Below, piece by piece: positions 1-64,000 of a DNA stretch of 64,000 nt. The translations under genes were made by a program, and so were the position numbers. The DNA is taken from positions 1,302,001-1,366,000 of the forward strand of contig NZ_CP151997.1 of the NCBI RefSeq assembly GCF_038595005.1. The letters run 5' to 3'. Numbering within the stretch: position 1 is the first letter of the stretch; the number at the start of each line of letters is the position of its first letter. Below the pieces are notes generated by a model that saw only the letters and a program-made list of their open reading frames with translations, made no database searches and had not been told where the DNA came from. The stretch is from Chryseomicrobium sp. FSL W7-1435 (GTDB lineage Bacteria > Bacillota > Bacilli > Bacillales_A > Planococcaceae).

Positions 1-356
<356 letters not shown>

Positions 357-474
357 AAAAAAAATCAATGGAGTTCTATCCAGTTTTGAAAGAACAAATT
401 TTATTGAGAAAACACTTGTATTCGCAGGTGGGTTTGATATAATAAAGCTTGTCTTTCAACATATGAATAGCCAG

Positions 475-590
475 TCTAGTGACGATGGCGAAGAGGTCAC
501 ACCCGTTCCCATACCGAACACGGAAGTTAAGCTCTTCAGCGCCGATGGTAGTTGGGGGTCTCCCCCTGTGAGAGTAGGACGTCGCTAGGC
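475..590 (+). rRNA. 5S ribosomal RNA
   Basis: A complete 5S rRNA of about 116 nt. The conserved core reading GAAGAGGTCACACCCGTTCC and the loop around CCGAACACGGAAGTTAAGC are intact. The ends were placed by pairing TCTAGTGACG near the start with CGTCGCTAGG at the end, so they may be off by a base or two. tRNA-Val starts four bases after it, consistent with co-transcription. Confidence 0.96.
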
Positions 591-594
591 AAAT

Positions 595-670
595 GGAGGA
601 TTAGCTCAGCTGGGAGAGCACCTGCCTTACAAGCAGGGGGTCGGCGGTTCGATCCCGTCATCCTCCACCA
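595..670 (+). tRNA. tRNA-Val (TAC)
   Basis: 76-nt cloverleaf with acceptor GGAGGAT/ATCCTCC, anticodon loop CTTACAA (TAC), and encoded CCA. It is the first of twenty tRNAs after 5S, in the order of the B. subtilis trnB cluster. Confidence 0.97.
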
Positions 671-692
671 TTTTTTATCAAATCAACACCGT

Positions 693-768
<76 letters not shown>

Positions 769-776
769 CTTCAAGA

Positions 777-852
777 GAGCCATTAGCTCAGTTGGTAGAG
801 CATCTGACTTTTAATCAGAGGGTCGAAGGTTCGAGTCCTTCATGGCTCACCA
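777..852 (+). tRNA. tRNA-Lys (TTT)
   Basis: 76-nt cloverleaf with acceptor GAGCCAT/ATGGCTC, anticodon loop CTTTTAA (TTT), and encoded CCA. It reads the Lys AAA/AAG codons and would be a substrate for mnm5s2U-type wobble modification; a candidate MnmM gene lies at 21181-21747. Confidence 0.97.
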
Positions 853-865
853 TTTATATGAACAT

Positions 866-950
866 GCGGGTGTGGCGGAACTGGCAGACGCACTAGACTT
901 AGGATCTAGCGCCGCAAGGCGTGGGGGTTCGACTCCCTTCACCCGCACCA
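866..950 (+). tRNA. tRNA-Leu (TAG)
   Basis: 85-nt class II tRNA with acceptor GCGGGTG/CACCCGC, anticodon loop CTTAGGA (TAG), a long variable arm, and encoded CCA. Confidence 0.97.
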
Positions 951-974
951 TTTTCATATAGTATTTCTTGCCAC

Positions 975-1049
975 GCGGAAGTAGTTCAGTGGTAGAACAC
1001 CACCTTGCCAAGGTGGGGGTCGCGAGTTCGAACCTCGTCTTCCGCTCCA
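975..1049 (+). tRNA. tRNA-Gly (GCC)
   Basis: 75-nt cloverleaf with acceptor GCGGAAG/CTTCCGC, anticodon GCC in the loop TTGCCAA, discriminator T and encoded CCA. Confidence 0.97.
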
Positions 1050-1074
1050 TTATTTTTTTGCCCAAATCACCCTT

Positions 1075-1163
1075 GCCGGGGTGGCGGAACTGGCAGACGC
1101 ACAGGACTTAAAATCCTGCGGTAGGTGACTACCGTACCGGTTCGATTCCGGTCCTCGGCACCA
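1075..1163 (+). tRNA. tRNA-Leu (TAA)
   Basis: 89-nt class II tRNA with acceptor GCCGGGG/CCTCGGC (one G-T pair), anticodon TAA in the loop CTTAAAA, a long variable arm, and encoded CCA. Confidence 0.97.
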
Positions 1164-1173
1164 CTTATACTAT

Positions 1174-1250
1174 GCGCCCGTAGCTCAATTGGATAGAGTA
1201 CTTGACTACGAATCAAGCGGTTAGAGGTTCGAGTCCTCTCGGGCGCGCCA
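1174..1250 (+). tRNA. tRNA-Arg (ACG)
   Basis: 77-nt cloverleaf with acceptor GCGCCCG/CGGGCGC, anticodon ACG (A34 expected to become inosine), discriminator G and encoded CCA. Confidence 0.97.
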
Positions 1251-1255
1251 TAATA

Positions 1256-1332
1256 CGAGAAGTAGCTCAGCTTGGTAGAGCACTTGGTTTGGGACCAAGG
1301 GGTCGCAGGTTCGAATCCTGTCTTCTCGACCA
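1256..1332 (+). tRNA. tRNA-Pro (TGG)
   Basis: 77-nt cloverleaf with acceptor CGAGAAG/CTTCTCG, anticodon TGG in the loop TTTGGGA, and encoded CCA. Confidence 0.97.
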
Positions 1333-1344
1333 TTTACCCTTTAA

Positions 1345-1420
1345 GGGGCCTTAGCTCAGCTGGGAGAGCGCCTGCCTTGCACGCAGGAGGTCAGCGGTTC
1401 GATCCCGCTAGGCTCCACCA
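1345..1420 (+). tRNA. tRNA-Ala (TGC)
   Basis: 76-nt cloverleaf with acceptor GGGGCCT/AGGCTCC (one G-T pair), anticodon TGC in the loop CTTGCAC, and encoded CCA. Confidence 0.97.
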
Positions 1421-1440
1421 ATTTCATTTATACTTATCAT

Positions 1441-1514
1441 GGCGGCCTAGCTCAGCTGGCTAGAGCGTACGGTTCATACCCGTGAGGTCGGGGGTTCGAT
1501 CCCCTCGGCCGCCA
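1441..1514 (+). tRNA. tRNA-Met (CAT), elongator
   Basis: Cloverleaf with acceptor GGCGGCC/GGCCGCC and anticodon loop TTCATAC (CAT). The first acceptor pair is G-C, so it is not the initiator. The next bases are TCT rather than CCA, so CCA must be added after transcription. The position matches the elongator Met of the trnB order. Confidence 0.93.
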
Positions 1515-1520
1515 TCTTAA

Positions 1521-1597
1521 GGACCTTTAGCTCAGTTGGTTAGAGCAGACGGCTCATAACCGTCCGGTCGCAGGTTCGAGTCCTGCAAGGTCCACCA
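1521..1597 (+). tRNA. tRNA-Ile (CAT), probable lysidine-type
   Basis: 77-nt cloverleaf with acceptor GGACCTT/AAGGTCC, anticodon CAT, and encoded CCA. By anticodon alone it would read Met. Its place directly after the elongator Met, and its body, match the tRNA-Ile2 of the B. subtilis trnB cluster, whose C34 is changed to lysidine by TilS to read ATA. The Ile identity is inferred from that match. Confidence 0.88.
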
Positions 1598-1615
1598 GTA
1601 TAGTCTTATAACAGC

Positions 1616-1708
1616 GGAGGTATACCCAAGTTCGGCTGAAGGGATCGGTCTTGAAAACCGACAGGCGGGTTAAACCGCGCGGGGGTTCGAATCCCTCTAC
1701 CTCCTCCA
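1616..1708 (+). tRNA. tRNA-Ser (TGA)
   Basis: 93-nt class II tRNA with acceptor GGAGGTA/TACCTCC, anticodon TGA in the loop CTTGAAA, a long variable arm, discriminator T and encoded CCA. Confidence 0.97.
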
Positions 1709-1736
1709 TTTTTATCTAAGAACTTAATAGTATTGT

Positions 1737-1814
<78 letters not shown>

Positions 1815-1816
1815 AA

Positions 1817-1892
1817 GGTCCCGTGGTGTAGCGGTTAACATGCCTGCCTGTCACGCAGGAGATCGCGGGTTCGATTCCCGTCGGGACCGCCA
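1817..1892 (+). tRNA. tRNA-Asp (GTC)
   Basis: 76-nt cloverleaf with acceptor GGTCCCG/CGGGACC, anticodon GTC, discriminator G and encoded CCA. Only three bases separate it from the initiator tRNA. Confidence 0.97.
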
Positions 1893-1914
1893 TTTTTTTG
1901 AAAAATACATAATC

Positions 1915-1990
1915 GGCTCAGTAGCTCAGTTGGTAGAGCAAAGGACTGAAAATCCTTGTGTCGGCGGTTCGATTCCGTCCTGAGCCACCA
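1915..1990 (+). tRNA. tRNA-Phe (GAA)
   Basis: 76-nt cloverleaf with acceptor GGCTCAG/CTGAGCC, anticodon GAA in the loop CTGAAAA, and encoded CCA. In B. subtilis trnB a tRNA-His follows here; it is absent in this window. Confidence 0.97.
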
Positions 1991-1993
1991 TTT

Positions 1994-2067
1994 GCGGGTG
2001 TAGTTTAGTGGTAAAACCCCAGCCTTCCAAGCTGGTGATGAGGGTTCGATTCCCTTCACCCGCTCCA
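1994..2067 (+). tRNA. tRNA-Gly (TCC)
   Basis: 74-nt cloverleaf with acceptor GCGGGTG/CACCCGC, anticodon TCC in the loop CTTCCAA, discriminator T and encoded CCA. Confidence 0.97.
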
Positions 2068-2070
2068 AAT

Positions 2071-2147
<77 letters not shown>

Positions 2148-2152
2148 TGTAT

Positions 2153-2228
2153 TCCGAAGTAGCTCAGTTGGTAGAGCATCCGGCTGTTAACCGGCAGGTC
2201 GCAGGTTCGAGTCCTGCCTTCGGAGCCA
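2153..2228 (+). tRNA. tRNA-Asn (GTT)
   Basis: 76-nt cloverleaf with acceptor TCCGAAG/CTTCGGA, anticodon GTT in the loop CTGTTAA, discriminator G and encoded CCA. Confidence 0.97.
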
Positions 2229-2233
2229 TTGAT

Positions 2234-2324
2234 GGGGAAGTACTCAAGTGGCTGAAGAGGCGCCCCTGCTAAGGGTGTAGGTCGGGCAACCGGCGCGAGG
2301 GTTCAAATCCCTCCTTCTCCGCCA
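2234..2324 (+). tRNA. tRNA-Ser (GCT)
   Basis: 91-nt class II tRNA with acceptor GGGGAAG/CTTCTCC (one G-T pair), anticodon GCT in the loop CTGCTAA, a long variable arm, discriminator G and encoded CCA. Confidence 0.96.
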
Positions 2325-2333
2325 TCATGCATT

Positions 2334-2405
2334 GGCCCCTTGGTCAAGCGGTTAAGACACCGCCCTTTCACGGCGGTAACACGGGTTCGAATCCCGTAGG
2401 GGTCA
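2334..2405 (+). tRNA. tRNA-Glu (TTC)
   Basis: About 72 nt with acceptor GGCCCCT/AGGGGTC, anticodon TTC in the loop CTTTCAC, and no encoded CCA (TCG follows). It is the last tRNA of the cluster and is followed by a terminator. Confidence 0.95.
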
Positions 2406-2413
2406 TCGCAAAA

Positions 2414-2450
2414 AGCACGTTCTTCTAATTTGAAGAACGTGCTTTCTTTA
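2414..2450 (+). terminator. Terminator of the rRNA/tRNA operon
   Basis: A 12-bp stem (AGCACGTTCTTC with GAAGAACGTGCT) is followed by TTCTTTA. It sits nine bases after tRNA-Glu and ends the run from 23S through the tRNAs. Between this point and the repeat at 2583, I see nothing beyond A/T-rich spacer. Confidence 0.85.
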
Positions 2451-2582
2451 TGTTCTAAAATAGTTTGAACTTGTTTAGCTCGAGTATATAGAGAAGTAAG
2501 AGTTTTGAAATTATAATATCGCTCGAATGAGTAGGGGAGTTAGAAATAAGATTGCTGCTGGACAGAACTTGAACTTAAAAAA

Positions 2583-2796
2583 TAGAGGCTGGGACAAATA
2601 AAGCAATAGTAAGAAAGTTGAGTGGAGTGTAGGAGCTGACTCCAGTGGGATTAAAAGTCGCAACTCAATTTCAACGAACAGCAAAATAGTGGCGCCAACG
2701 GAACGTAGCCCCGAATCGGAGTTCAACATACAAAAATCAGCCAGTTCTCTAGATTTTATTCTAGAGAACTGGCTGATTTAATTTTGTCCCAACTTC
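2583..2796 (+). repeat. Dispersed composite repeat, copy 1 (no internal module)
   Basis: A non-coding element of about 214 nt. It opens with GAGGCTGGGACAAAT and closes with ATTTTGTCCCAAC, so the ends are inverted repeats (TGGGACAAA at 2590-2598, TTTGTCCCA at 2783-2791). Inside are the block GTTGAGTGGAGTGTAGG, the hairpin-like GGAGCTGACTCC, and a 19-bp stem at 2734-2779. The same blocks in the same order recur at 10776-11127, where a further 126 nt is present. The small open frame on the minus strand here is repeat sequence and I do not call it a gene. The element fills most of the 417-nt gap between tRNA-Glu and amt. Confidence 0.85.
2734..2789 (-). terminator. Terminator for amt (within repeat copy 1)
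   Basis: A perfect 19-bp stem, AAATCAGCCAGTTCTCTAG (2734-2752) with its complement at 2761-2779. It is flanked by A-rich sequence on the left and ATTTTG on the right, so it can work in both directions. It lies about 45 nt after the amt stop and is the terminal hairpin of the dispersed repeat. Confidence 0.8.
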
Positions 2797-2822
2797 TATT
2801 AATAATTTGTTTCATATCCTAT

Positions 2823-4097
2823 CTAATTGTAAGTTTTGCCGAGCTCTGTTAATCGCTGAGCAAATGGCTCGCTTCGATCGAATGCAGCGCCGTACGTATC
2901 ACGAACTTCATACGCACTAGTTCCATGTTCCACATAATCTAGGCCTGTCACTTCATCTTCCTCACTCACACGAATGCCAATGATAGCTTTAGTGGCGAAG
3001 ACAACAATTCCAGTTGTCACAGCTACCCATGCGATTACAGCTAGAACACCAAGCACTTGGATTCCTAGAAGTGTAAAACTACCGCTAGTTAATACACCTG
3101 AAGCTGAGTCGAATAGACCAACGGCTAAAGTTCCCCACACCCCAATGATTCCATGAACTGTGATTGCGCCGACTGGATCATCAATTCGAAGTTTTGCATC
3201 CAACAGTCGAATGCCTTCCGTCATGACTACACCAGCAATAAATCCTATTAGTATAGCGGATGGTAGGGAAACGTTAGCTGCACCGGCTGTGATGGCTACT
3301 AAACCGCTAAGAGCACCATTTAGAGTTAGTGAAGCGTCAATTTGTCCATACCGTAACTTAGTGTATAGCGCTGTTGATACAACACCTGCTGATGCTGCTA
3401 ATAAAGTATTTGTAATAATAGATGGTACTGTTTCAGGATCTGCGGCCAAAGTGCTTGCTCCGTTAAAACCGAACCAGCCTAACCAAAGAATAAATACGCC
3501 CAATGCACCTAATGGAATACTATGACCTGGGATAACATTGATTTTTTTACCTGAATATTTTCCTAAGCGTGGTCCTAATACAGCAGCTGCAACTAATGCT
3601 CCGACAGCACCAGTCAAGTGGACGACTGTAGAACCTGCAAAATCAATGAAGCCGAGTTGCGATAACCAACCGCCTGACCAGATCCAGTGACCGACAACCG
3701 GATAAATTATTGTTACCATGGCAATTGTTAAGACAAAGTATGCCGATAACTTCATGCGTTCTGCAACAGCACCTGAAATGATGGTAGCAGAAGTAGCAGC
3801 AAATACTGCTTGAAATACGAAAAATGCAATATCATCTACACCATTCAAGGCAAATCCTGATGTTCCGATAATGCCATTAAATGAAGTTCCGAACATAAAC
3901 GCATAACCCACTATGAAATAGAGGAGGGAAGCGATAGAAACAGTAATGAAGTTTTTCATTAAAATATTGACCGTATTTTTAGAACGAGTAAAGCCAGATT
4001 CAACCATCGCAAATCCTGCATGCATAAAGAATACTAAAATCGTGCCGAGCATAATCCACAACATATTAATAGATGATTGCAAAAGTTCGTTTGTCAT
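2823..4097 (-). CDS. amt: Ammonium transporter (Amt/NrgA family)
   Basis: Ammonium/ammonia channel of the inner membrane, 424 residues, full length for the family. The hydrophobic segments expected for eleven membrane helices are visible. The pore twin histidines are H160 (VVHLTG) and H315 (ITVHGII), and the segment DIAFFVFQAVFAATSAT matches the family signature. The ATG at 4095-4097 follows AAGGAGG, which overlaps the end of the PII gene. The PII gene lies directly upstream on the same strand with a 12-base gap, so channel and regulator are co-expressed. Amt gates are classically blocked by PII when nitrogen is plentiful. The order is PII first, whereas B. subtilis has nrgA first. Confidence 0.96.
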   Translation of the reverse strand: MTNELLQSSINMLWIMLGTILVFFMHAGFAMVESGFTRSKNTVNILMKNFITVSIASLLYFIVGYAFMFGTSFNGIIGTSGFALNGVDDIAFFVFQAVFAATSATIISGAVAERMKLSAYFVLTIAMVTIIYPVVGHWIWSGGWLSQLGFIDFAGSTVVHLTGAVGALVAAAVLGPRLGKYSGKKINVIPGHSIPLGALGVFILWLGWFGFNGASTLAADPETVPSIITNTLLAASAGVVSTALYTKLRYGQIDASLTLNGALSGLVAITAGAANVSLPSAILIGFIAGVVMTEGIRLLDAKLRIDDPVGAITVHGIIGVWGTLAVGLFDSASGVLTSGSFTLLGIQVLGVLAVIAWVAVTTGIVVFATKAIIGIRVSEEDEVTGLDYVEHGTSAYEVRDTYGAAFDRSEPFAQRLTELGKTYN

Positions 4098-4109
4098 TTC
4101 ATTTCCTCC

Positions 4110-4451
4110 TTAGTGGACTGCTACAGCGCCCTTCTCTTTTGTACGAATACGAATGGCTTCTTCAACTGGATAAACAAAGATTTTACCATCCCCTACTTTA
4201 CCTGTAGAAGCGTACTTCACAATGAGATCAGTTAATGCTGCTACCTCTGAATCATCAACGACCATCTCTAGCTTCAATTTCGTATGAAATTCCATTTCAT
4301 ATTTATTGCCTCGAAATAATCCCGTACGTCCTTCTTGATTCCCAATTCCAGCTACTTCACTTACGCTAAAGCCGTCGATTCCGTGTTGCGCCAATGCTTG
4401 ACGAATTTGAGGGAATACACCTGGACGAACAATTGCTTCTATCTTTTTCAT
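4110..4451 (-). CDS. glnK: PII nitrogen-regulatory protein (GlnB/GlnK/NrgB)
   Basis: A trimeric PII signal protein, 113 residues. It senses 2-oxoglutarate and ATP/ADP and, next to an amt gene, normally docks on the channel to control ammonium uptake. The N-terminal MKKIEAIVRPG, the T-loop region GRTGLFRGNKYEMEFHTK and the C-terminal signature GKVGDGKIFVYPVEEAIRIR are all present. The ATG at 4449-4451 is preceded by GGAGG. A TnrA/GlnR-type box lies about 80 bases upstream. The glnK rather than glnB label is chosen from the amt linkage only. Confidence 0.93.
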   Translation of the reverse strand: MKKIEAIVRPGVFPQIRQALAQHGIDGFSVSEVAGIGNQEGRTGLFRGNKYEMEFHTKLKLEMVVDDSEVAALTDLIVKYASTGKVGDGKIFVYPVEEAIRIRTKEKGAVAVH

Positions 4452-4528
4452 ACTTGCACCTCCAATGTTAGAATATATAACATCATAATCCGTATTTTCA
4501 GAAAAATCAACATTTATTTTTATTTAAA

Positions 4529-4545
4529 TGTAAGAAAAGCTTACA
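4529..4545 (-). promoter_or_regulatory. TnrA/GlnR-type box upstream of PII-amt
   Basis: Read on the minus strand, TGTAAGCTTTTCTTACA matches the published Bacillus TnrA/GlnR consensus (TGTNANATTTTNTNACA) at every fixed base except position 7. It lies in the divergent region between the PII gene and menF, about 80-95 bases before the PII start. A minus-strand TATGAT (4482-4487) could be the -10. The regulator itself is not in the window. Confidence 0.65.
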
Positions 4546-4649
4546 TTATAGAAATTAAGACTTCGAATCGAAGTGTAAAGTGTGCGAGGATTTAAGGAAA
4601 AGAGTAGAATGAATATAGTGTGAAGTGTAAAGTCACGGAGGTTAAGACA

Positions 4650-6011
4650 ATGTCAAAACAACTACGTTCCACTTCTGGAACAAAGTATTTTTATACAGAG
4701 ACAATTGAGTGCGAGGGTGTATCACCAATTGCATTTTTTGAAGCGGGGGACCGACTATACCGAGGTCAGCGCTTCTTTTGGCAAAATCGCGAAAAAACGC
4801 ATACGATTGTTGGGATTGGTCATGAAATAGTGATCAAAGCACAAGGTGAGGACCGAATTACCACTGTTCAAAATAAATGGAATCGCCTAAAAAAATTAGT
4901 AGTAAAAGAAAGACTTGATCAAGCGCCTCTACTGTTTGGAGGATTTTCATTTGACTCCAAACATTCTTTAAGTGAAGAGTGGCGTGCTTTTTCTGGTGCT
5001 TTTTTTGTAGTGCCTCAATTTCAACTTGAAATTAAGAATGAATCCATTAAATTATCGATTAACTGCTTAACCGAACGTTTAGACCAGTCTGCTCGTTTTG
5101 AGGAATTGCGCAAAGAGAGAGACCGCTTATTGCATGTAGCTCAAGTTCAAGAGCGTCCTTTATTTGAAAAGGCGATAGTAACTGAGAAGACAGAACGAAA
5201 TGTACCTGAATATCTAGCAGCTGTGCGAGCAGTGAAAAAAGAGATTATGCGTGGAGAAGTAGATAAAGTAGTTATCTCAAGGTCGATAGAGTTAGATTTT
5301 GAAGAATCTACTTCTTCTGGTGCAGCTCTGTATTATGCACTACAAGAACAACCAGAAAGTTATATATTTGTGCTGGAGAACGGAGGCTCGACGTTTGTGG
5401 GAGCCACTCCTGAGCGTTTGATTCGCAAAGAACACGGCCGAATTTTCTCTGCAGGAGTTGCAGGTTCTGTAAGACGTGGAAAAGATGTCGGAGAAGACCA
5501 ACGACTTGGACAAGCTCTACTAGCAGATGAGAAAAATCTAGAAGAACATGATTTCGTCGTGTCTATGATTCAAAAAGTAATTGAACCACTGTGTACAGAA
5601 TTGCAAATCTCTACTCAACCAAAACTATTAAAAATTCGAGATATCCAACATCTCTTCACTCCAATCTCGGGGACAGCTAAAGAAACAGAAGATATGTTTG
5701 CTTTTGTTGAAGCTCTTCATCCAACCCCTGCACTAGGGGGAACTCCACGATTAAAAGCCGTTGAGTTGATTCGTGAGCTAGAGCAAATGGATAGAGGGTA
5801 CTATGCAGCACCTGTGGGGTTTGTTGATGCAGAGGACAATGGAGAGTTTGCTGTTGGTATCCGATCTGCCCTGTTGCGAGGTGGGAAAGCTCTTTTATAT
5901 GCTGGCGGCGGTATTGTTTCTGAATCAGAGCCTTTAGCAGAATTAGAAGAGACAAATGTTAAATTTCGTCCTATGCTACGAGTATTAGGGGGAAATCGTC
6001 ATGAGCTATAA
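4650..6011 (+). CDS. menF: Isochorismate synthase MenF
   Basis: Converts chorismate to isochorismate, the first committed step of menaquinone synthesis. The product is 453 residues and the C-terminal half is a chorismate-binding domain, with IRDIQHLFTPISG and HPTPALGGTPR visible. An in-frame GTG exists at 4620, but ATG 4650 is preferred because GGAGG sits 8 bases before it (CGGAGGTTAAGACAATG). It is the first gene of menF-D-H-B-E and overlaps menD by 11 bases. A 12-bp direct repeat GAAGTGTAAAGT (4570-4581 and 4622-4633) lies in the leader. Confidence 0.95.
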   Translation: MSKQLRSTSGTKYFYTETIECEGVSPIAFFEAGDRLYRGQRFFWQNREKTHTIVGIGHEIVIKAQGEDRITTVQNKWNRLKKLVVKERLDQAPLLFGGFSFDSKHSLSEEWRAFSGAFFVVPQFQLEIKNESIKLSINCLTERLDQSARFEELRKERDRLLHVAQVQERPLFEKAIVTEKTERNVPEYLAAVRAVKKEIMRGEVDKVVISRSIELDFEESTSSGAALYYALQEQPESYIFVLENGGSTFVGATPERLIRKEHGRIFSAGVAGSVRRGKDVGEDQRLGQALLADEKNLEEHDFVVSMIQKVIEPLCTELQISTQPKLLKIRDIQHLFTPISGTAKETEDMFAFVEALHPTPALGGTPRLKAVELIRELEQMDRGYYAAPVGFVDAEDNGEFAVGIRSALLRGGKALLYAGGGIVSESEPLAELEETNVKFRPMLRVLGGNRHEL

Positions 6012-7710
6012 ACAACGCCTAACTGATTATGTACGGTCATTGTTGTCAGGACTGAAAGATCATGGTGTGACAGATGTTGTTGTAAGTCCAGGGTCTCGTT
6101 CAACTCCCTTAGCTTATGGAGTCATCACGGATCCTGATTTTTCGGTGTCTATTCAAGTCGATGAACGCTCGGCAGGTTTTTATGCATTGGGTCTTGCGAA
6201 GGCATCAGAGAAACCTGTTGCGCTGTTATGTACATCTGGCTCCGCTGCAGCTAATTATTTTCCGGCAATTGTGGAAGCCTACTATGCGCGGGTTCCATTG
6301 ATTGTTATGACGGCGGATCGTCCACATGAATTAAGAGATGTAGGTGCACCGCAAACAATTGATCAAGTGAAATTATATGGGAATCATGTAAAATGGTCGT
6401 TCGATTACCCAGTTGTAGACACGTTTGAAGGAACAACTCCATTTGTCTATCAACAAACCGCTCGAGCGCTTTCTCAAGCACTTCAGTCACCTCAGGGGCC
6501 AGTACATTTAAACGTCCCTTTTCGAGAGCCGCTTCTTATTGATTTAGAACAAGTTCCTGTACCAAGAAATTCGAAAATGATTCGAACCTCCCAATCGGTC
6601 TTGGATACTCAAACGGCAACGGAACTCATTGCTAGTTTTGAACAGTCCCAGTCTGGCATTGTGATTGTTGGAGAGACAGCCCCTTCAAAAGTACAAAAGT
6701 TGACTGAGTTCCTAGTGAATTTAGGTTGGCCGGTATTGTGTGATCCATTATCAAATTTGCGTTCGACAAAAGATCAAAGACTACAACAGCTCATGGTAGA
6801 AAATTATGACGCTCTATTAAAAGATGAAACGAAGTACAAATTGTTAGCTCCAGATGTCGTGGTTCGAATTGGTCCTCAGCCCGTTTCTAAATTTTTAGGA
6901 CTTTTCTTAAAATCGGTGACACCAAACAACTATATTACATTTGATGAATCTGCTCGTTTCCGTGACCCACTCGGCTTGACTACGGATCTAATCGTGTCGA
7001 GCCTAGACGGCCTTTCTGAACTTACGCCAGAGGCTACCGACTCGCATAAGACCTTAAAGTTGTGGAGAGACAATAACAAGCAAGTACGCAAGTTGATTGA
7101 GGACTACCAACGAGAAGAATCGGACGAAGGTGCCTATGTTTCTACGATGTTACTAGCACTTCCTGAAGAAACATTGCTTTTTGCTAGTAGTAGTATGCCG
7201 ATTCGTGATCTAGATACGTTTCAACAAAGAGATGGAAAAGGGATTGTGGTGTTAGCAAATCGTGGCACCAATGGAATCGACGGTGTTCTGTCTACTGCCC
7301 TCGGTGCTCAAAAGGCCATGGCACGACCTATGTACCTACTGATTGGAGATCTAGCATTACTGCACGATTCCAACGGTCTTTTACTGAGTCGCTACCAAGA
7401 TGTTCAAGGCACAATCGTCGTGATGAACAATGATGGAGGAGGCATTTTCTCTTACTTGCCTCAAGCGGCTGTTGGCAATCATTTTGAAACACTCTTCGGA
7501 ACATCCTCAGGTCTGACTTTTGAAAAGTTAGCTGAAATGTACGAGATTGACTATACACAAGTATCCTCAAAAGAACAGATGGCTGAACTGATTCCTCAGG
7601 CAACGAAGGGTTTACGGATACTTGAAGTGAAGACAAATCGTCCTGAAAATACAGCAGCACATCGTCGGCTTTGGCAACGAGTCAAAGAGAGTTGGATTGA
7701 AAATGAATGA
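6001..7710 (+). CDS. menD: SEPHCHC synthase MenD
   Basis: Thiamine-diphosphate enzyme, 569 residues, that adds the succinic semialdehyde unit of 2-oxoglutarate to isochorismate to give SEPHCHC. N-terminal VVVSPGSRSTPLAYG and the C-terminal cofactor region VMNNDGGGIFSYLPQ are typical of MenD. The ATG at 6001 lies inside the end of menF (11-base overlap), so translation is probably coupled. The product length is normal for the family. Confidence 0.97.
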   Translation: MSYKQRLTDYVRSLLSGLKDHGVTDVVVSPGSRSTPLAYGVITDPDFSVSIQVDERSAGFYALGLAKASEKPVALLCTSGSAAANYFPAIVEAYYARVPLIVMTADRPHELRDVGAPQTIDQVKLYGNHVKWSFDYPVVDTFEGTTPFVYQQTARALSQALQSPQGPVHLNVPFREPLLIDLEQVPVPRNSKMIRTSQSVLDTQTATELIASFEQSQSGIVIVGETAPSKVQKLTEFLVNLGWPVLCDPLSNLRSTKDQRLQQLMVENYDALLKDETKYKLLAPDVVVRIGPQPVSKFLGLFLKSVTPNNYITFDESARFRDPLGLTTDLIVSSLDGLSELTPEATDSHKTLKLWRDNNKQVRKLIEDYQREESDEGAYVSTMLLALPEETLLFASSSMPIRDLDTFQQRDGKGIVVLANRGTNGIDGVLSTALGAQKAMARPMYLLIGDLALLHDSNGLLLSRYQDVQGTIVVMNNDGGGIFSYLPQAAVGNHFETLFGTSSGLTFEKLAEMYEIDYTQVSSKEQMAELIPQATKGLRILEVKTNRPENTAAHRRLWQRVKESWIENE

Positions 7711-8494
7711 GGACTATAGTTTTCAGCAATGGAATCCACAAGGTACGAAAAAACTCATTTTTCTCCACGGCTTTACTGGCTCAGAAAATTCCTTTCAGCA
7801 AGTAGCAGAAAACCTTTCAGAAGATTTTCATGTCATAGCTCCATTACTTCCTGGGCATGGCAGGGCGGATTATAAGATTCCTAGTTATTTCATGGAGGAT
7901 CAAGTGAACTGGTTAAGGGCTTTAATTGAAAGTATGGGGTTGCAAGAAGCAGCAATCGCAGGTTACTCGATGGGCGGCCGACTAGCTCTTGGATATGCCA
8001 TGAGGTATCCTGTAGAAAGCTTGATAGTAGTCAGTAGTTCACCAGGAATTGAAGACGAAGCTGAGAGACTACTGCGTGCACAAGCAGATCGAAAACTTGC
8101 TGACGACATTCGCACTAGGGGACTTGATTGGTTTGTTTCTTATTGGGAGTCGATCCCTTTATTTAAATCTCAACAAGCATTGCCTGATTCGGTAAAACAA
8201 ACTGTGAGAAATGAACGACTACAGCATGATGCACATCATCTTGCCCAAAGTTTAGAGCAATTCAGCACAGGAAACATGCCTAGTTACTGGAGCCGATTAA
8301 ATTCTTACACAAATCCTGTGACACTAATCGTAGGTGAATTAGACACAAAATTCGTTTCAATCGGCCAAAAGATGAAAATGCGCCTAGAAAATGTAGAACT
8401 TATTGAAGTACCAGCGGTTGGTCATGCGATACAAGTGGAAAATCCGAAAATGTTTGCTACAATAATAGAGGATGTACTTTTAAGGAGGCAATAA
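7703..8494 (+). CDS. menH: SHCHC synthase MenH
   Basis: Alpha/beta-hydrolase-fold lyase that removes pyruvate from SEPHCHC to give SHCHC. It is 263 residues from ATG 7703; a TTG at 7697 in the same frame is possible. The nucleophile motif [11 protein letters not shown], the acid in GELDTKF and the histidine in VGHAIQVE form the triad, and FLHGFTGS is the oxyanion loop. It overlaps the end of menD by 8 bases, and there is no strong ribosome site, so coupling is likely. It sits in the men operon between menD and menB, as in B. subtilis. Confidence 0.93.
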
Positions 8495-8495
8495 C

Positions 8496-9314
8496 ATGAC
8501 AAGACAATGGGAATCACTCCGTACATATGAAGATATCAAATATGAATTCTTCAACGGAATTGCTAAAATCACAATCAATCGACCAGAAGTTCGAAACGCG
8601 TTTCGTCCTAAAACGGTCCATGAATTAATCGATGCGTTTTCACGTGCTCGTGACAACCAAGATATCGGTGTCATCATTTTAACTGGTGAAGGCGAAAAAG
8701 CGTTCTGTTCAGGTGGCGATCAATCCGTACGTGGCCATGGTGGTTATGTAGGCGATGATGAAATTCCACGTTTGAACGTTCTTGACTTACAACGTCTGAT
8801 TCGTGTCATTCCAAAACCAGTAGTAGCCATGGTAGCGGGTTACGCAATCGGTGGAGGCCATGTCCTTCACGTCGTTTGTGACCTTTCTATTGCAGCAGAC
8901 AATGCACGTTTTGGTCAAACAGGACCACGAGTGGGCTCTTTCGATGCTGGATATGGTTCAGGTTACCTTGCGCGTATCGTAGGACACAAAAAAGCGCGTG
9001 AAATTTGGTACCTATGCCGTCAATACGACGCACAGCAAGCTTTAGATATGGGACTTGTTAACACAGTCGTTCCTTATGAAAAACTAGAAGATGAAACAGT
9101 TCAATGGTGTGAAGAAATGCTTGAGATGTCTCCAACGGCAATTCGCTTCTTAAAAGCTGCGATGAATGCTGATACAGACGGTCTTGCAGGCCTTCAGCAA
9201 ATGGCTGGGGATGCAACATTACTTTACTATACAACGGATGAAGCAAAAGAAGGCCGTGACGCATTTAAAGAAAAGCGTAAGCCGAATTTTGGTCAATTCC
9301 CACGTTTCCCTTGA
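8496..9314 (+). CDS. menB: DHNA-CoA synthase MenB
   Basis: Crotonase-fold naphthoate synthase, 272 residues. It closes the second ring of menaquinone from o-succinylbenzoyl-CoA. The signatures [20 protein letters not shown] and [20 protein letters not shown] are intact, and the C-terminus ends FPRFP as in other MenB proteins. AAGGAGG at 8482-8488 precedes ATG 8496, with one base between the menH stop and this start. It is followed by a hairpin with a T-rich tail before menE. Confidence 0.97.
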
Positions 9315-9321
9315 TTTCAAT

Positions 9322-9350
9322 CAAAGCTGTCCAATTGGGCAGCTTTTCTT
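9322..9350 (+). terminator. Hairpin between menB and menE (partial terminator)
   Basis: A 9-bp stem, AAGCTGTCC with GGGCAGCTT (one T-G pair) and loop AATT, followed by TTCTTTG. It lies inside the men operon, so it probably lowers menE expression relative to menB rather than ending the operon. This is an inference from position. Confidence 0.6.
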
Positions 9351-9372
9351 TGTACTGGAAAGGACTGAGTCG

Positions 9373-10824
9373 ATGTATCCAAACCTTTTAGTAAAGCGTG
9401 TGCAACTGACTCCGGACCGAGTGGCCCTGGAAATAGAAGGGCAGCAATGGACTTGGCGTGAAGTCTATGAACGCGCGCTCAACCTTGCCCAAGACTTTCC
9501 CTGTTCAAGTGGGGAAAGAGTCGGGTTTTGGTCAAAAAATAGTGAAACGATGTACTTCTATATTCAAGCGGCTCTTTTAAAACAATGTGAACTCGTCTTT
9601 TACAATGACCGTTTGACGGAAGAAGAATTCCTTTTTCAACAACTAGATTCTGAGGTTGTCTGGACAGTGACGGATCGTAAGGACCGGGCATTTCTAGAGA
9701 ATGTCTATTTATATGAACAGTTCGTATCACTAAAATCAGTACCTTTTGAAGTGCAGCCTAATTGGAGTCGTGAGCAGACCATTTCCATCATGTATACATC
9801 TGGTACCACTGGACGACCTAAAGGAGTGCGACAAACGCTCGAAAACCATGTAACAAGTGCGTTAGGCTCTGCACTGAATCTTGGCGTATTACCAGAAGAT
9901 AAATGGCTTTGTGTAATGCCTCTCTATCACATCAGCGGATTTTCAATGATCATGCGGTCTTTACTCTATGGGTCAAGCCTTCAATTGCATGAAAAATTTG
10001 AACCGCAAACTGTCTTGGAGGCCATCCGCAAAACCGGCGTAACGCATTTATCAGTTGTTACAACCATGCTTAGTCAATTGTTAAGAGAATTTGAGCAAGA
10101 CGAAGAGTCATTACCTTCGTCGTTTCGAACAATCTTAGCAGGGGGTGGCCCGGTACCTATTCCTTATCTTGAACGAGCGCAAAGTAGTGGTTTTCCTGTA
10201 GTTCAAACTTACGGAATGACCGAGACTTCTAGTCAAACCTGTACTTTGCTGCCCGAAGAGGCAATTCGCAAAGCAGGTTCTGCGGGCAAGCCTTTGTTTT
10301 TTGCGGATGTTCGCATTGACGGAGACCAAGAAGGAGAGATTTTAGTAAGAGGGGCTCATGTTACTCCTGGTTATGTGGGGCATGCTTCTACTCTTCCAGC
10401 AACTTCTGAAGAGGGATGGTTACGAACGGGAGATATCGGAAAATTTGATTCAGAGGGCTATCTTTATATTCTAGATCGACGCTCTGATCTGATTGTCTCG
10501 GGCGGAGAAAATATCTACCCTGCAGAAATCGAGCAAGCGCTGCTATCCCATCCTGAAGTGTTGGACGCTGGAGTTGTTGCCAAACTAGACGATAAATGGG
10601 GGCAAGTGCCGTTTGCGTTTATAGTTGTTAAGGGAGAAGAACAGCCTGACTTAGCACTGTTTCTTTCTAGTAAACTAGCGAAATACAAGCAACCTGTTGG
10701 CTATCGATTTGTGGAGATACTTCCGCGGAATGCATCGAACAAACTCGTTCGCAGAGAACTAAAAAAATGGATTGAAAAAGAGGCTGGGAATATAGAAACA
10801 GAACTCAACGAGTTAGAAAGTTGA
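9373..10824 (+). CDS. menE: o-Succinylbenzoate-CoA ligase MenE
   Basis: Acyl-CoA synthetase that activates o-succinylbenzoate for MenB, 483 residues from ATG 9373 (GGAAAGGA ten bases upstream). The open frame extends further upstream into menB in another frame, but that part is not homologous. AMP-binding motif YTSGTTGRPKGV, TYGMTETSS and the C-terminal GGENIYPAEIE are present. The last 14 codons and the stop (10780-10824) lie inside a dispersed repeat, so the natural C-terminus appears to have been replaced or extended by repeat sequence. No menC follows, unlike the usual Bacillus order. Confidence 0.93.
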   Translation: MYPNLLVKRVQLTPDRVALEIEGQQWTWREVYERALNLAQDFPCSSGERVGFWSKNSETMYFYIQAALLKQCELVFYNDRLTEEEFLFQQLDSEVVWTVTDRKDRAFLENVYLYEQFVSLKSVPFEVQPNWSREQTISIMYTSGTTGRPKGVRQTLENHVTSALGSALNLGVLPEDKWLCVMPLYHISGFSMIMRSLLYGSSLQLHEKFEPQTVLEAIRKTGVTHLSVVTTMLSQLLREFEQDEESLPSSFRTILAGGGPVPIPYLERAQSSGFPVVQTYGMTETSSQTCTLLPEEAIRKAGSAGKPLFFADVRIDGDQEGEILVRGAHVTPGYVGHASTLPATSEEGWLRTGDIGKFDSEGYLYILDRRSDLIVSGGENIYPAEIEQALLSHPEVLDAGVVAKLDDKWGQVPFAFIVVKGEEQPDLALFLSSKLAKYKQPVGYRFVEILPRNASNKLVRRELKKWIEKEAGNIETELNELES

Positions 10825-10877
10825 GTGGAGTGTAGGGGCTGACTCCAGTGGGGTCAAAAGTCGGAACGTGAGACCCC

Positions 10878-10999
10878 TTTAGATGTGGAGAACGTCATGC
10901 TAGAAAGTCCGAGAAAATCAGGCGTGCCAAGTGAGGCGTTCTTGGCCTCGGTTGGAGCGACTGCTTTTGGAGCGTCTTTCTGACGTTCGCAACTCGATT
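10878..10999 (+). repeat. Internal module shared with the 60.9-61.2 kb tandem array
   Basis: 122 nt from TTTAGATGTGGA to AACTCGATT. The reverse complement of each unit at 60912-61212 matches in order: TTTAGATGTGGA, AATCA-GCGTGC, GAGGCGTTCTT-GCCTC, GCGA-TG-TTTT, TTTCT-ACG, AACTCGATT. A hairpin GAGGC-N7-GCCTC lies at its centre, extended by CCAA/TTGG. Confidence 0.8.
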
Positions 11000-11065
11000 T
11001 CAATGAGTCGAATATAGGCGCGCCCACGGAACGCAGCCCCGGAATGGAACTCAACATACGCAAAA

Positions 11066-11121
11066 AAATCAGCAAGTTCTCTAAAATTCACCCTAGAGAA
11101 TTTGCTGATTTAATTTTGTTC
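11066..11121 (-). terminator. Terminal hairpin of repeat copy 2
   Basis: An 18-bp stem, AAATCAGCAAGTTCTCTA (11066-11083) with TAGAGAATTTGCTGATTT (11094-11111), one G-T pair, with A-rich sequence before and ATTTTGTT after. It can stop both menE and the leftward zinc-binding gene. Compared with copy 1, the ninth stem pair changed from C-G to A-T on both sides, so the structure is conserved. Confidence 0.8.
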
Positions 11122-11133
11122 TAATTTTCTTTT

Positions 11134-12267
11134 TTATTGCAACGCTGTACGAAGTGTTTCGATATTGCGCTCCATAAGAGTTAAATAGTTTTCTTCATTA
11201 GCAATATCTTCATCGGTTAGGACGCCTAAGTTATGAAGCGGAAGCGTTTCAGCTCCAACTTCACTACGAATGATGTCTGTAAGTTTAGAAGATACATTTT
11301 GCTCAGTTAAAATATAGTCAATTTGTTGTTCGCGTGCTTGATCTACAAGTGATGCCAGTTCTTTTTGTGAGGGTTCATCTTGAGTGCTGATTCCTGCTAC
11401 CGCTACTTGATTTAAACCATAATCTTTAACCCAGTACCCAAATGCTGCATGGGAGACAAAGAAGGTATCACGATTTGCTTCTGCTACAACTTCTTCAAAC
11501 GATGCATCAAGTGCTAGAATATCTTCTTCTAGAGCTGCAAAGTTTTCATTAAAGAACTCTTCGTTCTCAGGTGATGCTTCAACTAACTCATTGCGGATTG
11601 ATTTAGCAAGCTCAACACTCAATGTTGGTGAAATCCATAAGTGAGGATCAAGTGCTCCGTGATCATGTCCAGCGTGAGAGTCTTCTGAATGACCTTCTTC
11701 AGCGTGCTCGTCTTCTGAGTGACCTTCTTCGGCGTGCTCGTCTTCTGAATGACCGTCTTCAGCGTGTTCGTCTTCAGAGTGGCCATCCTCAGCATGTTCG
11801 TCTTCCGAATGACCCTCTTCAGCGTGCTCGTCTTCCGAGTGACCTTCTTCAGTGTGTTCGTCAGCCGAAGCATCCACTAACATGTCATCTGAAATAAAAT
11901 CAGCAAGCTCTACGATTTCGACTTGTTGATTGGCTAATGTATCCTTAGCGCTTGAAATGAAGCTCTCTAGCCCAAGTCCAATGGCGAATAAGCGATCTGC
12001 ATCCGCGAACTTAATCATGTCTTGTTGAGAAGGCTCAAATGTGTGCTCATCTGCTCCTGGAGGATAGACGGATTCAACTGTGACAAACTCTCCTCCGATG
12101 CGTTCAGTAAAGTATTCAAGAGGATAAACTGTTGTATAAACAGACAGTGTTTCCACTTCCGGTTGAGCGTTGTCTTGTGCTTGTTGCGGGGTAGTTTCTT
12201 CTTCAGAAGAACAAGCTGCTAAAGTTAACGCAGTAGCTGCGAGAAAAGGGATGGCAAATTTTTTCAT
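11134..12267 (-). CDS. znuA: Zinc ABC-transporter substrate-binding lipoprotein (ZnuA/AdcA family)
   Basis: Extracytoplasmic metal-binding protein, 377 residues. The signal peptide carries lipobox LTLAAC with the lipidated cysteine at residue 19. The cluster A-I fold is suggested by VYPPGADEHTFEPSQQD, LDPHLWISPT, FVSHAAFGYW and ILTEQNVSSK. Residues 136-195 are six copies of a decapeptide DEHAEEGHSE, followed by SHAGHDHG, forming the long His/acid-rich loop typical of zinc-specific members. A Zur-type box overlaps the leader. No ABC permease or ATPase gene is adjacent, so it works with a transporter encoded elsewhere. ATG 12265-12267 follows AGGAGG. Confidence 0.92.
   Translation of the reverse strand: MKKFAIPFLAATALTLAACSSEEETTPQQAQDNAQPEVETLSVYTTVYPLEYFTERIGGEFVTVESVYPPGADEHTFEPSQQDMIKFADADRLFAIGLGLESFISSAKDTLANQQVEIVELADFISDDMLVDASADEHTEEGHSEDEHAEEGHSEDEHAEDGHSEDEHAEDGHSEDEHAEEGHSEDEHAEEGHSEDSHAGHDHGALDPHLWISPTLSVELAKSIRNELVEASPENEEFFNENFAALEEDILALDASFEEVVAEANRDTFFVSHAAFGYWVKDYGLNQVAVAGISTQDEPSQKELASLVDQAREQQIDYILTEQNVSSKLTDIIRSEVGAETLPLHNLGVLTDEDIANEENYLTLMERNIETLRTALQ
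11683..11862 (-). repeat. Six 30-bp tandem repeats coding the His-rich loop
   Basis: Exactly six in-frame 30-bp units encode residues 136-195 (DEHAE[E/D]GHSE). Codons differ at several positions between units (GTGCTCGTC/GTGTTCGTC on the plus strand), so they are not all recent copies. The length is likely to vary between strains by unequal crossing-over. Confidence 0.92.
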
Positions 12268-12278
12268 GACTTCCTCCT

Positions 12279-12299
12279 AAATAGTAATCGTTACGTTTT
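12279..12299 (-). promoter_or_regulatory. Zur-type operator of the zinc-binding gene
   Basis: Read on the minus strand, the 21-nt site is AAAACGTAAC, G, ATTACTATTT. It agrees with the B. subtilis Zur consensus (AAATCGTAAT, N, ATTACGATTT) at 17 of 20 fixed positions and is a near-palindrome. It lies just before the AGGAGG of the gene and about 10-30 bases downstream of the predicted start of transcription, so Zur would act as a block in the leader. Confidence 0.75.
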
Positions 12300-12314
12300 G
12301 TAAAAGACTTTCTT

Positions 12315-12343
12315 ATCATACAAGGTGACTCAAAAAAATGCAA
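12315..12343 (-). promoter_or_regulatory. Sigma-A promoter of the zinc-binding gene
   Basis: On the minus strand, TTGCAT (12338-12343), 17-base spacer, TATGAT (12315-12320). The -35 lies beside the T-run of the yidD terminator, so transcription is separated from yidD. Confidence 0.65.
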
Positions 12344-12344
12344 C

Positions 12345-12373
12345 AAAAAACCACCAAATTATTTTTTTGGTGG
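12345..12373 (-). terminator. Terminator of yidD overlapping its stop
   Basis: On the minus strand CCACCAAA ... ATTTGGTGG is followed by TTTTTTG. The stem includes the last codons and stop of yidD. Confidence 0.75.
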
Positions 12374-12589
12374 CCATTCGTCCGGAACGGGGTCCATTCC
12401 GCCCTCATGAAAAGGATGACATTTTGAGATACGTCGTATTGTAAGGAAACCACCTTTTAAAGCTCCATGCTTTTGCAAGGCTTCAACACCGTAATGCGAG
12501 CAGGTCGGATAAAAACGACAGCTTGGCGGAGTTAGGGGAGAAATTGCTTTTTGATAAAAGCGAATGATTAAAATGAAAAGTTGTTTCAC
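12359..12589 (-). CDS. yidD: Membrane protein insertion efficiency factor YidD
   Basis: Short membrane-associated protein of 76 residues that helps YidC/Sec insertion of inner membrane proteins. The family signature is complete: [29 protein letters not shown], here read as SCRFYPTCS with three conserved cysteines, then [18 protein letters not shown]. The start is GTG (12587-12589) with GAGGTGA upstream; no ATG fits the homologous N-terminus MKQLFI. It is a single-gene unit with its own terminator. Confidence 0.93.
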
Positions 12590-12607
12590 AGTTGTTCACC
12601 TCATGAT

Positions 12608-12634
12608 GTTTAGTTTACTTCAAAAGTTGGGAAT
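12608..12634 (+). promoter_or_regulatory. Possible sigma-B promoter of dps
   Basis: GTTTAG, 15 bases, GGGAAT. The sigma-B consensus is GTTTAA, 12-14 bases, GGGTAT, so both boxes are near matches but the spacer is slightly long. B. subtilis dps is sigma-B dependent, and a much better sigma-B site occurs at 47912-47936. Low certainty. Confidence 0.35.
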
Positions 12635-12672
12635 ATGAATAGTATATCGACTTACAAAAGGAGAGATGTGAA

Positions 12673-13122
12673 ATGTCAGCAGCATTGAACAAAGAATTAA
12701 ACAAACAGGTGGCTACTTGGTCTGTGATGTACACAAAATTACATAACTATCATTGGTATGTAAAAGGACCGGCTTTTTTCACTTTACATGCAAAGTTTGA
12801 AGAGCTTTATAACGAAGCAACACTTCATATGGATGAAATCGCTGAACGACTGCTTACTCTTGGAGGCAAACCAACGGCCACTTTGAAAGAACATCTGGAA
12901 CTTTCCGTCGTGAAAGAAGCGACTGGCAAAGAATCCACTGATAAAATGGTGGAAACAGTAGTCAAAGACTTTGGAACCATCATGAAATCCTTGAAAAAGG
13001 GAATGGAAGAAGCGGCGAAAGATGAAGACGATATGACTGAGGACTTATTGAATGCCGTTTACCAAAGTATTGAAAAACACCAATGGATGCTAAATGCATT
13101 TTTAGGAGATACAAACGAATAA
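12673..13122 (+). CDS. dps: Dps-family DNA-protecting ferritin-like protein
   Basis: Dodecameric iron-storage and DNA-protection protein, 149 residues, which oxidises Fe(II) with peroxide and stores it in a shell. The intersubunit ferroxidase residues are visible: H in LHNYHWYVKG, H in FTLHAKFEEL, and D/E in HMDEIAERL. AAAAGGAGAG lies 8-16 bases before ATG 12673. Its neighbours yidD and the Nudix fusion match the ytk region of B. subtilis. A candidate sigma-B promoter is upstream and a clear terminator downstream. No PerR box was seen. Confidence 0.94.
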   Translation: MSAALNKELNKQVATWSVMYTKLHNYHWYVKGPAFFTLHAKFEELYNEATLHMDEIAERLLTLGGKPTATLKEHLELSVVKEATGKESTDKMVETVVKDFGTIMKSLKKGMEEAAKDEDDMTEDLLNAVYQSIEKHQWMLNAFLGDTNE

Positions 13123-13135
13123 CGGTGATCGAGAG

Positions 13136-13163
13136 CGTGCGCAACTAACTGCGCACGTTTTTT
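13136..13163 (+). terminator. Terminator of dps
   Basis: CGTGCGCA with TGCGCACG (8-bp perfect stem, loop ACTAAC), followed by TTTTTTG. Confidence 0.9.
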
Positions 13164-13197
13164 GCTATACTTTTTTAAGGAAGAAAGGCGTGAAAAA

Positions 13198-14418
13198 ATG
13201 CTTACATTTCGAGATCTAACAAATAGAAGGGTTAACTTATCCTTTGAAGCACAAAACTTCACAACAGAGTCACGTCATGTGCTGGTTATTGTGAGAAAAG
13301 GGACAAAATTTTTAGTGACTCAACATCCAGCGAGGGGACTTGAATTTCCGGGTGGCAAGGTTGAAGAAGACGAAAATTTAGAACAAGCAGCTATTCGAGA
13401 GGTTTACGAGGAAACTTCTGTTCATATAGGGAATGTGCAGTGGTTGGCTGCTTATGAAGTGCTAGGTGATGAACCATTTGTTAAAACCGTGTTCTTGGCA
13501 GAGTGTACTGGCAGTGATTCATTTGATGGTTTGTATGAAACTACTGCTAGAAAGTGGTTGACACTACGTGAAATCGAACGTCACCCCAAGCTGAGTTTTT
13601 ATATGAAAGATGAAGGCATGAAAGCGATGATTGCTGAGGTAAAGAAGAGATTTCCTCTCTATGCTAAGCATCCGATTCCAAGTCCGAATTCTCAAGTAAA
13701 ACTTTTTGAGGTTACCTATTATTCAGATGAATTTTTGGTGAAGGGATGGCTTGCTGAGCCGAAGCTAGGAGCAGATCAAGCCATTGTTTATTTGCGCGGC
13801 GGTATTAATCAAATCGGTAAAGTGCGAGGGGCCCGCATCGCACAAATTGCAGCGCAAGGATTTACAGTGTTTGCTCCTCATTACCGCGGCTCATTTGGTG
13901 GGGAAGGTAAAGATGAATTCGTTGGTGCAGACCGGCAAGACGTTTACAGTGCAGTGGACTATTTGGCTTCCCTCGGCTATTCGAAAATTCATTTGTTTGC
14001 GTTTAGTAGAGGAGGCATTATGGCGCTTTGGGCTGCTATCAAACGTCCAGAGGTCACGTCCCTTGTTACATGGGGCGGTGTGTCGTCTATTTATCTCACA
14101 TATAAAGAGCGTGTCGACATGCGCCGGATGATGAAACGCATTTACGGCGGTACACCTAAAAAGGCACCAGATGCCTTTCAAAATCGTGATGCTCTACTCC
14201 ACTTGCATCAAGTAAAGGCACCTGTTCTCATCATTCATGGAGTTCAGGATACAAATGTTGGATTTGAGCATGCCACGATTTTAGAGGAAAAGTTGCAAGC
14301 TTTGGACAAAAAGGTAACTACACGGTACTTAAAAGACCATCATCACTTTGTTCCAGATCCGTTAAATCGTCAGCTGCTAGGGGAAGCGCTAGATTGGATG
14401 CGAGCGCAGGGGGACTGA
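13198..14418 (+). CDS. Nudix hydrolase (YtkD-like) fused to an alpha/beta hydrolase (YtmA-like)
   Basis: A 406-residue, two-domain protein. Residues ~1-155 resemble YtkD, a Nudix nucleotide pyrophosphatase; the Nudix box GGKVEEDENLEQAAIREVYE with EET is at 52-73. Residues ~165-406 form an alpha/beta hydrolase resembling YtmA, with nucleophile S270 in FAFSRGG, acid in HGVQDTNVG and histidine in DHHHFVPDP. In B. subtilis these are separate genes. ATG 13198 is chosen over TTG 13162 because the homologous N-terminus starts there and AGAAAGG precedes it. The linker KRFPLYAKHPIPSPNSQ joins the domains without a frameshift. The combined function is unknown. Confidence 0.85.
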   Translation: MLTFRDLTNRRVNLSFEAQNFTTESRHVLVIVRKGTKFLVTQHPARGLEFPGGKVEEDENLEQAAIREVYEETSVHIGNVQWLAAYEVLGDEPFVKTVFLAECTGSDSFDGLYETTARKWLTLREIERHPKLSFYMKDEGMKAMIAEVKKRFPLYAKHPIPSPNSQVKLFEVTYYSDEFLVKGWLAEPKLGADQAIVYLRGGINQIGKVRGARIAQIAAQGFTVFAPHYRGSFGGEGKDEFVGADRQDVYSAVDYLASLGYSKIHLFAFSRGGIMALWAAIKRPEVTSLVTWGGVSSIYLTYKERVDMRRMMKRIYGGTPKKAPDAFQNRDALLHLHQVKAPVLIIHGVQDTNVGFEHATILEEKLQALDKKVTTRYLKDHHHFVPDPLNRQLLGEALDWMRAQGD

Positions 14419-14538
14419 GCGGACGTTCATGGGATGAAATTGGAGTTTCATGAGATGAGATGGAGGTTTCATGAGACGAAACCAAGATTTATTCGACATA
14501 ATTGAATTTTAATGAGACGAAGTCGTTTTATGGAAACC
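14417..14538 (+). repeat. 122-nt modular element, copy C1
   Basis: Head GAGCGGACGTTC, then modules of 21, 21, 21 and 20 nt beginning ATGGGATGAAA, ATGAGATGAGA, ATGAGACGAAA and TTCGACATAA, and tail ATGAGACGAAGTCGTTTTAT followed by GGAAACC. The same head, tail and module spacing recur at 39371-39491 and 60778-60900 on the other strand. The head overlaps the stop codon of the preceding gene by two bases. Confidence 0.85.
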
Positions 14539-14556
14539 AATCCACTTCGATTCACC

Positions 14557-14597
14557 AAAAAAACAGGTTCTGCTCGACATGAGCAAAACCTGTTTTA
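14557..14597 (-). terminator. Terminator of pckA
   Basis: On the minus strand AAAACAGGTTTTGCTC pairs with GAGCAGAACCTGTTTT (one mismatch-type pair, loop ATGTC), followed by TTT. It lies 13 bases after the pckA stop. Confidence 0.88.
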
Positions 14598-14609
14598 AAC
14601 TTGTCGCTA

Positions 14610-16196
14610 TTAAATGATTGGTCCACCTTTAGAGATAATCTCTTCAGAAACACCAGAGAACTTTTTGAAGTTTTCACGGAAGCTATCCGCAAGTTCTTTC
14701 GCTTTCTTATCATACGCAGCTTTATCAGCCCATGCATTACGTGGGTTTAACACGTCACTTGGTACGCCAGGAACTTCTTTCGGAATCGCAACTCCAAAGA
14801 CTGAACCCTGCTCTGTTTCTACGTTTTCAAGCTTACCGTCAATAGCAGCACGAACCATTGCACGAGTATAAGAAAGTTTCATACGCGTTCCAACTCCGTA
14901 TTCGCCGCCAGTCCAACCTGTGTTAACAAGGTAAACGTTTACGCCGTGCTCATCAATCTTGCTTCCAAGCATTTCAGCGTATACTGCTGCTGGAAGTGGA
15001 AGGAATGGAGAACCGAAGCATGTTGAGAATACTGGTTGTGGGCTTGTGATCCCGCGCTCAGTTCCTGCAAGTTTTGATGTAAAGCCACTTAAGAAGTGGT
15101 ACATGGCTTGTTCTTTTGTTAATTTAGAGATTGGAGGCAATACACCAAATGCGTCAGCTGTTAAGAAGACGATTGTCTTTGGATGGCCTGCAACTGATGG
15201 TACCATGATGTTGTCGATGTAATCAATCGGGTAAGCAGCACGTGTATTCTCAGTTAATGAGTTATCATCGTAATCAGCTTCACGAGTTTCATCCAGGACA
15301 ACCACGTTTTCTAAAACAGTACCGAATTTAATTGCCTTGTAAATCTCAGGCTCATTTTCTTCTGTTAAGTTGATACATTTTGCGTAGCAACCGCCTTCCA
15401 TATTGAAGACGCCTGTATCAGACCAACCGTGCTCGTCATCACCGATTAACTTACGGCCTTTATCAGCTGATAAAGTGGTTTTCCCTGTACCAGAAAGTCC
15501 GAAGAATAGGGCAACATCGCCCTCTTCGCCGACGTTTGCTGAACAGTGCATTGGAAGAATTCCTTGTTCCGGAAGTAAGTAGTTCATGATAGAGAAGATT
15601 GATTTTTTCATCTCTCCAGCATATTCAGTTCCTCCGATTAAGACGATACGCTCTTCCATAGAAACCATGATGAACGTTTCAGAGTTCGTGCCATCTACTG
15701 CAGGGTCTGCTTTGAAAGTCGGTGCACTGACGATTGTAAATTGTGCATCGTGTGAAGCAAGCTCTTCAGCTGTCGGACGAATGAACAGTTGGTGAGCAAA
15801 CAGGTTGTGCCATGCATACTCGTTAATGACTTGGATTGGAAGGCGTGATGCTCCATCCGCACCCGCAAATCCTTTAAATAGGAAAAGAGCTTCTTTAGTT
15901 TGTAGGTAATCAATTACTTTTGCATATAAGTTTTGGAATACTTCTTTTGAAATTGGACGGTTCACAGAACCCCAATCCACTTTATCGCGAGAGATGTCTT
16001 CATCTACCATATATTTATCTTCTGGGGAACGCCCCGTATACTTTCCAGTTTCAGCGCGTAAAGCACCTGTTGACGTCAGCATACCTTCACCACGAGCAGT
16101 TGCTTGTTCAACAAGTTCCGCTACAGATAGTTGCGTGTGGACTTGGTCTCCCGATAATAAAGACTGAATTGCGCTTTTTGTATCGATCGATTGCAT
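14610..16196 (-). CDS. pckA: Phosphoenolpyruvate carboxykinase (ATP)
   Basis: Gluconeogenic enzyme converting oxaloacetate and ATP to phosphoenolpyruvate, 528 residues, cytoplasmic. The P-loop GLSGTGKTT lies at 233-241, preceded by MHCSANVG and followed by IGDDEHGW. The N-terminal substrate motif GRSPEDKY is at 55-62. ATG 16194-16196 has AAGGATGG upstream. It is divergent from metK, and the intergenic region holds a -10 region of TRTG type that also fits the CcpN consensus. Length and sequence are typical of Bacillales. Confidence 0.97.
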
Positions 16197-16256
16197 AGGT
16201 TAAATACCATCCTTAAATAGATTTTCCGAAGTGCCGGAATGCTAATATGTGAATTA

Positions 16257-16267
16257 GTATAACACAT
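16257..16267 (-). promoter_or_regulatory. pckA -10 region, possible CcpN site
   Basis: On the minus strand TGTGTTATACT fits the CcpN consensus recalled for B. subtilis (TRTGHYATAYW) at every position. It also equals an extended -10 with a TRTG -16 element (TATACT at 16257-16262), so the match alone does not prove CcpN control. A weak -35 TAGACT precedes it with a 16-base spacer. Confidence 0.5.
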
Positions 16268-16339
16268 TAAACCAAATAGTCTACACTAATACGTCACCAA
16301 GATGATGATTTTTTCGACAGAAATTCATATAGTTTTTTG

Positions 16340-16368
16340 TTGACTTTCATCGGTTGGATGCGTATGAT
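16340..16368 (+). promoter_or_regulatory. Sigma-A promoter of the metK leader
   Basis: TTGACT (16340-16345), 17-base spacer, TATGAT (16363-16368). Transcription would start near 16375, just before the S-box aptamer. Confidence 0.8.
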
Positions 16369-16385
16369 GAAAAATTGAACGGATA

Positions 16386-16566
16386 CTCTTATCCCGAGCT
16401 GGTGGAGGGGTCAGGCCCTATGAAACCCGGCAACCTCAATAAGTTTAAGAATGACTACTTATTGAAAGGTGCCCAACCTGAGACAGGTAATTTTTCCTGA
16501 TTGATAAGAGTGAAAGGTGCAAAGAAATCATCCTTTTCTCATTAGCTTGAGTGAAAGGATTTTATT
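16386..16566 (+). promoter_or_regulatory. S-box (SAM-I) riboswitch controlling metK
   Basis: The P1 stem is closed by CTCTTATC (from 16386) and GATAAGAG (16503-16510). The conserved core reads GAGGGGTCAGGCCC, ATGAAACCCGGCAACC, AAGGTGCCAA-type (here AAGGTGCCCAACCTGAG). Downstream, ATCCTTT at 16530 pairs with AAAGGAT ending at 16560 and is followed by TTTATT, forming the terminator used when SAM is bound. Between it and metK are ~130 nt containing a small GCAA-capped hairpin (CGGGA/TCCCG, 16656-16669) with no known role. Confidence 0.95.
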
Positions 16567-16695
16567 ATTTATGAACGCCTTCAACCATGCGCCAAATCCA
16601 AAACAGCTTCAAGTACATTAGGCTTGCCATGGGGAATGAGTACCGGTTCAATTCACGGGAGCAATCCCGCAGGATCAAGAAGGAGGAAATATATC

Positions 16696-17892
16696 ATGAC
16701 TCAACGTCGATTATTCACTTCGGAATCAGTAACAGAAGGCCATCCGGATAAGATTTGTGACCAAATCTCAGATGCGATCCTTGACGCAATCTTAGCTGAA
16801 GACCCGAATGCACGTGTTGCGTGCGAAACTACTGTCACAACTGGACTAGTTCTAGTTGCTGGAGAAATTACTACCTCTGCTTATGTAGACATCCAAAAAA
16901 CGGTACGTGAAACTGTTCGAGAAATCGGCTACACACGTGCAAAATTTGGATTTGATGCAGATACATCTGCTGTATTAACTGCAATTGATGAGCAATCTGC
17001 TGACATCGCTCAAGGTGTTGACCAAGCACTTGAAGCTCGTGAAGGTTCTATGACAGACGCTGACATCGAAGCAATCGGTGCAGGGGACCAGGGTCTAATG
17101 TTTGGATTTGCTTGTAATGAAACAGAAGAATTAATGCCGCTTCCAATCAGCTTGGCGCACAAATTATCACGTCGCTTATCGGAAGTACGTAAAAACGAAA
17201 CACTTGAGTACTTACGTCCAGACGGTAAAACACAAGTGACTGTTGAATACGATGAAAACGGCAAGCCAGTGCGTGTCGATACAATCGTAATTTCTACACA
17301 ACACGCTCCTGAAATTACTCTAGAGCAAATTCAGTCTGATTTGAAAGAACACGTCATCAACGCAGTAGTTCCTGCTTCGTGGATTGATGAGAGCACTAAA
17401 TACTTCATCAACCCAACTGGTCGCTTTGTAATTGGTGGACCACAAGGGGATGCAGGTCTTACAGGTCGCAAAATCATTGTTGACACATACGGTGGGTATG
17501 CTCGTCACGGTGGTGGAGCCTTCTCTGGTAAAGATGCGACTAAAGTTGACCGCTCTGCAGCTTATGCAGCTCGTTATGTTGCCAAGAACATCGTAGCAGC
17601 TGGACTTGCTGATAAAGTGGAAGTACAACTTGCTTACGCTATTGGTGTTGCTCAACCTGTATCGATTGCTGTTGATACATTTGGAACAGGAAAAGCTCTA
17701 GAAGCGGATATCGTTACATGGATCCGTGAATTGTTTGACCTACGCCCAGCGGGAATCATTAAAATGCTCGACCTACGTCGTCCGATTTACAAGCAAACTG
17801 CTGCTTACGGTCACTTTGGTCGTACAGATATTGATGTGCCATGGGAAAAGACAGACAAAGCAGCTGAGCTTCAAGCGAAAGCTGGCCTATAA
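16696..17892 (+). CDS. metK: S-adenosylmethionine synthetase
   Basis: Makes SAM from methionine and ATP, 398 residues. Start ATG 16696 has AAGGAGG nine bases upstream; the open frame extends 24 codons further, but that part is leader. Family motifs [24 protein letters not shown] and [16 protein letters not shown] are intact. It is the only gene controlled by the S-box riboswitch here, giving feedback by its own product, and it ends at a strong terminator. Confidence 0.98.
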
Positions 17893-17898
17893 GAAATC

Positions 17899-17936
17899 AA
17901 AAAGGACTCTCGAGATTTTTCTCGGGAGTCTTTTTG
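17899..17936 (+). terminator. Terminator of metK
   Basis: AAAGGACTCTCGAG pairs with CTCGGGAGTCTTTTT (one T-G pair), followed by the T run. Confidence 0.9.
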
Positions 17937-18016
17937 TGTTGTCTAAATTCTTTTTGTAAGATTTGAAATCGCTCCAGCCAGCACACCAGTTCCATGAAGT
18001 CTGCAAATAGAGTTGC

Positions 18017-18306
18017 AATGCCCGCGGAAACAGATTCAGTGCCCGAGAAACTTGATTCAATGCCCGCGGAGTCGGTCCAATGCCCGCGGAAACAGATTTA
18101 ATGCCCGAGAAACTTGGTTCAGTGCCCGAGTAACTTGGTTCAGTGCCCGCGGAGTCGGTCCAATGCCCGCGGAAACAGATTCAGTGCCCGAGAAACTTGA
18201 TTCAATGCCCGCGGAGTCGGTCCAATGCCCGCGGAAACAGATTTAATGCCCGAGTAACTTGGTTCAGTGCCCGCGCAAACAGATTCAATGCCCGCGCAAC
18301 TAAATT
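18017..18306 (+). repeat. Tandem array of fourteen 20-21-nt units
   Basis: Fourteen units each start TGCCCG and belong to a few types: GCGGAAACAG, GAGAAACTT, GCGGAGTCGG, GAGTAACTT and GCGCAA. The order shows a higher-order pattern (A-B-C-A-B-D-C-A-B-C-A-D). Read on the minus strand a unit is TCGGGCACTGAATCAAGTTTC, which aligns with TTGGACATAACGGATGGTTTC of the element at 39371-39491. The array fills the gap between metK and ytoA. It can be read through in one frame (repeated QCPR), but there is no ribosome site, so I do not call a gene. It is not CRISPR: there are no spacers. Confidence 0.9.
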
Positions 18307-18325
18307 CTCCCCCGAAAAAATCACT

Positions 18326-18353
18326 AAAAAAAGGGCTGATCGCAATCAGCCCT
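18326..18353 (-). terminator. Terminator of ytoA
   Basis: On the minus strand GGGCTGAT, loop TGCG region, ATCAGCCC, followed by TTTTTTT. Confidence 0.88.
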
Positions 18354-18371
18354 CAAGTCCTCAAGATCTTA

Positions 18372-18890
18372 CTAGCTCTTCCCCTGCAACCCTTTGTAGT
18401 ATTGTCCTTTTTCATGATATTCACGCACGATTCGTTCCATATCTTTCTTGTCTTCCTCATTCACTGCCCGCACAACTTTCGCCGGGCGACCATAGGCCAT
18501 CATTCCTGGGGGAATTACTTTTCCTTGAGGAACCAGACTGCCGGCTCCAATAAAGGCGCCTTCGCCAATTTCTGCACCATCTAAAATAATAGAGCCCATG
18601 CCAATTAATGCTCCTTTTCGAACCGTGCAACTGTGCAATGTGACTTGATGACCAACTGTCACTTCATCTTCGATAACGAGAGGGAATTGTGGGCTCTGAT
18701 GGAGACAACAAAGATCTTGGATGTTCACTTTGTTGCCAATTCTTGTAGCATTTACATCTCCGCGGATGATGGTATTAAAGAAAATGGAGGAATCTTTTCC
18801 AATTTCTACGTCACCCGTGATGGTTACATAATCTGCAATAAAGACGGACGGATGGATTTTCGGAGTTTTTTCACCAAATGGATAGATCAT
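18372..18890 (-). CDS. ytoA: Gamma-carbonic-anhydrase-like hexapeptide protein (YtoA)
   Basis: 172-residue left-handed beta-helix protein of the YtoA/PaaY/YrdA group. Hexapeptide repeats such as VFIADYVTITGDVEIGKDSSIF run through residues 17-150. The metal-ligand histidines of this family are represented by H in CCLHQSP and two in TVGHQVTLHSC. Whether it has carbonic anhydrase activity cannot be told from sequence. ATG 18888-18890 follows AAAGGAAG. It lies beside ytpA as in B. subtilis, here divergently. Confidence 0.88.
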   Translation of the reverse strand: MIYPFGEKTPKIHPSVFIADYVTITGDVEIGKDSSIFFNTIIRGDVNATRIGNKVNIQDLCCLHQSPQFPLVIEDEVTVGHQVTLHSCTVRKGALIGMGSIILDGAEIGEGAFIGAGSLVPQGKVIPPGMMAYGRPAKVVRAVNEEDKKDMERIVREYHEKGQYYKGLQGKS

Positions 18891-18962
18891 AACAGACTTC
18901 CTTTCTATACCCTTGCTATACTATAGAGTAAGTGTAGCAGAACAAGAAAGGGGACGGTAGCC

Positions 18963-19751
18963 ATGTGGATGTGGGAAGCCGAAAATCAGCCGAAAGCAGT
19001 CGTGGTGATTGTCCATAGTGTATTTGAACATCACAGGCGCTATGCATGGGTCATTGAATACTTCCGAGAAAATGATTTACATGTGGTTATGGGAGATCTA
19101 CCTAGTCACGGAGAAGCGGCTAGTAAGAAAGGTCTTCATAACGAGTCAATCAATGAATATGAACTGTATTTAGAAAGAGCTATAGAATATGCGAGTCAAT
19201 TTCACGTGCCAATTGTTCTTTTTGGTCATGGGTTCGGGGCAACGACGATTTTGCATTATATGCGCAAGCCGCGAGAAAATATAGCAGCCGTGTTAGCGAC
19301 AAGCCCTTGGTTAGAATTGCAAGCAACGCCTTCAAAATGGTCGAATCGAATTGCTAAATTGACTATCAATCAACGATTAGAATTTCCTTTGAACGCCGAG
19401 TTGTATACAGATGATCCCGCATTACAAAAAGAATACGAAGAAGACCCTCTAATTCATACAACGGTTACGACAGAGTGGTATGAAGCCTTACAAGAACGAA
19501 TGAAAACTGTCTTACAGACTTCGAAACAATGGACCATTCCACTATGGTTGCAAGTGGCAAGTGATGATGCTGTTATCGCCCTTCCTGCTGTCCGAAACTG
19601 GATGGCCCAACAGAAGTTAACCACAATTAATTACTCAGAATGGCCAAATGTTCGCCATGACATCCATCAACATACAGACCGAGAAATCGTAGCTAAGAGT
19701 GCCATCGATTTTATACATTTAACGGTGTCTCGACTCGGCTATGTCCTATGA
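18963..19751 (+). CDS. Alpha/beta hydrolase, YtpA-like, nucleophile serine replaced by glycine
   Basis: 262 residues resembling YtpA/lysophospholipase-monoglyceride lipase proteins. The N-terminal VVIVHSVFEHHRRYAWVIEYF, the acid region VASDDAVIAL and the histidine in VRHDIHQH fit the family. The nucleophile elbow, however, reads FGHGFGATT: residue 90 is Gly (codon GGG at 19230-19232) where GHSMGG has Ser. The oxyanion HG is also HS. The frame is intact, so this may be an inactive or repurposed hydrolase. AAGGGGACGG precedes ATG 18963. YtpA in B. subtilis is linked to bacilysocin formation; this should not be assumed here. Confidence 0.8.
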   Translation: MWMWEAENQPKAVVVIVHSVFEHHRRYAWVIEYFRENDLHVVMGDLPSHGEAASKKGLHNESINEYELYLERAIEYASQFHVPIVLFGHGFGATTILHYMRKPRENIAAVLATSPWLELQATPSKWSNRIAKLTINQRLEFPLNAELYTDDPALQKEYEEDPLIHTTVTTEWYEALQERMKTVLQTSKQWTIPLWLQVASDDAVIALPAVRNWMAQQKLTTINYSEWPNVRHDIHQHTDREIVAKSAIDFIHLTVSRLGYVL

Positions 19752-19776
19752 CGTCTGACCTTTTCTGTGATATACT
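19748..19776 (+). promoter_or_regulatory. Promoter of the malic enzyme gene, possible CcpN site
   Basis: ATGACG (19748-19753, overlapping the ytpA stop), 17-base spacer, TATACT (19771-19776). The segment TGTGATATACT (19766-19776) fits both the CcpN consensus TRTGHYATAYW and an extended -10 with TRTG. The pckA promoter has the same arrangement. Confidence 0.5.
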
Positions 19777-19806
19777 CATAAAATTCAAGGAATAAGGAGA
19801 GGGATT

Positions 19807-21117
19807 ATGCAGCATCTCATTCGCAATATTATAGTAGAAAGTCCATCAAAAGTAGGGAATCTTGGTCTTGTGACCTCTGCCATTGGAGCCGCTGAAGGGG
19901 ACATTGGGGATATCAAATTAATTAAAAGTGGTCCTTTAACGACAGTTCGTGATATTTCAGTCACCTGCAAAGATGAAGCTCATTTACAGACGGTCATTCA
20001 AAACATTGAATTGATTGGAAATGGCGTAGAAATCCATGCCGTAACTGATGATGTGTTAAAAGCGCATGAAGGCGGTAAAATCGCAATGAAGAGCACAATC
20101 GATGTGCGTTCACTAGGGGATTTGCAACGCGTCTATACACCAGGAGTGGCAAGCGTTTGTTTAGAAATTGAGAGACATCCTGAGCAAGCCAAATATTTTA
20201 CATCAATCGGCAAATCGGTGGCCATCGTCACGGATGGTACAGCCATCTTGGGTCTAGGAAATATCGGTTCTGTAGCGGGGATGCCTGTAATGGAAGGAAA
20301 GTCGGTATTATTAGATCAATTTGTTGGCTTAAGTGGAATTCCAATATTACTAGATACAAGTAATCCGGATGAGGTCGTAGAGACGGTCAAGCATATTCAT
20401 CAAGGTTTTGGGGCCATTTTATTAGAAGACATTGGCTCTCCACATTGTTTTGAAATTGAAGAACGCTTGAAAGCGGAACTTCCGATACCTGTCATGCACG
20501 ATGATCAACATGGGACTGCTGTTGTGACGCTAGCCGCTGTGTTGAATGCATGTAGAGCAACTGGTGTAGACCCGACGCAAGCAGTTGTTGGTCAAATTGG
20601 TCTTGGCGCTGCAGGTCTAGCTATAGTTCGTATGCTACTTGCTTATGGTGTCAAAGAGGTTTACGGTATTGATCGCCAACCTGAAGCTATCGAGCGTTTG
20701 CATAAATACGGTGGGAAATCGAAAGATTCCTTGGAGGCATTGATGTCAGACTGTGATATTGTCATTGCAACAACAGGTGTTGAAGGCTTGATTAAACCGG
20801 AAATGGTCCGAACAGGGCAAATCATTCTGGCGCTTTCGAATCCGAATCCAGAGATTCAACCATCAGAAGCGATTAAAGCGGGTGCTGCATTTGCTGCTGA
20901 TGGTCGTTCAGTGAACAATGTTGTAGGTTTCCCGGGTATTTTCCGCGGAGCTCTTGATGCGGAAGCTAAGCAAATTACGTATCCGATGTTAATTGCAGCA
21001 GCTGAGGCCATTGTGAGTCACACTCGTCGTGGGGAATTGATCCCGACACCGCTTGATCCAGCACTTCATATGGTCGTGGCACGCGCGGTAGAGGAAGCAG
21101 CTGCAAAAGAAAAATAA
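19807..21117 (+). CDS. NAD(P)-dependent malic enzyme with N-terminal ACT domain
   Basis: Oxidative decarboxylation of malate to pyruvate, 436 residues. Residues ~5-80 form an ACT-like regulatory domain (IIVESPSKVGNLGLVTSAIG). The catalytic part contains YTPGVA, TDGTAILGLGNIG, MHDDQHGTA and the Rossmann motif GQIGLGAAGLA. This architecture matches B. subtilis YtsJ-type enzymes. Cofactor choice cannot be decided from what I see. ATG 19807 has AAGGAGAG upstream. Transcribed alone from a promoter inside the end of the preceding gene. Confidence 0.93.
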   Translation: MQHLIRNIIVESPSKVGNLGLVTSAIGAAEGDIGDIKLIKSGPLTTVRDISVTCKDEAHLQTVIQNIELIGNGVEIHAVTDDVLKAHEGGKIAMKSTIDVRSLGDLQRVYTPGVASVCLEIERHPEQAKYFTSIGKSVAIVTDGTAILGLGNIGSVAGMPVMEGKSVLLDQFVGLSGIPILLDTSNPDEVVETVKHIHQGFGAILLEDIGSPHCFEIEERLKAELPIPVMHDDQHGTAVVTLAAVLNACRATGVDPTQAVVGQIGLGAAGLAIVRMLLAYGVKEVYGIDRQPEAIERLHKYGGKSKDSLEALMSDCDIVIATTGVEGLIKPEMVRTGQIILALSNPNPEIQPSEAIKAGAAFAADGRSVNNVVGFPGIFRGALDAEAKQITYPMLIAAAEAIVSHTRRGELIPTPLDPALHMVVARAVEEAAAKEK

Positions 21118-21133
21118 ATCGAAAATAAAAAAC

Positions 21134-21179
21134 AGTGGCTAGAATTTGCTTGAATTGAGCAACTTCTGGCCACTTTTTA
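21134..21179. terminator. Bidirectional terminator, malic enzyme / mnmM
   Basis: AGTGGCTAGAA at 21134 pairs with TTCTGGCCACT ending at 21174, with inner pairing TTGCT/GAGCAA. It is flanked by AAAAAA and TTTTTA, so it serves both converging genes. Confidence 0.85.
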
Positions 21180-21180
21180 C

Positions 21181-21747
21181 TTAAGAGCTACTTTTTTTCT
21201 TCTCAATCACTACAAGTTCGGGTGGAGAGTTTTGCTGATTCAAAAATGCGCTATGCAGCACCTGAAATCGGTCCTGAGAAAGACCTGAAACAAACTCAAG
21301 TAGCTGAGCACGTTCTATTTTTCCACTCTCGTGGCCATGATAAATCACCACTACGATCCTACCCTCTGGCAGTAACAGTTCTAACGCAGCTTCTATTGCT
21401 TGAATGGTCTTCGTGCTCTCAGTCGTCACAGAATGGTCTGCACCAGGGAGATAGCCTAGATTGAATACGACAGCTCGGACATTCTGTGGTACAAATTCAG
21501 CCATGCGCTCATGACCTGCTAGAACCAGTTCAGCATTCGTAATGCCTGCTTGTTGGAGTCGAGCCTGTGTTGCCTGGATAGCTTCAGTTTGTATATCAAA
21601 AGCAAAGACTCTTCCGGATTCTGAAACTAGCTTCGCCAGAAAAAGAGTATCGTGGCCGTTGCCCGCAGTCGCATCGACCACAACATCTCCAGGCTGAATA
21701 ATTTCTTTTAAATAACTTTTGGATTGGTGTAAGGCATTTTGTAGCAT
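21181..21747 (-). CDS. mnmM: tRNA mnm5s2U methyltransferase MnmM (YtqB)
   Basis: Class I SAM-dependent methyltransferase, 188 residues. The SAM motif DATAGNGHDTLFLAKLV and the family-specific NLGYLPGADHSVTT and VVIYHGHESG are present. Older annotations call it rRNA methylase; the YtqB family has since been identified as the enzyme that methylates nm5s2U34 to mnm5s2U in Gram-positive tRNAs. tRNA-Lys(TTT) and tRNA-Glu(TTC) in this window are the expected type of substrate. ATG 21745-21747 follows AAAGGACG. It converges on the malic enzyme gene. Confidence 0.88.
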   Translation of the reverse strand: MLQNALHQSKSYLKEIIQPGDVVVDATAGNGHDTLFLAKLVSESGRVFAFDIQTEAIQATQARLQQAGITNAELVLAGHERMAEFVPQNVRAVVFNLGYLPGADHSVTTESTKTIQAIEAALELLLPEGRIVVVIYHGHESGKIERAQLLEFVSGLSQDRFQVLHSAFLNQQNSPPELVVIEKKKSSS

Positions 21748-21843
21748 GAGGCACGTCCTTTCCTAACTAGTGTATCATCTTGTTGGAAATCCGAAAAAGC
21801 ACTAGAATGAAAAAGAGACAGGTAAGGGGAAGGAGGCGGCGTC

Positions 21844-23151
21844 ATGAAAGATTGGAGTCGTCATTTATCAACAGAAGTTCTCGATCAAATACTTGAAAAT
21901 GCCTTTCAATGGTTTGTCGTTGTGGATCGTGAGTCCAATATACTCTATATCAATGAAGAGTACTGCCATTTCCTAGAAGTGAAAAGACAGGATGCCATCG
22001 GGCAACATGTAACCGATGTTATCGAAAACACAGAAATGCATAAAGTGATGGAAAAAGGGGAGGCAGATATTGCGGCTCCTCATTATATAAAAGGTACGTA
22101 TATGTTGGCCAACCGAGTGCCACTTGTAGTAGGAGGCGAAATCGTTGGTGCGTTCGGAAGTGTCGTCTTCCGAGATATGACGGACTGGAAACGCCTAAGT
22201 GCTCATGTGAAGACGACGATGGAACGAATCGATCAGCAGTTTAGTTCATCTACTTATCACTTAGCAAACTTAGAAGACATCATTGGAGAATCAGCGGCGA
22301 TTCGAAGAGTAAAAGAAACTGTCCGGATGATTGCTCCCACCAAGCTTCCCGTTGTCATCGAAGGAGAAACTGGAACTGGCAAAGAGATGTTTGCAGAGAG
22401 TATTCATCGTCTTTCAGACCGGTCAGACGGTCCATTCATTAAACTGAACTGTGCAGTCATTCCTAGTGAATTAGCAGAAAAAGAGTTGTTTGAAGGCGAC
22501 AAAAGTAAGATGCAGCAGGCAGCAGGAGGTACGCTTTTCTTAGAAGAAGTCCATGCGCTCTCCATCCCACTCCAAGCAAGGTTGCTGCGGATGATTACCG
22601 AAAGTGAACAGAATGCTTCTGAAGAGAACAAGGATGTCCGTTTCTTATTTACATCCAATCGTAATCTCACCGAACTTGTGAGGACAGGACATTTCCGAGA
22701 AGACTTGTACTATCGAATTCAATCTGTATATTTAACTATTCCGCCATTGCGAGAACGAATGGAAGATTTCTCGTTACTGACTCGTCATTTTTTAAAGATT
22801 ATCGAACAAAATGAGGGGAGAAGAGGATTGAAGCTCGATCCCAAAACGCTTCGTTCGCTTGTTCAATATGGCTGGCCAGGCAATGTGCGTGAGCTCTATA
22901 ACACGTTACGAGCTATGGTCTATATGACAGAGGGAGTTCGTTTGTCGACCGCTTCCATTCCCATTCATATTTTTCATACTTCCAAAACCGTTACTACACA
23001 AACAGGTAAGTTAGAAGATATATTAGCTAAAACAGAACTCCAAGTTTTAGAGAATACACTTGCTACTTATCCTGATAAAACTGAAGCGGCAGCGGTGTTA
23101 GGGATTAGTCGCTCGACATTGTATGAAAAATTAAAAAAATATAACTTATGA
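21844..23151 (+). CDS. Sigma-54-type enhancer-binding protein lacking GAFTGA
   Basis: 435 residues: PAS domain (~10-115, FVVVDRESNILYINEEY), AAA+ domain (~146-370) and Fis-type helix-turn-helix (~405-435, AAAVLGISRSTLYEKLKKY). Walker A GETGTGK is at 174-180 and the arginine-finger region FREDLYYR is intact. The segment that should hold the sigma-54 contact loop GAFTGA is shortened to KELFEGDKSKMQQAAGG (213-229), about 20 residues missing, and Walker B reads LFLEEV, not LFLDEI. It probably regulates the sco operon just downstream (225-base gap), perhaps without sigma-54. GAAGGAGG precedes ATG 21844. Confidence 0.88.
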   Translation: MKDWSRHLSTEVLDQILENAFQWFVVVDRESNILYINEEYCHFLEVKRQDAIGQHVTDVIENTEMHKVMEKGEADIAAPHYIKGTYMLANRVPLVVGGEIVGAFGSVVFRDMTDWKRLSAHVKTTMERIDQQFSSSTYHLANLEDIIGESAAIRRVKETVRMIAPTKLPVVIEGETGTGKEMFAESIHRLSDRSDGPFIKLNCAVIPSELAEKELFEGDKSKMQQAAGGTLFLEEVHALSIPLQARLLRMITESEQNASEENKDVRFLFTSNRNLTELVRTGHFREDLYYRIQSVYLTIPPLRERMEDFSLLTRHFLKIIEQNEGRRGLKLDPKTLRSLVQYGWPGNVRELYNTLRAMVYMTEGVRLSTASIPIHIFHTSKTVTTQTGKLEDILAKTELQVLENTLATYPDKTEAAAVLGISRSTLYEKLKKYNL

Positions 23152-23157
23152 CCTATT

Positions 23158-23200
23158 ATCCGAAAATGAGGACATTGTGTCCTATTTTTCGGATTTTATA
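23158..23200 (+). terminator. Large inverted repeat after the activator gene
   Basis: Arms ATCCGAAAATGAGGACA (23158-23174) and TGTCCTATTTTTCGGAT (23178-23194), 15 of 17 positions pairing, loop TTG, followed by TTTATAAAA. It starts 7 bases after the stop and could be a terminator with a poor T run. It also contains AGGACA-TTG-TGTCCT, related to the dyad at 23243-23260, so it may be a protein-binding site instead. Confidence 0.6.
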
Positions 23201-23242
23201 AAATGCATGAAAATAGCTTACAAATACTATATTCATGTAAAG

Positions 23243-23260
23243 TGTCCGATATCCTGGACA
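23243..23260 (+). promoter_or_regulatory. Candidate activator site: TGTCC dyad
   Basis: TGTCC, 8 bases, GGACA: an inverted repeat about 80 bases before the predicted start of scoA transcription. The half-site also occurs twice in the inverted repeat at 23158-23194. Assignment to the adjacent activator is an inference. Confidence 0.4.
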
Positions 23261-23276
23261 TGTTTTGAGATCGAGA

Positions 23277-23297
23277 TTGTCACAGTTTTGTCACAGT
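23277..23297 (+). promoter_or_regulatory. Candidate activator site: tandem TTGTCACAGT
   Basis: TTGTCACAGT at 23277-23286 and again at 23288-23297, an 11-base repeat period (about one helical turn), directly upstream of the -35 of scoA. Direct repeats in phase at this place suit an activator touching RNA polymerase. Confidence 0.4.
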
Positions 23298-23300
23298 CTA

Positions 23301-23348
23301 TTGCGATGTTGGGATTCATCTGTTTTAATACTTATGAAAGCGCTTTTT
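23301..23348 (+). promoter_or_regulatory. Sigma-A-like promoter with cre site, sco operon
   Basis: TTGCGA (23301-23306), 17-base spacer, TTTAAT (23324-23329). TGAAAGCGCTTTTT at 23335-23348 covers the expected start of transcription and matches cre (TGWAANCGNTNWCA) except its last two bases. CcpA is encoded in this window. No TGGCAC-N5-TTGC sigma-54 promoter was found; the nearest is TGTCAC-N6-TTGC at 23289-23304. Confidence 0.5.
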
Positions 23349-23376
23349 TATACAAAACTCGAGGAGGAAGTTTCCT

Positions 23377-24066
23377 ATGAAGCCTATTTATTCTTCTGCA
23401 GAAGAAGCAGTAAGCCAAATTCAAGACGGAGCAACACTTATGGTGGGCGGCTTTGGTCTTGTTGGAATACCAGAGCAACTGATCATCGCTCTGGTAAACA
23501 AAGGTGTCAAAGATTTAACCGTTATTTCAAACAACTGTGGTGTAGATGACTGGGGTCTTGGTCTTTTATTGAAAAATAAGCAGATTAAAAAGATGATCGG
23601 TTCATATGTTGGAGAAAACAAAGAATTTGAACGTCAAGTTCTGTCAGGTGAAATTGAAGTCGAATTGACGCCTCAAGGCACACTTGCAGAAAAATGCCGT
23701 GCTGGTGGCGCAGGGATTCCTGCATTCTTTACTCCTGCAGGCGTCGGTACAGTTGTCGCAGAAGGCAAAGAGGTACGTGAGTTCGACGGCAAGGAATATG
23801 TTCTTGAAGAAGCACTTGTAGCTGATTTCGCATTAGTGCGCGCTGAGACAGCAGATAAGTTTGGAAATCTCATCTATAATAAAACAGCTCAAAACTTCAA
23901 TCCGATGATGGCAGCAGCAGGCAAGGTGACAATCGCAGAGGTAGAAGAAATTGTGGAGACAGGGACACTAGATCCTGCCATGATTCATACACCTAGCGTT
24001 TACGTCCAAGGCTTGTTCCAGTCGACACAAGAAAAACGTATTGAACGTTTAACAACGAGAGACTAA
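23377..24066 (+). CDS. scoA: 3-Oxoacid CoA-transferase subunit A
   Basis: Subunit A of the succinyl-CoA:3-ketoacid CoA-transferase, 229 residues, which activates acetoacetate. The glycine-rich CoA signature [19 protein letters not shown] is at the N-terminus, and [15 protein letters not shown] is typical of the A subunit. CGAGGAGG precedes ATG 23377. It is the first gene of scoA-scoB-permease-bdhA, equivalent to B. subtilis yxjC-scoA-scoB-yxjF but with the permease moved behind scoB. Confidence 0.96.
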
Positions 24067-24083
24067 TTAGAGGAGGGAATTTC

Positions 24084-24743
24084 ATGACTTTATCAACGCG
24101 TGAATTTATCGCAAAGCGTGCAGAAATGGAAATTGAAGACGGGAACTATGTGAATTTAGGAATAGGGATCCCAACACTTGTAGCTAACTTTATTTCACCA
24201 AACAAAACTGTCGTTTTACAATCGGAAAACGGTCTCCTAGGAATAGGACCTTACCCGACGAAAGACCAAGTTGATCCTGACTTGATCAACGCGGGGAAAG
24301 AAACTGTCACGACTATTCCAGGTTCTGCATTCTTTACTAGCGCAGAGTCTTTTGCCATGATCCGTGGCGGCCATATTGATGTAGCAATCCTAGGTGGCAT
24401 GGAAGTATCTGAATCTGGCGATCTAGCTAACTGGATGATTCCTGGAAAGATGATTAAAGGAATGGGGGGAGCAATGGACCTAGTCCACGGCGCCAAAAAG
24501 ATTATTGTCATCATGGATCACGTGGCAAAGGACGGATCTCCTAAGATTAAAAAAGAATGTACACTTCCACTGACAGGTAAAGGTGTCGTAAACATGATTA
24601 TTACCGACCGTGCCGTCATTGAAGTGACAGAGCAGGGACTTGTCCTGAAAGAAGTATTTGAAGGACACACAATTCAGGGCGTCGTAGAAGCAACAGAAGC
24701 AGTCTTGAATGTGGACAACGTGAAAGAAGGCGTCTCGTTCTAA
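24084..24743 (+). CDS. scoB: 3-Oxoacid CoA-transferase subunit B
   Basis: Subunit B, 219 residues, carrying the catalytic glutamate in the motif [29 protein letters not shown] near the N-terminus and [19 protein letters not shown] are family features. AGAGGAGGG precedes ATG 24084, 17 bases after scoA, so the two subunits are made together. Confidence 0.96.
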
Positions 24744-24774
24744 TACGACCCCATGACCAAATGGGGGTAAACTA

Positions 24775-26106
24775 ATGGAAAACATTTTCAGTATGATTGG
24801 TCTGCTTGGCGGACTATTCTTATTAATTTATTTGACGATGAAGGGTGTTAACATCATCATCGTTGGACCAATCTCTGCATTATTTGTTGCCGTGTTATCG
24901 GGCATGCCGCTTTTCCCGCAGCTTGCTGCAGAAGGCGCTCCAAACTTTGTTACAAACTACATGACTGGATTCACTGGATTCATCATGTCTTGGTACTTAA
25001 TGTTCCTACTTGGTGCCATCTTCGGTAAAGTAATGGAAGATAGCGGTGCAGCAGATTCAGTTGCTAAATTTGTAACGGATCGCCTTGGTCTTAAATACGC
25101 AGTTTTAGCTATTGTTATTGCCTGTGCGATTTTGACTTACGGTGGCGTATCTCTATTCGTAGTAGCATTCGCTGTGTACCCAATGGCTATCTCATTATTC
25201 AAGCAAGCTAACTTACCACGCCGTTTCATTCCGGCAACTTTAGGTTTAGGTTCTGTAACATTCACGATGACATCTGCAGGTTCTCCTGAGATTCAAAACT
25301 GGATTCCAATTCCTTTCTTAGGAACTACTGCTTATGCAGGTTGGGAAGTCAGTATCATTGTTGCTATTTTCATGGCAATTGCAGGTTATATGTGGTTAAA
25401 GAAATTAATCACAAAAGCTGTGAAAAATGGGGAAGTATTTGCTGGTCGTGAAAATGATCCAGTATTTGATACAACGCGTCCATTACCAAATCCATTCTTA
25501 TCATTCGTACCATTACTTGTGGTACTGATCATTGCTTACATTTTCCATGATAGCTTACAACAATCAGCATTAATTATTGCGTTACTGTCTGGTATTGTGA
25601 CGACATTCATTATCAGCTGGAAGTACTTCAAGAGCCCGTGGGAAGCTGTTTCTCAAGGAACACTTGGTGCTATCATTGCTATCGGTAACACGGCAGCAGT
25701 TGTTGGTTTTGGTGGTGTTGCAAAAGCAACTTCTGCATTTACAGTTGCAGTTGAAGCTATGACAAGCATCCCGGGATCTCCTTTAATCGGAGCAGCGGTC
25801 GCTGTATCCGTCATCGCGGGTATGACAGGTTCCGCTTCAGGTGGTCAGCAAATTGCACTTCCACTTATTGCACCTGGTTACTTAGATGCGGGTGTAAATG
25901 CAGAAGCACTTCACCGTGTTGTAGCGATTTCATCTGGTGCACTTGATTCACTTCCTCACAACGGATATGTTGTAACGACAATCCAATCAATTTGTGGTGA
26001 GAAGCATAGTGCAGCTTACTGGCCAATGGCTGCTGTTACTGTAGCTATCCCAGTTATCGGTGTTATTATTGCAATTGCTCTATTCTCATTAGGATTTGGA
26101 ATCTAA
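24775..26106 (+). CDS. GntP-family permease, probably for hydroxybutyrate/short-chain acids
   Basis: Integral membrane transporter of 443 residues with about twelve hydrophobic segments. It belongs to the GntP group and resembles YxjC; SAGSPEIQNWIPIPFLGTT and MTGSASGGQQIALPLIAP are typical signature stretches. The operon context (CoA-transferase, 3-hydroxybutyrate dehydrogenase) suggests uptake of 3-hydroxybutyrate or acetoacetate. The ribosome site GGGGG (24763-24767) sits in the 3' arm of a small hairpin (CCCCAT/ATGGGG), which may reduce translation relative to scoAB. Confidence 0.88.
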   Translation: MENIFSMIGLLGGLFLLIYLTMKGVNIIIVGPISALFVAVLSGMPLFPQLAAEGAPNFVTNYMTGFTGFIMSWYLMFLLGAIFGKVMEDSGAADSVAKFVTDRLGLKYAVLAIVIACAILTYGGVSLFVVAFAVYPMAISLFKQANLPRRFIPATLGLGSVTFTMTSAGSPEIQNWIPIPFLGTTAYAGWEVSIIVAIFMAIAGYMWLKKLITKAVKNGEVFAGRENDPVFDTTRPLPNPFLSFVPLLVVLIIAYIFHDSLQQSALIIALLSGIVTTFIISWKYFKSPWEAVSQGTLGAIIAIGNTAAVVGFGGVAKATSAFTVAVEAMTSIPGSPLIGAAVAVSVIAGMTGSASGGQQIALPLIAPGYLDAGVNAEALHRVVAISSGALDSLPHNGYVVTTIQSICGEKHSAAYWPMAAVTVAIPVIGVIIAIALFSLGFGI

Positions 26107-26108
26107 TT

Positions 26109-26133
26109 AAAAGCCGCCTAGTGCGGCTTTTTC
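26109..26133 (+). terminator. Hairpin between permease and bdhA
   Basis: AAAAGCCGC, loop CTAGT, GCGGCTTTTTC. It lies within the operon, so it likely acts as a partial terminator or mRNA-stabilising hairpin. Confidence 0.75.
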
Positions 26134-26154
26134 TATTCAACGGGAGGGACAACA

Positions 26155-26922
26155 ATGGTAAAAGATAAAGTAGTTTTAATTACAGGAGCAGCACAAGGAA
26201 TCGGATTTGAAATTGCAGAAGAGTTCTTCAAAAATGGCGCAAAAGTCGTTTTGACAGATATCAATGAAGACAAAGTGAAAGAATCTGCGTCTACTCTTGG
26301 TGGAGATAGTCTTGGGATTAAATGTGACGTAACAAATGAAGAAGAGTTGAAGGCGTCAATCGATCAAACGGTCGCTACATTCGGACGAATCGATATTTTG
26401 ATTAACAATGCCGGTATGCAACACGTTTCCATGATTGAAGATTTCCCGACAGAACGATTCGAACTGTTGATTAAAATCATGTTAACAGCACCATTTGTTG
26501 CAACAAAACACGTGCTTCCGCATATGCGTAAACAAGGTTTTGGACGTATCATCAACATGGCTTCAATCAATGGGCTTGTCGGCTTTGCAGGTAAAGCAGC
26601 CTACAACTCAGCTAAACATGGTGTCATCGGTCTTACGAAAGTAGCTGCTTTAGAGACAGCAGCCGATGGAATTACTGTGAATGCAATTTGCCCTGGTTAT
26701 GTCGATACACCACTTGTTCGTAATCAAATGCAAGATTTGGCTACGACACGTAATGTCCCTCTTGAAAATGTGTTAGAAGAAGTCATTTATCCACTTGTTC
26801 CACAAAAACGTCTTCTTGACGTGAAAGAAATTGCAGATCTTGCCATGTTCATCTCAAGCGAACAAGCTAAAGGGATGACGGGCCAGGCCGTCGTCTTAGA
26901 TGGTGGCTACACAGTTCAGTAA
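26155..26922 (+). CDS. bdhA: 3-Hydroxybutyrate dehydrogenase (SDR family)
   Basis: NAD-dependent short-chain dehydrogenase, 255 residues, oxidising 3-hydroxybutyrate to acetoacetate for the CoA-transferase encoded upstream. The nucleotide site TGAAQGIGFEIA, NNAG at residues ~83-86, catalytic Ser/Tyr/Lys in MASINGLVGFAGKAAYNSAK, and the C-terminal GGYTVQ are present. GCGGGAGGG-type site CGGGAGGG precedes ATG 26155. Name follows the YxjF/BdhA group and operon context. Confidence 0.93.
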   Translation: MVKDKVVLITGAAQGIGFEIAEEFFKNGAKVVLTDINEDKVKESASTLGGDSLGIKCDVTNEEELKASIDQTVATFGRIDILINNAGMQHVSMIEDFPTERFELLIKIMLTAPFVATKHVLPHMRKQGFGRIINMASINGLVGFAGKAAYNSAKHGVIGLTKVAALETAADGITVNAICPGYVDTPLVRNQMQDLATTRNVPLENVLEEVIYPLVPQKRLLDVKEIADLAMFISSEQAKGMTGQAVVLDGGYTVQ

Positions 26923-26936
26923 ACTTTGGAAAGCAC

Positions 26937-26965
26937 TTGAACTGCAGTCTCAGTTCCGGTACAAT
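26937..26965 (+). promoter_or_regulatory. Sigma-A promoter of leuS
   Basis: TTGAAC (26937-26942), 17-base spacer, TACAAT (26960-26965), 14 bases after the bdhA stop. Transcription would start near 26972. Confidence 0.8.
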
Positions 26966-26971
26966 TACAAT

Positions 26972-27209
26972 CAATAACAGGACTGTGAGAAGGATTAGTA
27001 GGAAAAGCGCTTTTCTTTAGAGAGCTGGTGGTCGGTGCAAACCAGTGAAAAGGTATTCTGAACTCACCTTTGAGTCAAACAGGCGAACTTTAGTAGTCTG
27101 TTTCGTATTCCGCGTTAAGGAATCAAGTTGAGCAGTTTACTGCTAATTTGGGTGGTACCGCGTGAGACAACTATTCTCTCGTCCCTTGTTTAAGGGACGA
27201 GTTTTTTTT
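26972..27209 (+). promoter_or_regulatory. T-box leader of leuS (Leu CTC specifier)
   Basis: Stem I features AGAGAGCTGGTGGTCGGTGC and the AG-bulge region lead to CTGAACTCACC, where CTC in the specifier loop is a leucine codon. The T-box sequence AATTTGGGTGGTACCGCG is at 27145-27162. The terminator CTCGTCCCTT/AAGGGACGAG with a long T run is at 27178-27209. Uncharged tRNA-Leu would stabilise the antiterminator. The leader accounts for the 324-nt gap before leuS. Confidence 0.95.
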
Positions 27210-27246
27210 ATTGTCCAAAATGCGCCACCAACAAGGAGGAAAACAG

Positions 27247-29661
27247 ATGAGTTTTCAACATCAGCAAATCGAAAAAAAGTGGCAACAGTATTGGGATGAG
27301 CATAAAACATTCCGCACAGAGAACGACAATTCCAAACAAAAATTCTACGCACTTGATATGTTCCCTTACCCATCAGGTGCTGGACTTCACGTAGGTCACC
27401 CAGAAGGCTATACTGCAACGGATATTTTAAGCCGAATGAAGCGCATGCAAGGCTACAATGTTCTTCACCCTATGGGTTGGGATGCTTTTGGTCTTCCGGC
27501 AGAACAGTACGCTCTTGACACAGGAAATGATCCAGCCGAATTCACAGCTCATAATGTCGAAACATTCAAGCGTCAGATGAAAGATCTAGGATTCTCGTAT
27601 GATTGGGACCGTGAAGTGAATACGACGGACCCTACCTACTATAAATGGACACAGTGGATCTTTATCCAGCTTTACAATAAAGGCCTTGCTTATGTCGATG
27701 AAGTCGCTGTTAACTGGTGTCCAGCTCTAGGAACGGTTCTGGCTAACGAAGAAATCGTAGATGGTGTTTCAGAGCGTGGAGGTCATCCGGTTGAGCGACG
27801 TCCAATGCGTCAATGGGTACTACGTATCACGGAATATGCAGAGCGCTTACTTGATGATTTAGAAGAACTTGATTGGCCAGAAAGCATCAAAGATATGCAG
27901 CGTAACTGGATTGGGAAATCTGAAGGGGCTGAAATCACGTTTGCGATTGATGGTACAGAGAAGAGCTTCCGTGCATTCACGACACGACCAGATACGCTAT
28001 TTGGTGCAACTTATGCAGTGTTAGCTCCTGAGCATGCCCTTGTGTCTGAAATCACAGCAACAGAGCATAAAGAAGCTGTAGAGGCGTATTTAGACAAAGT
28101 GAAGCTAAAGAGTGATTTAGAACGTACAGATCTTGCAAAAGAAAAGACGGGCGTTTTTACAGGGGCTTATGCAGTCAATCCTGTGTCCGGTGAAAAAATG
28201 CCAATCTGGATTGCTGATTATGTATTGGCTACTTATGGTACAGGGGCAATAATGGCGGTACCTGCGCATGATGAGCGGGATTACGAATTCGCTACTGAAT
28301 TCAACCTCCCGATTAAAGAAGTCGTTGCGGGCGGAGATGTTACAAAAGAAGCGTACGTAGGTGACGGCGAGCACGTCAATTCGGATTTCTTAGACGGTTT
28401 AGGAAAAGAAGAAGCTATTGCAAAAATGGTTGATTGGTTAGCTGACAAAGGTGTCGGCGAGAAGAAAATCACTTATCGCCTACGTGACTGGTTGTTCAGC
28501 CGTCAACGCTATTGGGGCGAGCCGATTCCAATCATCCGTTGGGAAGATGGCACAATGACAACAGTTCCGGAGAGCGACCTTCCGCTTGAACTTCCAAAGA
28601 CGAAGGACATCAAACCAAGTGGTACAGGGGAGTCACCTCTAGCGAACATCGAAGAGTGGGTCAATGTTGTGCATCCTGAGACTGGCTTGAAAGGCCGTCG
28701 TGAAACAAACACAATGCCACAATGGGCAGGTAGCTGTTGGTATTACATCCGCTATATTGATCCAGATAATCACGATGCCATTGCTGACCCTGAATTATTG
28801 AAGCGTTGGTTACCAGTAGATATTTATATTGGTGGCGTAGAACATGCAGTGCTTCACTTATTGTACGCTCGTTTCTGGCACAAAGTGTTGTTTGATATCG
28901 GTGTCGTTCACACGAAAGAGCCATTCCAAAAATTGTTTAACCAAGGAATGATTTTAGGCGAAGGCAATGAAAAAATGTCGAAGTCGAAAGGCAACGTTGT
29001 TAACCCAGACGATATCGTGTTGTCTCATGGAGCAGACACGCTTCGTATGTACGAGATGTTTATGGGGCCTCTAGAAGCAGCAGTGACGTGGTCTACAAAC
29101 GGACTAGATGGTTCACGCCGCTTCTTAGATCGTATTTGGCGTTTAATGGTGACAGACGAAGGGAAGATTGCAGCGAAAATTCAAGAGTCATCAGATACAA
29201 CACTTGAAAAGGTCTACCACCAAACTGTGAAAAAAGTGACTGAGGACTACGAAGGAATTCGCTTCAATACAGCTATTTCACAATTAATGGTGTTCATTAA
29301 TGAATGTTACAAAGCAGACGTTGTTCCTGTTCATTATGCAGAAGGTTTTATCAAGATGTTATCTCCAATCGCACCTCACGTGGCGGAAGAGCTATGGCAG
29401 CAGTTAGGTCATTCAGAATCTATCACGTATGCAGAGTGGCCATCATACGACGAGAGCAAGCTTGTGGACAATGAAATTGAAATTCCTGTTCAAGTTAACG
29501 GCAAGCTTCGAGCGAAGGTAGTTGTCTCAAAAGATTCTTCTCGTGAAGAGATGGAGCAACTTGCTTTGTCTAATGAAGTGGTGAAGGAATGGACAGAAGG
29601 TAAAGAAATTCGCAAAGTCATCGCGATTCCTGGAAAAATGGTCAACATCGTCGTTGGCTGA
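27247..29661 (+). CDS. leuS: Leucyl-tRNA synthetase
   Basis: Class I synthetase of 804 residues, full length. The HIGH motif is HVGH at 48-51 and the KMSKS motif is at 576-580 (EKMSKSKGN). The editing domain with [11 protein letters not shown] is present, and the C-terminal tail [13 protein letters not shown] is typical. ATG 27247 has AAGGAGG nine bases upstream; an earlier in-frame start at 27211 lies in the terminator tail and is rejected. Expression is controlled by the T-box leader. Confidence 0.98.
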
Positions 29662-29670
29662 TTTTTCTTT

Positions 29671-29815
29671 CTAGGTACCTGTTTCTAGGTACCTGTGCAC
29701 CGCACAATTAACAACAATTTGCATAAAAAAGGAGCAACCTTGATATACCGAGGTTGCTCCTTTATATTTATGGAATTGTAGTGAATAAACTGAGTAGTTT
29801 GGTGCACAGGTACCT
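29671..29815. repeat. Palindromic flanks around the leuS terminator
   Basis: CTAGGTACCTGTTT and CTAGGTACCTGTGC are tandem 14-nt repeats at 29671-29698. AGGTACCTGTGCACC (29687-29701) has an exact 15-base inverted copy at 29801-29815. The pair brackets a 99-nt segment with the leuS terminator. GGTACC and GTGCAC are themselves palindromes. It resembles REP-like units, but I cannot name a family. Confidence 0.75.
29725..29764. terminator. Bidirectional terminator, leuS / ytfP-like gene
   Basis: GGAGCAACCT (29731-29740) with AGGTTGCTCC (29751-29760), flanked by AAAAAA and TTTAT. Confidence 0.85.
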
Positions 29816-29828
29816 AAAAGGGAATAAC

Positions 29829-31112
29829 TTACAAAATTTCTGGAGCAGCGTTCTCCGCATCTAATTTCGCCGCACTCATTCCCGCCACACGCCCGGTAAC
29901 TAGAGCAGCCGTAATATTATAGCCACCGGTATAGCCGTGAATGTCGAGGACTTCCCCGCAAAAATAGAGACCGTGCTTTTTCTTAGAAGCCATTGTTTTG
30001 GGCTCGATTTCTTTAATGGACACACCTCCACCTGTTACATAGGCCTTTTCAAGCGGCTGTGTACCGTCGACTTGCATCGTAAAAGATTTTAACAGAGTGG
30101 CAAACGCTCGTACTTTTTCAGCCGACAGTTCTTCGCCTCGAAGATCCTCTTGAATGTCAGCACGTTTTAATAAGAACAACAACCAACGTTCAGGTGTAAG
30201 ACCTTTTAATGAATTTTTTACTGCTTTTTTGGGTTCTTCTTTTAAAATGCTATACACGTGTTGGAAAGTCTCTTCGCCATTAGAGTGGGGGAGAGAGTCG
30301 ATTCGAATTTCCACAGGCTTACCGCCATTTTTCTTACGTTCTTTCACAACAAATTGACTGCAGCGAAGCAATGCCGGTCCACTTACACCAAAATGAGTAA
30401 ACAGCATGTCCATTTGATGCGTTACGAGGGTCTTTCCTTTTGCATTGTGAACGGATACCGCCACATCTCGCAGAGCCAGACCCTGCAGTTCTTTTGAGCG
30501 AATGAACGGCTCAGACGAAAGCACAGGGACTTCTGTAGGGAAGAGCTCCGTCACGGTGTGACCAGCTTTTTCCGCCCAAGGGTAACCATCACCTGTTGAC
30601 CCCGTTTGAGGAACGGCTTTCCCACCAACTGCCACGATGACAGCATTCGATCTAATTTCTGTGCCATCCTCAAGTCGTACGCCAAGTATTTTTTCGTCAT
30701 CCATTAAAAGCTTGGCAACTTTCGTTTGCAAGCGAACGTCTACATGCCAGCGCTTCATTTCATTGATTAGGGCATTGACGACATCCATGGCTTTATTCGA
30801 AACTGGGAACATTCTGCCGTGGTCTTCTTCTTTTAGAGGGACATTCAGTGCTTCAAAAAAGGAAATGATGTCCTCATTATTGAACACCGAGAAGGGGCTA
30901 TACAAAAAGCGACCGTTGCCTGGAATGTGTTTGACGATTTCTTCTTGTGGTAAGCGATTGGTGACATTACATCGACCGCCTCCAGAAATCGCTAATTTTT
31001 TGCCAAGCTTTGAACCTTTTTCAATTAACATGACTTTTTTACCTTCAGCACCAGCGGCACAGGCTGCCATAAGGCCTGAAGGTCCACCACCGATTACAAT
31101 TACATCTATCAT
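29829..31112 (-). CDS. HI0933-family FAD-dependent oxidoreductase (YtfP-like)
   Basis: 427-residue flavoprotein of the HI0933/BaiN/YtfP group. The FAD-binding motif [19 protein letters not shown] opens the protein and [15 protein letters not shown] is the family signature; the C-terminal [20 protein letters not shown] binds the flavin. Its substrate is unknown. The frame allows a start 13 codons earlier (31151), but [10 protein letters not shown] aligns with the usual N-terminus and AAGGAT lies upstream, so ATG 31110-31112 is chosen. Divergent from the flippase gene. Confidence 0.87.
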
Positions 31113-31213
31113 TTCTAGTTCACAATCCTTTTTTCTTTTAGTATACAGCATTGAGGTTTTGTGTGAGGAGATGTAAACTGAAAGCTAGACATTTTGTAGA
31201 TGGGAAGATGATG

Positions 31214-32851
31214 ATGGCTGGAAATTTGCTGAAAGGCACAATGATTTTAACACTGGGACTCGTACTTTCGAGAATACTTGGTGTCTTATATGTTATACCG
31301 TTCTATCAACTAATTGGTGAAGAGTATGTCGTTCTTTATCAATATGCCTATGTTCCATACACGATTATGCTTGCGATTGCAGTCTCTGGAGTTCCCGTTG
31401 CAGTCAGTAAGTTCGTTTCAAAATATAATGCCATGGGAGACTATGCAACTGGTAGGAAACTTGTGAAATCCAGTGGCTTGATCATGGTAGTTACAGGTTT
31501 TGTTGGATTCTTAATTTTATTCTTTTTAGCAGAGCCTCTTGCTCACGTGGTACTGAAAGAAAATGCAGATCCTACAGTTCCAGTACCGTTCACTGTAGAC
31601 GATGTTGCTACCGTCATTAAATATGTCAGTTTTGCTGTACTGATTGTTCCTGCCATGAGTTTAGTACGAGGGTTTTTCCAAGGGTATCAACATATGACGC
31701 CTACAGCAATTTCTCAATTAATTGAGCAAATTGTTCGTATCGCAGTATTACTTGTCGGTGCATTTGTTGTGGTGAAACTGATAGGGGGTACCGAGAAAAC
31801 GGCTGTATCCTTCGCTGTTTTTGCCGCCTTTATTGGAGCAATTGCCAGTATGGGTGTCCTTGCTTGGTATTGGAAGAAGTTAAAACCAGAATTTGATGCC
31901 GAAATGCATCAAACAGGAACTATCACTTCAGAGCACTCCTTAAAATCGATTTACAAAGAGATGCTCATTTACACGGTGCCTTTTGCGCTAGTGGGAGTCA
32001 TTAACCCACTCTTTCAATTTATTGATATGATTACATTTAATAATGCAATGGCCACCATAGGGTACAACCAAAGTGAGTCACAAACATTATTAGGGATGCT
32101 TAACTTCTCGGCTCACAAGCTTGTAATGATTCCGGTCATGCTAGCGATGGGTTTTTCCATGACATTGATTCCACTTATTACAACTTACTATGCAAAGCAA
32201 GACGTCACAGGATTGACAAGGTCACTTAACCAGACATTCCAAGTGCTGCTATTCTTAACGTTACCTGCAGCTCTTGGTATCTCGGTTCTTGCATATGAAT
32301 TTTATACGGTGTTTTATGAGGCCAGTGATACAGGTGCCGGCGTCCTAGCAGCTTATGCGCCAGTTGCCATTCTGTTTGCCTTGTACCCAGTCACTACAGC
32401 CATTCTTCAGGGGATTGATCAACAAAAGTTAATCATTTTAAATCTAATGGTCGGGATCTTGGTCAAAATGGTATTGAATGTGCCATTTATCCGCTTGTTT
32501 GAAACAAATGGTGCTATTTTGGCAACTTCTGTCGGCTATATAACGGCTATTGTGTTGAACTTCCTAGTTATTCGGTACTTCCTTGCCTATGAGACGAAGA
32601 TGCTGTTTAGACGCATACTGCTGATTACAGGCCTAACTTTAGTAATGTTAGTATTGGCATTCTTCACTAAAGAGGCATTAGAGCTCGTATTAAATCCGGA
32701 TTCTAAATTACAAGCACTAGTCATTATTGCTCTATCGGCTGGAGTCGGTGCGATATTCTACGGATTTGTCTCGTTAAAATTAGGTCTAGCGCAAAAGTTA
32801 TTTGGAGCACGTTTAACGCGTATTACACGAAAGTTGGGGATTTCTTCATGA
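31214..32851 (+). CDS. ytgP: MATE/MVF-like polysaccharide flippase (YtgP)
   Basis: Polytopic membrane protein, 545 residues from ATG 31214, with about fourteen hydrophobic segments. It belongs to the YtgP/SpoVB/MurJ superfamily; in B. subtilis YtgP can flip lipid II. The N-terminal LLKGTMILTLGLVLSRILG aligns with YtgP proteins. Three consecutive ATG codons occur (31208, 31211, 31214); the third has the best spacing to TGGGAAG. The gene overlaps the pseudouridine synthase by four bases. Confidence 0.88.
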   Translation: MAGNLLKGTMILTLGLVLSRILGVLYVIPFYQLIGEEYVVLYQYAYVPYTIMLAIAVSGVPVAVSKFVSKYNAMGDYATGRKLVKSSGLIMVVTGFVGFLILFFLAEPLAHVVLKENADPTVPVPFTVDDVATVIKYVSFAVLIVPAMSLVRGFFQGYQHMTPTAISQLIEQIVRIAVLLVGAFVVVKLIGGTEKTAVSFAVFAAFIGAIASMGVLAWYWKKLKPEFDAEMHQTGTITSEHSLKSIYKEMLIYTVPFALVGVINPLFQFIDMITFNNAMATIGYNQSESQTLLGMLNFSAHKLVMIPVMLAMGFSMTLIPLITTYYAKQDVTGLTRSLNQTFQVLLFLTLPAALGISVLAYEFYTVFYEASDTGAGVLAAYAPVAILFALYPVTTAILQGIDQQKLIILNLMVGILVKMVLNVPFIRLFETNGAILATSVGYITAIVLNFLVIRYFLAYETKMLFRRILLITGLTLVMLVLAFFTKEALELVLNPDSKLQALVIIALSAGVGAIFYGFVSLKLGLAQKLFGARLTRITRKLGISS

Positions 32852-33558
32852 GGATTGATAAGTTTTTAGCCAATATGGGTCTTGGGACGCGTAAAGAGGT
32901 TAAACAATTGATTAAAGCAAAAGCCGTAACAGTGGATGGTACCTTTGTTAAAGATAGTGGGTATTCTATTAATCCAGAAACTGCAGATGTACGCGTATAC
33001 GACGAAAAAATAGTCTATAAACCGACTATCTATTTGATGTTGAACAAACCACCTGGCGTCATTTCTGCAACCGAAGACCATAAAGATCAGACAGTAATGG
33101 ATTTGTTGGCAGATGACGTTCGACACTATGATTTACATCCGGTCGGTCGTCTCGACAAGGACACGGTAGGGTTATTATTGCTAACAAATGACGGGGACTT
33201 GACGCACCAATTGCTGTCACCGAAGAAAAAAGTACCCAAAAAATATTTTGCACACATTGATGGAGTCGTTACGGATGAAGATGTAAAAGCATTTTCAGAA
33301 GGAGTCGAAATCGGGGAGGGCTACATTACCAAACCGGGTGAACTGATTATTCTTGAAAGTGCGCCAATGTCCAAAATTGAACTCATCATAACAGAAGGCA
33401 AGTTTCACCAAGTAAAGCGCATGTTTGAAGCTGTGGACAAGAAAGTCGTATTTTTGAAAAGGCTACAGATGGGAACGTTGCTTCTAGATGAAACGCTAGC
33501 TGAAGGTGACTACCGAGAATTAACGGTCGAAGAACTTGAAAACTTGCGTGCTAAATAA
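32848..33558 (+). CDS. 16S rRNA pseudouridine synthase, RsuA family
   Basis: 236 residues with an N-terminal S4 domain (MRIDKFLANMGLGTRKEVK) and a pseudouridine synthase domain. The catalytic aspartate lies in HPVGRLDKDTVGLLLLTNDG, and EGKFHQVKRMFEAV is the RsuA-type motif. B. subtilis YtzG-type enzymes sit after ytgP in the same way. The start ATGA overlaps the ytgP stop, so translation is coupled. A strong terminator follows. Confidence 0.92.
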   Translation: MRIDKFLANMGLGTRKEVKQLIKAKAVTVDGTFVKDSGYSINPETADVRVYDEKIVYKPTIYLMLNKPPGVISATEDHKDQTVMDLLADDVRHYDLHPVGRLDKDTVGLLLLTNDGDLTHQLLSPKKKVPKKYFAHIDGVVTDEDVKAFSEGVEIGEGYITKPGELIILESAPMSKIELIITEGKFHQVKRMFEAVDKKVVFLKRLQMGTLLLDETLAEGDYRELTVEELENLRAK

Positions 33559-33595
33559 AAAGAGAGGCCCTCAGTAAGTAGGAGGCCTCTCTTTT
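33557..33595 (+). terminator. Terminator of the ytgP operon
   Basis: AAAAGAGAGGCC pairs with GGCCTCTCTTTT across a 14-nt loop, followed by TTTTG. Confidence 0.9.
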
Positions 33596-33613
33596 GTCTA
33601 AGTTGTGGGCTGT

Positions 33614-33835
33614 CTAAGATGAGATTTTAACGCGTTTGTTCGTCGTTGTCCATTTCCCTCTAACAGGGCTGATGACCAGGTCATTAAATGCTAGCACGTT
33701 CAAATCTCGTTGAATCGTGCGAGGAGTGATGCCAAATTCATCGACTAAATCTTGTGTTGTTACCGTACCGTTCTCACGGATGAACATATACATATCTTTA
33801 ATTCGATTAAGCATCCGATCAGTAGTTGGTTTCAT
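33614..33835 (-). CDS. Small DeoR-type HTH regulator (YtzE-like)
   Basis: 73 residues, essentially only the winged helix-turn-helix of the DeoR family: VTTQDLVDEFGITPRTIQRDLNVL is the recognition region. There is no ligand-binding domain, as in B. subtilis YtzE. AAGGAG precedes the ATG at 33833-33835. It is divergent from pepV. Its targets are unknown. The 228 bases up to pepV are A/T-rich with a TATAAT (33958-33963) but no clear operator that I can support. Confidence 0.82.
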   Translation of the reverse strand: MKPTTDRMLNRIKDMYMFIRENGTVTTQDLVDEFGITPRTIQRDLNVLAFNDLVISPVRGKWTTTNKRVKISS

Positions 33836-34063
33836 TCGTAACCACTCCTTCTTATCGTATCCCTTGACTCGACTAGCGGACGATTGGTAAAACGGTTAAC
33901 TAGTTTACAGTAGACATCCCCTTTATTTTCTATTCTAAAACTATCTGACAATTTCATTATAATAGCTTTTGCAACAATTTTCTAGAAAATTTGCTGATTT
34001 TACAAAACCTTAACGTCATTTCGGTGTAAAATAGAAACATTATTCTATAGAAGGAGGCGCCTC

Positions 34064-35458
34064 ATGAATTGGTTTCAACTTGCAGTAGAACGGAAAGAAG
34101 AACTCTTCAGTGAATTGCAGCAACTAATTGCCATTGAAAGTGTACTGGATGAAACCGCTGCTTCAGAACTTTATCCATTTGGTCCAAAGCCCGCAGAAGC
34201 GCTTCAATTTTTATTAGCACTCGGAGAAAAAGAAGGGATGACAGCCAAAAATGTTGACCAAGTAGCTGGTCATATCGAAATGGGCCAGGGAGACGAGCTC
34301 ATTGGGATCTTAGGTCACGTCGATGTTGTCCCAGCTGGCGATGGCTGGTCCGTCCCTCCGTTTGAAGGAAGAATTGTAGGAGACAAAATGATTGGCCGCG
34401 GTACAATTGATGACAAGGGGCCGACGATGGCTGCTTGGATGGCTATGAAACTAGTCAAAGATGCAGGTATTCCTCTTGAACGACGTGTTCGTTTAATCAT
34501 CGGTACGGATGAAGAAAGTGGTTTTCGTTGTGTGGAGCGCTACTTTGAAACTGAAGAGATGCCCACACTTGGGTTTGCGCCGGATGCAGACTTCCCAATT
34601 ATCAATGCGGAAAAAGGCATTGCCAGTATCGAATTCAATCAACAAGCTTGGAACAAACCAAGTAAATTGATTTTCTTCCAGTCAGGCCAGCGCACAAATA
34701 TGGTACCCGATGAAGCAAATGCATTGATTGATTTCCCTTTACGAGAAATTAAAGATTCTTTTGAACAGTTTTTAGCCAGTCACCAGTTAAAAGGAACTGC
34801 TCAAGAGGTCAATGGGAAAACATCGCTTTTACTTTACGGAAAATCGGCGCATGCCATGGAGCCAGACAATGGTGTCAATGCAGCTATCAAACTGGCAGAA
34901 TTTTTGACAAAAATCCAGTTAGAAGGCCAAGGACAGGCGTTTGTGGAAACCGTCGTTCACGCTTTTGCGAGTGATTCTAGAGGGAAAACATTTGCTGGCC
35001 AGTTCTCGGATGCTATGTCCGGTGACACGACTTATAACGCAGGGATCTTACAGTTCGCTTTAGAAGAAGGTTTCTCGATTGAAGTGAGTATGCGGTATTC
35101 GGTGACCGGATCATTTGATACATTGATTGAAAGCATTTCAGGGTATTTCAAGTGTAAAGAAATCACAGTGGATATTGTCTCCAACTCAAAACCTCATTAT
35201 GTGGAGGAAACGGATGAATTGATCAAAACACTAGCCTCCGTATATGAACGCCAAACAGGCGAAAAGGCTGAATTGCTAGCCATTGGTGGCGGTACGTATG
35301 CGAGAGTATTAACGAATGGCGTTGCTTTCGGTATGTTGTTCCCTGGTGAGGCAGATGTGGCACACCAAGCAGATGAGTTTGTTAACATAGAAAATCTATT
35401 AAGAGCAACAGCAATTTATGCAGACGCAATTGCTGAACTTGCGGGAAAGAAGGAATAG
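34064..35458 (+). CDS. pepV: Dipeptidase PepV (M20 family)
   Basis: Zinc dipeptidase of 464 residues, cytoplasmic. Metal-binding motifs GHVDVVPAGDGW, GRGTIDDKGP and GTDEESG are present, as is the lid domain between them. AAGGAGG lies nine bases before ATG 34064. It begins a tight run, pepV-dat-thpR-ytlR-trmB-ytnP, with gaps from -8 to +13 bases, which looks like one operon. Confidence 0.94.
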   Translation: MNWFQLAVERKEELFSELQQLIAIESVLDETAASELYPFGPKPAEALQFLLALGEKEGMTAKNVDQVAGHIEMGQGDELIGILGHVDVVPAGDGWSVPPFEGRIVGDKMIGRGTIDDKGPTMAAWMAMKLVKDAGIPLERRVRLIIGTDEESGFRCVERYFETEEMPTLGFAPDADFPIINAEKGIASIEFNQQAWNKPSKLIFFQSGQRTNMVPDEANALIDFPLREIKDSFEQFLASHQLKGTAQEVNGKTSLLLYGKSAHAMEPDNGVNAAIKLAEFLTKIQLEGQGQAFVETVVHAFASDSRGKTFAGQFSDAMSGDTTYNAGILQFALEEGFSIEVSMRYSVTGSFDTLIESISGYFKCKEITVDIVSNSKPHYVEETDELIKTLASVYERQTGEKAELLAIGGGTYARVLTNGVAFGMLFPGEADVAHQADEFVNIENLLRATAIYADAIAELAGKKE

Positions 35459-35461
35459 AAG

Positions 35462-36313
35462 ATGGAAAAAGTACTTTGGAATGATCAATTGGTTGGACGA
35501 GATGATGTACATATTAGCATCGAGGACCGCGGCTACCAATTCGGTGATGGGATCTATGAAGTAGTAAAAGTTTACAACGGAGATGTTTTTACTGCAACAG
35601 AACACATCGACCGTCTCTATGCGAGCGCAGACAAGATTGGTATGGCAATTCCTTACACAAAAGATGTGTTGCATCATTTGATTCATCAATTGATTGAGGT
35701 AAATGAATTAGGCACTGGCATTGTCTACCTGCAAGTGACACGCGGCTACTCGCCTCGTAATCATGCATTTCCGACGCCTGCTGTAGAAGCAGTCATCACA
35801 GGTTATACACGTGAATCTGCACGCCCTATGCAAGAATTACAAACTGGAGTACCCGTTTGTCTTGTTGAGGATGTACGTTGGTTGCGTTGTGATATCAAAT
35901 CGCTGAACTTACTGGGCAATGTAATGGCGAAGCAATACGCAGTTGAAAGAGGTGGCTTCGAAGCTGTTCAACACCGCGGAGAAGTGATTACGGAAGGTTC
36001 ATCTTCCAATGCATATGGCATAAAAAATGGAACTCTCTATACACACCCTGTTAACAATTTGATTTTAAATGGAATCACAAGACAAGTGATTTTGGATTGC
36101 TGTGAAGAAATTGGACTGCCTGTAGTGGAGGAAGCATTTACGAAGCAACAAGCATTCGACATGGATGAATTCTTTATTTCTTCGACAGGGATTGAAGTGA
36201 TGCCTGTTACACGCATCGATGAAACACCAATTGGGGATGGCACACCTGGGAAATGGACTCGTAAGCTGCAACAAGCTTTCGAAGCAAAATTGCCACAGCA
36301 ATTGCATGTCTAA
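35462..36313 (+). CDS. dat: D-amino-acid aminotransferase
   Basis: PLP fold-IV aminotransferase, 283 residues, making D-glutamate/D-alanine interconversions for peptidoglycan and poly-glutamate. The PLP lysine is K146 (RCDIKSLNLLGNV), and FGDGIYEVVKVY and EGSSSNAYG match DAAT enzymes. AAGAAGGAATAGAAG provides the ribosome site, and the gene begins three bases after the pepV stop. Confidence 0.94.
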   Translation: MEKVLWNDQLVGRDDVHISIEDRGYQFGDGIYEVVKVYNGDVFTATEHIDRLYASADKIGMAIPYTKDVLHHLIHQLIEVNELGTGIVYLQVTRGYSPRNHAFPTPAVEAVITGYTRESARPMQELQTGVPVCLVEDVRWLRCDIKSLNLLGNVMAKQYAVERGGFEAVQHRGEVITEGSSSNAYGIKNGTLYTHPVNNLILNGITRQVILDCCEEIGLPVVEEAFTKQQAFDMDEFFISSTGIEVMPVTRIDETPIGDGTPGKWTRKLQQAFEAKLPQQLHV

Positions 36314-36851
36314 ATTTCACTATTTTATTGGGATTGAAGTTCCTGAAGAACTACGAGAGCAGTTCCAATCCGTCCAACAGGCATTGGAACTTTCCAATTA
36401 TTATCGACGAGTAACCCATGCACAAGATCTTCACTGTACACTATCTTTCATTGGTGATCTTGAGGAAGAGGAGTTGCAGGGTCTCACTGAACAACTCCAA
36501 CTGATTAAATCTCCGTCATTCCAATTGACGACGGACAGTATTGCAGGTTTTGGTGAAGGAAAAGCTCCACGAGTCGTGTATGCACGCGTAGCACCTGCTC
36601 AACAACTTATTCACCTTGAAGAACAGGTGTGGTCGGTAACTGCTGATTTTCAGGCAGATCGTAAAACGCCATTTATCCCGCACATTACTCTAGCGAAACG
36701 AGCAAAGCCATTAGAACCCATTAAATTCACGGGGAAGTTGGCAGTAAGTTGGAAAATAGAGGCTTTTCACCTGTACCGTGTGCATAAAGGAAAATCACCC
36801 AGTTATGAAAAATTAACAACCTTTTCTCTTAGCCAGGACGGTACACAATGA
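36306..36851 (+). CDS. thpR: RNA 2',3'-cyclic phosphodiesterase (ThpR/YtlP)
   Basis: 181-residue member of the 2H phosphoesterase family. The two HxT motifs are HCT at 43-45 (DLHCTLSFIG) and HIT near residue 125 (IPHITLAKR). The start ATG 36306 overlaps the last eight bases of dat; the frame continues upstream inside dat, but MSKFHYFIGIEVP is the family N-terminus. There is no separate ribosome site, so translation is probably coupled. Confidence 0.9.
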   Translation: MSKFHYFIGIEVPEELREQFQSVQQALELSNYYRRVTHAQDLHCTLSFIGDLEEEELQGLTEQLQLIKSPSFQLTTDSIAGFGEGKAPRVVYARVAPAQQLIHLEEQVWSVTADFQADRKTPFIPHITLAKRAKPLEPIKFTGKLAVSWKIEAFHLYRVHKGKSPSYEKLTTFSLSQDGTQ

Positions 36852-37768
36852 AACGAATTGTATTCATCGTCAATCCAGCAGCGGGTAATGGCAGAGCGCA
36901 ATCCAAATGGCAAACCATTCGACCGCAACTCACTTTACAGCACGAAGTGTATGTTACAGAGTTTCCTCGTCATGGCGTTGCGCTTGCGCGAGAAATTTGT
37001 GCTGTAAAGAAAGAGACCTTGTTAATCGTCATTGGTGGAGACGGGACGGTCCATGAAGTAATTGAAGGGTGTGCAGGAGCCGCACATGTCTCGATCACTT
37101 TGCTTTCAGCTGGAAGTGGCAACGACTTTGCGCGAACCTTCACAGCTGTGCAATCTGCTAAAGAAATCGAGCAACTAGCAAGTGATTCCACAAAAAAACA
37201 GCTAATGAGAATGGGGAACATTGCTACAAAAATCCAACAAGCTATTTTTGTGAACAATACAGGTTTTGGCTTTGATGCAAAAGTAGTCTTTGAGACAAAT
37301 CGATCCCTTTGGAAAAGAAGATTAAATCGCTTTGGCCTTGGAAAACTGGCTTACTACGGTGTGGTCGTAAAAGAAATGCTAAGCTATAGACCTTCTGCAA
37401 TGGAACTAGTAGTCGAACATCAAACGTATCGATTTCAGAATGTCTGGTTTGTAGTTGTCTGCAATCAACCGTATTTTGGCGGTGGAATGAAAATCTCCCC
37501 AAAGTCGAATCCAGAAGATGACACGCTTGAAGTGACCGTGGTCGCCAATATTTCAAGGTGGAAATTATTACTTTTATTTGGTACGGTCTTTATAGGCTGG
37601 CATACTAAAATTAAAGCAGTGCATAGTTTTTCAGGCACCTTGTTTCAATTTTCCTTTGCTGAAACAACCATCGGTCATGCAGATGGTGAATATTGTGGAG
37701 AGTTAAAGCCTGGCGAACGGGCGGAAGTAAAGCTACTGCCACAAACTTGGGCAATGCCCGTGAAATAG
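36848..37768 (+). CDS. Diacylglycerol/lipid kinase family protein (YtlR-like)
   Basis: 306 residues with the DAGK catalytic domain: N-terminal [28 protein letters not shown] and [13 protein letters not shown] are the nucleotide-binding motifs, and [13 protein letters not shown] follows. It phosphorylates some lipid, sphingoid or related substrate; the specific one is not visible. The start overlaps the thpR stop by four bases (ATGA). Confidence 0.88.
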
Positions 37769-37781
37769 AAAGGTGAAAAAA

Positions 37782-38423
37782 ATGCGTTTACGTCATAAAC
37801 CATGGGCTGAAGAGTTTATTCAAGCCCATCCAGAAGTTGTTATAGCTGATCCAACATCTCGTAAAGGAAAGTGGCATGAAGAATTTAGTAACAACAATTC
37901 AGTTCATGTAGAAGTTGGGACAGGAAAAGGCCAGTTTGTCATCGGTATGGCCCAACAAAATCCGCACATCAACTATATCGGAATCGAACTTTATGATTCG
38001 GTAATCGTTGTAGCATTAGAAAAAGTATTAGAGCAAGAGTCACTGCCAAACCTGCGTTTACTTAATGTAAATGGCAAGGACCTAACGGAATACTTTGCTA
38101 AGGGCGATATCAGCCAAGTGTACTTGAACTTCTCTGATCCTTGGCCAAAGAAACGCCATGCAAAACGTCGCTTGACGCATGCTAATTTTTTGACACTCTA
38201 TAAAGAGTTAATGCCAGACGGCGGCGAAGTTCATTTTAAAACGGATAATCGGGGATTATTTGAATTTTCACTTGTGAGTATGACGGATTTTGGCATGCAG
38301 CTCGTTGATCTTTCACTTGACCTACATGTCGAAGAGCCTGAAACGAACGTACGAACAGAGTACGAAGAAAAATTTGCTGCGAAGGGGCAGCCGATTTATC
38401 GCGTCGAAGCGAAATTTAACTAG
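37782..38423 (+). CDS. trmB: tRNA (guanine-N7)-methyltransferase TrmB
   Basis: SAM-dependent enzyme forming m7G46 in tRNA, 213 residues. N-terminal [12 protein letters not shown], the SAM motif [29 protein letters not shown] and the C-terminal [15 protein letters not shown] are diagnostic. ATG 37782 is preferred to GTG 37773 because AGAAAGG lies eight bases before it and the GTG overlaps this site. Confidence 0.96.
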
Positions 38424-38433
38424 GGGTGATGAA

Positions 38434-39282
38434 ATGGACACGTATCAATTTGGGGAATTTAAATTTACTTGGTTAAAAGGCGGAACGACTAACATGGATG
38501 GGGGAGCCATGTTCGGTGTGGTTCCCAAACCACTATGGTCAAAACGCTATCCTGTGAACGAACAAAATCAAATCGAATTGCCTTGCGACCCATTATTGAT
38601 TCAAACGAAGGATCATACGATTTTATTGGAGTCGGGATTAAATGCAGGGAAGTTTGACGAAAAGAAGAAGCGCAATTACGGGATTACAGATGAATCTCTA
38701 GTTAAAGAACAACTCCGAGAACTGGGATTAACTCCAGCTGACATCACAATTGTTATCATGACCCACATGCACTTCGACCACGCGTCAGGCTTAACAAACC
38801 TTGAAGAGGACGGAAGCTATAGTTCGACGTTTCCGAATGCCACTATCTATGTATCTGATGTGGAATGGAATGAGATGCGTTCACCAAACGTTCGTTCACG
38901 CAATACATACTGGAAAGAAAATTGGGAATCCATCCAGCAGCAAGTGCAAACATTCTCAGAGTCACACGAAGTCATTCCTGGTATAACAATGATTCATACA
39001 GGTGGACATAGCGATGGTCACAGTATTATCAAAATGGAGCAGGGCGAAGAAACGATTATCCATTTCGCAGACTTAATGCCAACACATGCCCACCAAAGTC
39101 CTTTATGGGTTCTGGCCTATGATGATTATCCGATGACTTCAGTGTTTACGAAAGAGAAGCTTGTGAAAGAAGTTCTTGAAAATGGCTACTGGGTCAGTTT
39201 CTATCATGACTCGTTTTATCGTTTACTGAAATGGTCGCCAGATGGGAAAGAAATCGTAGATTCTGTAAAACGAACAGTCTAA
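38434..39282 (+). CDS. ytnP: Metallo-beta-lactamase-fold lactonase (YtnP-like)
   Basis: 282 residues. The zinc motif THMHFDH is at 110-116, with later ligands in [10 protein letters not shown] and HFADLMP. B. subtilis YtnP is a quorum-quenching lactonase, and position after trmB is conserved. Actual substrates here are unknown. AGGGGTGA precedes ATG 38434; the upstream extension of the frame lies inside trmB and is not part of the protein. It ends the pepV-ytnP run. Confidence 0.88.
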
Positions 39283-39305
39283 ACTAGTTAGAAGCAGTAG
39301 TGAAT

Positions 39306-39351
39306 CAGTAGTTTCTCTTGAGGAAGTTCAAGAGAGGCTGCTGGTTTTTTT
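39306..39351 (+). terminator. Terminator of the pepV-ytnP run
   Basis: CAGTAG-TTT-CTCTTGA pairs with TCAAGAG-AGG-CTGCTG, followed by TTTTTTTG. Confidence 0.82.
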
Positions 39352-39370
39352 GTGGGTGGGGGATGGATTA

Positions 39371-39491
39371 GTTTCCATAAAACGACTTCGTCTCATTAAA
39401 ATTGGATTATGTCGAATAAACGGTGCTTTATGTCCAAGAAACCATCCGTTATGTCCAAGAAATCACGATTTCATCCGATGAACGCCCGCTC
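39371..39491 (-). repeat. 121-nt modular element, copy C2
   Basis: Read on the minus strand: head GAGCGGGCGTTC, modules starting ATCGGATGAAA, TTGGACATAA, TTGGACATAA and TTCGACATAA (21, 21, 21, 20 nt), tail ATGAGACGAAGTCGTTTTAT followed by GGAAAC. The last module and tail are nearly identical to copy C1; the middle modules differ in their core word. Confidence 0.85.
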
Positions 39492-39505
39492 AACCACCTC
39501 CAATA

Positions 39506-39538
39506 ACAAAAAAAACGAACCGCTAATTCAGCGATTCG
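39506..39538 (-). terminator. Terminator of the PepSY-like gene
   Basis: On the minus strand CGAATCGCT pairs with AGCGGTTCG (loop GAATT), followed by TTTTTTTT. Confidence 0.82.
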
Positions 39539-39557
39539 CCTCTCCTTATAATCCATA

Positions 39558-39875
39558 TTAAGAGATGTGTTTAATTTCTAGCACAGAGCCTGTGCGTGCA
39601 TCTGCCGCAAACTCATAGTTTTCCGTCACGCCATTTTTCATACGGGTGATGCCGCCTTTGTAAACAGTCGTTTCAATGAACCCGATATGAAAAGGTTCCG
39701 TCTTCATGTACACCCACGAACCGTCAATCGGCCCTTCTTGTTTAAATGCGTCTTTCACTTGCTCTAATACTTGATCTGCTGTCACGCTTGGAATGTAGCG
39801 AGTTGCTGCTTGGGAAGCCACAACGCCAATAACGACTCCAGTTCCCAGCCCCATCATATAATCACGTAATCTCAT
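39558..39875 (-). CDS. Small PepSY-like membrane-anchored protein (YtzB-like)
   Basis: 105 residues. An N-terminal hydrophobic segment (YMMGLGTGVVIGVVASQAA) suggests a membrane anchor or signal, followed by a PepSY-like domain with VTADQVLEQVKDAF and RTGSVLEIKH. The function is not known; PepSY domains often inhibit or chaperone peptidases. AGGAGGAA precedes ATG 39873-39875. It is divergent from the M42 peptidase gene. Confidence 0.78.
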   Translation of the reverse strand: MRLRDYMMGLGTGVVIGVVASQAATRYIPSVTADQVLEQVKDAFKQEGPIDGSWVYMKTEPFHIGFIETTVYKGGITRMKNGVTENYEFAADARTGSVLEIKHIS

Positions 39876-40048
39876 CGATGTTCCTCCTTTAACTAAAGTA
39901 CCTACTTATCAGTATAAACGTTTTTTAAAAGAATACGAAACAATAGCCGGCTAGCAATTCATTTCGACGTACGAAAGAAAAGATGGAATTCCGCCTCTAG
40001 TTGCACTACAATAAAAGATAGAATGTGAATTCAAGGGGGAACTAATTC

Positions 40049-41122
40049 ATGAATCAAGAAACACTTACATTATTTAAAACGTTGACTGAATTACCGGGAA
40101 CACCAGGTAATGAACACCAAGTTAGAAAATTTGTTAGATCTGAACTCGAAAAATATTCAGATTCAATTATTCAAGACAACCTAGGGGGCATTTTTGGGGT
40201 TAAAAATGGTCCGGAAAATAGTCCGAAGATTTTAGTGGCTGGTCATATGGATGAAGTTGGATTTATGGTTTCAAGCATCACTGAAAATGGAATGATTCGA
40301 TTTCAACCATTAGGCGGCTGGTGGAACCAAGTCATGCTTGCCCAGCGTGTGGATATTGTGACGCGTGAAAAAACCATTCCGGGAGTGATTGGTTCAATCC
40401 CCCCACATTTATTGAGTGATGAAGTTCGCAATCGTCCAATGGATATTAAAAATATGTTAATCGATGTTGGAGCTGACGATAAAGAGGATGTTCGCGCAAT
40501 GGGTATCCGTCCTGGTGACCAGATCGTGCCTGTTTGTCCTTTCACTCCGATGGCAAATCCTAAGAAAATTATGGCTAAGGCGTGGGATAATCGCTACGGA
40601 GTCGGTCTGGCGATTGAACTTTTAAAAGAACTAAAAGACGAATCATTACCAAACCAATTATTCTCAGGTGCCAATGTCATGGAAGAGGTTGGCTTACGAG
40701 GCGCACAAGCTTCAGCTACTATGGTTCAGCCTGACCTGTTCTTTGCACTAGATGCTAGCCCTGCAAATGATGCTTCGGGTGACAAGAATGAATTTGGTCA
40801 ATTAGGAAAAGGTACATTGTTGCGTATTTTGGATCGTTCAATGGTTACCCATCGCGGAATGAGAGAGTTTATTCTGGATACAGCCGAAACTCACAAGATT
40901 CCTTATCAGTACTTTATTTCACAAGGTGGCACAGATGCCGGACGTGTTCATACGGCAAATGAAGGTGTGCCTAGTGCAGTAATCGGAATTTGCTCACGCT
41001 ACATCCATACAGCTGCTTCGATTATTCACACGGATGATTACGCCGCAGCTAAAGAGCTTCTCGTTAAGCTTGTAAAATCGGCAGATGCATCTACATTAAA
41101 AACAATTAAAGAGAATGTCTAA
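40049..41122 (+). CDS. M42-family glutamyl aminopeptidase (YtoP-like)
   Basis: Cobalt/zinc aminopeptidase of 357 residues, forming large complexes in this family. Metal ligands and catalytic residues are visible in [30 protein letters not shown] and the C-terminal [24 protein letters not shown] precedes ATG 40049. A terminator follows. Confidence 0.92.
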
Positions 41123-41148
41123 AGTGTCCTTCGGGGCACTTTCTTTTA
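41121..41148 (+). terminator. Terminator of the M42 peptidase gene
   Basis: AAAGTGTCC, loop TTC, GGGGCACTTT, then CTTTTA. It begins within the stop codon. Confidence 0.8.
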
Positions 41149-41164
41149 TAGGGAGGCTATACAA

Positions 41165-41686
41165 GTGAAATGTACAATAGGAACAATGAACCCAGCTAAA
41201 GTGAATGCTGTAAAACAGGCAAGTATGCGTGCAGGTGTTGAATTCGAACTAAAAACCTTTGATGCAAAGTCAGGAGTCGCTGCCCAGCCGATTTCCGATG
41301 AAGAGACACGTTTAGGGGCTATAAATAGAGCTTCACATGCTTTACAAGAAACCGCTTCTGATTTAGCCATAGGATTAGAAGGTGGCGTTAAATGGATAGG
41401 GGACACTCTCTATCTCTGCAACTGGGGTGCCCTAATTACAAAAGACGGTCACAAGTATACAGCGATGGGAGCAGGTTTACCGCTGCCTAGTGAGATTGCT
41501 ACTGGTATTAAAGAGGGGCGAGAACTTGGCCCTTTAATGGACAGCTACACAAACAAAGAAAATATTCGTCATAATGAAGGTGCCATTGGTGTGTTTACGA
41601 GTGGATTGATTACAAGAAGTGCTATGTTCGAACACATCGTTTTGCAGTTGCTAGGACAATGGCAGCGTGAAAATTCAGTTGATTGA
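41165..41686 (+). CDS. DUF84/YjjX-type NTPase (ITP/XTP phosphatase)
   Basis: 173 residues of the YjjX/DUF84 family, which hydrolyses non-canonical purine NTPs such as ITP and XTP. TMNPAKVNAVKQA at the N-terminus, the switch ISDEETRLGAINRA and LAIGLEGGVKW match the family. The start is GTG 41165, with GGGAGG eight bases before it. The stop overlaps the -35 of the following operon's promoter. Confidence 0.85.
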   Translation: MKCTIGTMNPAKVNAVKQASMRAGVEFELKTFDAKSGVAAQPISDEETRLGAINRASHALQETASDLAIGLEGGVKWIGDTLYLCNWGALITKDGHKYTAMGAGLPLPSEIATGIKEGRELGPLMDSYTNKENIRHNEGAIGVFTSGLITRSAMFEHIVLQLLGQWQRENSVD

Positions 41687-41711
41687 TTGTTTTGTTCGAG
41701 AAGGGTACAAT
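41683..41711 (+). promoter_or_regulatory. Sigma-A promoter of the lipoprotein-ytpPQR operon
   Basis: TTGATT (41683-41688), 17-base spacer, TACAAT (41706-41711). Confidence 0.72.
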
Positions 41712-41743
41712 AGAGGGCAGGGAAAAAGAAGGGAGGCCATCAG

Positions 41744-42271
41744 ATGACAAAACGTAAATGGCGATTTTTACTTATCCCGCTTGCTCTAGTGCTGATTTTA
41801 ACCGCTTGTGCGACTCCTGAAGAACAGGCAGTTGAAGGTGTTCATAAGGCAGCTAAACTTCTTGAAGAAACTCCTGAGCAACCGAATGAAAAAATCGGTG
41901 ACTATTCTGTGTTTTTACCAGGTGGTTTTACAGTAGAAGCAGGAAGCAATGCACCGAATATTTTATTACAAAACAATAACGATACCTACGTATTATTCAT
42001 AAATGAAAATGAACCGGCAACTAGCCGACTTTATTACGACTTATTAGAATCAGATCCCTCCAAGGAAATTGTCGAACAAGCAACGAACGAGTTGAGTGAT
42101 CAATTTGGTTTCGCGGCTGTAGTCAAGCATTCCGAAGAACAGTTTGAACTGATTGTTAGTCGTGGTGGAATCAAACTATCAACTGTAACCAATGATTCTT
42201 CACTTGATAAGAAATTAACAGATATGATGCAAGTTGTTCATTCATTTAAAAAAGAGGAGGATTCACAATGA
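41744..42271 (+). CDS. Predicted lipoprotein of unknown function
   Basis: 175 residues with a signal peptide and lipobox (LILTACA, Cys at about residue 22). The mature part is acidic, begins with a charged helix-like stretch, and has a short repeated hydrophobic pattern (DYSVFLPGGFTVEAG, NNDTYVLFINENEPA). I do not recognise a domain. It overlaps the thioredoxin-like gene by four bases and is first in the operon with ytpP, ytpQ and ytpR, so a cell-surface or redox-linked role is possible but unproven. Confidence 0.78.
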   Translation: MTKRKWRFLLIPLALVLILTACATPEEQAVEGVHKAAKLLEETPEQPNEKIGDYSVFLPGGFTVEAGSNAPNILLQNNNDTYVLFINENEPATSRLYYDLLESDPSKEIVEQATNELSDQFGFAAVVKHSEEQFELIVSRGGIKLSTVTNDSSLDKKLTDMMQVVHSFKKEEDSQ

Positions 42272-42582
42272 TCGAATTACAATCTAAAGAACAGTTTGAT
42301 GAACTAAAGCAGGGCAATACAGTATTTTTATTCACAGCCGACTGGTGTCCAGACTGTACATTTATACACCCATTTATGCCAGAAGTAGAACAAAAATTTA
42401 GTCAGTTTACATTCGTTTCTGTAGACCGTGATAAATTTATTGAAATCTGTCAAGAGATGGATGTTTTTGGAATTCCGAGCTTCATCGTCTTCGAACATGG
42501 ACTGGAAACAAAGCGCTATGTTAACAAAGACCGTAAAACGCAACAACAAATTGAAGAGTTTTTAGACGGTTCACTCGCGTGA
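42268..42582 (+). CDS. ytpP: Thioredoxin-like protein YtpP
   Basis: 104 residues, thioredoxin fold without a signal peptide. The active site is CPDC (C27 and C30, FTADWCPDC), and the cis-proline is in FGIPSFIVF. The central PD dipeptide differs from the usual GP. It overlaps the lipoprotein gene by four bases. A hairpin overlaps its end. Confidence 0.9.
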   Translation: MIELQSKEQFDELKQGNTVFLFTADWCPDCTFIHPFMPEVEQKFSQFTFVSVDRDKFIEICQEMDVFGIPSFIVFEHGLETKRYVNKDRKTQQQIEEFLDGSLA

Positions 42583-42595
42583 ACCGTTTCATTTT
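42566..42595 (+). terminator. Hairpin at the end of ytpP (partial terminator)
   Basis: ACGGTTCAC, loop TCGC, GTGAACCGT, then TTCATTTT. It includes the ytpP stop codon; ytpQ starts 25 bases later, so read-through is expected. Confidence 0.65.
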
Positions 42596-42619
42596 GATGA
42601 TAAGAAAGGAGTGCTGACT

Positions 42620-43429
42620 TTGAAGCCTTTGCAGCTTATCGCTCAGTTAAAGCAAAGTTTGAGTGAAGAAGATTACACTTATTCTTATAACCGTGAAACA
42701 AATAGTTTAAAACTAACTCATAAACGTGTGAAACGCACAATAGATTTAGCACTTGGACCTGTGATTGCCAAATATGGCCAGAAGCAGGATAAAGCAATTG
42801 ATGAAGTTATTTATATGATTCGTGAAACATTTGATGCTATGGAGCAAGAACAAAAAACCTCCCAGTATGAAAATCCTGTCATTTACCCAATCATTCGCGC
42901 GACATCTTTTCCGGTAAAATCAAAAAAGGGAGTGCCGTTTATCACGAAAGGGCATACCTCGGAGACGCGCATTTTTTATGCACTTGATCTGGGAACGACG
43001 TATCGATTGATCGATGAAGAATTACTAGAGAAATTGCAAATGACTGAGCAACAAGTGACGGAGTCCGCATTATTCCAGTTGCGCAACTTGCCAACGCACT
43101 ATAAGGTAGATGAAGTGGCAGGGAACAAATTTTATTTCTTCAATGCCAACGATGGGTACGATGCTAGCCGAATTTTAAACGATAAATTAATGAAAGAAAT
43201 GCAAGACAAGGTCGAAGGTGAAATGACGTTAGCTGTTCCTCATCAAGATGTTCTCATTATAGGGGATATCCGCAATGATGCCGGCTATGACATTTTAGCT
43301 CAGATGACAATGCACTTCTTCACAGTGGGAATTGTTCCCGTAACGTCCCTGTCATTTTTGTATGAGCAGGGTGAATTGGAACCTATCTTTATTCTTGGAA
43401 AACATGCTAATCAAAAGGAGAACAACTAA
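42620..43429 (+). CDS. ytpQ: DUF1444 protein YtpQ
   Basis: 269 residues from TTG 42620, similar to B. subtilis YtpQ (DUF1444). Conserved stretches include IYPIIRATSFP-type (here VIYPIIRATSFPVK), ETRIFYALDLGTTYRLID and VAVPHQDVLI-type (here LAVPHQDVLIIGD). AAGGAG at 42606-42611 has eight bases to the TTG; GTG 42611 overlaps that site and is less likely. No biochemical function is known. The stop is immediately followed by ytpR. Confidence 0.85.
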   Translation: MKPLQLIAQLKQSLSEEDYTYSYNRETNSLKLTHKRVKRTIDLALGPVIAKYGQKQDKAIDEVIYMIRETFDAMEQEQKTSQYENPVIYPIIRATSFPVKSKKGVPFITKGHTSETRIFYALDLGTTYRLIDEELLEKLQMTEQQVTESALFQLRNLPTHYKVDEVAGNKFYFFNANDGYDASRILNDKLMKEMQDKVEGEMTLAVPHQDVLIIGDIRNDAGYDILAQMTMHFFTVGIVPVTSLSFLYEQGELEPIFILGKHANQKENN

Positions 43430-44047
43430 ATGCGCGTGTATTATAATACAAAAGGAATCGGTGACGTCCTTTTAATCGAATTAGGTTCTACAACAAATGA
43501 AGTTACAACCGAGCGCTTTGGAGATGTAACCCTTGTAACGGATGTCGAGACTAATGAAGCGATGGCATGTAACTTATTCAGTTTTTCAACTTATGAAAAA
43601 TTGCCAAGTGAAGGGCCGATTGAACTAACTGCGGATCTAGTGACGAAACTTCAACAGATTTTAGATCAAAATGACGTTCCTCTTGAACTGAAAGCCGATT
43701 TCACACCTAAATTTGTAATTGGTTTCGTGAAAGATTTGCAACCACATCCCGATGCGGATAAATTAAGAGTTGCAACGGTCGATGTCGGAGAAAGTGACTT
43801 GCAGATTGTTTGTGGTGCACCTAATATTGAACAAGGTCAACACGTAGTCGTAGCAAAAGTTGGCGCGACAATGCCATCAGGGCTTGAAATTAAAGACGCT
43901 GTATTGCGCGGAGTTCCATCATCTGGGATGATTTGTTCGGCTAAGGAACTAGCACTTCCAAATGCACCTGAAGAAAAAGGGATATTAGTGGTAGATTCTT
44001 CCTATTCACCAGGCACATCTTTGGATGCTATTTCAATTGAATTGTAA
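43430..44047 (+). CDS. ytpR: tRNA-binding-domain protein YtpR
   Basis: 205 residues: an N-terminal DUF4479 region and a C-terminal tRNA-binding (EMAP/Trbp111-like) OB fold at ~90-200, with FVIGFVKDLQPHPDADKLRVA and IVCGAPNI. The same domain opens PheT. The partner RNA is unknown. ATG 43430 directly follows the ytpQ stop; GGAGAAC upstream is the ribosome site. A terminator follows. Confidence 0.9.
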   Translation: MRVYYNTKGIGDVLLIELGSTTNEVTTERFGDVTLVTDVETNEAMACNLFSFSTYEKLPSEGPIELTADLVTKLQQILDQNDVPLELKADFTPKFVIGFVKDLQPHPDADKLRVATVDVGESDLQIVCGAPNIEQGQHVVVAKVGATMPSGLEIKDAVLRGVPSSGMICSAKELALPNAPEEKGILVVDSSYSPGTSLDAISIEL

Positions 44048-44074
44048 AGCATGCCAAGAGGCGTGCTTTTTTTC
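44047..44074 (+). terminator. Terminator of the ytpPQR operon
   Basis: AAGCATGCC, loop AAGA region, GGCGTGCTT, then TTTTT. Confidence 0.88.
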
Positions 44075-44176
44075 TGTAAACCATTAGGAAGATTCTCCTG
44101 ACGAGCGTACGAAATTCCTACAGACGACAGGCTAGTTTCTTGTTAAAATGGAGAGATAGAAAGGATGAAGTACGCC

Positions 44177-46513
44177 ATGGAATGGGTTAAACGACTATTT
44201 CGACAAGAACAAGAGATCGATGACATCGAAGAATCATCCTTTGAAGAAGTAAAAGTGACGAAACAACCACCTTTCCGTTTCCCTCTTATTTCTGACGATG
44301 AAAAAAATTATTTACTTTCAAAACAACCGAGTGCTCCAGTTGAGCCTTCGCATAGACCCGTATATGAAACCTCTCATCAACAAAGACAAAGTTATGAAAC
44401 CAACTATACGGCTCCAAAATGGTCACAAGAGACCTATAAAAAGCCAAAAGAAGATGCTAAACCTAAGCCTATGAACAGGTCTACTAAACGCTATGTGCCT
44501 TCTGTAGTTCCTTCACCCGTTTTTGGTTTGAAAAAAGAACAAGACTCAACTGAGAGTATTGCTCGAACGATGCGCACGTCTCATTATGATTGGTCTCAGC
44601 ATAACCAACAGGAAATCGAAGAAGAAGTCACTTTACCGATCAACTCTGTCAAGATGGATGAACCAACTTATCAACAGCAAGCTCCGATGACAAAAGTTGC
44701 GATTCCCCAAGAAGCAGAACCGGTCGTGCCCCAAATTACGACGCCAAACAAAGAACCAGAGGTAGAATTAGAAGTAGAGCAACCACTGGAATCTGAAGTA
44801 GCGGCAACAAGCAGTAGTGATATCCCTGAGACGATTGTCGAAGTCACAAGTGAGTATCATTCTGAACAAGATGAGACAATACAAACATCAGAAATACAAA
44901 ATGAACAACCACTTGAACAAAAAGAAAAAATCAAACCATTCAATGTGTTAATGCTTTCAACAGACAAGAAGAAATTACAACAAAAGCAGACACAGGTAGT
45001 GAAAGAAAATGTTCCTACGCAAGAGCATAAGCCAGTTGAAAAGACAGTTATTCTGGATACACCTGTTTTGAAAACAGCGGTTGTTGAAACACCAGCTGTC
45101 ATACCAGCCTATGCCATGCCTAATGCCAATTTTCTTCACACCCCTGTACATACGACAGATGATACCGAATGGATGGAGCAACAAGCTGAACACCTGATGG
45201 AGGCACTTGCTCATTTTCAAATCCAATCAGATGTGATTTCGATTGTACAAGGTCCAGCCGTAACGCAGTTTGAACTAACTGTAGCGCAGGGGACTAAAGT
45301 AAGTAAAATCCGTAACCTGACGGATGATCTGAAGCTTGCTCTAGCTGCTAAGGATATTCGTATCCAAGCTCCAATTCCGGGGCGCCGCTCCATTGGTATT
45401 GAGATCCCTAATCGAACATCTCGTGCCGTCCAATTGGCTGAAGTGATAGAAGCTCCTGCGTTTAAACAAGCAGAGTCTCCATTAGAAGTAGCTATGGGAT
45501 TAGACTTGCACGGACAACCGGTAACAATGGATTTACGGAAGATGCCTCACGGATTGATAGCCGGGGCGACAGGATCTGGTAAATCCGTATTTATCAATTC
45601 ATTACTTATCAGTCTGCTTTATAAAGCTTCACCAGCTGATTTAAAGCTGTTGTTGATTGACCCGAAAATGGTGGAACTTGCGCCATTCAACCATATCCCG
45701 CACTTGATTAGTCCAGTTATCACTGATGTGAAAGCAGCAGCAGCTGCACTGAAATGGGCAGTTGAAGAAATGGAACGTAGGTACCAGCTTTTTGCACATG
45801 CTGCGGTTCGAGACATTGCCCGTTTTAATCATCAAGCCTTGGAAGCACGCGAGTTTTCGAAAAAGCTTCCTTATATCGTAATTGTTATCGATGAACTAGC
45901 CGATATGATGATGGCTGCTCCACAAGATGTAGAAGATTCCATTTGTCGTATTGCTCAAAAAGCGCGCGCTTGTGGGATTCATCTTGTACTGGCAACTCAG
46001 CGTCCAAGTGTCGATGTCATAACGGGTCTAATTAAGTCGAACGTACCAACACGCATTGCGTTTGCTGTCTCTTCACAAATTGATTCTCGTACAATCTTGG
46101 ATCAACAAGGGGCAGAGCGACTTCTTGGAAAAGGCGACATGCTCTATTTAGGAAGTGGAATGGCAAGTCCAATCCGTATTCAAGGTACATTTGTGTCAGA
46201 TGAAGAAATTGATCGCATTATTGCACATGCTCGCTCACAGGGTGAACCTGATTATTTATTCAAGCAAGAAGACTTAATCGTACGAGCTGTCGAAATTGAA
46301 GAACAAGATGAAATGTTTGAAGAAGCTTGCCGTTTTATTATCGAGAACGGAGCGGCTTCGACCTCACTATTGCAGAGAAAGTTCCACTTAGGCTATAATC
46401 GAGCAGCACGCCTAATGGATGCCATGGAAGCAGCAGGTATCATCACAGGCCAAAACGGTAGTAAACCACGCGAAGTACTCGTCTCAGAAGAGTTTTTGCA
46501 AGAAATATTGTAA
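44177..46513 (+). CDS. sftA: Soluble DNA translocase SftA (FtsK/SpoIIIE family)
   Basis: 778 residues from ATG 44177. The N-terminal ~330 residues are a low-complexity, Glu/Gln/Pro-rich linker without membrane segments, which distinguishes SftA from SpoIIIE. The motor has Walker A GATGSGKS at 463-470, LLIDPKMVEL and IVIDELADMM. The C-terminal gamma-type winged helix (LLQRKFHLGYNRAARLMDAM) reads DNA polarity. It moves DNA away from the closing septum. ATG 44165 is also in frame, but its ribosome site would overlap the codon. Shorter than the B. subtilis protein, the difference lying in the linker. Confidence 0.92.
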   Translation: MEWVKRLFRQEQEIDDIEESSFEEVKVTKQPPFRFPLISDDEKNYLLSKQPSAPVEPSHRPVYETSHQQRQSYETNYTAPKWSQETYKKPKEDAKPKPMNRSTKRYVPSVVPSPVFGLKKEQDSTESIARTMRTSHYDWSQHNQQEIEEEVTLPINSVKMDEPTYQQQAPMTKVAIPQEAEPVVPQITTPNKEPEVELEVEQPLESEVAATSSSDIPETIVEVTSEYHSEQDETIQTSEIQNEQPLEQKEKIKPFNVLMLSTDKKKLQQKQTQVVKENVPTQEHKPVEKTVILDTPVLKTAVVETPAVIPAYAMPNANFLHTPVHTTDDTEWMEQQAEHLMEALAHFQIQSDVISIVQGPAVTQFELTVAQGTKVSKIRNLTDDLKLALAAKDIRIQAPIPGRRSIGIEIPNRTSRAVQLAEVIEAPAFKQAESPLEVAMGLDLHGQPVTMDLRKMPHGLIAGATGSGKSVFINSLLISLLYKASPADLKLLLIDPKMVELAPFNHIPHLISPVITDVKAAAAALKWAVEEMERRYQLFAHAAVRDIARFNHQALEAREFSKKLPYIVIVIDELADMMMAAPQDVEDSICRIAQKARACGIHLVLATQRPSVDVITGLIKSNVPTRIAFAVSSQIDSRTILDQQGAERLLGKGDMLYLGSGMASPIRIQGTFVSDEEIDRIIAHARSQGEPDYLFKQEDLIVRAVEIEEQDEMFEEACRFIIENGAASTSLLQRKFHLGYNRAARLMDAMEAAGIITGQNGSKPREVLVSEEFLQEIL

Positions 46514-46525
46514 GGAGGAACCCAT

Positions 46526-47824
46526 GTGACAACTTATCATTTTACGGGAATTAAAGGATCAGGGATGAGCTCGCTCGCTCAAATCCTTCATGACGTTGGG
46601 CATACCGTCCAAGGATCTGACAAAGCAGAGTACTTCTTTACTGAAAAGCCTCTTCATGAACGAGGAATAGCAGTTTATGAATTTGAACAAGCACAATTAA
46701 CAAGTGAAATGGTCGTGATTGCAGGTAATGCGTATCCTGACCACCATCCTGAACTTGAAAAAGCTCGCCAAGCCGGAGCAAAAATCATGCGTTATCATAC
46801 ATTCCTTGGCGACTATATGAGTCGTTTCACATCTGTTGCTGTAACGGGTGCTCACGGCAAAACATCGACGACGGGATTACTATCTCATGTACTCAATGTT
46901 TATTCTCCAACCTCTTATTTAATAGGGGATGGAACAGGAAATGGACTAGCAGATGCTGAGAATTTCGTGTTTGAAGCCTGTGAATATAGACGCCACTTCT
47001 TGGCCTATCATCCAGATTATGCGGTGATGACGAATATAGATTTTGACCATCCAGATTATTTTACAAGTAAAGAAGATGTATTCAATGCCTTTCAAGAAAT
47101 GGCTGTACAAGTAAATAAAGCAATCTTTGCATGTGGTGACGACGATGATTTATTGCGAATCACAGCTTCGGTTCCTGTCATTTATTATGGATTAAATAGT
47201 GGAAACGACTTCCAAGCAACAGCTATAGAAAAAACACCATTGGGTACGTCTTTTGATGTCGTTATTCGTGATGAATTTTATCATCGTTTCCATATCCCTA
47301 TGTATGGTGATCATACGATTCAAAACGCATTAGCCGTAATCTCACTTTGTCATTTCGAAGGAATCCCGCCAGAAGCAGTCGCAGAAGGATTATCGACATT
47401 TGGTGGTGTGAAGCGACGCTTTACAGAAACACTTAAAGAACAGCGTGTGCTAATTGACGATTATGCACATCACCCAACAGAAATTACAGCAACAATCCAA
47501 TCGGCGCGACAAAAATATCCGGAGAAGGAAGTTATCGCTGTATTCCAACCACATACATTCTCAAGAACTGCAAAATTCTTAGATGAATTTGCAGAGTCGC
47601 TTGGACAAGCAGATACCGTCTATCTCTGTGAAATTTTTGCGTCAGCTCGAGAAGCTGAGGGTGAATTGACGATACATGATTTACAAAAACTTATCCCAAC
47701 AAGTAAAATTCTTGTTGAAAATAATGTAACACCTCTTCTAGATCATCCAACTGCTGTTTATTTGTTTATGGGAGCAGGAGACGTCCAGAAATTCCAAGCT
47801 GCATTTGAAAAACTATTAAACTAG
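46526..47824 (+). CDS. murC: UDP-N-acetylmuramate-L-alanine ligase MurC
   Basis: Mur ligase adding the first L-Ala to UDP-MurNAc in peptidoglycan synthesis, 432 residues. N-terminal [21 protein letters not shown] motif [11 protein letters not shown] and DYAHHPTEI are diagnostic. The start is GTG 46526. AAGGAGG precedes it, and an ATG two bases earlier (ATGTGA) is followed at once by a stop in its own frame, so it could only compete for initiation. Gap to sftA is 12 bases, as in Bacillus. Confidence 0.96.
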
Positions 47825-47825
47825 A

Positions 47826-47850
47826 CCGTGCAAATCGCACGGTTTTTTTT
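47826..47850 (+). terminator. Terminator of murC
   Basis: CCGTGC, loop AAATC, GCACGG, followed by nine T. Confidence 0.9.
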
Positions 47851-47911
47851 TGACTTGAAAAATTAGGTGAATTAAAGAGATAATAAGACATGGGAAAAAA
47901 GAAGCAGATGC

Positions 47912-47936
47912 GTTTAGCTTAATTACGAAAGGGTAT
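47912..47936 (+). promoter_or_regulatory. Sigma-B promoter of ytxGH
   Basis: GTTTAG (47912-47917), 13-base spacer, GGGTAT (47931-47936): a near-perfect match to the sigma-B consensus. The B. subtilis ytxGHJ operon is known to be under sigma-B, which supports the call. Confidence 0.78.
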
Positions 47937-47979
47937 AACAAGATTAGCACTGCTTGAATGATTAAAGGAGGAATACAGG

Positions 47980-48468
47980 ATGGAGAATTTATTGTACATA
48001 GCTGCCGTCATCGCAGCAGTTGGATTCCTCGTTCTTTGTATCAGTTTAGCTGTCACACTCTTCTCGGTGAAGAAAACATTAGCTAATGTGGCTGTTACAG
48101 TAGAACACTTAGATTCTAACTTGCAAGACATGACGAAAGAAACGGCGCTACTTTTACACAAAACAAATGCACTTACAGAGGACATTCAGTATAAGTCTTC
48201 TCAGCTTAACGGTCTTGTTACATCTGTTAAAGGTGTAGGGGACACAGTAAATCAGTTCAACTCTTCTATGCAGCGAATCACTAGTTCTGTTACAAATGAA
48301 GTTGAAAAAAATGAAGAAAAAATCGCCCAAGTTGTTCAATGGAGTAATGTTGTATTAGGCATCCGTGATCAGTGGAAAGAGCGCAAATCTCTTGAAGATG
48401 CTGGCTACTATACTTATAAAGCTAAACAAACAAAGCAAGATGATCCAACATACCAATCTACTTTATAG
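47980..48468 (+). CDS. ytxG: DUF948 general stress protein YtxG
   Basis: 162 residues. One N-terminal membrane segment (LLYIAAVIAAVGFLVLCISL) is followed by a long heptad-like helical region (residues ~35-130) typical of DUF948. GGAGG lies eight bases before ATG 47980. It forms an operon with ytxH. A sigma-B promoter is 44 bases upstream, so it is a general-stress gene; its molecular role is not known. Confidence 0.9.
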   Translation: MENLLYIAAVIAAVGFLVLCISLAVTLFSVKKTLANVAVTVEHLDSNLQDMTKETALLLHKTNALTEDIQYKSSQLNGLVTSVKGVGDTVNQFNSSMQRITSSVTNEVEKNEEKIAQVVQWSNVVLGIRDQWKERKSLEDAGYYTYKAKQTKQDDPTYQSTL

Positions 48469-48480
48469 GAGGAATTTATA

Positions 48481-49041
48481 ATGACAAACTACACAAATAA
48501 ACCAAGCTACGGTGAGAGCCGCAAAAACACGGAATACAATGATCACGAAGCATCTTATGCAGCACAAGGAGAAACTTTCTACTCTCCACAAAATTATGTA
48601 GGACATGATGAAATTTACCGTGAAGAATCAGCTAGCAAAGATTTCTTATTAGGAGCTCTTGTTGGCGGTATCATCGGTGCAGCTACAGCTTTATTACTTG
48701 CTCCAAAGAGTGGTACTGAGCTTCGTGGCACTATTTCTGAACAAGCTACTACAATCAAAGAAAAATCTGCAGATCTTTCTCAAAATGCAAAAACAAAAAC
48801 AAATGAAATCTCTAAAAAGGTAACTGATTCTTCTAACCAGCTATTAAGCAAAGTGAAAAAGAATCAAACACCTCCAATGGACGATGGTACAGTTTCTTCT
48901 GAAGGCGAAGAAGAGATGGATGTTCTTGAAACAGTATCTAACACAGTGGAAGATACAAATTCTGACACAGTAGTTGGAGAAGCATTTACAGAAGCATTGA
49001 AAGATACTAATGAAACTTCTGAAGACGCTACAAAAAAATAA
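48481..49041 (+). CDS. ytxH: YtxH-family general stress protein
   Basis: 186 residues. A glycine/alanine-rich membrane segment FLLGALVGGIIGAATALLLA (about 55-75) is followed by APKSGTELRG, the YtxH signature, and then a coiled-coil and a long Ser/Glu-rich acidic tail. The N-terminal ~50 residues are polar and extend the usual family length. GGAGG precedes ATG 48481. ytxJ, third in B. subtilis, is missing here. Confidence 0.88.
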   Translation: MTNYTNKPSYGESRKNTEYNDHEASYAAQGETFYSPQNYVGHDEIYREESASKDFLLGALVGGIIGAATALLLAPKSGTELRGTISEQATTIKEKSADLSQNAKTKTNEISKKVTDSSNQLLSKVKKNQTPPMDDGTVSSEGEEEMDVLETVSNTVEDTNSDTVVGEAFTEALKDTNETSEDATKK

Positions 49042-49050
49042 ATGAATGCC

Positions 49051-49078
49051 AACACCCCGTAACTGGGGTGTTTTATTT
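49051..49078 (+). terminator. Terminator of ytxGH
   Basis: AACACCCC, loop GTAACT region, GGGGTGTT, then TTATTT. Confidence 0.88.
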
Positions 49079-49119
49079 CGATTAATACTTTAATGAGTTG
49101 AATCGTTAAATTGTTTTAC

Positions 49120-49148
49120 GTGACTTTTCAATTTTGTTTCCTTATAAT
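49120..49148 (+). promoter_or_regulatory. Sigma-A promoter of aroA
   Basis: GTGACT (49120-49125), 17-base spacer, TATAAT (49143-49148). Confidence 0.72.
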
Positions 49149-49216
49149 AGACAGTATCTCGAAAATGAAGTACAATTTTCAGAAATTCAACCGCATCACA
49201 GGAGAGGAGTTATAAA

Positions 49217-50302
49217 ATGAGTCAATCAGAATTAGAAACGTTACGCAGCCGTGTTGACGAGCTGAATACCGAAATTCTCAAACTGATCAATGAACGTGCA
49301 ACAGTCGTTCAAGAAATTGGGAAAGTCAAAGAGAAATCAGGTGTCAATCGTTATGACCCTATGCGTGAACGCAAAATGTTAGATCTATTAAAAGAATCGA
49401 ATCAAGGACCTCTCCCACAATCAACTGTCGAGCATATTTTTAAAGAAATCTTTAAAACAGCGCTCGAACTTCAAGTGGATGACCAAAAGAAAGCATTGCT
49501 TGTTTCTCGTAAGAAAAAAGCGGAAGACACAATTGTGATGGTCAATGGAGAACCAATCGGACAAGGCAAGCCATCATTCGTTTTCGGTCCTTGTGCAGTG
49601 GAATCCTACACACAAGTGGCAGAAGTAGCCGCAGCAATTCAAGGAAAAGGATTAAAATTAATTCGCGGTGGTGCTTACAAACCTCGTACATCTCCTTATG
49701 ACTTCCAAGGTCTTGGCTTAGATGGTCTTAAAATATTGAAGCAGATTTCTGATGAATTTGGCTTAGGTGTCGTATCTGAAATCGTTACACCGGGTCACCT
49801 AGAAGAAGCATTAGATTACATCGATGTGATTCAAGTAGGCGCTCGTAACATGCAAAACTTTGAATTATTAAAAGCTGTCGGTTCAATTGATAAGCCTGTC
49901 TTATTGAAACGTGGTATTTCTGCTACATTAGATGAATTTGTACACGCAGCTGAATACATTATGTCTCAAGGAAATGATCAAATCATTCTCTGCGAACGTG
50001 GTATTCGTACGTATGAAAAAGCAACACGTAATACTCTAGATATTTCAGCAGTGCCAATCTTGAAACAAGAGACACATCTTCCGGTATTCGTAGATGTAAC
50101 TCACTCAACTGGACGTCGTGATATTCTATTACCTGCCGCTAAAGCTGCATTAGCTATTGGAGCAGATGGGGTTATGGCAGAAGTGCATCCAGATCCAGCA
50201 GTTGCACTTTCTGATCAAGCCCAACAAATGAATTTACAACAATTCGATGAGTTTTACGATTCTATTCTAAAATTCATGAAATCGCATGAAATTCACGCGT
50301 AA
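49217..50302 (+). CDS. aroA: Bifunctional chorismate mutase / DAHP synthase
   Basis: 361 residues: N-terminal AroQ-type chorismate mutase (~1-90, [20 protein letters not shown]) fused to a DAHP synthase barrel (~95-355; [23 protein letters not shown]). It starts the shikimate pathway and is feedback-controlled through the mutase part in Bacillus. It supplies chorismate, also the substrate of MenF here. GGAGAGGAG precedes ATG 49217. Named aroA in B. subtilis, aroG/aroF elsewhere. Confidence 0.96.
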
Positions 50303-50305
50303 TCC

Positions 50306-50330
50306 AAGCATCCTTCGGGGTGCTTTTTTT
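50306..50330 (+). terminator. Terminator of aroA
   Basis: AAGCATCC, loop TTC region, GGGGTGCTT, then TTTTT. Confidence 0.88.
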
Positions 50331-50442
50331 GATTGTAAACAGTAAATGATTTCCTTTCATAAAATGCCATGAAAATTTACGTTTTTCTTCCAAAAGTATT
50401 GTATACTAAGTTAAATAGTACCTGACAAAGGGGAGAAAATTC

Positions 50443-51447
50443 ATGACAGTCACCATTTATGATGTAGCACGTGAAGCAAATGTATCAATGGCTACCGTCT
50501 CACGTGTAGTGAATGGCAATCAAAATGTAAAACCTGCAACGCGTCAAAAAGTTTTAGCGGTTATTGAGCGTTTAGATTATCGTCCAAATGCAGTAGCGCG
50601 TGGTTTAGCGAGCAAAAAAACTAAAACTGTAGGGGTTATCATTCCAGACATCTCTAACGTCTTTTATGCAGAGCTTGTACGTGGTATCGAAGACATAGCA
50701 ACCATGTACCGCTACAACATCATTCTAACCAATTCAGACCAGCAGCCACAAAAAGAAGCACAACTCTTATCGACACTTCTTAGTAAACAAGTGGATGGCG
50801 TTGTCTTAATGAGTGATCAGCTGTCAGACGAACTTCGTGATGAAATGAAACGTTCATCGATTCCAATGGTATTGGCCGGCACAATGGATCCAGCTACAGA
50901 AACGCCATCCGTCAATATTGAGTACCATGAAGCGGCAATACAAGCAGTAGAACGTCTGATTCAAAATGGCCATCAGCGCATTGCTTATGTTACAGGTTCT
51001 CTGAAGTCTTCAATCAACCGACTACACAAATTAACGGGTTATGAAAAAGCTCTAGATGCAGCCGACCTTGAAATTGACTCAGATTTAGTTGTTGAAGTTG
51101 AGAATACATATGAAGAGGGTATTCGAGCATTTGAGCAGCTTCAAAAGCTTAAGCATCCTCCCACTGCTTACTTTGCGGGGAATGATGAAATTGCGATTGG
51201 TATTCTTCAAGGAGCAAAAGACGCGCATTTGGATGTGCCTGGTGACATTGAAATTATCAGCTTTGAAGACTCCAAATTAACTCGTATGGTGCGTCCTCAG
51301 TTAACAAGTATTGCTATGCCGCTTTACGACATCGGTGCCGTATCCATGCGCTTATTAACGAAGTTTATGAACAATGAAAAAGTAGAAGAAAACAGTGTGA
51401 TCCTTCCTTACCGATTGGAAGAGCGTCAATCAGTTAAACAACACTAA
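50443..51447 (+). CDS. ccpA: Catabolite control protein CcpA
   Basis: LacI/GalR-family regulator, 334 residues, binding cre sites together with HPr-Ser-P. The helix-turn-helix IYDVAREANVSMATVSRVVN is at 5-24, followed by the hinge YRPNAVARGLAS. The core has the features of CcpA rather than a sugar-specific LacI (order after aroA is conserved). cre-like sites in this window lie at the sco operon, acuA/acsA and the methionine gamma-lyase gene. GGGGAGAA precedes ATG 50443; a -10 TATACT is at 50402-50407 without a clear -35. Confidence 0.95.
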   Translation: MTVTIYDVAREANVSMATVSRVVNGNQNVKPATRQKVLAVIERLDYRPNAVARGLASKKTKTVGVIIPDISNVFYAELVRGIEDIATMYRYNIILTNSDQQPQKEAQLLSTLLSKQVDGVVLMSDQLSDELRDEMKRSSIPMVLAGTMDPATETPSVNIEYHEAAIQAVERLIQNGHQRIAYVTGSLKSSINRLHKLTGYEKALDAADLEIDSDLVVEVENTYEEGIRAFEQLQKLKHPPTAYFAGNDEIAIGILQGAKDAHLDVPGDIEIISFEDSKLTRMVRPQLTSIAMPLYDIGAVSMRLLTKFMNNEKVEENSVILPYRLEERQSVKQH

Positions 51448-51454
51448 AACACAG

Positions 51455-51485
51455 AAATCCCGACCATCACTGGCCGGGATTTTTA
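51455..51485. terminator. Bidirectional terminator, ccpA / acuC
   Basis: AAATCCCGACCA pairs with TGGCCGGGATTT, then TT. Its right edge overlaps the acuC stop codon. Confidence 0.85.
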
Positions 51486-52673
51486 CGTTGTTAACTTTTT
51501 CTCATTACGAATAATGTATAAGGCTTTTTCTAACATTTGTCTATTTTTTTCGGTAATCTCCACCTTACGAGGAATAGCCTCATAAAGAGGGGAGGGATCT
51601 TCCCAAGTAGAAACAAGAGGAACCGGGCTTTCTTCTTGCCAGCGCTCAATCCAATCACTTGGTAAGGGTCCTTTAGGGATTTGCTGATTGCTCATTTCAA
51701 GCCATAAGAGGGACCAAGCACGCGGTACGACGCGCCAAATATCGTAACCACCGCCGCCAACACCAATCCATTTACCATCACAAAATTCGTGAGCCAGTTC
51801 GTGGGCAAGTTTTGGAATCTCTTTATAGATTTCAATAGATCCATACAAATGAGTTAAAGGATCAAAGTAATGAGCATCCGCGCCGTTTTGAGTAAGGATG
51901 ACGTCAGGTTTAAAATGCTCTACAATTTCACGAAAAGCCGTGCGATAAATGTCTATAAACGATTCATCTTCCGTAAAGGCATCAATCGGAAAATTGAAAG
52001 AAGTTCCATAGCCTTCACCAGAACCTCGTTCAGTAATACTTCCTGTCCCTGGAAATAAATAGCGGCCAGTTTCATGAATGGAAATTGTACAGACCGTAGG
52101 GTCATCATAAAAACACCATTGCACACCATCACCGTGATGCGCATCAGTATCGATGTAAAGAACACGTGCATTGTATTTTTCCTGCATATACCGAATCGCA
52201 ACAGAGCTGTCGTTATAGACGCAAAACCCGGAAGCTTTTCCTCGGAAGCCGTGATGAAGGCCGCCACCTATGTTCAATGCATGTTTTGCTTTGCCTTCCA
52301 TGACATAATCCACAGCAGTCAGCGTACTTCCCACGAGTCGGGCACTGGCCTCGTGCATACCCACAAAGAGTGGGGTGTCTTCAGTGCCTATGCCATAAGC
52401 TTCAAATTCCTCTGATTTGCAATCAGGAAGACTAGCTCTTTTAACGGCATCTATATAACGTGTGTCATGAGCAAGCGCTAGTTCTTCATCCGTTGCTATT
52501 CGAGGTGTCACGATTTGTTTTTTTGAAAGCGCATTCACTTTTTCAAGCAAATCAACTGTTAATGTCAGTCGTTTTTGATTAAAGGGATGTGTTTCTGAAA
52601 ACCGATACCCCAATTGGTCTTCAGAGTAGACAAATACAGCTTCACAGTCTACATTTTGGGTTGGCTTGGCCAT
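51483..52673 (-). CDS. acuC: Acetyl-CoA synthetase deacetylase AcuC
   Basis: Histone-deacetylase-fold zinc enzyme, 396 residues, which removes the acetyl group from AcsA and so re-activates it. Zinc and active-site residues are in GGGLHHGFRGKA, IDTDAHHGDGVQ and VGGGGYD. The start ATG 52671-52673 lies within the last codons of acuB (25-base overlap). Last gene of acuA-acuB-acuC, which reads away from acsA. Confidence 0.94.
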   Translation of the reverse strand: MAKPTQNVDCEAVFVYSEDQLGYRFSETHPFNQKRLTLTVDLLEKVNALSKKQIVTPRIATDEELALAHDTRYIDAVKRASLPDCKSEEFEAYGIGTEDTPLFVGMHEASARLVGSTLTAVDYVMEGKAKHALNIGGGLHHGFRGKASGFCVYNDSSVAIRYMQEKYNARVLYIDTDAHHGDGVQWCFYDDPTVCTISIHETGRYLFPGTGSITERGSGEGYGTSFNFPIDAFTEDESFIDIYRTAFREIVEHFKPDVILTQNGADAHYFDPLTHLYGSIEIYKEIPKLAHELAHEFCDGKWIGVGGGGYDIWRVVPRAWSLLWLEMSNQQIPKGPLPSDWIERWQEESPVPLVSTWEDPSPLYEAIPRKVEITEKNRQMLEKALYIIRNEKKLTT

Positions 52674-53290
52674 ATGACATGAAACCCTTCTTTTTCGAGT
52701 GCAGAAACGAGCTTCAGGGGATTAATCGTTTTTACACGGATGACTAGTATTTTAAAAAGTTCATCTTTCTTGTCTGGATAGACAAGTACAGAAAGAACAT
52801 TTATATTATGCTCATAAAAAACCTTAGAGACCTCGAACAAGACACCCGCTTTATTTGGTACACGAATCTCAATCTGTGAACCGGGCTGAGTAACTCCAGT
52901 CAATTCAATGAATTTATACAGCATATCTGATTCAGTGATCATCCCGACCAGCTTGCCTTGGCTGACGATTGGTAGACAACCAATACGATTATCATAAAAA
53001 ATGGTCGCAGTCTCTTCGACAAAATCAAGAGGATGACCTGTGATGGGATTACTTGTCATGATTTTTTCAACGGGTGTATCAAGAACACTATAATCGTTTG
53101 ATTCAAGCAGTGTGGAAGGCGTGGCTTGCTTGATATCGCGGTCTGTTATGACACCAATGACCTCACGAGCTTCGTTGATCACCGCAATGTGTCGGATTTT
53201 TTTATCGCGAAGTGTTGCAGCTGCTTCTTTTAACGTTTGTGTAGGGAACAAAGTCGCTACATCACGATTCATAATTTCTTCTAGTAACAT
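52649..53290 (-). CDS. acuB: AcuB, CBS-pair and ACT domain protein
   Basis: 213 residues. Two CBS domains (~1-135; IRHIAVINEAREVIGVITDRD and IGCLPIVSQGKLVGMITESD) are followed by an ACT domain (~140-205; EIRVPNKAGVLFEVSKVF). Its role in the acu system is not established; CBS pairs usually bind adenine nucleotides. ATG 53288-53290 follows AGGAGGG. It lies 11 bases after acuA. Confidence 0.92.
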   Translation of the reverse strand: MLLEEIMNRDVATLFPTQTLKEAAATLRDKKIRHIAVINEAREVIGVITDRDIKQATPSTLLESNDYSVLDTPVEKIMTSNPITGHPLDFVEETATIFYDNRIGCLPIVSQGKLVGMITESDMLYKFIELTGVTQPGSQIEIRVPNKAGVLFEVSKVFYEHNINVLSVLVYPDKKDELFKILVIRVKTINPLKLVSALEKEGFHVIWPSQPKM

Positions 53291-53301
53291 TTTATACCCT
53301 C

Positions 53302-53934
53302 CTAGTACATGAAGCGGTTCATGAAACGAAGTTGATCAAACTGTTGGATGGAATCGGTATCAACACGAGAGCCAATCCTTGCCATTAAGCAATTAGCTGG
53401 GTGAGAGCTGATTTCAGGATCGTCTGTGGCAAAGTATTCAAGACCACCGGCATTCATCATCTTTTCCATTACTTTGCGATACTCCCAGACATTTAAGCCA
53501 GTGCCTTTTAAATCCCAGTGCCAATAATATTCGGTCGTGATCACAATATAATCATTCATAACGTCGTCCATCATCGAGACTTTTAGTAGGCTTTTTCCTA
53601 CACCGCTCCCGCGATATTTAGGAATAACTTCAATTGCTCCAAGTTCAATCAAATTTTCCATGTTACCTTTTGACCAACGTTCGAGAGGGTCAGGATGAAG
53701 AAATGTTGCATAGCCCACGATAGTCGTTTGGTCACGTACAATGATGAGCCTGCCTTCAGGTAACTTGGCAATCTCAGTTATGGCTTTATGTTGCTGGTCT
53801 GGAACACGAAATGCAGTTAAGTCCTCATGGAACTGAAGGGACGCGATTTCTTCACTAGGAACAGGTCCTTCTACTATGACTGTACCGTGCTTTGTTTTCA
53901 CTTCAATGGCATTATACGTTTTTTTGTGAATCAC
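53302..53934 (-). CDS. acuA: AcsA acetyltransferase AcuA (GNAT)
   Basis: GNAT-family protein of 210 residues that acetylates the catalytic lysine of AcsA and turns it off. The acetyl-CoA motif PKYRGSGVGKSLLKVS lies near residues 100-115. The start is GTG (53932-53934) with GAAGGTGG seven bases upstream; no ATG fits. It is divergent from acsA, its target, with a cre site between them. Confidence 0.93.
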   Translation of the reverse strand: MIHKKTYNAIEVKTKHGTVIVEGPVPSEEIASLQFHEDLTAFRVPDQQHKAITEIAKLPEGRLIIVRDQTTIVGYATFLHPDPLERWSKGNMENLIELGAIEVIPKYRGSGVGKSLLKVSMMDDVMNDYIVITTEYYWHWDLKGTGLNVWEYRKVMEKMMNAGGLEYFATDDPEISSHPANCLMARIGSRVDTDSIQQFDQLRFMNRFMY

Positions 53935-53964
53935 ATGTACACCACCTTCAATTTACTCTTCATC

Positions 53965-53970
53965 ATTATA
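53965..53970 (-). promoter_or_regulatory. acuA -10 box
   Basis: TATAAT on the minus strand, 31 bases before the acuA start. The -35 region is poor and overlaps the cre site. Confidence 0.5.
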
Positions 53971-53987
53971 CCGTAAAGTATTTCAGA

Positions 53988-54001
53988 TGTGTGCGCTTTC
54001 A
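53988..54001. promoter_or_regulatory. cre site between acuA and acsA
   Basis: On the minus strand TGAAAGCGCACACA matches the cre consensus TGWAANCGNTNWCA at 13 of 14 positions. It lies upstream of the acsA -35 and across the acuA -35. B. subtilis acuABC and acsA are both CcpA targets. Confidence 0.75.
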
Positions 54002-54018
54002 ATAAACATTCAGAATAG

Positions 54019-54047
54019 TTGTACAACGAGATATCTTTAGGTAAAAT
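54019..54047 (+). promoter_or_regulatory. Sigma-A promoter of acsA
   Basis: TTGTAC (54019-54024), 17-base spacer, TAAAAT (54042-54047). Confidence 0.75.
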
Positions 54048-54079
54048 AAGGGGGTACATACATAGAAGGGGTGAAGGAT

Positions 54080-55798
54080 ATGAAACTTGAAACACTACCA
54101 GCAGTACAAGGAGATTACAATCTCTCCGATTATGAGAAATTTTCACAAGACTTTTCGTGGGAAAATGCTTCAGAAGTATTTGATTGGCACACTACAGGAA
54201 AACTAAACATTGTTCATGAAGCAATCGATCGTCATGCTAAATCAGGAAATAAAAATAAAGTCGCTCTTTACTATCAAGATGGCACTCGGAAAGAAAGCTA
54301 TACATTCTACGAGATGATGCGGCATGTAAATCGTGCGGCTAATACACTTTCAAAACATTCTTCACTGGAGAAGGGCGACCGCATGTTTATTTTCATGCCT
54401 CGTTCACCAGAACTTTATTTTGCGCTTTTAGGAGCTTTAAAAATGGGTGTCATTGTTGGACCATTATTTGAAGCTTTCATGGAAGGTGCTGTGTTTGATC
54501 GTCTAGAGGATAGTGAAGCGAAGGTTCTAGTGACAACGCCTGACCTATTGTCTCGAGTTCCAGTGGATAAGTTGCCAAACCTAGAAACGATTTTCTTAGT
54601 AGGAGAATATGACAACTATGATTCAAAATATGTAGACTTCACAGCGGGACTGCAAGAAGCAAGTGATAAATTTGAAACGGTGTGGGTAGACAAAGAAGAC
54701 GGTCTCGTTCTTCACTACACATCAGGTTCAACAGGCAAACCGAAAGGGATTTTGCACGTTCATGGGGCAATGGTCCAACAGTATCATACGATGAAGTGGG
54801 TCATGGACATTCGTGACAACGATATTTATTGGTGTACAGCTGACCCAGGGTGGGTTACAGGAACAGTATATGGTGTATTCGGCCCATGGTTAACAGGAAC
54901 TACATCACTTGTTTTAGGTGGTCGTTTCTCTCCAGACGCATGGTACAAAGCAATACAAGATTACGGAGTAACCGTTTGGTACAGTGCACCAACTGCCTTC
55001 CGGATGTTGATGGGTGCCGGAGATAATCTTGTGAAACACTATGATCTTTCCACGTTACGTCATTTGCTTTCAGTAGGGGAACCGTTAAACCCTGAAGTAG
55101 TGAAGTGGGGTATGCAAGTATTCAACTTACGTATTCACGACACATGGTGGATGACCGAAACTGGATCACAAATGATTTGTAATTACCCTACTATGGCAAT
55201 TAAGCCTGGATCGATGGGTAAACCAATTCCTGGTGTCTATGCTGCAATTATTGACAATGAGGGCAAGGAAGTTCCACCACTCACAATGGGGAATCTCGCT
55301 ATCAAAAAAGGCTGGCCATCAATGATGCGTCAGGTCTGGAACAATAAAGAAAAATATGAGTCTTACTTCATGAACGACGAATGGTACTTTTCAGGGGATT
55401 CAGCTTACATGGATGAAGAAGGATACTTCTGGTTCCAAGGACGTGTGGATGACGTCATCATGACTTCTGGGGAACGTGTCGGGCCGTTTGAAGTAGAGAG
55501 TAAACTAATCGAGCACCCTGCTGTTATGGAGGCTGGCGTTATTGGTAAGCCAGATCCTGTCCGTGGCGAAATCATTAAAGCATTTATTGCACTTAATGAA
55601 GGTTATGAGCAGTCGGATGAACTAATAGCTGAAATTCAGCAGTTTGTTAAAAAAGGACTTGCCGCGCATGCTGCACCTCGAGAAATCGAATTCAAAGACA
55701 AATTGCCAAAAACACGAAGCGGAAAAATTATGCGTCGTGTATTGAAAGCTTGGGAATTAAACCTGCCGACAGGCGACCTTTCCACAATGGAAGACTAA
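54080..55798 (+). CDS. acsA: Acetyl-CoA synthetase AcsA
   Basis: AMP-forming acetate-CoA ligase, 572 residues. Motifs YTSGSTGKPKGILHVHG, WWMTETGSQM and the C-terminal PKTRSGKIMRRVLKAWE, whose lysine is the site acetylated by AcuA. ATG 54080 has GAAGGGGTGAAGG upstream; GTG 54071 overlaps that site. Divergent from acuABC, so the enzyme and its on/off system are encoded together. Confidence 0.96.
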   Translation: MKLETLPAVQGDYNLSDYEKFSQDFSWENASEVFDWHTTGKLNIVHEAIDRHAKSGNKNKVALYYQDGTRKESYTFYEMMRHVNRAANTLSKHSSLEKGDRMFIFMPRSPELYFALLGALKMGVIVGPLFEAFMEGAVFDRLEDSEAKVLVTTPDLLSRVPVDKLPNLETIFLVGEYDNYDSKYVDFTAGLQEASDKFETVWVDKEDGLVLHYTSGSTGKPKGILHVHGAMVQQYHTMKWVMDIRDNDIYWCTADPGWVTGTVYGVFGPWLTGTTSLVLGGRFSPDAWYKAIQDYGVTVWYSAPTAFRMLMGAGDNLVKHYDLSTLRHLLSVGEPLNPEVVKWGMQVFNLRIHDTWWMTETGSQMICNYPTMAIKPGSMGKPIPGVYAAIIDNEGKEVPPLTMGNLAIKKGWPSMMRQVWNNKEKYESYFMNDEWYFSGDSAYMDEEGYFWFQGRVDDVIMTSGERVGPFEVESKLIEHPAVMEAGVIGKPDPVRGEIIKAFIALNEGYEQSDELIAEIQQFVKKGLAAHAAPREIEFKDKLPKTRSGKIMRRVLKAWELNLPTGDLSTMED

Positions 55799-55807
55799 TA
55801 GATACCC

Positions 55808-55839
55808 AAATCCAGCCTGATAGTGAGGCTGGATTTTTG
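55808..55839 (+). terminator. Terminator of acsA
   Basis: AATCCAGCCT, loop GATAGTG, AGGCTGGATT, then TTTG. Confidence 0.88.
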
Positions 55840-55845
55840 TATAGG

Positions 55846-55885
55846 CAAAAAAACAGGTACACCGACTTCAGTCAGTGTACCTGTT
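55846..55885 (-). terminator. Terminator of the PBP gene
   Basis: On the minus strand AACAGGTACAC pairs with GTGTACCTGTT, followed by TTTTTT; the loop itself can pair GACT/AGTC. Confidence 0.88.
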
Positions 55886-55890
55886 AACTA

Positions 55891-58800
55891 TTATTCGCTA
55901 TCGTCTGGCTCTTCTGGATCTGTTGGTTCGACCGGTTCAACCGGTTCTTCAGGTTCTTCTGGCTCTGAATCATTACCGCCTCCAGTATTACCGCCACCTG
56001 AAGCAGGTGGAGTAGGGGTTGGAGTTGGTGTCGGTTCAGGGGTTGGTTCAGGACGTTCACGAGTAATCACGTTTGAAGGTGCTGACTGTAATCCAGTTAT
56101 ATCGACAGCTCGAACGGAATAATCACCGAATCCTCCTAACACATAACTATTTGCACTAGCTTGTGGTATAGCAGCAATACGAGTAGTTCCCTGATAAATA
56201 TAATACCCGACGACATCTGCTGATGGTGAGTTCGTCCAAGTCATCACACTATTGGCTACTGCAGCTGAAACGCCAGCTGGAGCTACAGCGTCTGCTTGGA
56301 AACTATTTTCCGAGACGACATTTGATGCAAAGCCTGTGTTTTCAGGGAACAATTTACTTGCATTGCCTCCGAAACGACCAAGCATACGATCAATAAAGCT
56401 TTGACTTACACCGAATCCACCACGGACAACAAACTCTTGTGGAGTAGAATCAAGTGCACGGTAACGATTTCCATTAATGGTTACATAAGATGAACTTACT
56501 AAACTGTCATCTGGTTTTGTTGGTAAGAACGTTGCGGCATTAAATAAATCTGACTTGACCAGTCCTGCATTTGAACAAGCAGAAGAGGGAGCAAGACCTG
56601 AAATACCACAGAATGAGCGCTCAACTACTCCTTCAGGACGTTGGAAAGTCTTATTTGGAGCAGCAATCAATTCTGGGTTGACGTCATAAAGGCCGTTCAT
56701 AATATTTGACCATAATGTGTTAGATCGAACAGAAGGGTGACCATACGTATTGTTCATATAGAACAATGTGTTGTCGCCAGCTTTGAAATTGTAATTGTCA
56801 TACCCTAGCCATACGCTAAGAGTGACGTTTGGATTATAACCAATTAACCAAGCATCTTTATGATCTTGAGTAGTACCTGTTTTTCCAGCGAAATCTGAAC
56901 TAAATTTCAATCGCGAGTTAGCAACAGTAGCTGTTCCTTCATCGAAGACATCACGCATCATGTCATTCATGATATAAGAAGTTGCTGCACTAAATACTTG
57001 TACAGGTTCAGCTTGATGTTCGAAAACAATATTGCCTTCAACGTCTTCAATTTTTTCAATTAGATACGCGTCTACAAACGATCCGTTATTGGCAAGCATA
57101 GAATAAGCATTTGTGTTTTCTTCAATCGTGACACCTTTATTAGTTCCGCCAATTGATAAAGACAAGTTATTATTTTCAGCATCTGCTACACTATCAAAGC
57201 CCATTTTATGAAGAAATTCGATAGGCTTGCGATCCATGATTTGATCATAGAGACGAATGGCTGTTAAGTTTTGAGAAGTAGTTAATGCACTGCGTAAAGG
57301 AATGATTCCTTTTTCTTGATCAGGATTGTAGTTCTCAGGTGACCAGCCATCGTTAGAGGCATCTGTGAATGAAAACTCGACATCTACGACTGGTGTACCT
57401 GCTCCAGCAACACCATATTCAATGGCAGGTGCGTAAACCATTAAAGGCTTGAAAGTAGAACCAGGTGATCGAATTGCTTGAGTAGAGTGATTTAATGCTT
57501 CTAAGTTGTGATCACGCCCACCCATGAAGGCAAGAATTCTACCAGTTTGGTTTTCAAGAAGCATTCCACCCACTTGAACGGGTTCTTCAACTGTTTCAAT
57601 TTCACCAGTCTCTGAATTCTTTACTTCTTTTACTCGAGTGTAGCCATACATATCATAAGAACTTTTGACTTCTTCCATTTTACGCATCAACGCTTCATCA
57701 ATTGTCGTGTGGATGCGGTAGCCACCCGTTGCGATTTCTTGACGAGCAAGCTGACGGTACTCTGTGCGTAGGGATGAATCTCCATCGATTCGAGCTGGAT
57801 CAAGTCCATCGCGTTCAGCCAGGACTTTGGCCATGATAGTCGTTACACGCTCTTCAACTTCGATTGTTAACCAAGGTAGGTCTTCATAAGTCGATGACTC
57901 ACGAGGTTTAAAATCTTTAGTAATATCGTAAGCAAGAGCTTCTTGGTACTGCTCCTCAGTAATATATTCCGTTTCACTCATACGGAATAGGACCGTTTTC
58001 ATTCGGTCAATACCAGGTTGCAGTCCTTCAGCATCTTTCAGTTGTCCTTGACTCGTAAACGGTGTATAGCGATAAGGGGCTTGTGGGATACCAGCAATAT
58101 AAGCAGACTGAGCTAGATTTAAGTCTTTAGCTTCGACACCAAAGATACCTTGCGCAGCTGTTTCGATTCCAGCTATATTTCTTCCGCTAGAATTACGTCC
58201 ATAAGGAATGATGTTTAAATAAGCTTCTAAAATTTCTTCTTTGTTCATATATTCTTCTAATCGCATGGCCAGCAAAATTTCTTTTGCCTTACGGGAATAG
58301 GAAACTTCATTTGTGAGAATCTGGTTTTTAATAATTTGTTGCGTTAATGTAGATCCACCGGTTTGGGTGTCTGCATTTGTAATATCTTGGACAAGTCCTC
58401 GTAGAACAGCTTTCGGTACTATTCCGTCATGTACTTGAAAATATTCATCTTCCGTGGCAAATACTGCATTTAATACATTTTCAGAAACAGAGTCTAATTT
58501 TGTTTCAGTACGCTCTAAGTCTGTCCTCATTTTTCCAAAATAGTTATCGTCTTTGAAATAGATTTCGGATGTTTCTTCATACGTGAAAACAGCGCTTCTC
58601 ATTTGGTCTGGCGTCCGCAACGGCTCGTCTTTAACAAGCGCTGCAAAATAACCGGCTCCAACTGAAGCACCAAAAGCACCTAGTACTGTGAATATAATGA
58701 TGAATAAGAGTACTAAGTTCCAAAAAACACTTCCTGTGATGCGTAATGCTTTGGCCCATTTTGAACGGGTCCAGCTATCTAGTCGTTCTTTCCAATTCAA
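55891..58800 (-). CDS. Class A penicillin-binding protein (PBP1A type) with FN3 domain
   Basis: Bifunctional peptidoglycan synthase, 969 residues. One membrane segment (25-48), GT51 transglycosylase with catalytic Glu in ATEDEYF (E117) and GGSTLTQQIIKN, and a transpeptidase with SPGSTFKP, SQN and KTGTTQDHKDAW. A fibronectin III-like domain (~860-940) and an acidic Pro/Thr/Gly-rich tail follow. The start is TTG (58798-58800) with AGGGGG nine bases upstream. It stands alone between acsA and tyrS; the cognate gene name in B. subtilis is uncertain, so none is given. Confidence 0.92.
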   Translation of the reverse strand: MNWKERLDSWTRSKWAKALRITGSVFWNLVLLFIIIFTVLGAFGASVGAGYFAALVKDEPLRTPDQMRSAVFTYEETSEIYFKDDNYFGKMRTDLERTETKLDSVSENVLNAVFATEDEYFQVHDGIVPKAVLRGLVQDITNADTQTGGSTLTQQIIKNQILTNEVSYSRKAKEILLAMRLEEYMNKEEILEAYLNIIPYGRNSSGRNIAGIETAAQGIFGVEAKDLNLAQSAYIAGIPQAPYRYTPFTSQGQLKDAEGLQPGIDRMKTVLFRMSETEYITEEQYQEALAYDITKDFKPRESSTYEDLPWLTIEVEERVTTIMAKVLAERDGLDPARIDGDSSLRTEYRQLARQEIATGGYRIHTTIDEALMRKMEEVKSSYDMYGYTRVKEVKNSETGEIETVEEPVQVGGMLLENQTGRILAFMGGRDHNLEALNHSTQAIRSPGSTFKPLMVYAPAIEYGVAGAGTPVVDVEFSFTDASNDGWSPENYNPDQEKGIIPLRSALTTSQNLTAIRLYDQIMDRKPIEFLHKMGFDSVADAENNNLSLSIGGTNKGVTIEENTNAYSMLANNGSFVDAYLIEKIEDVEGNIVFEHQAEPVQVFSAATSYIMNDMMRDVFDEGTATVANSRLKFSSDFAGKTGTTQDHKDAWLIGYNPNVTLSVWLGYDNYNFKAGDNTLFYMNNTYGHPSVRSNTLWSNIMNGLYDVNPELIAAPNKTFQRPEGVVERSFCGISGLAPSSACSNAGLVKSDLFNAATFLPTKPDDSLVSSSYVTINGNRYRALDSTPQEFVVRGGFGVSQSFIDRMLGRFGGNASKLFPENTGFASNVVSENSFQADAVAPAGVSAAVANSVMTWTNSPSADVVGYYIYQGTTRIAAIPQASANSYVLGGFGDYSVRAVDITGLQSAPSNVITRERPEPTPEPTPTPTPTPPASGGGNTGGGNDSEPEEPEEPVEPVEPTDPEEPDDSE

Positions 58801-58864
58801 GGTCGTGCACCCCCTAAAATATCACTTCATTATACCATATTTAGTTAGTTGATTTCGATAGTTA

Positions 58865-58892
58865 TTGACAACTCATTTGAATTGAGTAAAAT
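58865..58892 (+). promoter_or_regulatory. Sigma-A promoter of tyrS
   Basis: TTGACA (58865-58870), 16-base spacer, TAAAAT (58887-58892). Transcription would start near 58899. Confidence 0.75.
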
Positions 58893-58898
58893 AGGGGT

Positions 58899-59117
58899 AT
58901 ATTTAAGCGATGAGTAAATGCGAGTAGCTTACGGTCAATGCCATTAGAAATCTGGTGGGTGCTGAAAACCAGACATTGCCGTAAGTGAAGTACAGTTTAG
59001 GAGCTTGACGTAGGACGGCGTTAACGTCATTCAAGTGAGAAGGAGATAGCTCCTTTCTAAACTGGGTGGTACCGCGCATTCAAGCGTCCCTGCATCTTTT
59101 TGATGCAGGGATTTTTT
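58899..59117 (+). promoter_or_regulatory. T-box leader of tyrS (Tyr TAC specifier)
   Basis: The stem I sequence is followed by GTGAAGTACAGTTT, in which TAC is the tyrosine specifier. The T-box AAACTGGGTGGTACCGCG is at 59059-59076. The terminator TCCCTGCATC/GATGCAGGGA is at 59087-59111 with a T run. It explains the 351-nt gap between the PBP gene and tyrS. Confidence 0.94.
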
Positions 59118-59127
59118 GTTTTTTTGA

Positions 59128-60420
<1,293 letters not shown>

Positions 60421-60476
60421 ATGGTATTAAGAATTGTTGAAAAAAATCAAAATTGACTAATTTTTTGTTGTGGAGA

Positions 60477-60487
60477 TGTGGTACACT
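60477..60487 (+). promoter_or_regulatory. Extended -10 promoter of the 62-aa gene
   Basis: TGTGG followed by TACACT: a TRTG-type -16 element and -10. No good -35 was seen. Confidence 0.5.
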
Positions 60488-60521
60488 AGCATATATATGA
60501 ACCTATGCAAGGAGTAACGGA

Positions 60522-60710
60522 ATGTCCCTAACAAAAATTTGTGTAGTTAACGTAGTTGATGATTTTTTTGTGATCTTAAATGAAAAAGAAACAAATGACC
60601 GTATTTTTATTCCAAAGGATAAATTTACTATCAAAGCCAAGCCAGGTGACGAACTTGAAATCACGCGTGATGAACGTTTGAATGGCTATATTTTTAAAGA
60701 AATTATGTAA
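60522..60710 (+). CDS. Small hypothetical protein (62 aa)
   Basis: 62 residues with no membrane segment or signal peptide. It has its own ribosome site (AAGGAG, eight bases from ATG 60522), an extended -10 and a strong terminator, so it is likely to be expressed. The pattern of beta-strand-like stretches (ICVVNVVDDFFVILNEKE, DRIFIPKDKF, KPGDELEITRDERL) recalls small DUF3006-type proteins, but I cannot confirm that. Function unknown. Confidence 0.75.
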   Translation: MSLTKICVVNVVDDFFVILNEKETNDRIFIPKDKFTIKAKPGDELEITRDERLNGYIFKEIM

Positions 60711-60713
60711 CCC

Positions 60714-60753
60714 AAAAACCCTGTCCTCAAATTTTTGAGGGCAGGGGTTTTTG
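60714..60753 (+). terminator. Terminator of the 62-aa gene
   Basis: AAAACCCTGTCCTCAAA pairs with TTTGAGGGCAGGGGTTTT, then TTG. Confidence 0.88.
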
Positions 60754-60777
60754 TTTGGAAGGAGACAGGTTGTAATT

Positions 60778-60900
60778 GGTTTCCATAAAACGGCTTCAGA
60801 TCTACAAATACGTTTACTTGTTCTAGAAAGTGAGTTACTTGTCTTAGAAATCGAGTCACTTGCCTTAGAATTTATAGTACTTGTTCCAGAACGGCCGCTC
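60778..60900 (-). repeat. 123-nt modular element, copy C3
   Basis: Read on the minus strand: head GAGCGGCCGTTC, four 21-nt modules starting TGGAACAAGT, TAAGGCAAGT, TAAGACAAGT and TAGAACAAGT, tail TAGATCTGAAGCCGTTTTAT followed by GGAAACC. Head and tail match copies C1 and C2, but all module core words differ from theirs while resembling each other. Confidence 0.85.
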
Positions 60901-60911
60901 AGTTTGTAGAG

Positions 60912-61212
60912 TGGCGTTCTCCACATCTAACTCAATCGAGTTCCGAACGCCTTCCACATCTAACGCAGTCGAGTTGCAGGCGTTAGAAATACATTCAAAA
61001 ATCAATCGTACCCACAGAGGCAAAGAACGCCTCTATGTGCACGCTTGATTCCCGAAGCATTTCTGGGCGAACGCCTTCCACATCTAACCGTAATCGAGTT
61101 CCAGGCGTTAGAAATACATTCGAAAATCAATCGCACCCACAGAGGCAAAGAACGCCTCTATGTGCACGCTTGATTCCCGAAGCATTTCTGGGCGAACGCC
61201 TTCCACATCTAA
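60912..61212 (-). repeat. Tandem array of ~124-nt units
   Basis: Two nearly identical units start with CGCCTTCCACATCTAA at 60948 and 61072 (periods 124 and 125); a partial third begins at 61197, and a shortened one lies at 60912-60947. Each has a hairpin GAGGC-AAAGAAC-GCCTC. On the minus strand a unit runs from TTTAGATGTGGA to GAACTCGATT and is homologous to the module at 10878-10999. Together with the adjacent modular element it fills the 537-nt gap between the 62-aa gene and rpsD. Open frames here are short and lack ribosome sites. Confidence 0.9.
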
Positions 61213-61214
61213 AC

Positions 61215-61241
61215 AAAAAAACCTCCCACAAGGGGAGGTTT
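61215..61241 (-). terminator. Terminator of rpsD
   Basis: On the minus strand AACCTCCC, loop CTTGT, GGGAGGTT, then TTTTT. Confidence 0.88.
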
Positions 61242-61247
61242 GAGAAA

Positions 61248-61850
61248 TTAACGTGAGTAGAATTCTACGATAAGAGCTTCGTTGATTTCAGCAGATAATT
61301 CGCTACGCTCTGGAAGGCGAGTGAATTTACCAACTTTTTTGTCAGCGTCAAACTCTAAGTACTCAGGTACGAAGTTGTTTACTTCGATTGATTCGTTAAC
61401 AGCTGTAAGGTCTTGAGATTTTTCACGAAGTGAGATCTCTTGGCCTGGTTTTACTAAATAAGAAGGAATATCAACGCGTGCGCCATCAACCATTACGTGG
61501 CCGTGGTTTACTAATTGACGTGCTCCGCGACGAGTGCGAGCAAGACCTAAACGGTAAACTAAGTTATCTAGGCGAGTTTCAAGAAGAACCATGAAGTTTT
61601 CACCTTGTTTACCTTGAAGCTTAGCAGCTCTGTTGAATAAAGTTTTGAACTGGCGCTCATTTAAACCATAAGAGTGACGTAGCTTTTGCTTCTCTTGAAG
61701 TTGTAAGCCGTACTCAGAGATTTTTTTGCGTTGGTTTGGACCGTGTTGCCCTGGAGCGTACGGACGCTTTTCTAATTCTTTACCTGTGCCGCTTAGAGAA
61801 ATTCCAAGGCGACGAGACAATTTCCATGATGGACCTGTATAACGAGACAT
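61248..61850 (-). CDS. rpsD: 30S ribosomal protein S4
   Basis: 200 residues. N-terminal [20 protein letters not shown], the S4 domain around [20 protein letters not shown] and the end [10 protein letters not shown] are standard. ATG 61848-61850 has GAGGAGG upstream; the frame continues 21 codons before it, but those lie in the leader. It has its own promoter and a structured 5' leader in which S4 can repress its synthesis. Confidence 0.98.
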
Positions 61851-62034
61851 TATAGTCTCCTCCTCTGTTGGTTTTATTTTGTTGTAAAATAAAAACCAAT
61901 TGCATTCAGTCAAACGTCTATTTTGTCATCGGGTGATTTCGCCCATGCAGCCGGTGGGTTACGTATCACTTCCACAGTAAAGTGGGACAAACTAGCAGCA
62001 TCTGACCATACAACTGCTGCGTTTATTTTACACA
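61851..62034 (-). promoter_or_regulatory. S4 autoregulatory leader of rpsD
   Basis: A ~184-nt untranslated leader. Minus-strand pairing segments include GCAGCAGTTGTATGG with CAGATGCTGC, GGGCGAAATCACCC, and a hairpin TTGGTTTTATTTT region before the ribosome site. B. subtilis rpsD has an S4-binding leader of this type; identity here is inferred from position and general pattern, not from a covariance model. Confidence 0.65.
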
Positions 62035-62040
62035 AAGGCC

Positions 62041-62069
62041 ATTGTATAATAAATTCCAAAGCCTGTCAA
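62041..62069 (-). promoter_or_regulatory. Sigma-A promoter of rpsD
   Basis: On the minus strand TTGACA (62064-62069), 17-base spacer, TACAAT (62041-62046). Full consensus -35. Confidence 0.88.
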
Positions 62070-62119
62070 GGGATTCAGCAGTACATCTAGTAACACTGGT
62101 CTGACTTCTTAGGAAACCA

Positions 62120-62168
62120 TTGCCATTCAACATAACGACAGAGTAAACTATCATTGAAAGCGTTTACA
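62120..62168 (+). promoter_or_regulatory. Promoter and cre site of the methionine gamma-lyase gene
   Basis: TTGCCA (62120-62125), 18-base spacer, TAAACT (62144-62149). TGAAAGCGTTTACA at 62155-62168 fits the cre consensus TGWAANCGNTNWCA at all 14 positions and covers the expected start of transcription, the classic place for CcpA repression. Confidence 0.75.
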
Positions 62169-62188
62169 TTACAAAGGGGTGCTTTACA

Positions 62189-63361
62189 TTGAGAAACGAT
62201 ACTCGGTTGATCCATGAAGGAATGGACCCGAAACAACATCATGACAGCCTAACTGTACCGCTCTACCAAACGTCTACTTATACTTTCCATAGTGCAGAGC
62301 AAGGGCAACGTAGATTTGCAGGAGAAGAGAGTGGAGGAATATATTCTCGTTTAGGAAATCCTACAGTAGAGGTTTTAGAAAAACGGATGATGGCATTGGA
62401 AAATGGCGGAGGGGCACTGGCATTTGGATCTGGTATGGCGGCAGTGAGCACTATCTTGGTTCACTTAACAAAAGCAGGCGACCACATTCTTTGCTCAAAA
62501 GGATTATACGGCTGCACATTTGGTTTACTAGGAATCTTCGAAACAAAATATAACATTACGCATACACTTTCTGAGCTTGCCTCACGACAAGAAATAGAAG
62601 AAGCATTAACGGATAAAACCACCGTCATTTATGTCGAATCACCAATCAATCCAACCATGGAAATTGTGGATTTAGCTCTAGTTTGTGAAGTGGCGAAGGA
62701 ACGCGGAATTCGTGTCGTAGTGGACAATACTTTCTGTTCACCTTATCTACAACAACCACTTGTGATTGGAGCAGACTTTGTTTTGCACAGTGCCACTAAA
62801 TACCTCAATGGTCATGGGGATGTCATTGCAGGTATTCTAGTTGGAAGAGATGCAGATGAAATGCACCAAATACGAATGACTGTTCAAAAAGACTACGGCG
62901 GGATTATCTCACCATTCGATGCATGGTTGATCTTACGCGGTTTGAAAACTCTTCATGTACGTATGGACCGTCATGTAACTAATGCAGAAAAGCTTTTGAG
63001 CTATTTAAAAACGGAACCTGCCATCAGCAAAATCTTCTATCCGTTTGATGAGGATCATCCACAAATGGCAATTGCTAAAAAGCAAATGAAAGCGGGCGGA
63101 GGGCTTATTTCTTTTGTGATCGAGGGAGGCACGGAGGCAGCGCAACGATTTTTAAATAACTTAAGGCTGATCCATGTGGCTGTTAGTTTAGGAGATGCCG
63201 AGACACTGATTCAACATCCTGCCACGATGACGCATTCAGTTGTGCCAGAGGAGGATCGTCTAGCCATGGGAATTGACAATGGTATGCTTCGTTTATCGGT
63301 CGGTTTAGAAGATGCAGAAGATATTATCGATGACTTGAAGAAAGCATTTCAAGCGATTTAA
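62189..63361 (+). CDS. Methionine gamma-lyase (Cys/Met metabolism PLP enzyme)
   Basis: 390-residue PLP enzyme of the cystathionine gamma-synthase family. The PLP lysine is K204 in SATKYLNGHGDV. Tyr107 and Cys109 in GLYGCTFGLLG match the Tyr/Cys pair typical of methionine gamma-lyases, which cleave methionine to methanethiol, 2-oxobutyrate and ammonia; cystathionine gamma-lyase is the alternative. The start is TTG 62189 with AAGGGGTG eight bases upstream. A consensus cre site at the promoter fits a catabolic role. Transcribed alone. Confidence 0.9.
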   Translation: MRNDTRLIHEGMDPKQHHDSLTVPLYQTSTYTFHSAEQGQRRFAGEESGGIYSRLGNPTVEVLEKRMMALENGGGALAFGSGMAAVSTILVHLTKAGDHILCSKGLYGCTFGLLGIFETKYNITHTLSELASRQEIEEALTDKTTVIYVESPINPTMEIVDLALVCEVAKERGIRVVVDNTFCSPYLQQPLVIGADFVLHSATKYLNGHGDVIAGILVGRDADEMHQIRMTVQKDYGGIISPFDAWLILRGLKTLHVRMDRHVTNAEKLLSYLKTEPAISKIFYPFDEDHPQMAIAKKQMKAGGGLISFVIEGGTEAAQRFLNNLRLIHVAVSLGDAETLIQHPATMTHSVVPEEDRLAMGIDNGMLRLSVGLEDAEDIIDDLKKAFQAI

Positions 63362-63387
63362 CTTTAAGATATCTCATTACAATTGAA

Positions 63388-63447
63388 AAAGACTAGCACC
63401 CGAGGTCAACTCTTAACGAGCGGACGTCGGTGCTAGTCTTTATTTTT
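63388..63447. terminator. Bidirectional terminator, gamma-lyase / fRMsr
   Basis: AAAGACTAGCACC pairs with GGTGCTAGTCTTT across a 28-nt loop that can itself pair in part (GACCTC-type, ACGTC); followed by ATTTTT, preceded by AAAA. Confidence 0.85.
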
Positions 63448-63473
63448 ACTATGTTACAAATTCTGAAGAGAAA

Positions 63474-63953
63474 TCAGATATGCTTCATTAAATGACGAAC
63501 AAATGTCTCAAGCCCTGCTTGATCTTGTTCTGAAAAACGAGCTTTAGATGGGCTATCAATATCTAGCACACCGATAACTTCTCCGTCTTTGATTAAAGGG
63601 ATAACGATTTCTGAATTAGAAGCTGCATCACAAGCAATATGACCAGGAAATACGTGTACATCTTCAATACGAAGAGTGCGTCGTTCCGATACAGCTGTCC
63701 CACAAACGCCGCGTCCTACCGCAATGCGCACGCAAGCAGGTAACCCTTGAAAAGGTCCAAGGACCAATTCTCCTTGCTCCATTAAATAGAAGCCCACCCA
63801 ATTAGTATCCTCTAAAAACTGGTTCAAAAGAGCGGAAGCATTACTTAAATTTGCAATCTGATTCGATTCTCCATCAAGTAGTGCATCTAATTGTTTTGCT
63901 AGTAATCCATAATTTTCTTCAAGTGAAGCGGAGTAGGACTGTTTCGTAAACAT
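63474..63953 (-). CDS. msrC: Free methionine-(R)-sulfoxide reductase (GAF, YtsP-like)
   Basis: 159 residues forming a single GAF domain of the fRMsr type. The three conserved cysteines are C74 (LPACVRIAVG), C84 (GRGVCGTA) and C108 (HIACDAASNSE). It reduces free methionine-R-sulfoxide, so it sits sensibly beside a methionine-degrading enzyme. Three ATG codons occur in a row; the third (63951-63953) has the best spacing to GAGGA. Past 63959 the last ~40 bases of the window hold no feature that I can support. Confidence 0.9.
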   Translation of the reverse strand: MFTKQSYSASLEENYGLLAKQLDALLDGESNQIANLSNASALLNQFLEDTNWVGFYLMEQGELVLGPFQGLPACVRIAVGRGVCGTAVSERRTLRIEDVHVFPGHIACDAASNSEIVIPLIKDGEVIGVLDIDSPSKARFSEQDQAGLETFVRHLMKHI

Positions 63954-64000
63954 CATCATTCCTCATTTCTCAAATTCAGTAAAGTGCTCTGCAAACTGGT

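Follow-up and report, generated by a model that had tools for sequence, protein, structure and literature searches.

A probable IS1182-type MITE with an exchangeable apex, apparently inserted in place of terminator stem-loops in Chryseomicrobium

Two groups of described elements are among those closest to the ones considered here. Pneumococcal BOX elements have the plan boxA-boxB(n)-boxC and, like RUP elements, make target duplications according to the cited account (PMC3049150). IS1272 and TnSha1, both of the IS1182 family, are described in the cited texts as using stem-loops, often terminators, as targets that are wholly or partly deleted, and no target duplication is made (PMC5678879, PMC4923244). 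IS1182 is also named among the families over-represented between convergent genes (PMC9208149), and bacterial MITEs are the subject of a review (PMC10969869).

The stretch of DNA analysed here (the window, 64,000 nucleotides, positions 1302001-1366000 of the single 2,710,361-bp contig of Chryseomicrobium sp. FSL W7-1435) contains two copies of an outer element, O, and units of a module, M, both within O and apart from it. The explanation that we favour, at a probability of roughly 0.7, is that O is an IS1182 MITE which replaces terminator stem-loops, carries a terminator-like hairpin of its own and has an exchangeable apex, into which M was captured, probably repeatedly.

The genome shares its genus group with three sampled sister genomes (G001, G002 and G003), and sister genomes of Chryseomicrobium and Tetzosporium were used for comparison. 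The copy census covered the window and 71 fetched stretches (218,771 bases, picked via searches); the number of candidates scored per genome was limited, so that copy counts from the genome, family, order and class searches are minimum values. A scan of contigs with a loose pattern gave 97 stretches, and among the 80 listed the M profile matched 52; it matched none of the remaining 28, from unrelated organisms, which were for that reason read as chance hits of the pattern. Named scan loci fitting the M profile came from Chryseomicrobium aureum, C. excrementi and Tetzosporium hominis. Locus L102 of G001 and locus L141 of C. aureum have identical flanks, and G001 is therefore probably C. aureum.

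The window elements and their relatives in the genome

The features of the window are as follows.

2585..2796, + strand: outer element O, copy that has most likely lost its module (search for terminal inverted repeats, TIRs, and block census); left TIR 2585-2599, right TIR 2782-2796
2665..2691, + strand: what is left of the right edge of M, at the position of the 25-nt apex (profile census, junction scores)
2734..2779, + strand: terminator-like hairpin in this copy of O (inverted match, 91%)
9166..10824, + strand: menE-like gene (o-succinylbenzoate--CoA ligase), last codons and stop inside O
10780..11127, + strand: O with one M (copy alignment, block census); TIRs both degenerate, left 10780-10794
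10784..10877, + strand: left outer block, OL (profile match)
10881..10998, + strand: module M, an imperfect hairpin of about 120 nt in the apex of O (profiles; fold -47.7 kcal/mol, z -3.3)
10999-11016, + strand: junction after M (profiles)
11017..11123, + strand: right outer block, OR (profile), including a terminator-like hairpin at 11066-11111
About 60894-60965, - strand: further fragments of M units (profiles)
60969..61210, - strand: two tandem M units without O, directly past the rpsD terminator (profiles)

The hairpin at 11066-11111 folds at -23.6 kcal/mol (z -9.0) and is followed by T-rich DNA, and one M unit of the 60969..61210 array folds at -57.7 kcal/mol (z -7.4). The left TIR of the copy at 10776 has three mismatches to the IS end described below, and the C. 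aureum orthologue of this locus holds other repeats and is not a clean empty site.

The original prediction, that the elements at 2583-2796 and 10776-11127 are homologous and differ by a module related to the downstream array, was partly borne out: the two align at 78% over 142 nt and 91% over 57 nt (E about 1e-27 and 1e-17), the CG/TCG points lie 126 nt apart, and the inserted part, read against the opposite strand of the 60.9-61.2 kb array, resembles it at 71-76% (E 3e-12 and 4e-11). The elements were also said to lack coding capacity, and a coding element was ruled out by the absence of any ORF of at least 100 aa within either copy, the menE frame entering the second by 45 nt. The details of the comparison came out differently. 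The second element is not exactly 126 nt longer, since the full lengths are 214 and 352 nt and additional small indels bring the difference to 138; the 126-nt block proposed as the module consists of the last 15 nt of OL and 111 nt of the M stretch, the module itself being 10881-10998; and in place of a plain insertion between two CG dinucleotides, M occupies the position of a 25-nt apical hairpin.

The copy at 2583, which had been taken for an empty outer element, is without this 25-nt apex and retains the right edge of M. Its junction gave a mean local alignment score of 15.4 (9-21) against 14 M-bearing copies and of 5.0 against 23 hairpin-bearing ones, and these scores and the remnant of M rule it out as an empty site. 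Alignment of whole elements did not separate the two classes, the top-scoring partner of this copy being one with the 25-nt apex, so that the case for a deletion rests on the junction. Judged from it, M was most likely lost by deletion between short direct repeats, namely two TCG(N)AAC-like sites, and because the right edge of M is retained, the 126-nt block would be the footprint of that deletion.

In the stretches examined of the 2.71-Mb genome, profiles of OL, OR and M identified at least 38 copies of O with the order OL-X-OR. The apex is the 25-nt hairpin in 22 of these, a 26-nt variant in one, M in 14 and a remnant of M in one, the window's 2583 copy; among the 14 with M, 12 have a single unit (partly deleted in one case), one has two and one has four. 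A claim that the module is present zero, one, or two or more times therefore holds for the genome at large, and the description of a modular, nested, mobile-looking and non-coding element was supported. In an alignment of 7 module-bearing copies with 16 others, the 25-nt hairpin, which reads GCAGGAGCYTGCGACGAGGAGRCTC in most copies, stands at the place of the module in 15 of the 16, the exception again being 2583. Elements of the form M(n)-OR without OL are also present (2143112, with six M; 756006, seven; 1100254, four), as are minimal TIR-hairpin-TIR elements of 95-108 bp (2059853, 2304870 and 2370025). Where both ends could be recognised (20 copies), O is 211-715 bp long. By crude ORF calls, no ORF runs across any of the 38 O clusters; 23 have convergent neighbours and none has divergent ones, one cluster being placed by a single known neighbour. 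O is thus short, non-coding and dispersed, as a MITE is.

No Rfam family matched at E <= 1 in five loci with O, O plus M and M arrays, nor was there a match at gathering score at the O and M places of the window, so a known Rfam family was set aside for the tested loci.

Some further observations concern the placement and surroundings of these repeats. All 38 OL-X-OR copies lie between 0.47 and 2.50 Mb, the genome ends at 0-0.47 and 2.5-2.71 Mb being without them; a covariance model of the core found six more matches outside the census stretches (171477, 890320, 1164489, 1288516, 1471803 and 2207270), the one at 171 kb falling outside this range. The last codons and stop of the menE-like gene come from O (window 10780-10824), while in C. 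aureum (L135) the same gene seemingly ends at the TAG of an M unit, and on crude ORF calls six M loci share 1-2 nt with the end of the gene upstream of them. On the minus strand at window 60780-60900 there are degenerate repeats of about 20-25 nt, such as TTTCTAGAACAAGTAACTCGA or CTCTGACATTAGCGGCTCCA, in a stretch that ends in a conserved TTATGGAAACTAAT box, and the same arrangement is found downstream of many M runs in several loci. Inverted repeats of another kind, with GGTACCTGTGC...CAGGTACC around AATTCACTACAAT-like arms, and repeats of the GGTGACAGGCACC type were seen at L187 and L135 and near genome positions 794865, 800623, 833679 and 844306.

Element ends and insertion target

A search of the genome with the 15-bp end, two mismatches being allowed, found 68 sites, compared with 11 for a control. 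Five pairs of ends lie 1,807 bp apart and delimit five resident IS copies, of which copies 2-5 are 0-2 nt away from the first. One protein of the five was scanned, that of the first copy; it matched NF033551 (IS1182 transposase, NCBIfam) at 414.6 bits, above the cut-off of 270, as well as the Pfam families DDE_Tnp_1_6, DDE_Tnp_1 and DUF772. The suggestion that a transposase elsewhere might share the TGGGACAAA ends was thereby supported. The ends of O, (A)GAGGYTGGGACAAAA, are those of the IS, many being exact or within two mismatches of the 15-bp TIR. O would accordingly belong to the resident IS1182-family element as a non-autonomous, MITE-like form, most likely mobilised in trans by the transposase of the full-length IS.

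The IS copies themselves (for example, L091 636-2442) have T-run hairpins inside both ends, GCGCGCACGGCAG...CTGCTGTGCGCGC TTTTTT and TGACCATC...GATGGTCA TTTTTT, and may for that reason bring terminators on both sides. At L106 of G001, the left end of an IS1182-like copy directly adjoins an M-bearing O core.

The target was approached through O-type sites whose flanks matched sister-species DNA. The sister loci had been fetched for carrying M somewhere, so that the comparisons are not a random sample of sites; among them, a sister lacked O at nine loci, seven with a full O in this genome and two with OR only (465320, a weak match, and 2186348). Because two loci have two sisters each, there were 11 comparisons. 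The sister carries a hairpin at the empty site in 10 of the 11, or at eight of the nine loci (-10.7 to -34.1 kcal/mol), while the matching host sequence in this genome folds at -2.8 to -10.9 kcal/mol. The contrast is small at 1158818 (-11.7 in the sister versus -10.9 here) and in one comparison for 2458828 (-10.7 versus -8.2), and at 731810 the sister has no clear hairpin (-8.6 versus -4.2). Three other loci that were compared, 2059853, 1160850 and 1312780, are not empty sites. Terminators are frequent after genes regardless, and the telling point is that they are absent at these places in this genome.

The IS itself gave a corresponding case. At 1417075 a hairpin (-16.4 to -18.4 kcal/mol) directly past the presumed stop codon is present in each of the three sister genomes; here the IS occupies that place, with a T-tract on its right and a host residual of -7.6, the right flanks aligning only from about 180 nt outward. 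For a second IS copy, none of the three sister genomes offered an orthologous flank. At the 2583 locus, G003 has a terminator-like hairpin and G002 (L229, beside an amt match) a collapsed TIR-TIR hairpin, AAAGAGGCTGGATCAGAATCCAGCCTCTTTTT, that is likewise terminator-like, from which it appears that the ends of the element may make a terminator by themselves.

The target duplications that the original prediction proposed to look for did not appear. Among 25 distinct elements with both ends recognisable (20 of O type and five IS), none has one of 4 nt or more, which rules out target duplication on insertion of O at that length. The count was made on 27 rows, two elements being entered twice; 3-nt duplications occur in one row (shuffled mean 1.6) and 2-nt duplications in seven (shuffled mean 4.6). 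The flanks are biased in composition, the left 5 nt being 76% A and the right 5 nt 68% T, compared with 32% and 34% at 21-40 nt away.

The pattern at eight of the nine O loci and at the one IS locus, with 731810 as the exception, is that of IS1272-type insertion, in which the stem-loop is removed and no target duplication is left. The target would be a stem-loop, usually an intrinsic terminator directly after a gene, and insertion would delete it, leaving its A-rich and T-rich flanks. As O has a terminator-like hairpin of its own near its right end, insertion should also restore termination, to judge from the sequence.

Core, apex and module

The centre of O was modelled and searched for in samples of the family, order and class. 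The core was found in at least 107 of 121 sampled family genomes, representing 18 of 19 genera; in at least 137 of 150 order genomes, those listed all belonging to the same family and being largely the same genomes; and in at least 21 of 151 class genomes, 10 of these outside the family. Within it, 97.2% of cells are paired, and two-sided changes affect 6 pairs, against a mean of 3.7 in shuffles (12 of 500 as high), and 21 cells, against 7.8 (0 of 500); the number of further pair types did not exceed that in shuffles (271 of 500). Folded by itself, the core of a single copy did no better than shuffles (z -0.42), and whole O elements did (z -6.15 and -6.30). The centre of O is a palindromic core that recurs in most sampled family genomes, with an apex that would be exchangeable between the 25-nt hairpin, M and M(n).

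Matches to M number at least 110 in the sampled stretches of the genome, 101 of them nearly full length. An alignment of 45 diverse M sequences, drawn from this genome and from sister species, gave a consensus hairpin of 41 pairs, with 94.3% of cells paired (29-45% in slid controls) and two-sided change in 33 of the 41 pairs, against a mean of 20.6 in shuffles (0 of 500 as high). These changes in M are most simply read as the result of selection on structure. Matched changes can, however, also arise when template switching corrects imperfect palindromes, and this could have contributed to them.

The covariance model of M, built from genus copies only, matched in at least 27 of the 121 sampled family genomes, in eight of 19 genera, some distant matches being spaced one unit apart (for example, in G036, G105 and G007); all of six distant loci that were read aligned with M, and one of the six is a tandem array with a period of 121. 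M runs are also found at orthologous places in sister species, sometimes with different unit numbers, these being loci selected for M. Free runs have sharp starts, many of them right after a T-run or stop codon, and many end with truncated units. At 776052 the C. aureum orthologue is without M and the terminator is kept in both species, so that M was inserted downstream there and replaced no terminator. M is an independent family of tandem hairpin repeats at gene ends, with loci of its own. Similar hairpin repeats are common in Bacillus genomes.

The pair changes, strong in M and present to some degree in the O core, could be taken to mean that O and M are parts of functional RNAs, 3'-end or regulatory, that are under selection and only secondarily mobile. 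Their gene-end positions and terminator-like hairpins, and the M runs at orthologous places (again, at loci selected for M), agree with such a role. We nevertheless regard it as unlikely, because copies adjoin unrelated genes, the TIRs are common to an IS, loci filled in one species are vacant in its sister, and template switching offers another source of matched changes.

In the sister species, M occupies the apices of other types of O-like core (L102 and L141, which are the same sequence; L103-L108; L121); some of these cores (L104, L107) have IS1182-type ends, and a hairpin belonging to one of these types is also found empty (L120). It is doubtful, if somewhat less so than a functional RNA, that M enters hairpin apices by a targeted insertion of its own, through an enzyme directed to single strands or hairpins, as opposed to recombination. 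Replacement at the same place in several O types and species, the occurrence of one hairpin (AGCTGAGACC..GGCTCAGC) both with M and empty, and the sharp starts and truncated last units of free runs are as such an activity would leave them. On the other side, no autonomous partner with M ends was met in searches that were aimed at other things, and the O-associated M of this genome form nearly one subfamily. In a tree of M units (186 rows, 118 columns), they require 4 changes where shuffling gave a mean of 36.5, which fits a few captures followed by spread.

The same tree bears on the number of captures under the favoured explanation. The O-associated M of the sister species also require 4 changes (shuffled mean 8.8), and a single clade of O-associated M from this genome and the sisters was rejected (p 1e-7), which favours more than one capture, although gene conversion with free M units could mimic that result. 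In a tree of OL plus OR, made from the 36 of 38 rows that were long enough, the apex types are intermixed, with 12 changes against a mean of 11.3 in shuffles, and a single clade of M-bearing O copies, as expected of a single origin, was rejected (p 3e-5) on a poorly resolved tree, in which one of 33 inner branches is well supported and which gene conversion would blur. Repeated capture of M and recombinational swapping between O copies are both possible. We infer that O apices probably acquired M on more than one occasion, after which it was propagated or exchanged between O copies, perhaps through gene conversion or recombination.

The original prediction had named loss of an ancestral module by deletion as the finding that would overturn it. 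A deletion does appear to explain the 2583 copy; for the family, with 23 short-apex copies and independent M loci, it does not. In its general form, the argument would be that O plus M is ancestral and that every short-apex copy has lost M, and 2583 and 2287631 can indeed be seen as deletion derivatives of M-bearing copies. This is very improbable, given that the 25-nt apex is not a part of M and recurs, slightly changed, in eight of 13 dereplicated sister-species cores without M, that the core was found in at least 107 of 121 family genomes and M, with its genus-only model, in at least 27 of the 121, and that the O-associated M of different species do not form one clade.

A broader extension of the favoured explanation is that the apex of a mobile palindromic element such as O is a general exchange site, at which M has, in different species, repeatedly taken the place of the apical hairpin in IS1182-type MITEs. 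This is tentative, and rather unlikely as matters stand. If true, it would mean that hairpin is replaced by hairpin at two levels, a MITE taking the place of a terminator and a module that of an apex, perhaps by the same stem-loop-replacing chemistry at both.

Comparison with described systems

Searches of the non-subscription literature, judged mostly by title or the opening of the abstract, revealed no recognisable description of O or M, and the repeat sequences searched as text matched only unrelated literature. M and the O core are widespread in the family and have no Rfam match at the tested loci. Because O takes the place of a terminator and supplies a terminator-like hairpin, the present observations suggest a reason why such repeats may do little harm. 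With its many copies and its filled as well as vacant sites, the genus allows direct tests of the replacement model and of how modular repeats originate.

Among described repeats with internal structure, BrickBuilt of Porphyromonas gingivalis is likewise a MITE, in which a leader and a tail enclose a tandem repeat; its unit, as given in the cited text, is 23 nt without spacers, whereas M is a covarying hairpin of about 120 nt with its own loci (PMC4596501). SPRITE of Streptococcus pneumoniae is similar in being an interspersed, terminator-like repeat and differs in that the cited account reports no significant likeness to an IS TIR and no empty site that could be established (PMC3049150).

The plan of O and M resembles that of the pneumococcal BOX elements. 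In both, as far as the cited description goes, outer boxes enclose a variable count of internal tandem modules (here a 25-nt apex or M in one, two or four units), the TIR is somewhat similar to that of a resident IS, lone modules exist, and the fold predicted for the internal module is largely independent of the outer parts; BOX duplicates its target, whereas none of 25 elements here did so (PMC3049150). O also differs from BOX in its definite alternative apex of 25 nt, its own terminator-like hairpin and its IS1182-type ends. M differs from boxB in that it often lies outside O, and boxB is smaller than M.

A joining of BOX-like modular repeats with stem-loop replacement of the IS1182/IS1272 kind was not found in the literature searched. 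With IS1272 and TnSha1, as described in the cited texts, O shares the transposase family, the deletion of a stem-loop target and the lack of target duplication; these are an IS and an IS-based transposon of staphylococci, whereas O is short and without a transposase (PMC5678879, PMC4923244). To the plan of these elements, O adds a terminator-like hairpin of its own and a modular core.

Follow-up and report, generated by a model that had tools for sequence, protein, structure and literature searches.

Dispersed intergenic elements of Chryseomicrobium combine a 21-nt module array with a terminal copy of the dif XerD arm

We analyzed a window of 64,000 nucleotides from the chromosome of Chryseomicrobium sp. 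FSL W7-1435 (genome G000), in which an initial annotation had described three short elements as members of one family, with fixed ends and repeated modules between them. All three were found at the positions given, and their heads, tails, and module spacing agree with that description (Table 1). Measured from the start of the head to the end of CGTTTTATGGAAAC, elements 1 to 3 are 122, 122, and 123 nt long. The head of element 1 contains TGA, the stop codon of the upstream gene, and the same is true at the orthologous locus of C. aureum (L168). The tail resembles a module word in its own right, at a spacing of 19 nt. The window also holds a second dispersed repeat family of ca. 125 nt (AGATGTGGAAGGCGTTCG...AACTCGATT...), with an internal hairpin, which often stands immediately before an element head, as well as a 15-nt periodic repeat (12 copies) that probably belongs to a coding sequence and specifies an acidic stretch of low complexity.

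Table 1. Coordinates of the elements and of associated features (window positions unless a genome or locus is named; heads are given counting the preceding T)
Feature	Position	Strand	Sequence or content	Remarks
Element 1 (dialect A), head	14416..14428	+	TGAGCGGACGTTC	
Element 1, array	14429..14527	+	21-nt modules ATGGGATGAAA, ATGAGATGAGA, ATGAGACGAAA, TTCGACATAA, ATGAGACGAAG	Lag 21, identity 0.61
Element 1, tail	14528..14540	+	TTATGGAAACCAA	dif XerD arm with T to C at last base, then AA
Element 2 (dialect A), head	39480..39492	-	TGAGCGGGCGTTC	
Element 2, array	39381..39479	-	21-nt modules TTGGACATAA (twice), TTCGACATAA, ATGAGACGAAG	Lag 21, identity 0.63
Element 2, tail	39368..39380	-	TTATGGAAACTAA	Exact dif XerD arm plus AA
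Element 3 (dialect B), head	60889..60901	-	TGAGCGGCCGTTC	
Element 3, array	60789..60888	-	21-nt modules TGGAACAAGTA, TAAGGCAAGTG, TAAGACAAGTA, TAGAACAAGTA, TAGATCTGAAG	
Element 3, tail	60776..60788	-	TTATGGAAACCAA	XerD arm with T to C at last base, then AA
Repeat family of ca. 125 nt	60964-61087, 61089-61212, 10878-10999			Also precedes elements in L002, L008, L009, L014, L017
15-nt periodic repeat	11629-11899			
14-module 21-nt array	18018..18316		GATTCAATGCCCGCGGAAACA; ATGCCCGCGGAAACAGATTCA	No XerD tail; between two terminators
Other tail-less 21-nt dialect	L251, G000 C1:2577415; L117 upstream region		TCTAACGACGCAAAT / ATTTGCGTCGCTAGA	Two species
Array-less XerD half-site	L133, G000 C1:1506967; orthologue L164 (G001)			Kept in both species
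Block of ca. 45 nt upstream of dif	L134, L117, L098, L186, L187, L189, L192, L193, L203, L206, L207, L211		TCTCA...AAGTATACT...AATGAAAC	
Half-site clusters, other genera	G015 C1:1881440-1894615; G191 C6:43396-85832; G194 C1:4431542-4523965; G155 C1:330914-432761		TTATGTAAACTAA	
RAYT-like genes	L307, L311, L308, L312, L309, L310			

A search for further copies in this genome and in its relatives showed that the window elements belong to a repeat superfamily restricted to Chryseomicrobium. The relaxed tail 13-mer TNATGGAAACYAA gave 48 copies in G000, 61 in C. aureum (G001), and 7 and 13 in two other genomes of the genus (G020 and G038), compared to 0 or 1 per genome for its reversed control across the four genomes (0 in G000). 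Leaving out dif itself, coding matches, and an array-less copy at one locus (L133 and its orthologue L164), about 46, 57, 5, and 11 elements remained, respectively. The head-gap-tail pattern had 11 exact matches in G000 versus none for reversed-pattern controls. These genome-wide statements are based on pattern searches together with individual genome stretches. The family is confined to near relatives: in a search of 250 genomes of the order, genomes from outside the genus had at most 8 tail copies, and no tail excess was detected among 196 other genomes of the family or among the 246 others of the order search. Likewise, no 21-nt arrays were found in 4 × 100 kb of other genera, and the exact tail pattern had no match in viral contigs. 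In a collection of named genomes, the tail pattern matched C. aureum DSM 105437, C. excrementi ET03, and Tetzosporium hominis VT-49; the remaining matches were isolated ones in unrelated taxa. The earlier remark that no named family has this design holds in that we found none matching.

Most tail copies follow a 21-nt array, with 4 to 5 modules per copy at a strict 21-nt pitch. Averaged over all dialects, self-identity was 0.475 at lag 21, compared with a background of ca. 0.25, and lag 42 gave a further peak. Seven of the eight non-coding periodic arrays in 400 kb chosen regardless of the elements had a lag of 21, and six of those seven carried the tail. The module words sort into at least eight dialects: A (TTCGACATAA/ATGAGACGAA), B (TAGAACAAGTA), C (TTTGTGCCCTGAG), D (ATTATGACATTA), E (TTAACGMCCGA), F (GGCAATTGTGTCGGGAG), G (TTCTACCGAA), and H (TTAGCCATAATT). 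Both ends had been thought to be fixed, which proved correct for the tail, TTATGGAAACTAA, common to every dialect, but not for the GAGCG head, present only in dialects A, B, G, and H and missing from C to F. Elements are 121 to 123 nt long in G000 and either about 102 or 123 nt long in C. aureum, that is, the number of modules varies. Arrays with the same 21-nt pitch, in other dialects and without the tail, occur as well: one of 14 modules inside the window and another in two species (Table 1).

The established role of XerD is to resolve chromosome dimers at dif. The dif of the genus is an array-less 28-bp site, ACTTTAGATAA TATATA TTATGGAAACT followed by AAT, kept in all four genomes; it lies in a convergent gap beside parC, and in G000 the GC skew flips sign at this point (1.705 Mb). 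Its layout equals that of Bacillus subtilis dif, given as ACTTCCTAGAA TATATA TTATGTAAACT in the table of PMC2410131. The tail of the elements is the right, XerD-binding arm of the genus dif plus two bases (AA), an identity that holds in the four genomes. Many tail copies, including two of the three in the window (elements 1 and 3), read TTATGGAAACC and not the exact arm. Elsewhere in the family, the homologous dif loci of other genera keep an upstream flank (AAGTATACT...AATGAAAC...AACTTCC) and read TTATGTAAACTAA, with TTATGTAAACT as the XerD arm, as in B. subtilis. Since these loci carry the T form, it was Chryseomicrobium that changed T to G in its XerD arm. The genus-specific G is found both in dif and in nearly all element tails, and TTATGTAAACYAA appears only once or twice per genome within the genus. 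Conservation upstream of dif goes beyond the 28-bp site, as a block of ca. 45 nt is kept across the family.

The 17 nt before the tail match dif at 0.33, versus 0.28 in controls, and the TATATA center is not recognizable, so the elements carry half a site. A complete Xer recombination site (XerC arm, 6-bp center, and XerD arm) was therefore rejected, the XerC arm being absent. XerC and XerD were the only tyrosine recombinases found in G000. One XerD half-site without an array of its own is kept in both G000 and C. aureum, and in G000 an inverted class A array adjoins it (L133). Sister genera have a few TTATGTAAACTAA half-sites, clustered in one region (ca. 100 to 200 kb, as judged from listed coordinates and not by statistics) and resembling XerD sites near the terminus.

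The orientation of the elements is not random. They had been placed downstream of genes or terminators, and the tail side indeed faced the 3' end of a gene in 93 of 118 copies, versus 56 of 110 background gaps; divergent gaps were rare (6/118 versus 25/110). Where a terminator was detected, the tail lay 11 to 92 nt from the terminator T-run of the neighboring gene; the terminator detector of the gap survey was too strict for its counts to be used. From tail coordinates and the GC-skew origin, tails in G000 point toward ori in a ratio of 33:15, a bias probably due to gene orientation. The elements are spread along the whole chromosome of G000, with only one copy within 200 kb of dif. They are dispersed in C. 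aureum too, yet several copies are near dif there, including two at 11 and 39 kb, so that avoidance of the terminus, which holds in G000, was discarded as a general rule.

To describe how arrays behave, we compared copies within and between genomes. Among within-genome pairs, 185 of 211 shared stretches stopped at +10 to +19 from the tail start (a descriptive figure, as the pairs are not independent), while left ends varied, their limits often shifting in module-sized steps. Recent copies stop at the tail as well, as illustrated by L101 and L151 (94% identical from -337 to +15) and by the L178 pair (-104 to +15). Between species, orthologous intergenic sites often carry different dialects before one tail and one right flank, with the combinations A/C, A/B, C/E, D/C, A/G, B/G, B/D, D/G, E/F, and B/H. 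Right-flank homology started between 0 and -13 of the tail in five of these swap pairs (A/C, -7; D/C, 0; A/B, -10; C/E, -13; A/G, -10). Boundary data alone do not separate a dialect swap from independent insertions at one place; where both ends match, independent insertion at a single point is unlikely. No clean target duplication was seen at sites occupied elsewhere but empty in G000. Two pairs of stretches (L112 versus L156 and L149 versus L005) were 94 to 98% identical between G000 and C. aureum, compared with about 80% at most loci, which may reflect either recent transfer or strong constraint.

The initial annotation had also suggested that modules are copied within an element, and module-pair identities spoke against this. 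For class A, to which elements 1 and 2 belong, identity was higher between modules that occupy one position in separate elements (0.594) than between the modules of a single element (0.478), and the latter did not exceed random pairs of the class (0.486); the corresponding values for class B (element 3) were 0.72, 0.667, and 0.671. Homogenization within elements was seen only in dialects G and C (for G, 0.627 versus 0.513), and within-element copying was rejected as a general rule. Between species, the two ends and the first module of the array are alike at L003/L075 and at L006/L168, while the middle modules belong to the dialect of each species. Words are therefore common to many elements by dialect and are not copied within one. 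Module words are, in fact, dialects shared across the genome, which the module-pair identities show directly for A and B.

In order to put these elements into perspective, we compared them with known systems. Like dif and the plasmid multimer-resolution sites cer and psi, they have the XerD arm at an outer end and, like the accessory sequences of cer and psi, ca. 100 bp extra on the XerC side; unlike them, they lack a recognizable XerC arm or TATATA center and are chromosomal in 5 to 57 copies. Integrative elements (IMEX: CTXphi, TLCphi, and GGI) and pdif modules also use a dif-like arm as a junction for DNA exchange, but they have a complete dif-like site, carry genes, and insert at dif or between pdif sites, whereas our elements are gene-free half-sites located away from dif. 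REP/REPIN sequences are dispersed intergenic repeats of genomes with RAYT genes, and RAYT-like Y1 transposase genes are present in all four Chryseomicrobium genomes (two in G000, two in G001, and one each in G020 and G038). However, the elements are direct-repeat arrays without a consistent hairpin and not imperfect GTAG/GTGG palindromes beside a RAYT gene. Several of these transposase genes have palindromes of another kind (GGTGCCTGTCACC / GGTACCTGTGCACC) in their flanks instead of 21-nt arrays, and mobilization by RAYT was dropped on these grounds. Plasmid iterons share the 4 to 5 direct repeats, the pitch of about 21 bp, and the family-specific words, but the replicon here is a single-contig chromosome, with no rep gene noted beside the elements among partly annotated neighbors; a single dialect used as the query retrieved nothing related from a plasmid collection.

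The element words presumably differ from those of boxA, boxB, and boxC, the comparison being one of plan. In pneumococcal BOX repeats (PMC3049150), which are likewise small and intergenic, the ends are fixed and the middle modules vary in number, as found here, although our elements have 21-nt modules, many dialects, and a XerD arm as one end, and no stable RNA fold was found. As for XerD half-sites (XDS), through which SMC is reportedly unloaded at the B. subtilis terminus (Karaboja et al. 2021, as cited in PMC12322038 and PMC13220808), the likeness lies in the arm of the host dif plus AA without a XerC arm, in the many copies per chromosome, and in the TTATGTAAACTAA clusters of sister genera. 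In contrast, the Chryseomicrobium elements are genome-wide and do not cluster around the terminus in G000 or C. aureum, end a phased 21-bp array, adjoin gene ends, and have dialects. The anatomy is BOX-like in plan and cer/psi- or XDS-like at its end, and it lacks what defines dif, IMEX, or REP. A limited search of the non-subscription literature found no paper joining XerD half-sites with intergenic repeats, and there is a minority chance that this is something categorically new.

The reading that we favor, to which the sequence comparisons lend about an even chance, is that each of these non-coding, scattered elements provides an XDS-like half-site for XerD, accompanied by a helically phased accessory array that is exchanged in place. 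The tail is a copy of the XerD arm of the host dif (TTATGGAAACT plus AA), of the half-site type that clusters near the terminus in sister genera, and its identity to the arm and covariation with it suggest that host XerD (RipX) most likely docks there. On the XerC side of the arm stand 4 to 5 modules of one of at least eight dialects, the 21 bp corresponding to two helical turns. Additional protein most likely sits on these phased modules, be it weakly bound XerD or some other partner. The two-turn pitch points this way, as does a weak register common to all dialects (TTTT..GMCM..AA), to which the XerD arm conforms better than most shuffles do (36 of 5,000 were equally good), although the resemblance of modules to the arm is modest and dialects D and E individually lack it. 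Copies would exchange or homogenize their upstream arrays in place, and the XerD arm would be the junction that stays fixed. The swaps would be driven by recombination in or close to the arm, with XerD cleavage, RecA conversion, and transposition as candidate drivers. Several considerations count against this reading: the elements occur all over the genome, although the terminus is where XerD sites reportedly act; no XerC arm precedes the tail; two of the three window tails depart from the exact arm; copy number differs widely between congeners; and the conserved end of any mobile unit would give equal tail boundaries.

That last consideration leads to lineage-specific selfish or MITE-like repeats, for which the XerD half-site would be a fixed terminus, spread by transposition (Xer-mediated, one-ended, or through a trans-acting transposase) with no gain for the host. 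Dispersal in many copies within one genus fits them, as does a copy number that ranges from 5 to 57 within the genus, in keeping with a selfish or neutral repeat of one lineage; so do the sharp right end and variable left end of the recent copies (L101/L151 and the L178 pair) and the RAYT-like genes in four genomes. Still, we regard this account as rather unlikely, given that there are no terminal inverted repeats or target duplications, that G000 has no dedicated tyrosine recombinase, that the RAYT-like genes are flanked by GGTGCCTGTCACC-type palindromes and not by these arrays, and that orthologous sites keep the tail position while the array changes.

Alternatively, the elements may be genome-wide XDS-type XerD sites with a role in chromosome organization, whether by unloading or blocking SMC or by forming a fence behind terminators, the arrays acting as affinity or spacing modules. 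The tail resembles the half-sites clustered in sister genera, RipX/XerD is needed for SMC unloading at ter in B. subtilis (as cited in PMC13220808 and PMC12322038), and orientation is non-random, both toward ori in G000 and toward gene 3' ends. Against this, the distribution in G000 is the opposite of the expected terminus cluster, the copies near dif in C. aureum leave no pattern shared between species, and copy number varies widely, which makes this proposal, judged from sequence, unlikely. We find it equally improbable that these are neutral satellite-like tandem repeats, grown by intergenic slippage and homogenized by gene conversion, with the dif-arm match as a functionless frozen founder sequence. 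The existence of tail-less 21-nt arrays, the variable module number in C. aureum, and the homogenization of dialect G within elements would be expected of such repeats, but not a nearly invariant tail while words drift, a length held constant in G000, a strict pitch with one register in all dialects, or a biased orientation. Finally, structured or regulatory 3'-UTR RNAs or heptapeptide-repeat open reading frames, to which proximity to gene ends, 21 nt equaling seven codons, and a frame kept open in some dialects might point, were dropped as very improbable, since Rfam had no match at the three window elements at the gathering threshold, fold z-scores of both strands were mostly near 0, with about -1.7 as the most extreme value, and each reading frame is interrupted in at least one dialect (class A frame 0, open in 0 of 11).

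Returning to dispersed XerD half-sites with exchangeable arrays, an extended form, which we put forward tentatively and consider unlikely, is Xer-anchored array exchange, in which host XerD would mark dozens of intergenic half-sites where interchangeable dialect arrays are swapped. If so, whole chromosomes would switch dialect between species while the anchor positions persist. The dialect swaps at fixed anchors offer a traceable system for the exchange and homogenization of intergenic repeats, and the 46 to 57 scattered dif XerD arms behind phased arrays near gene ends amount to a natural experiment on XerD docking away from the terminus. If XerD does bind the tails, the genus would have spread a signal that is normally linked to the terminus throughout its genome.
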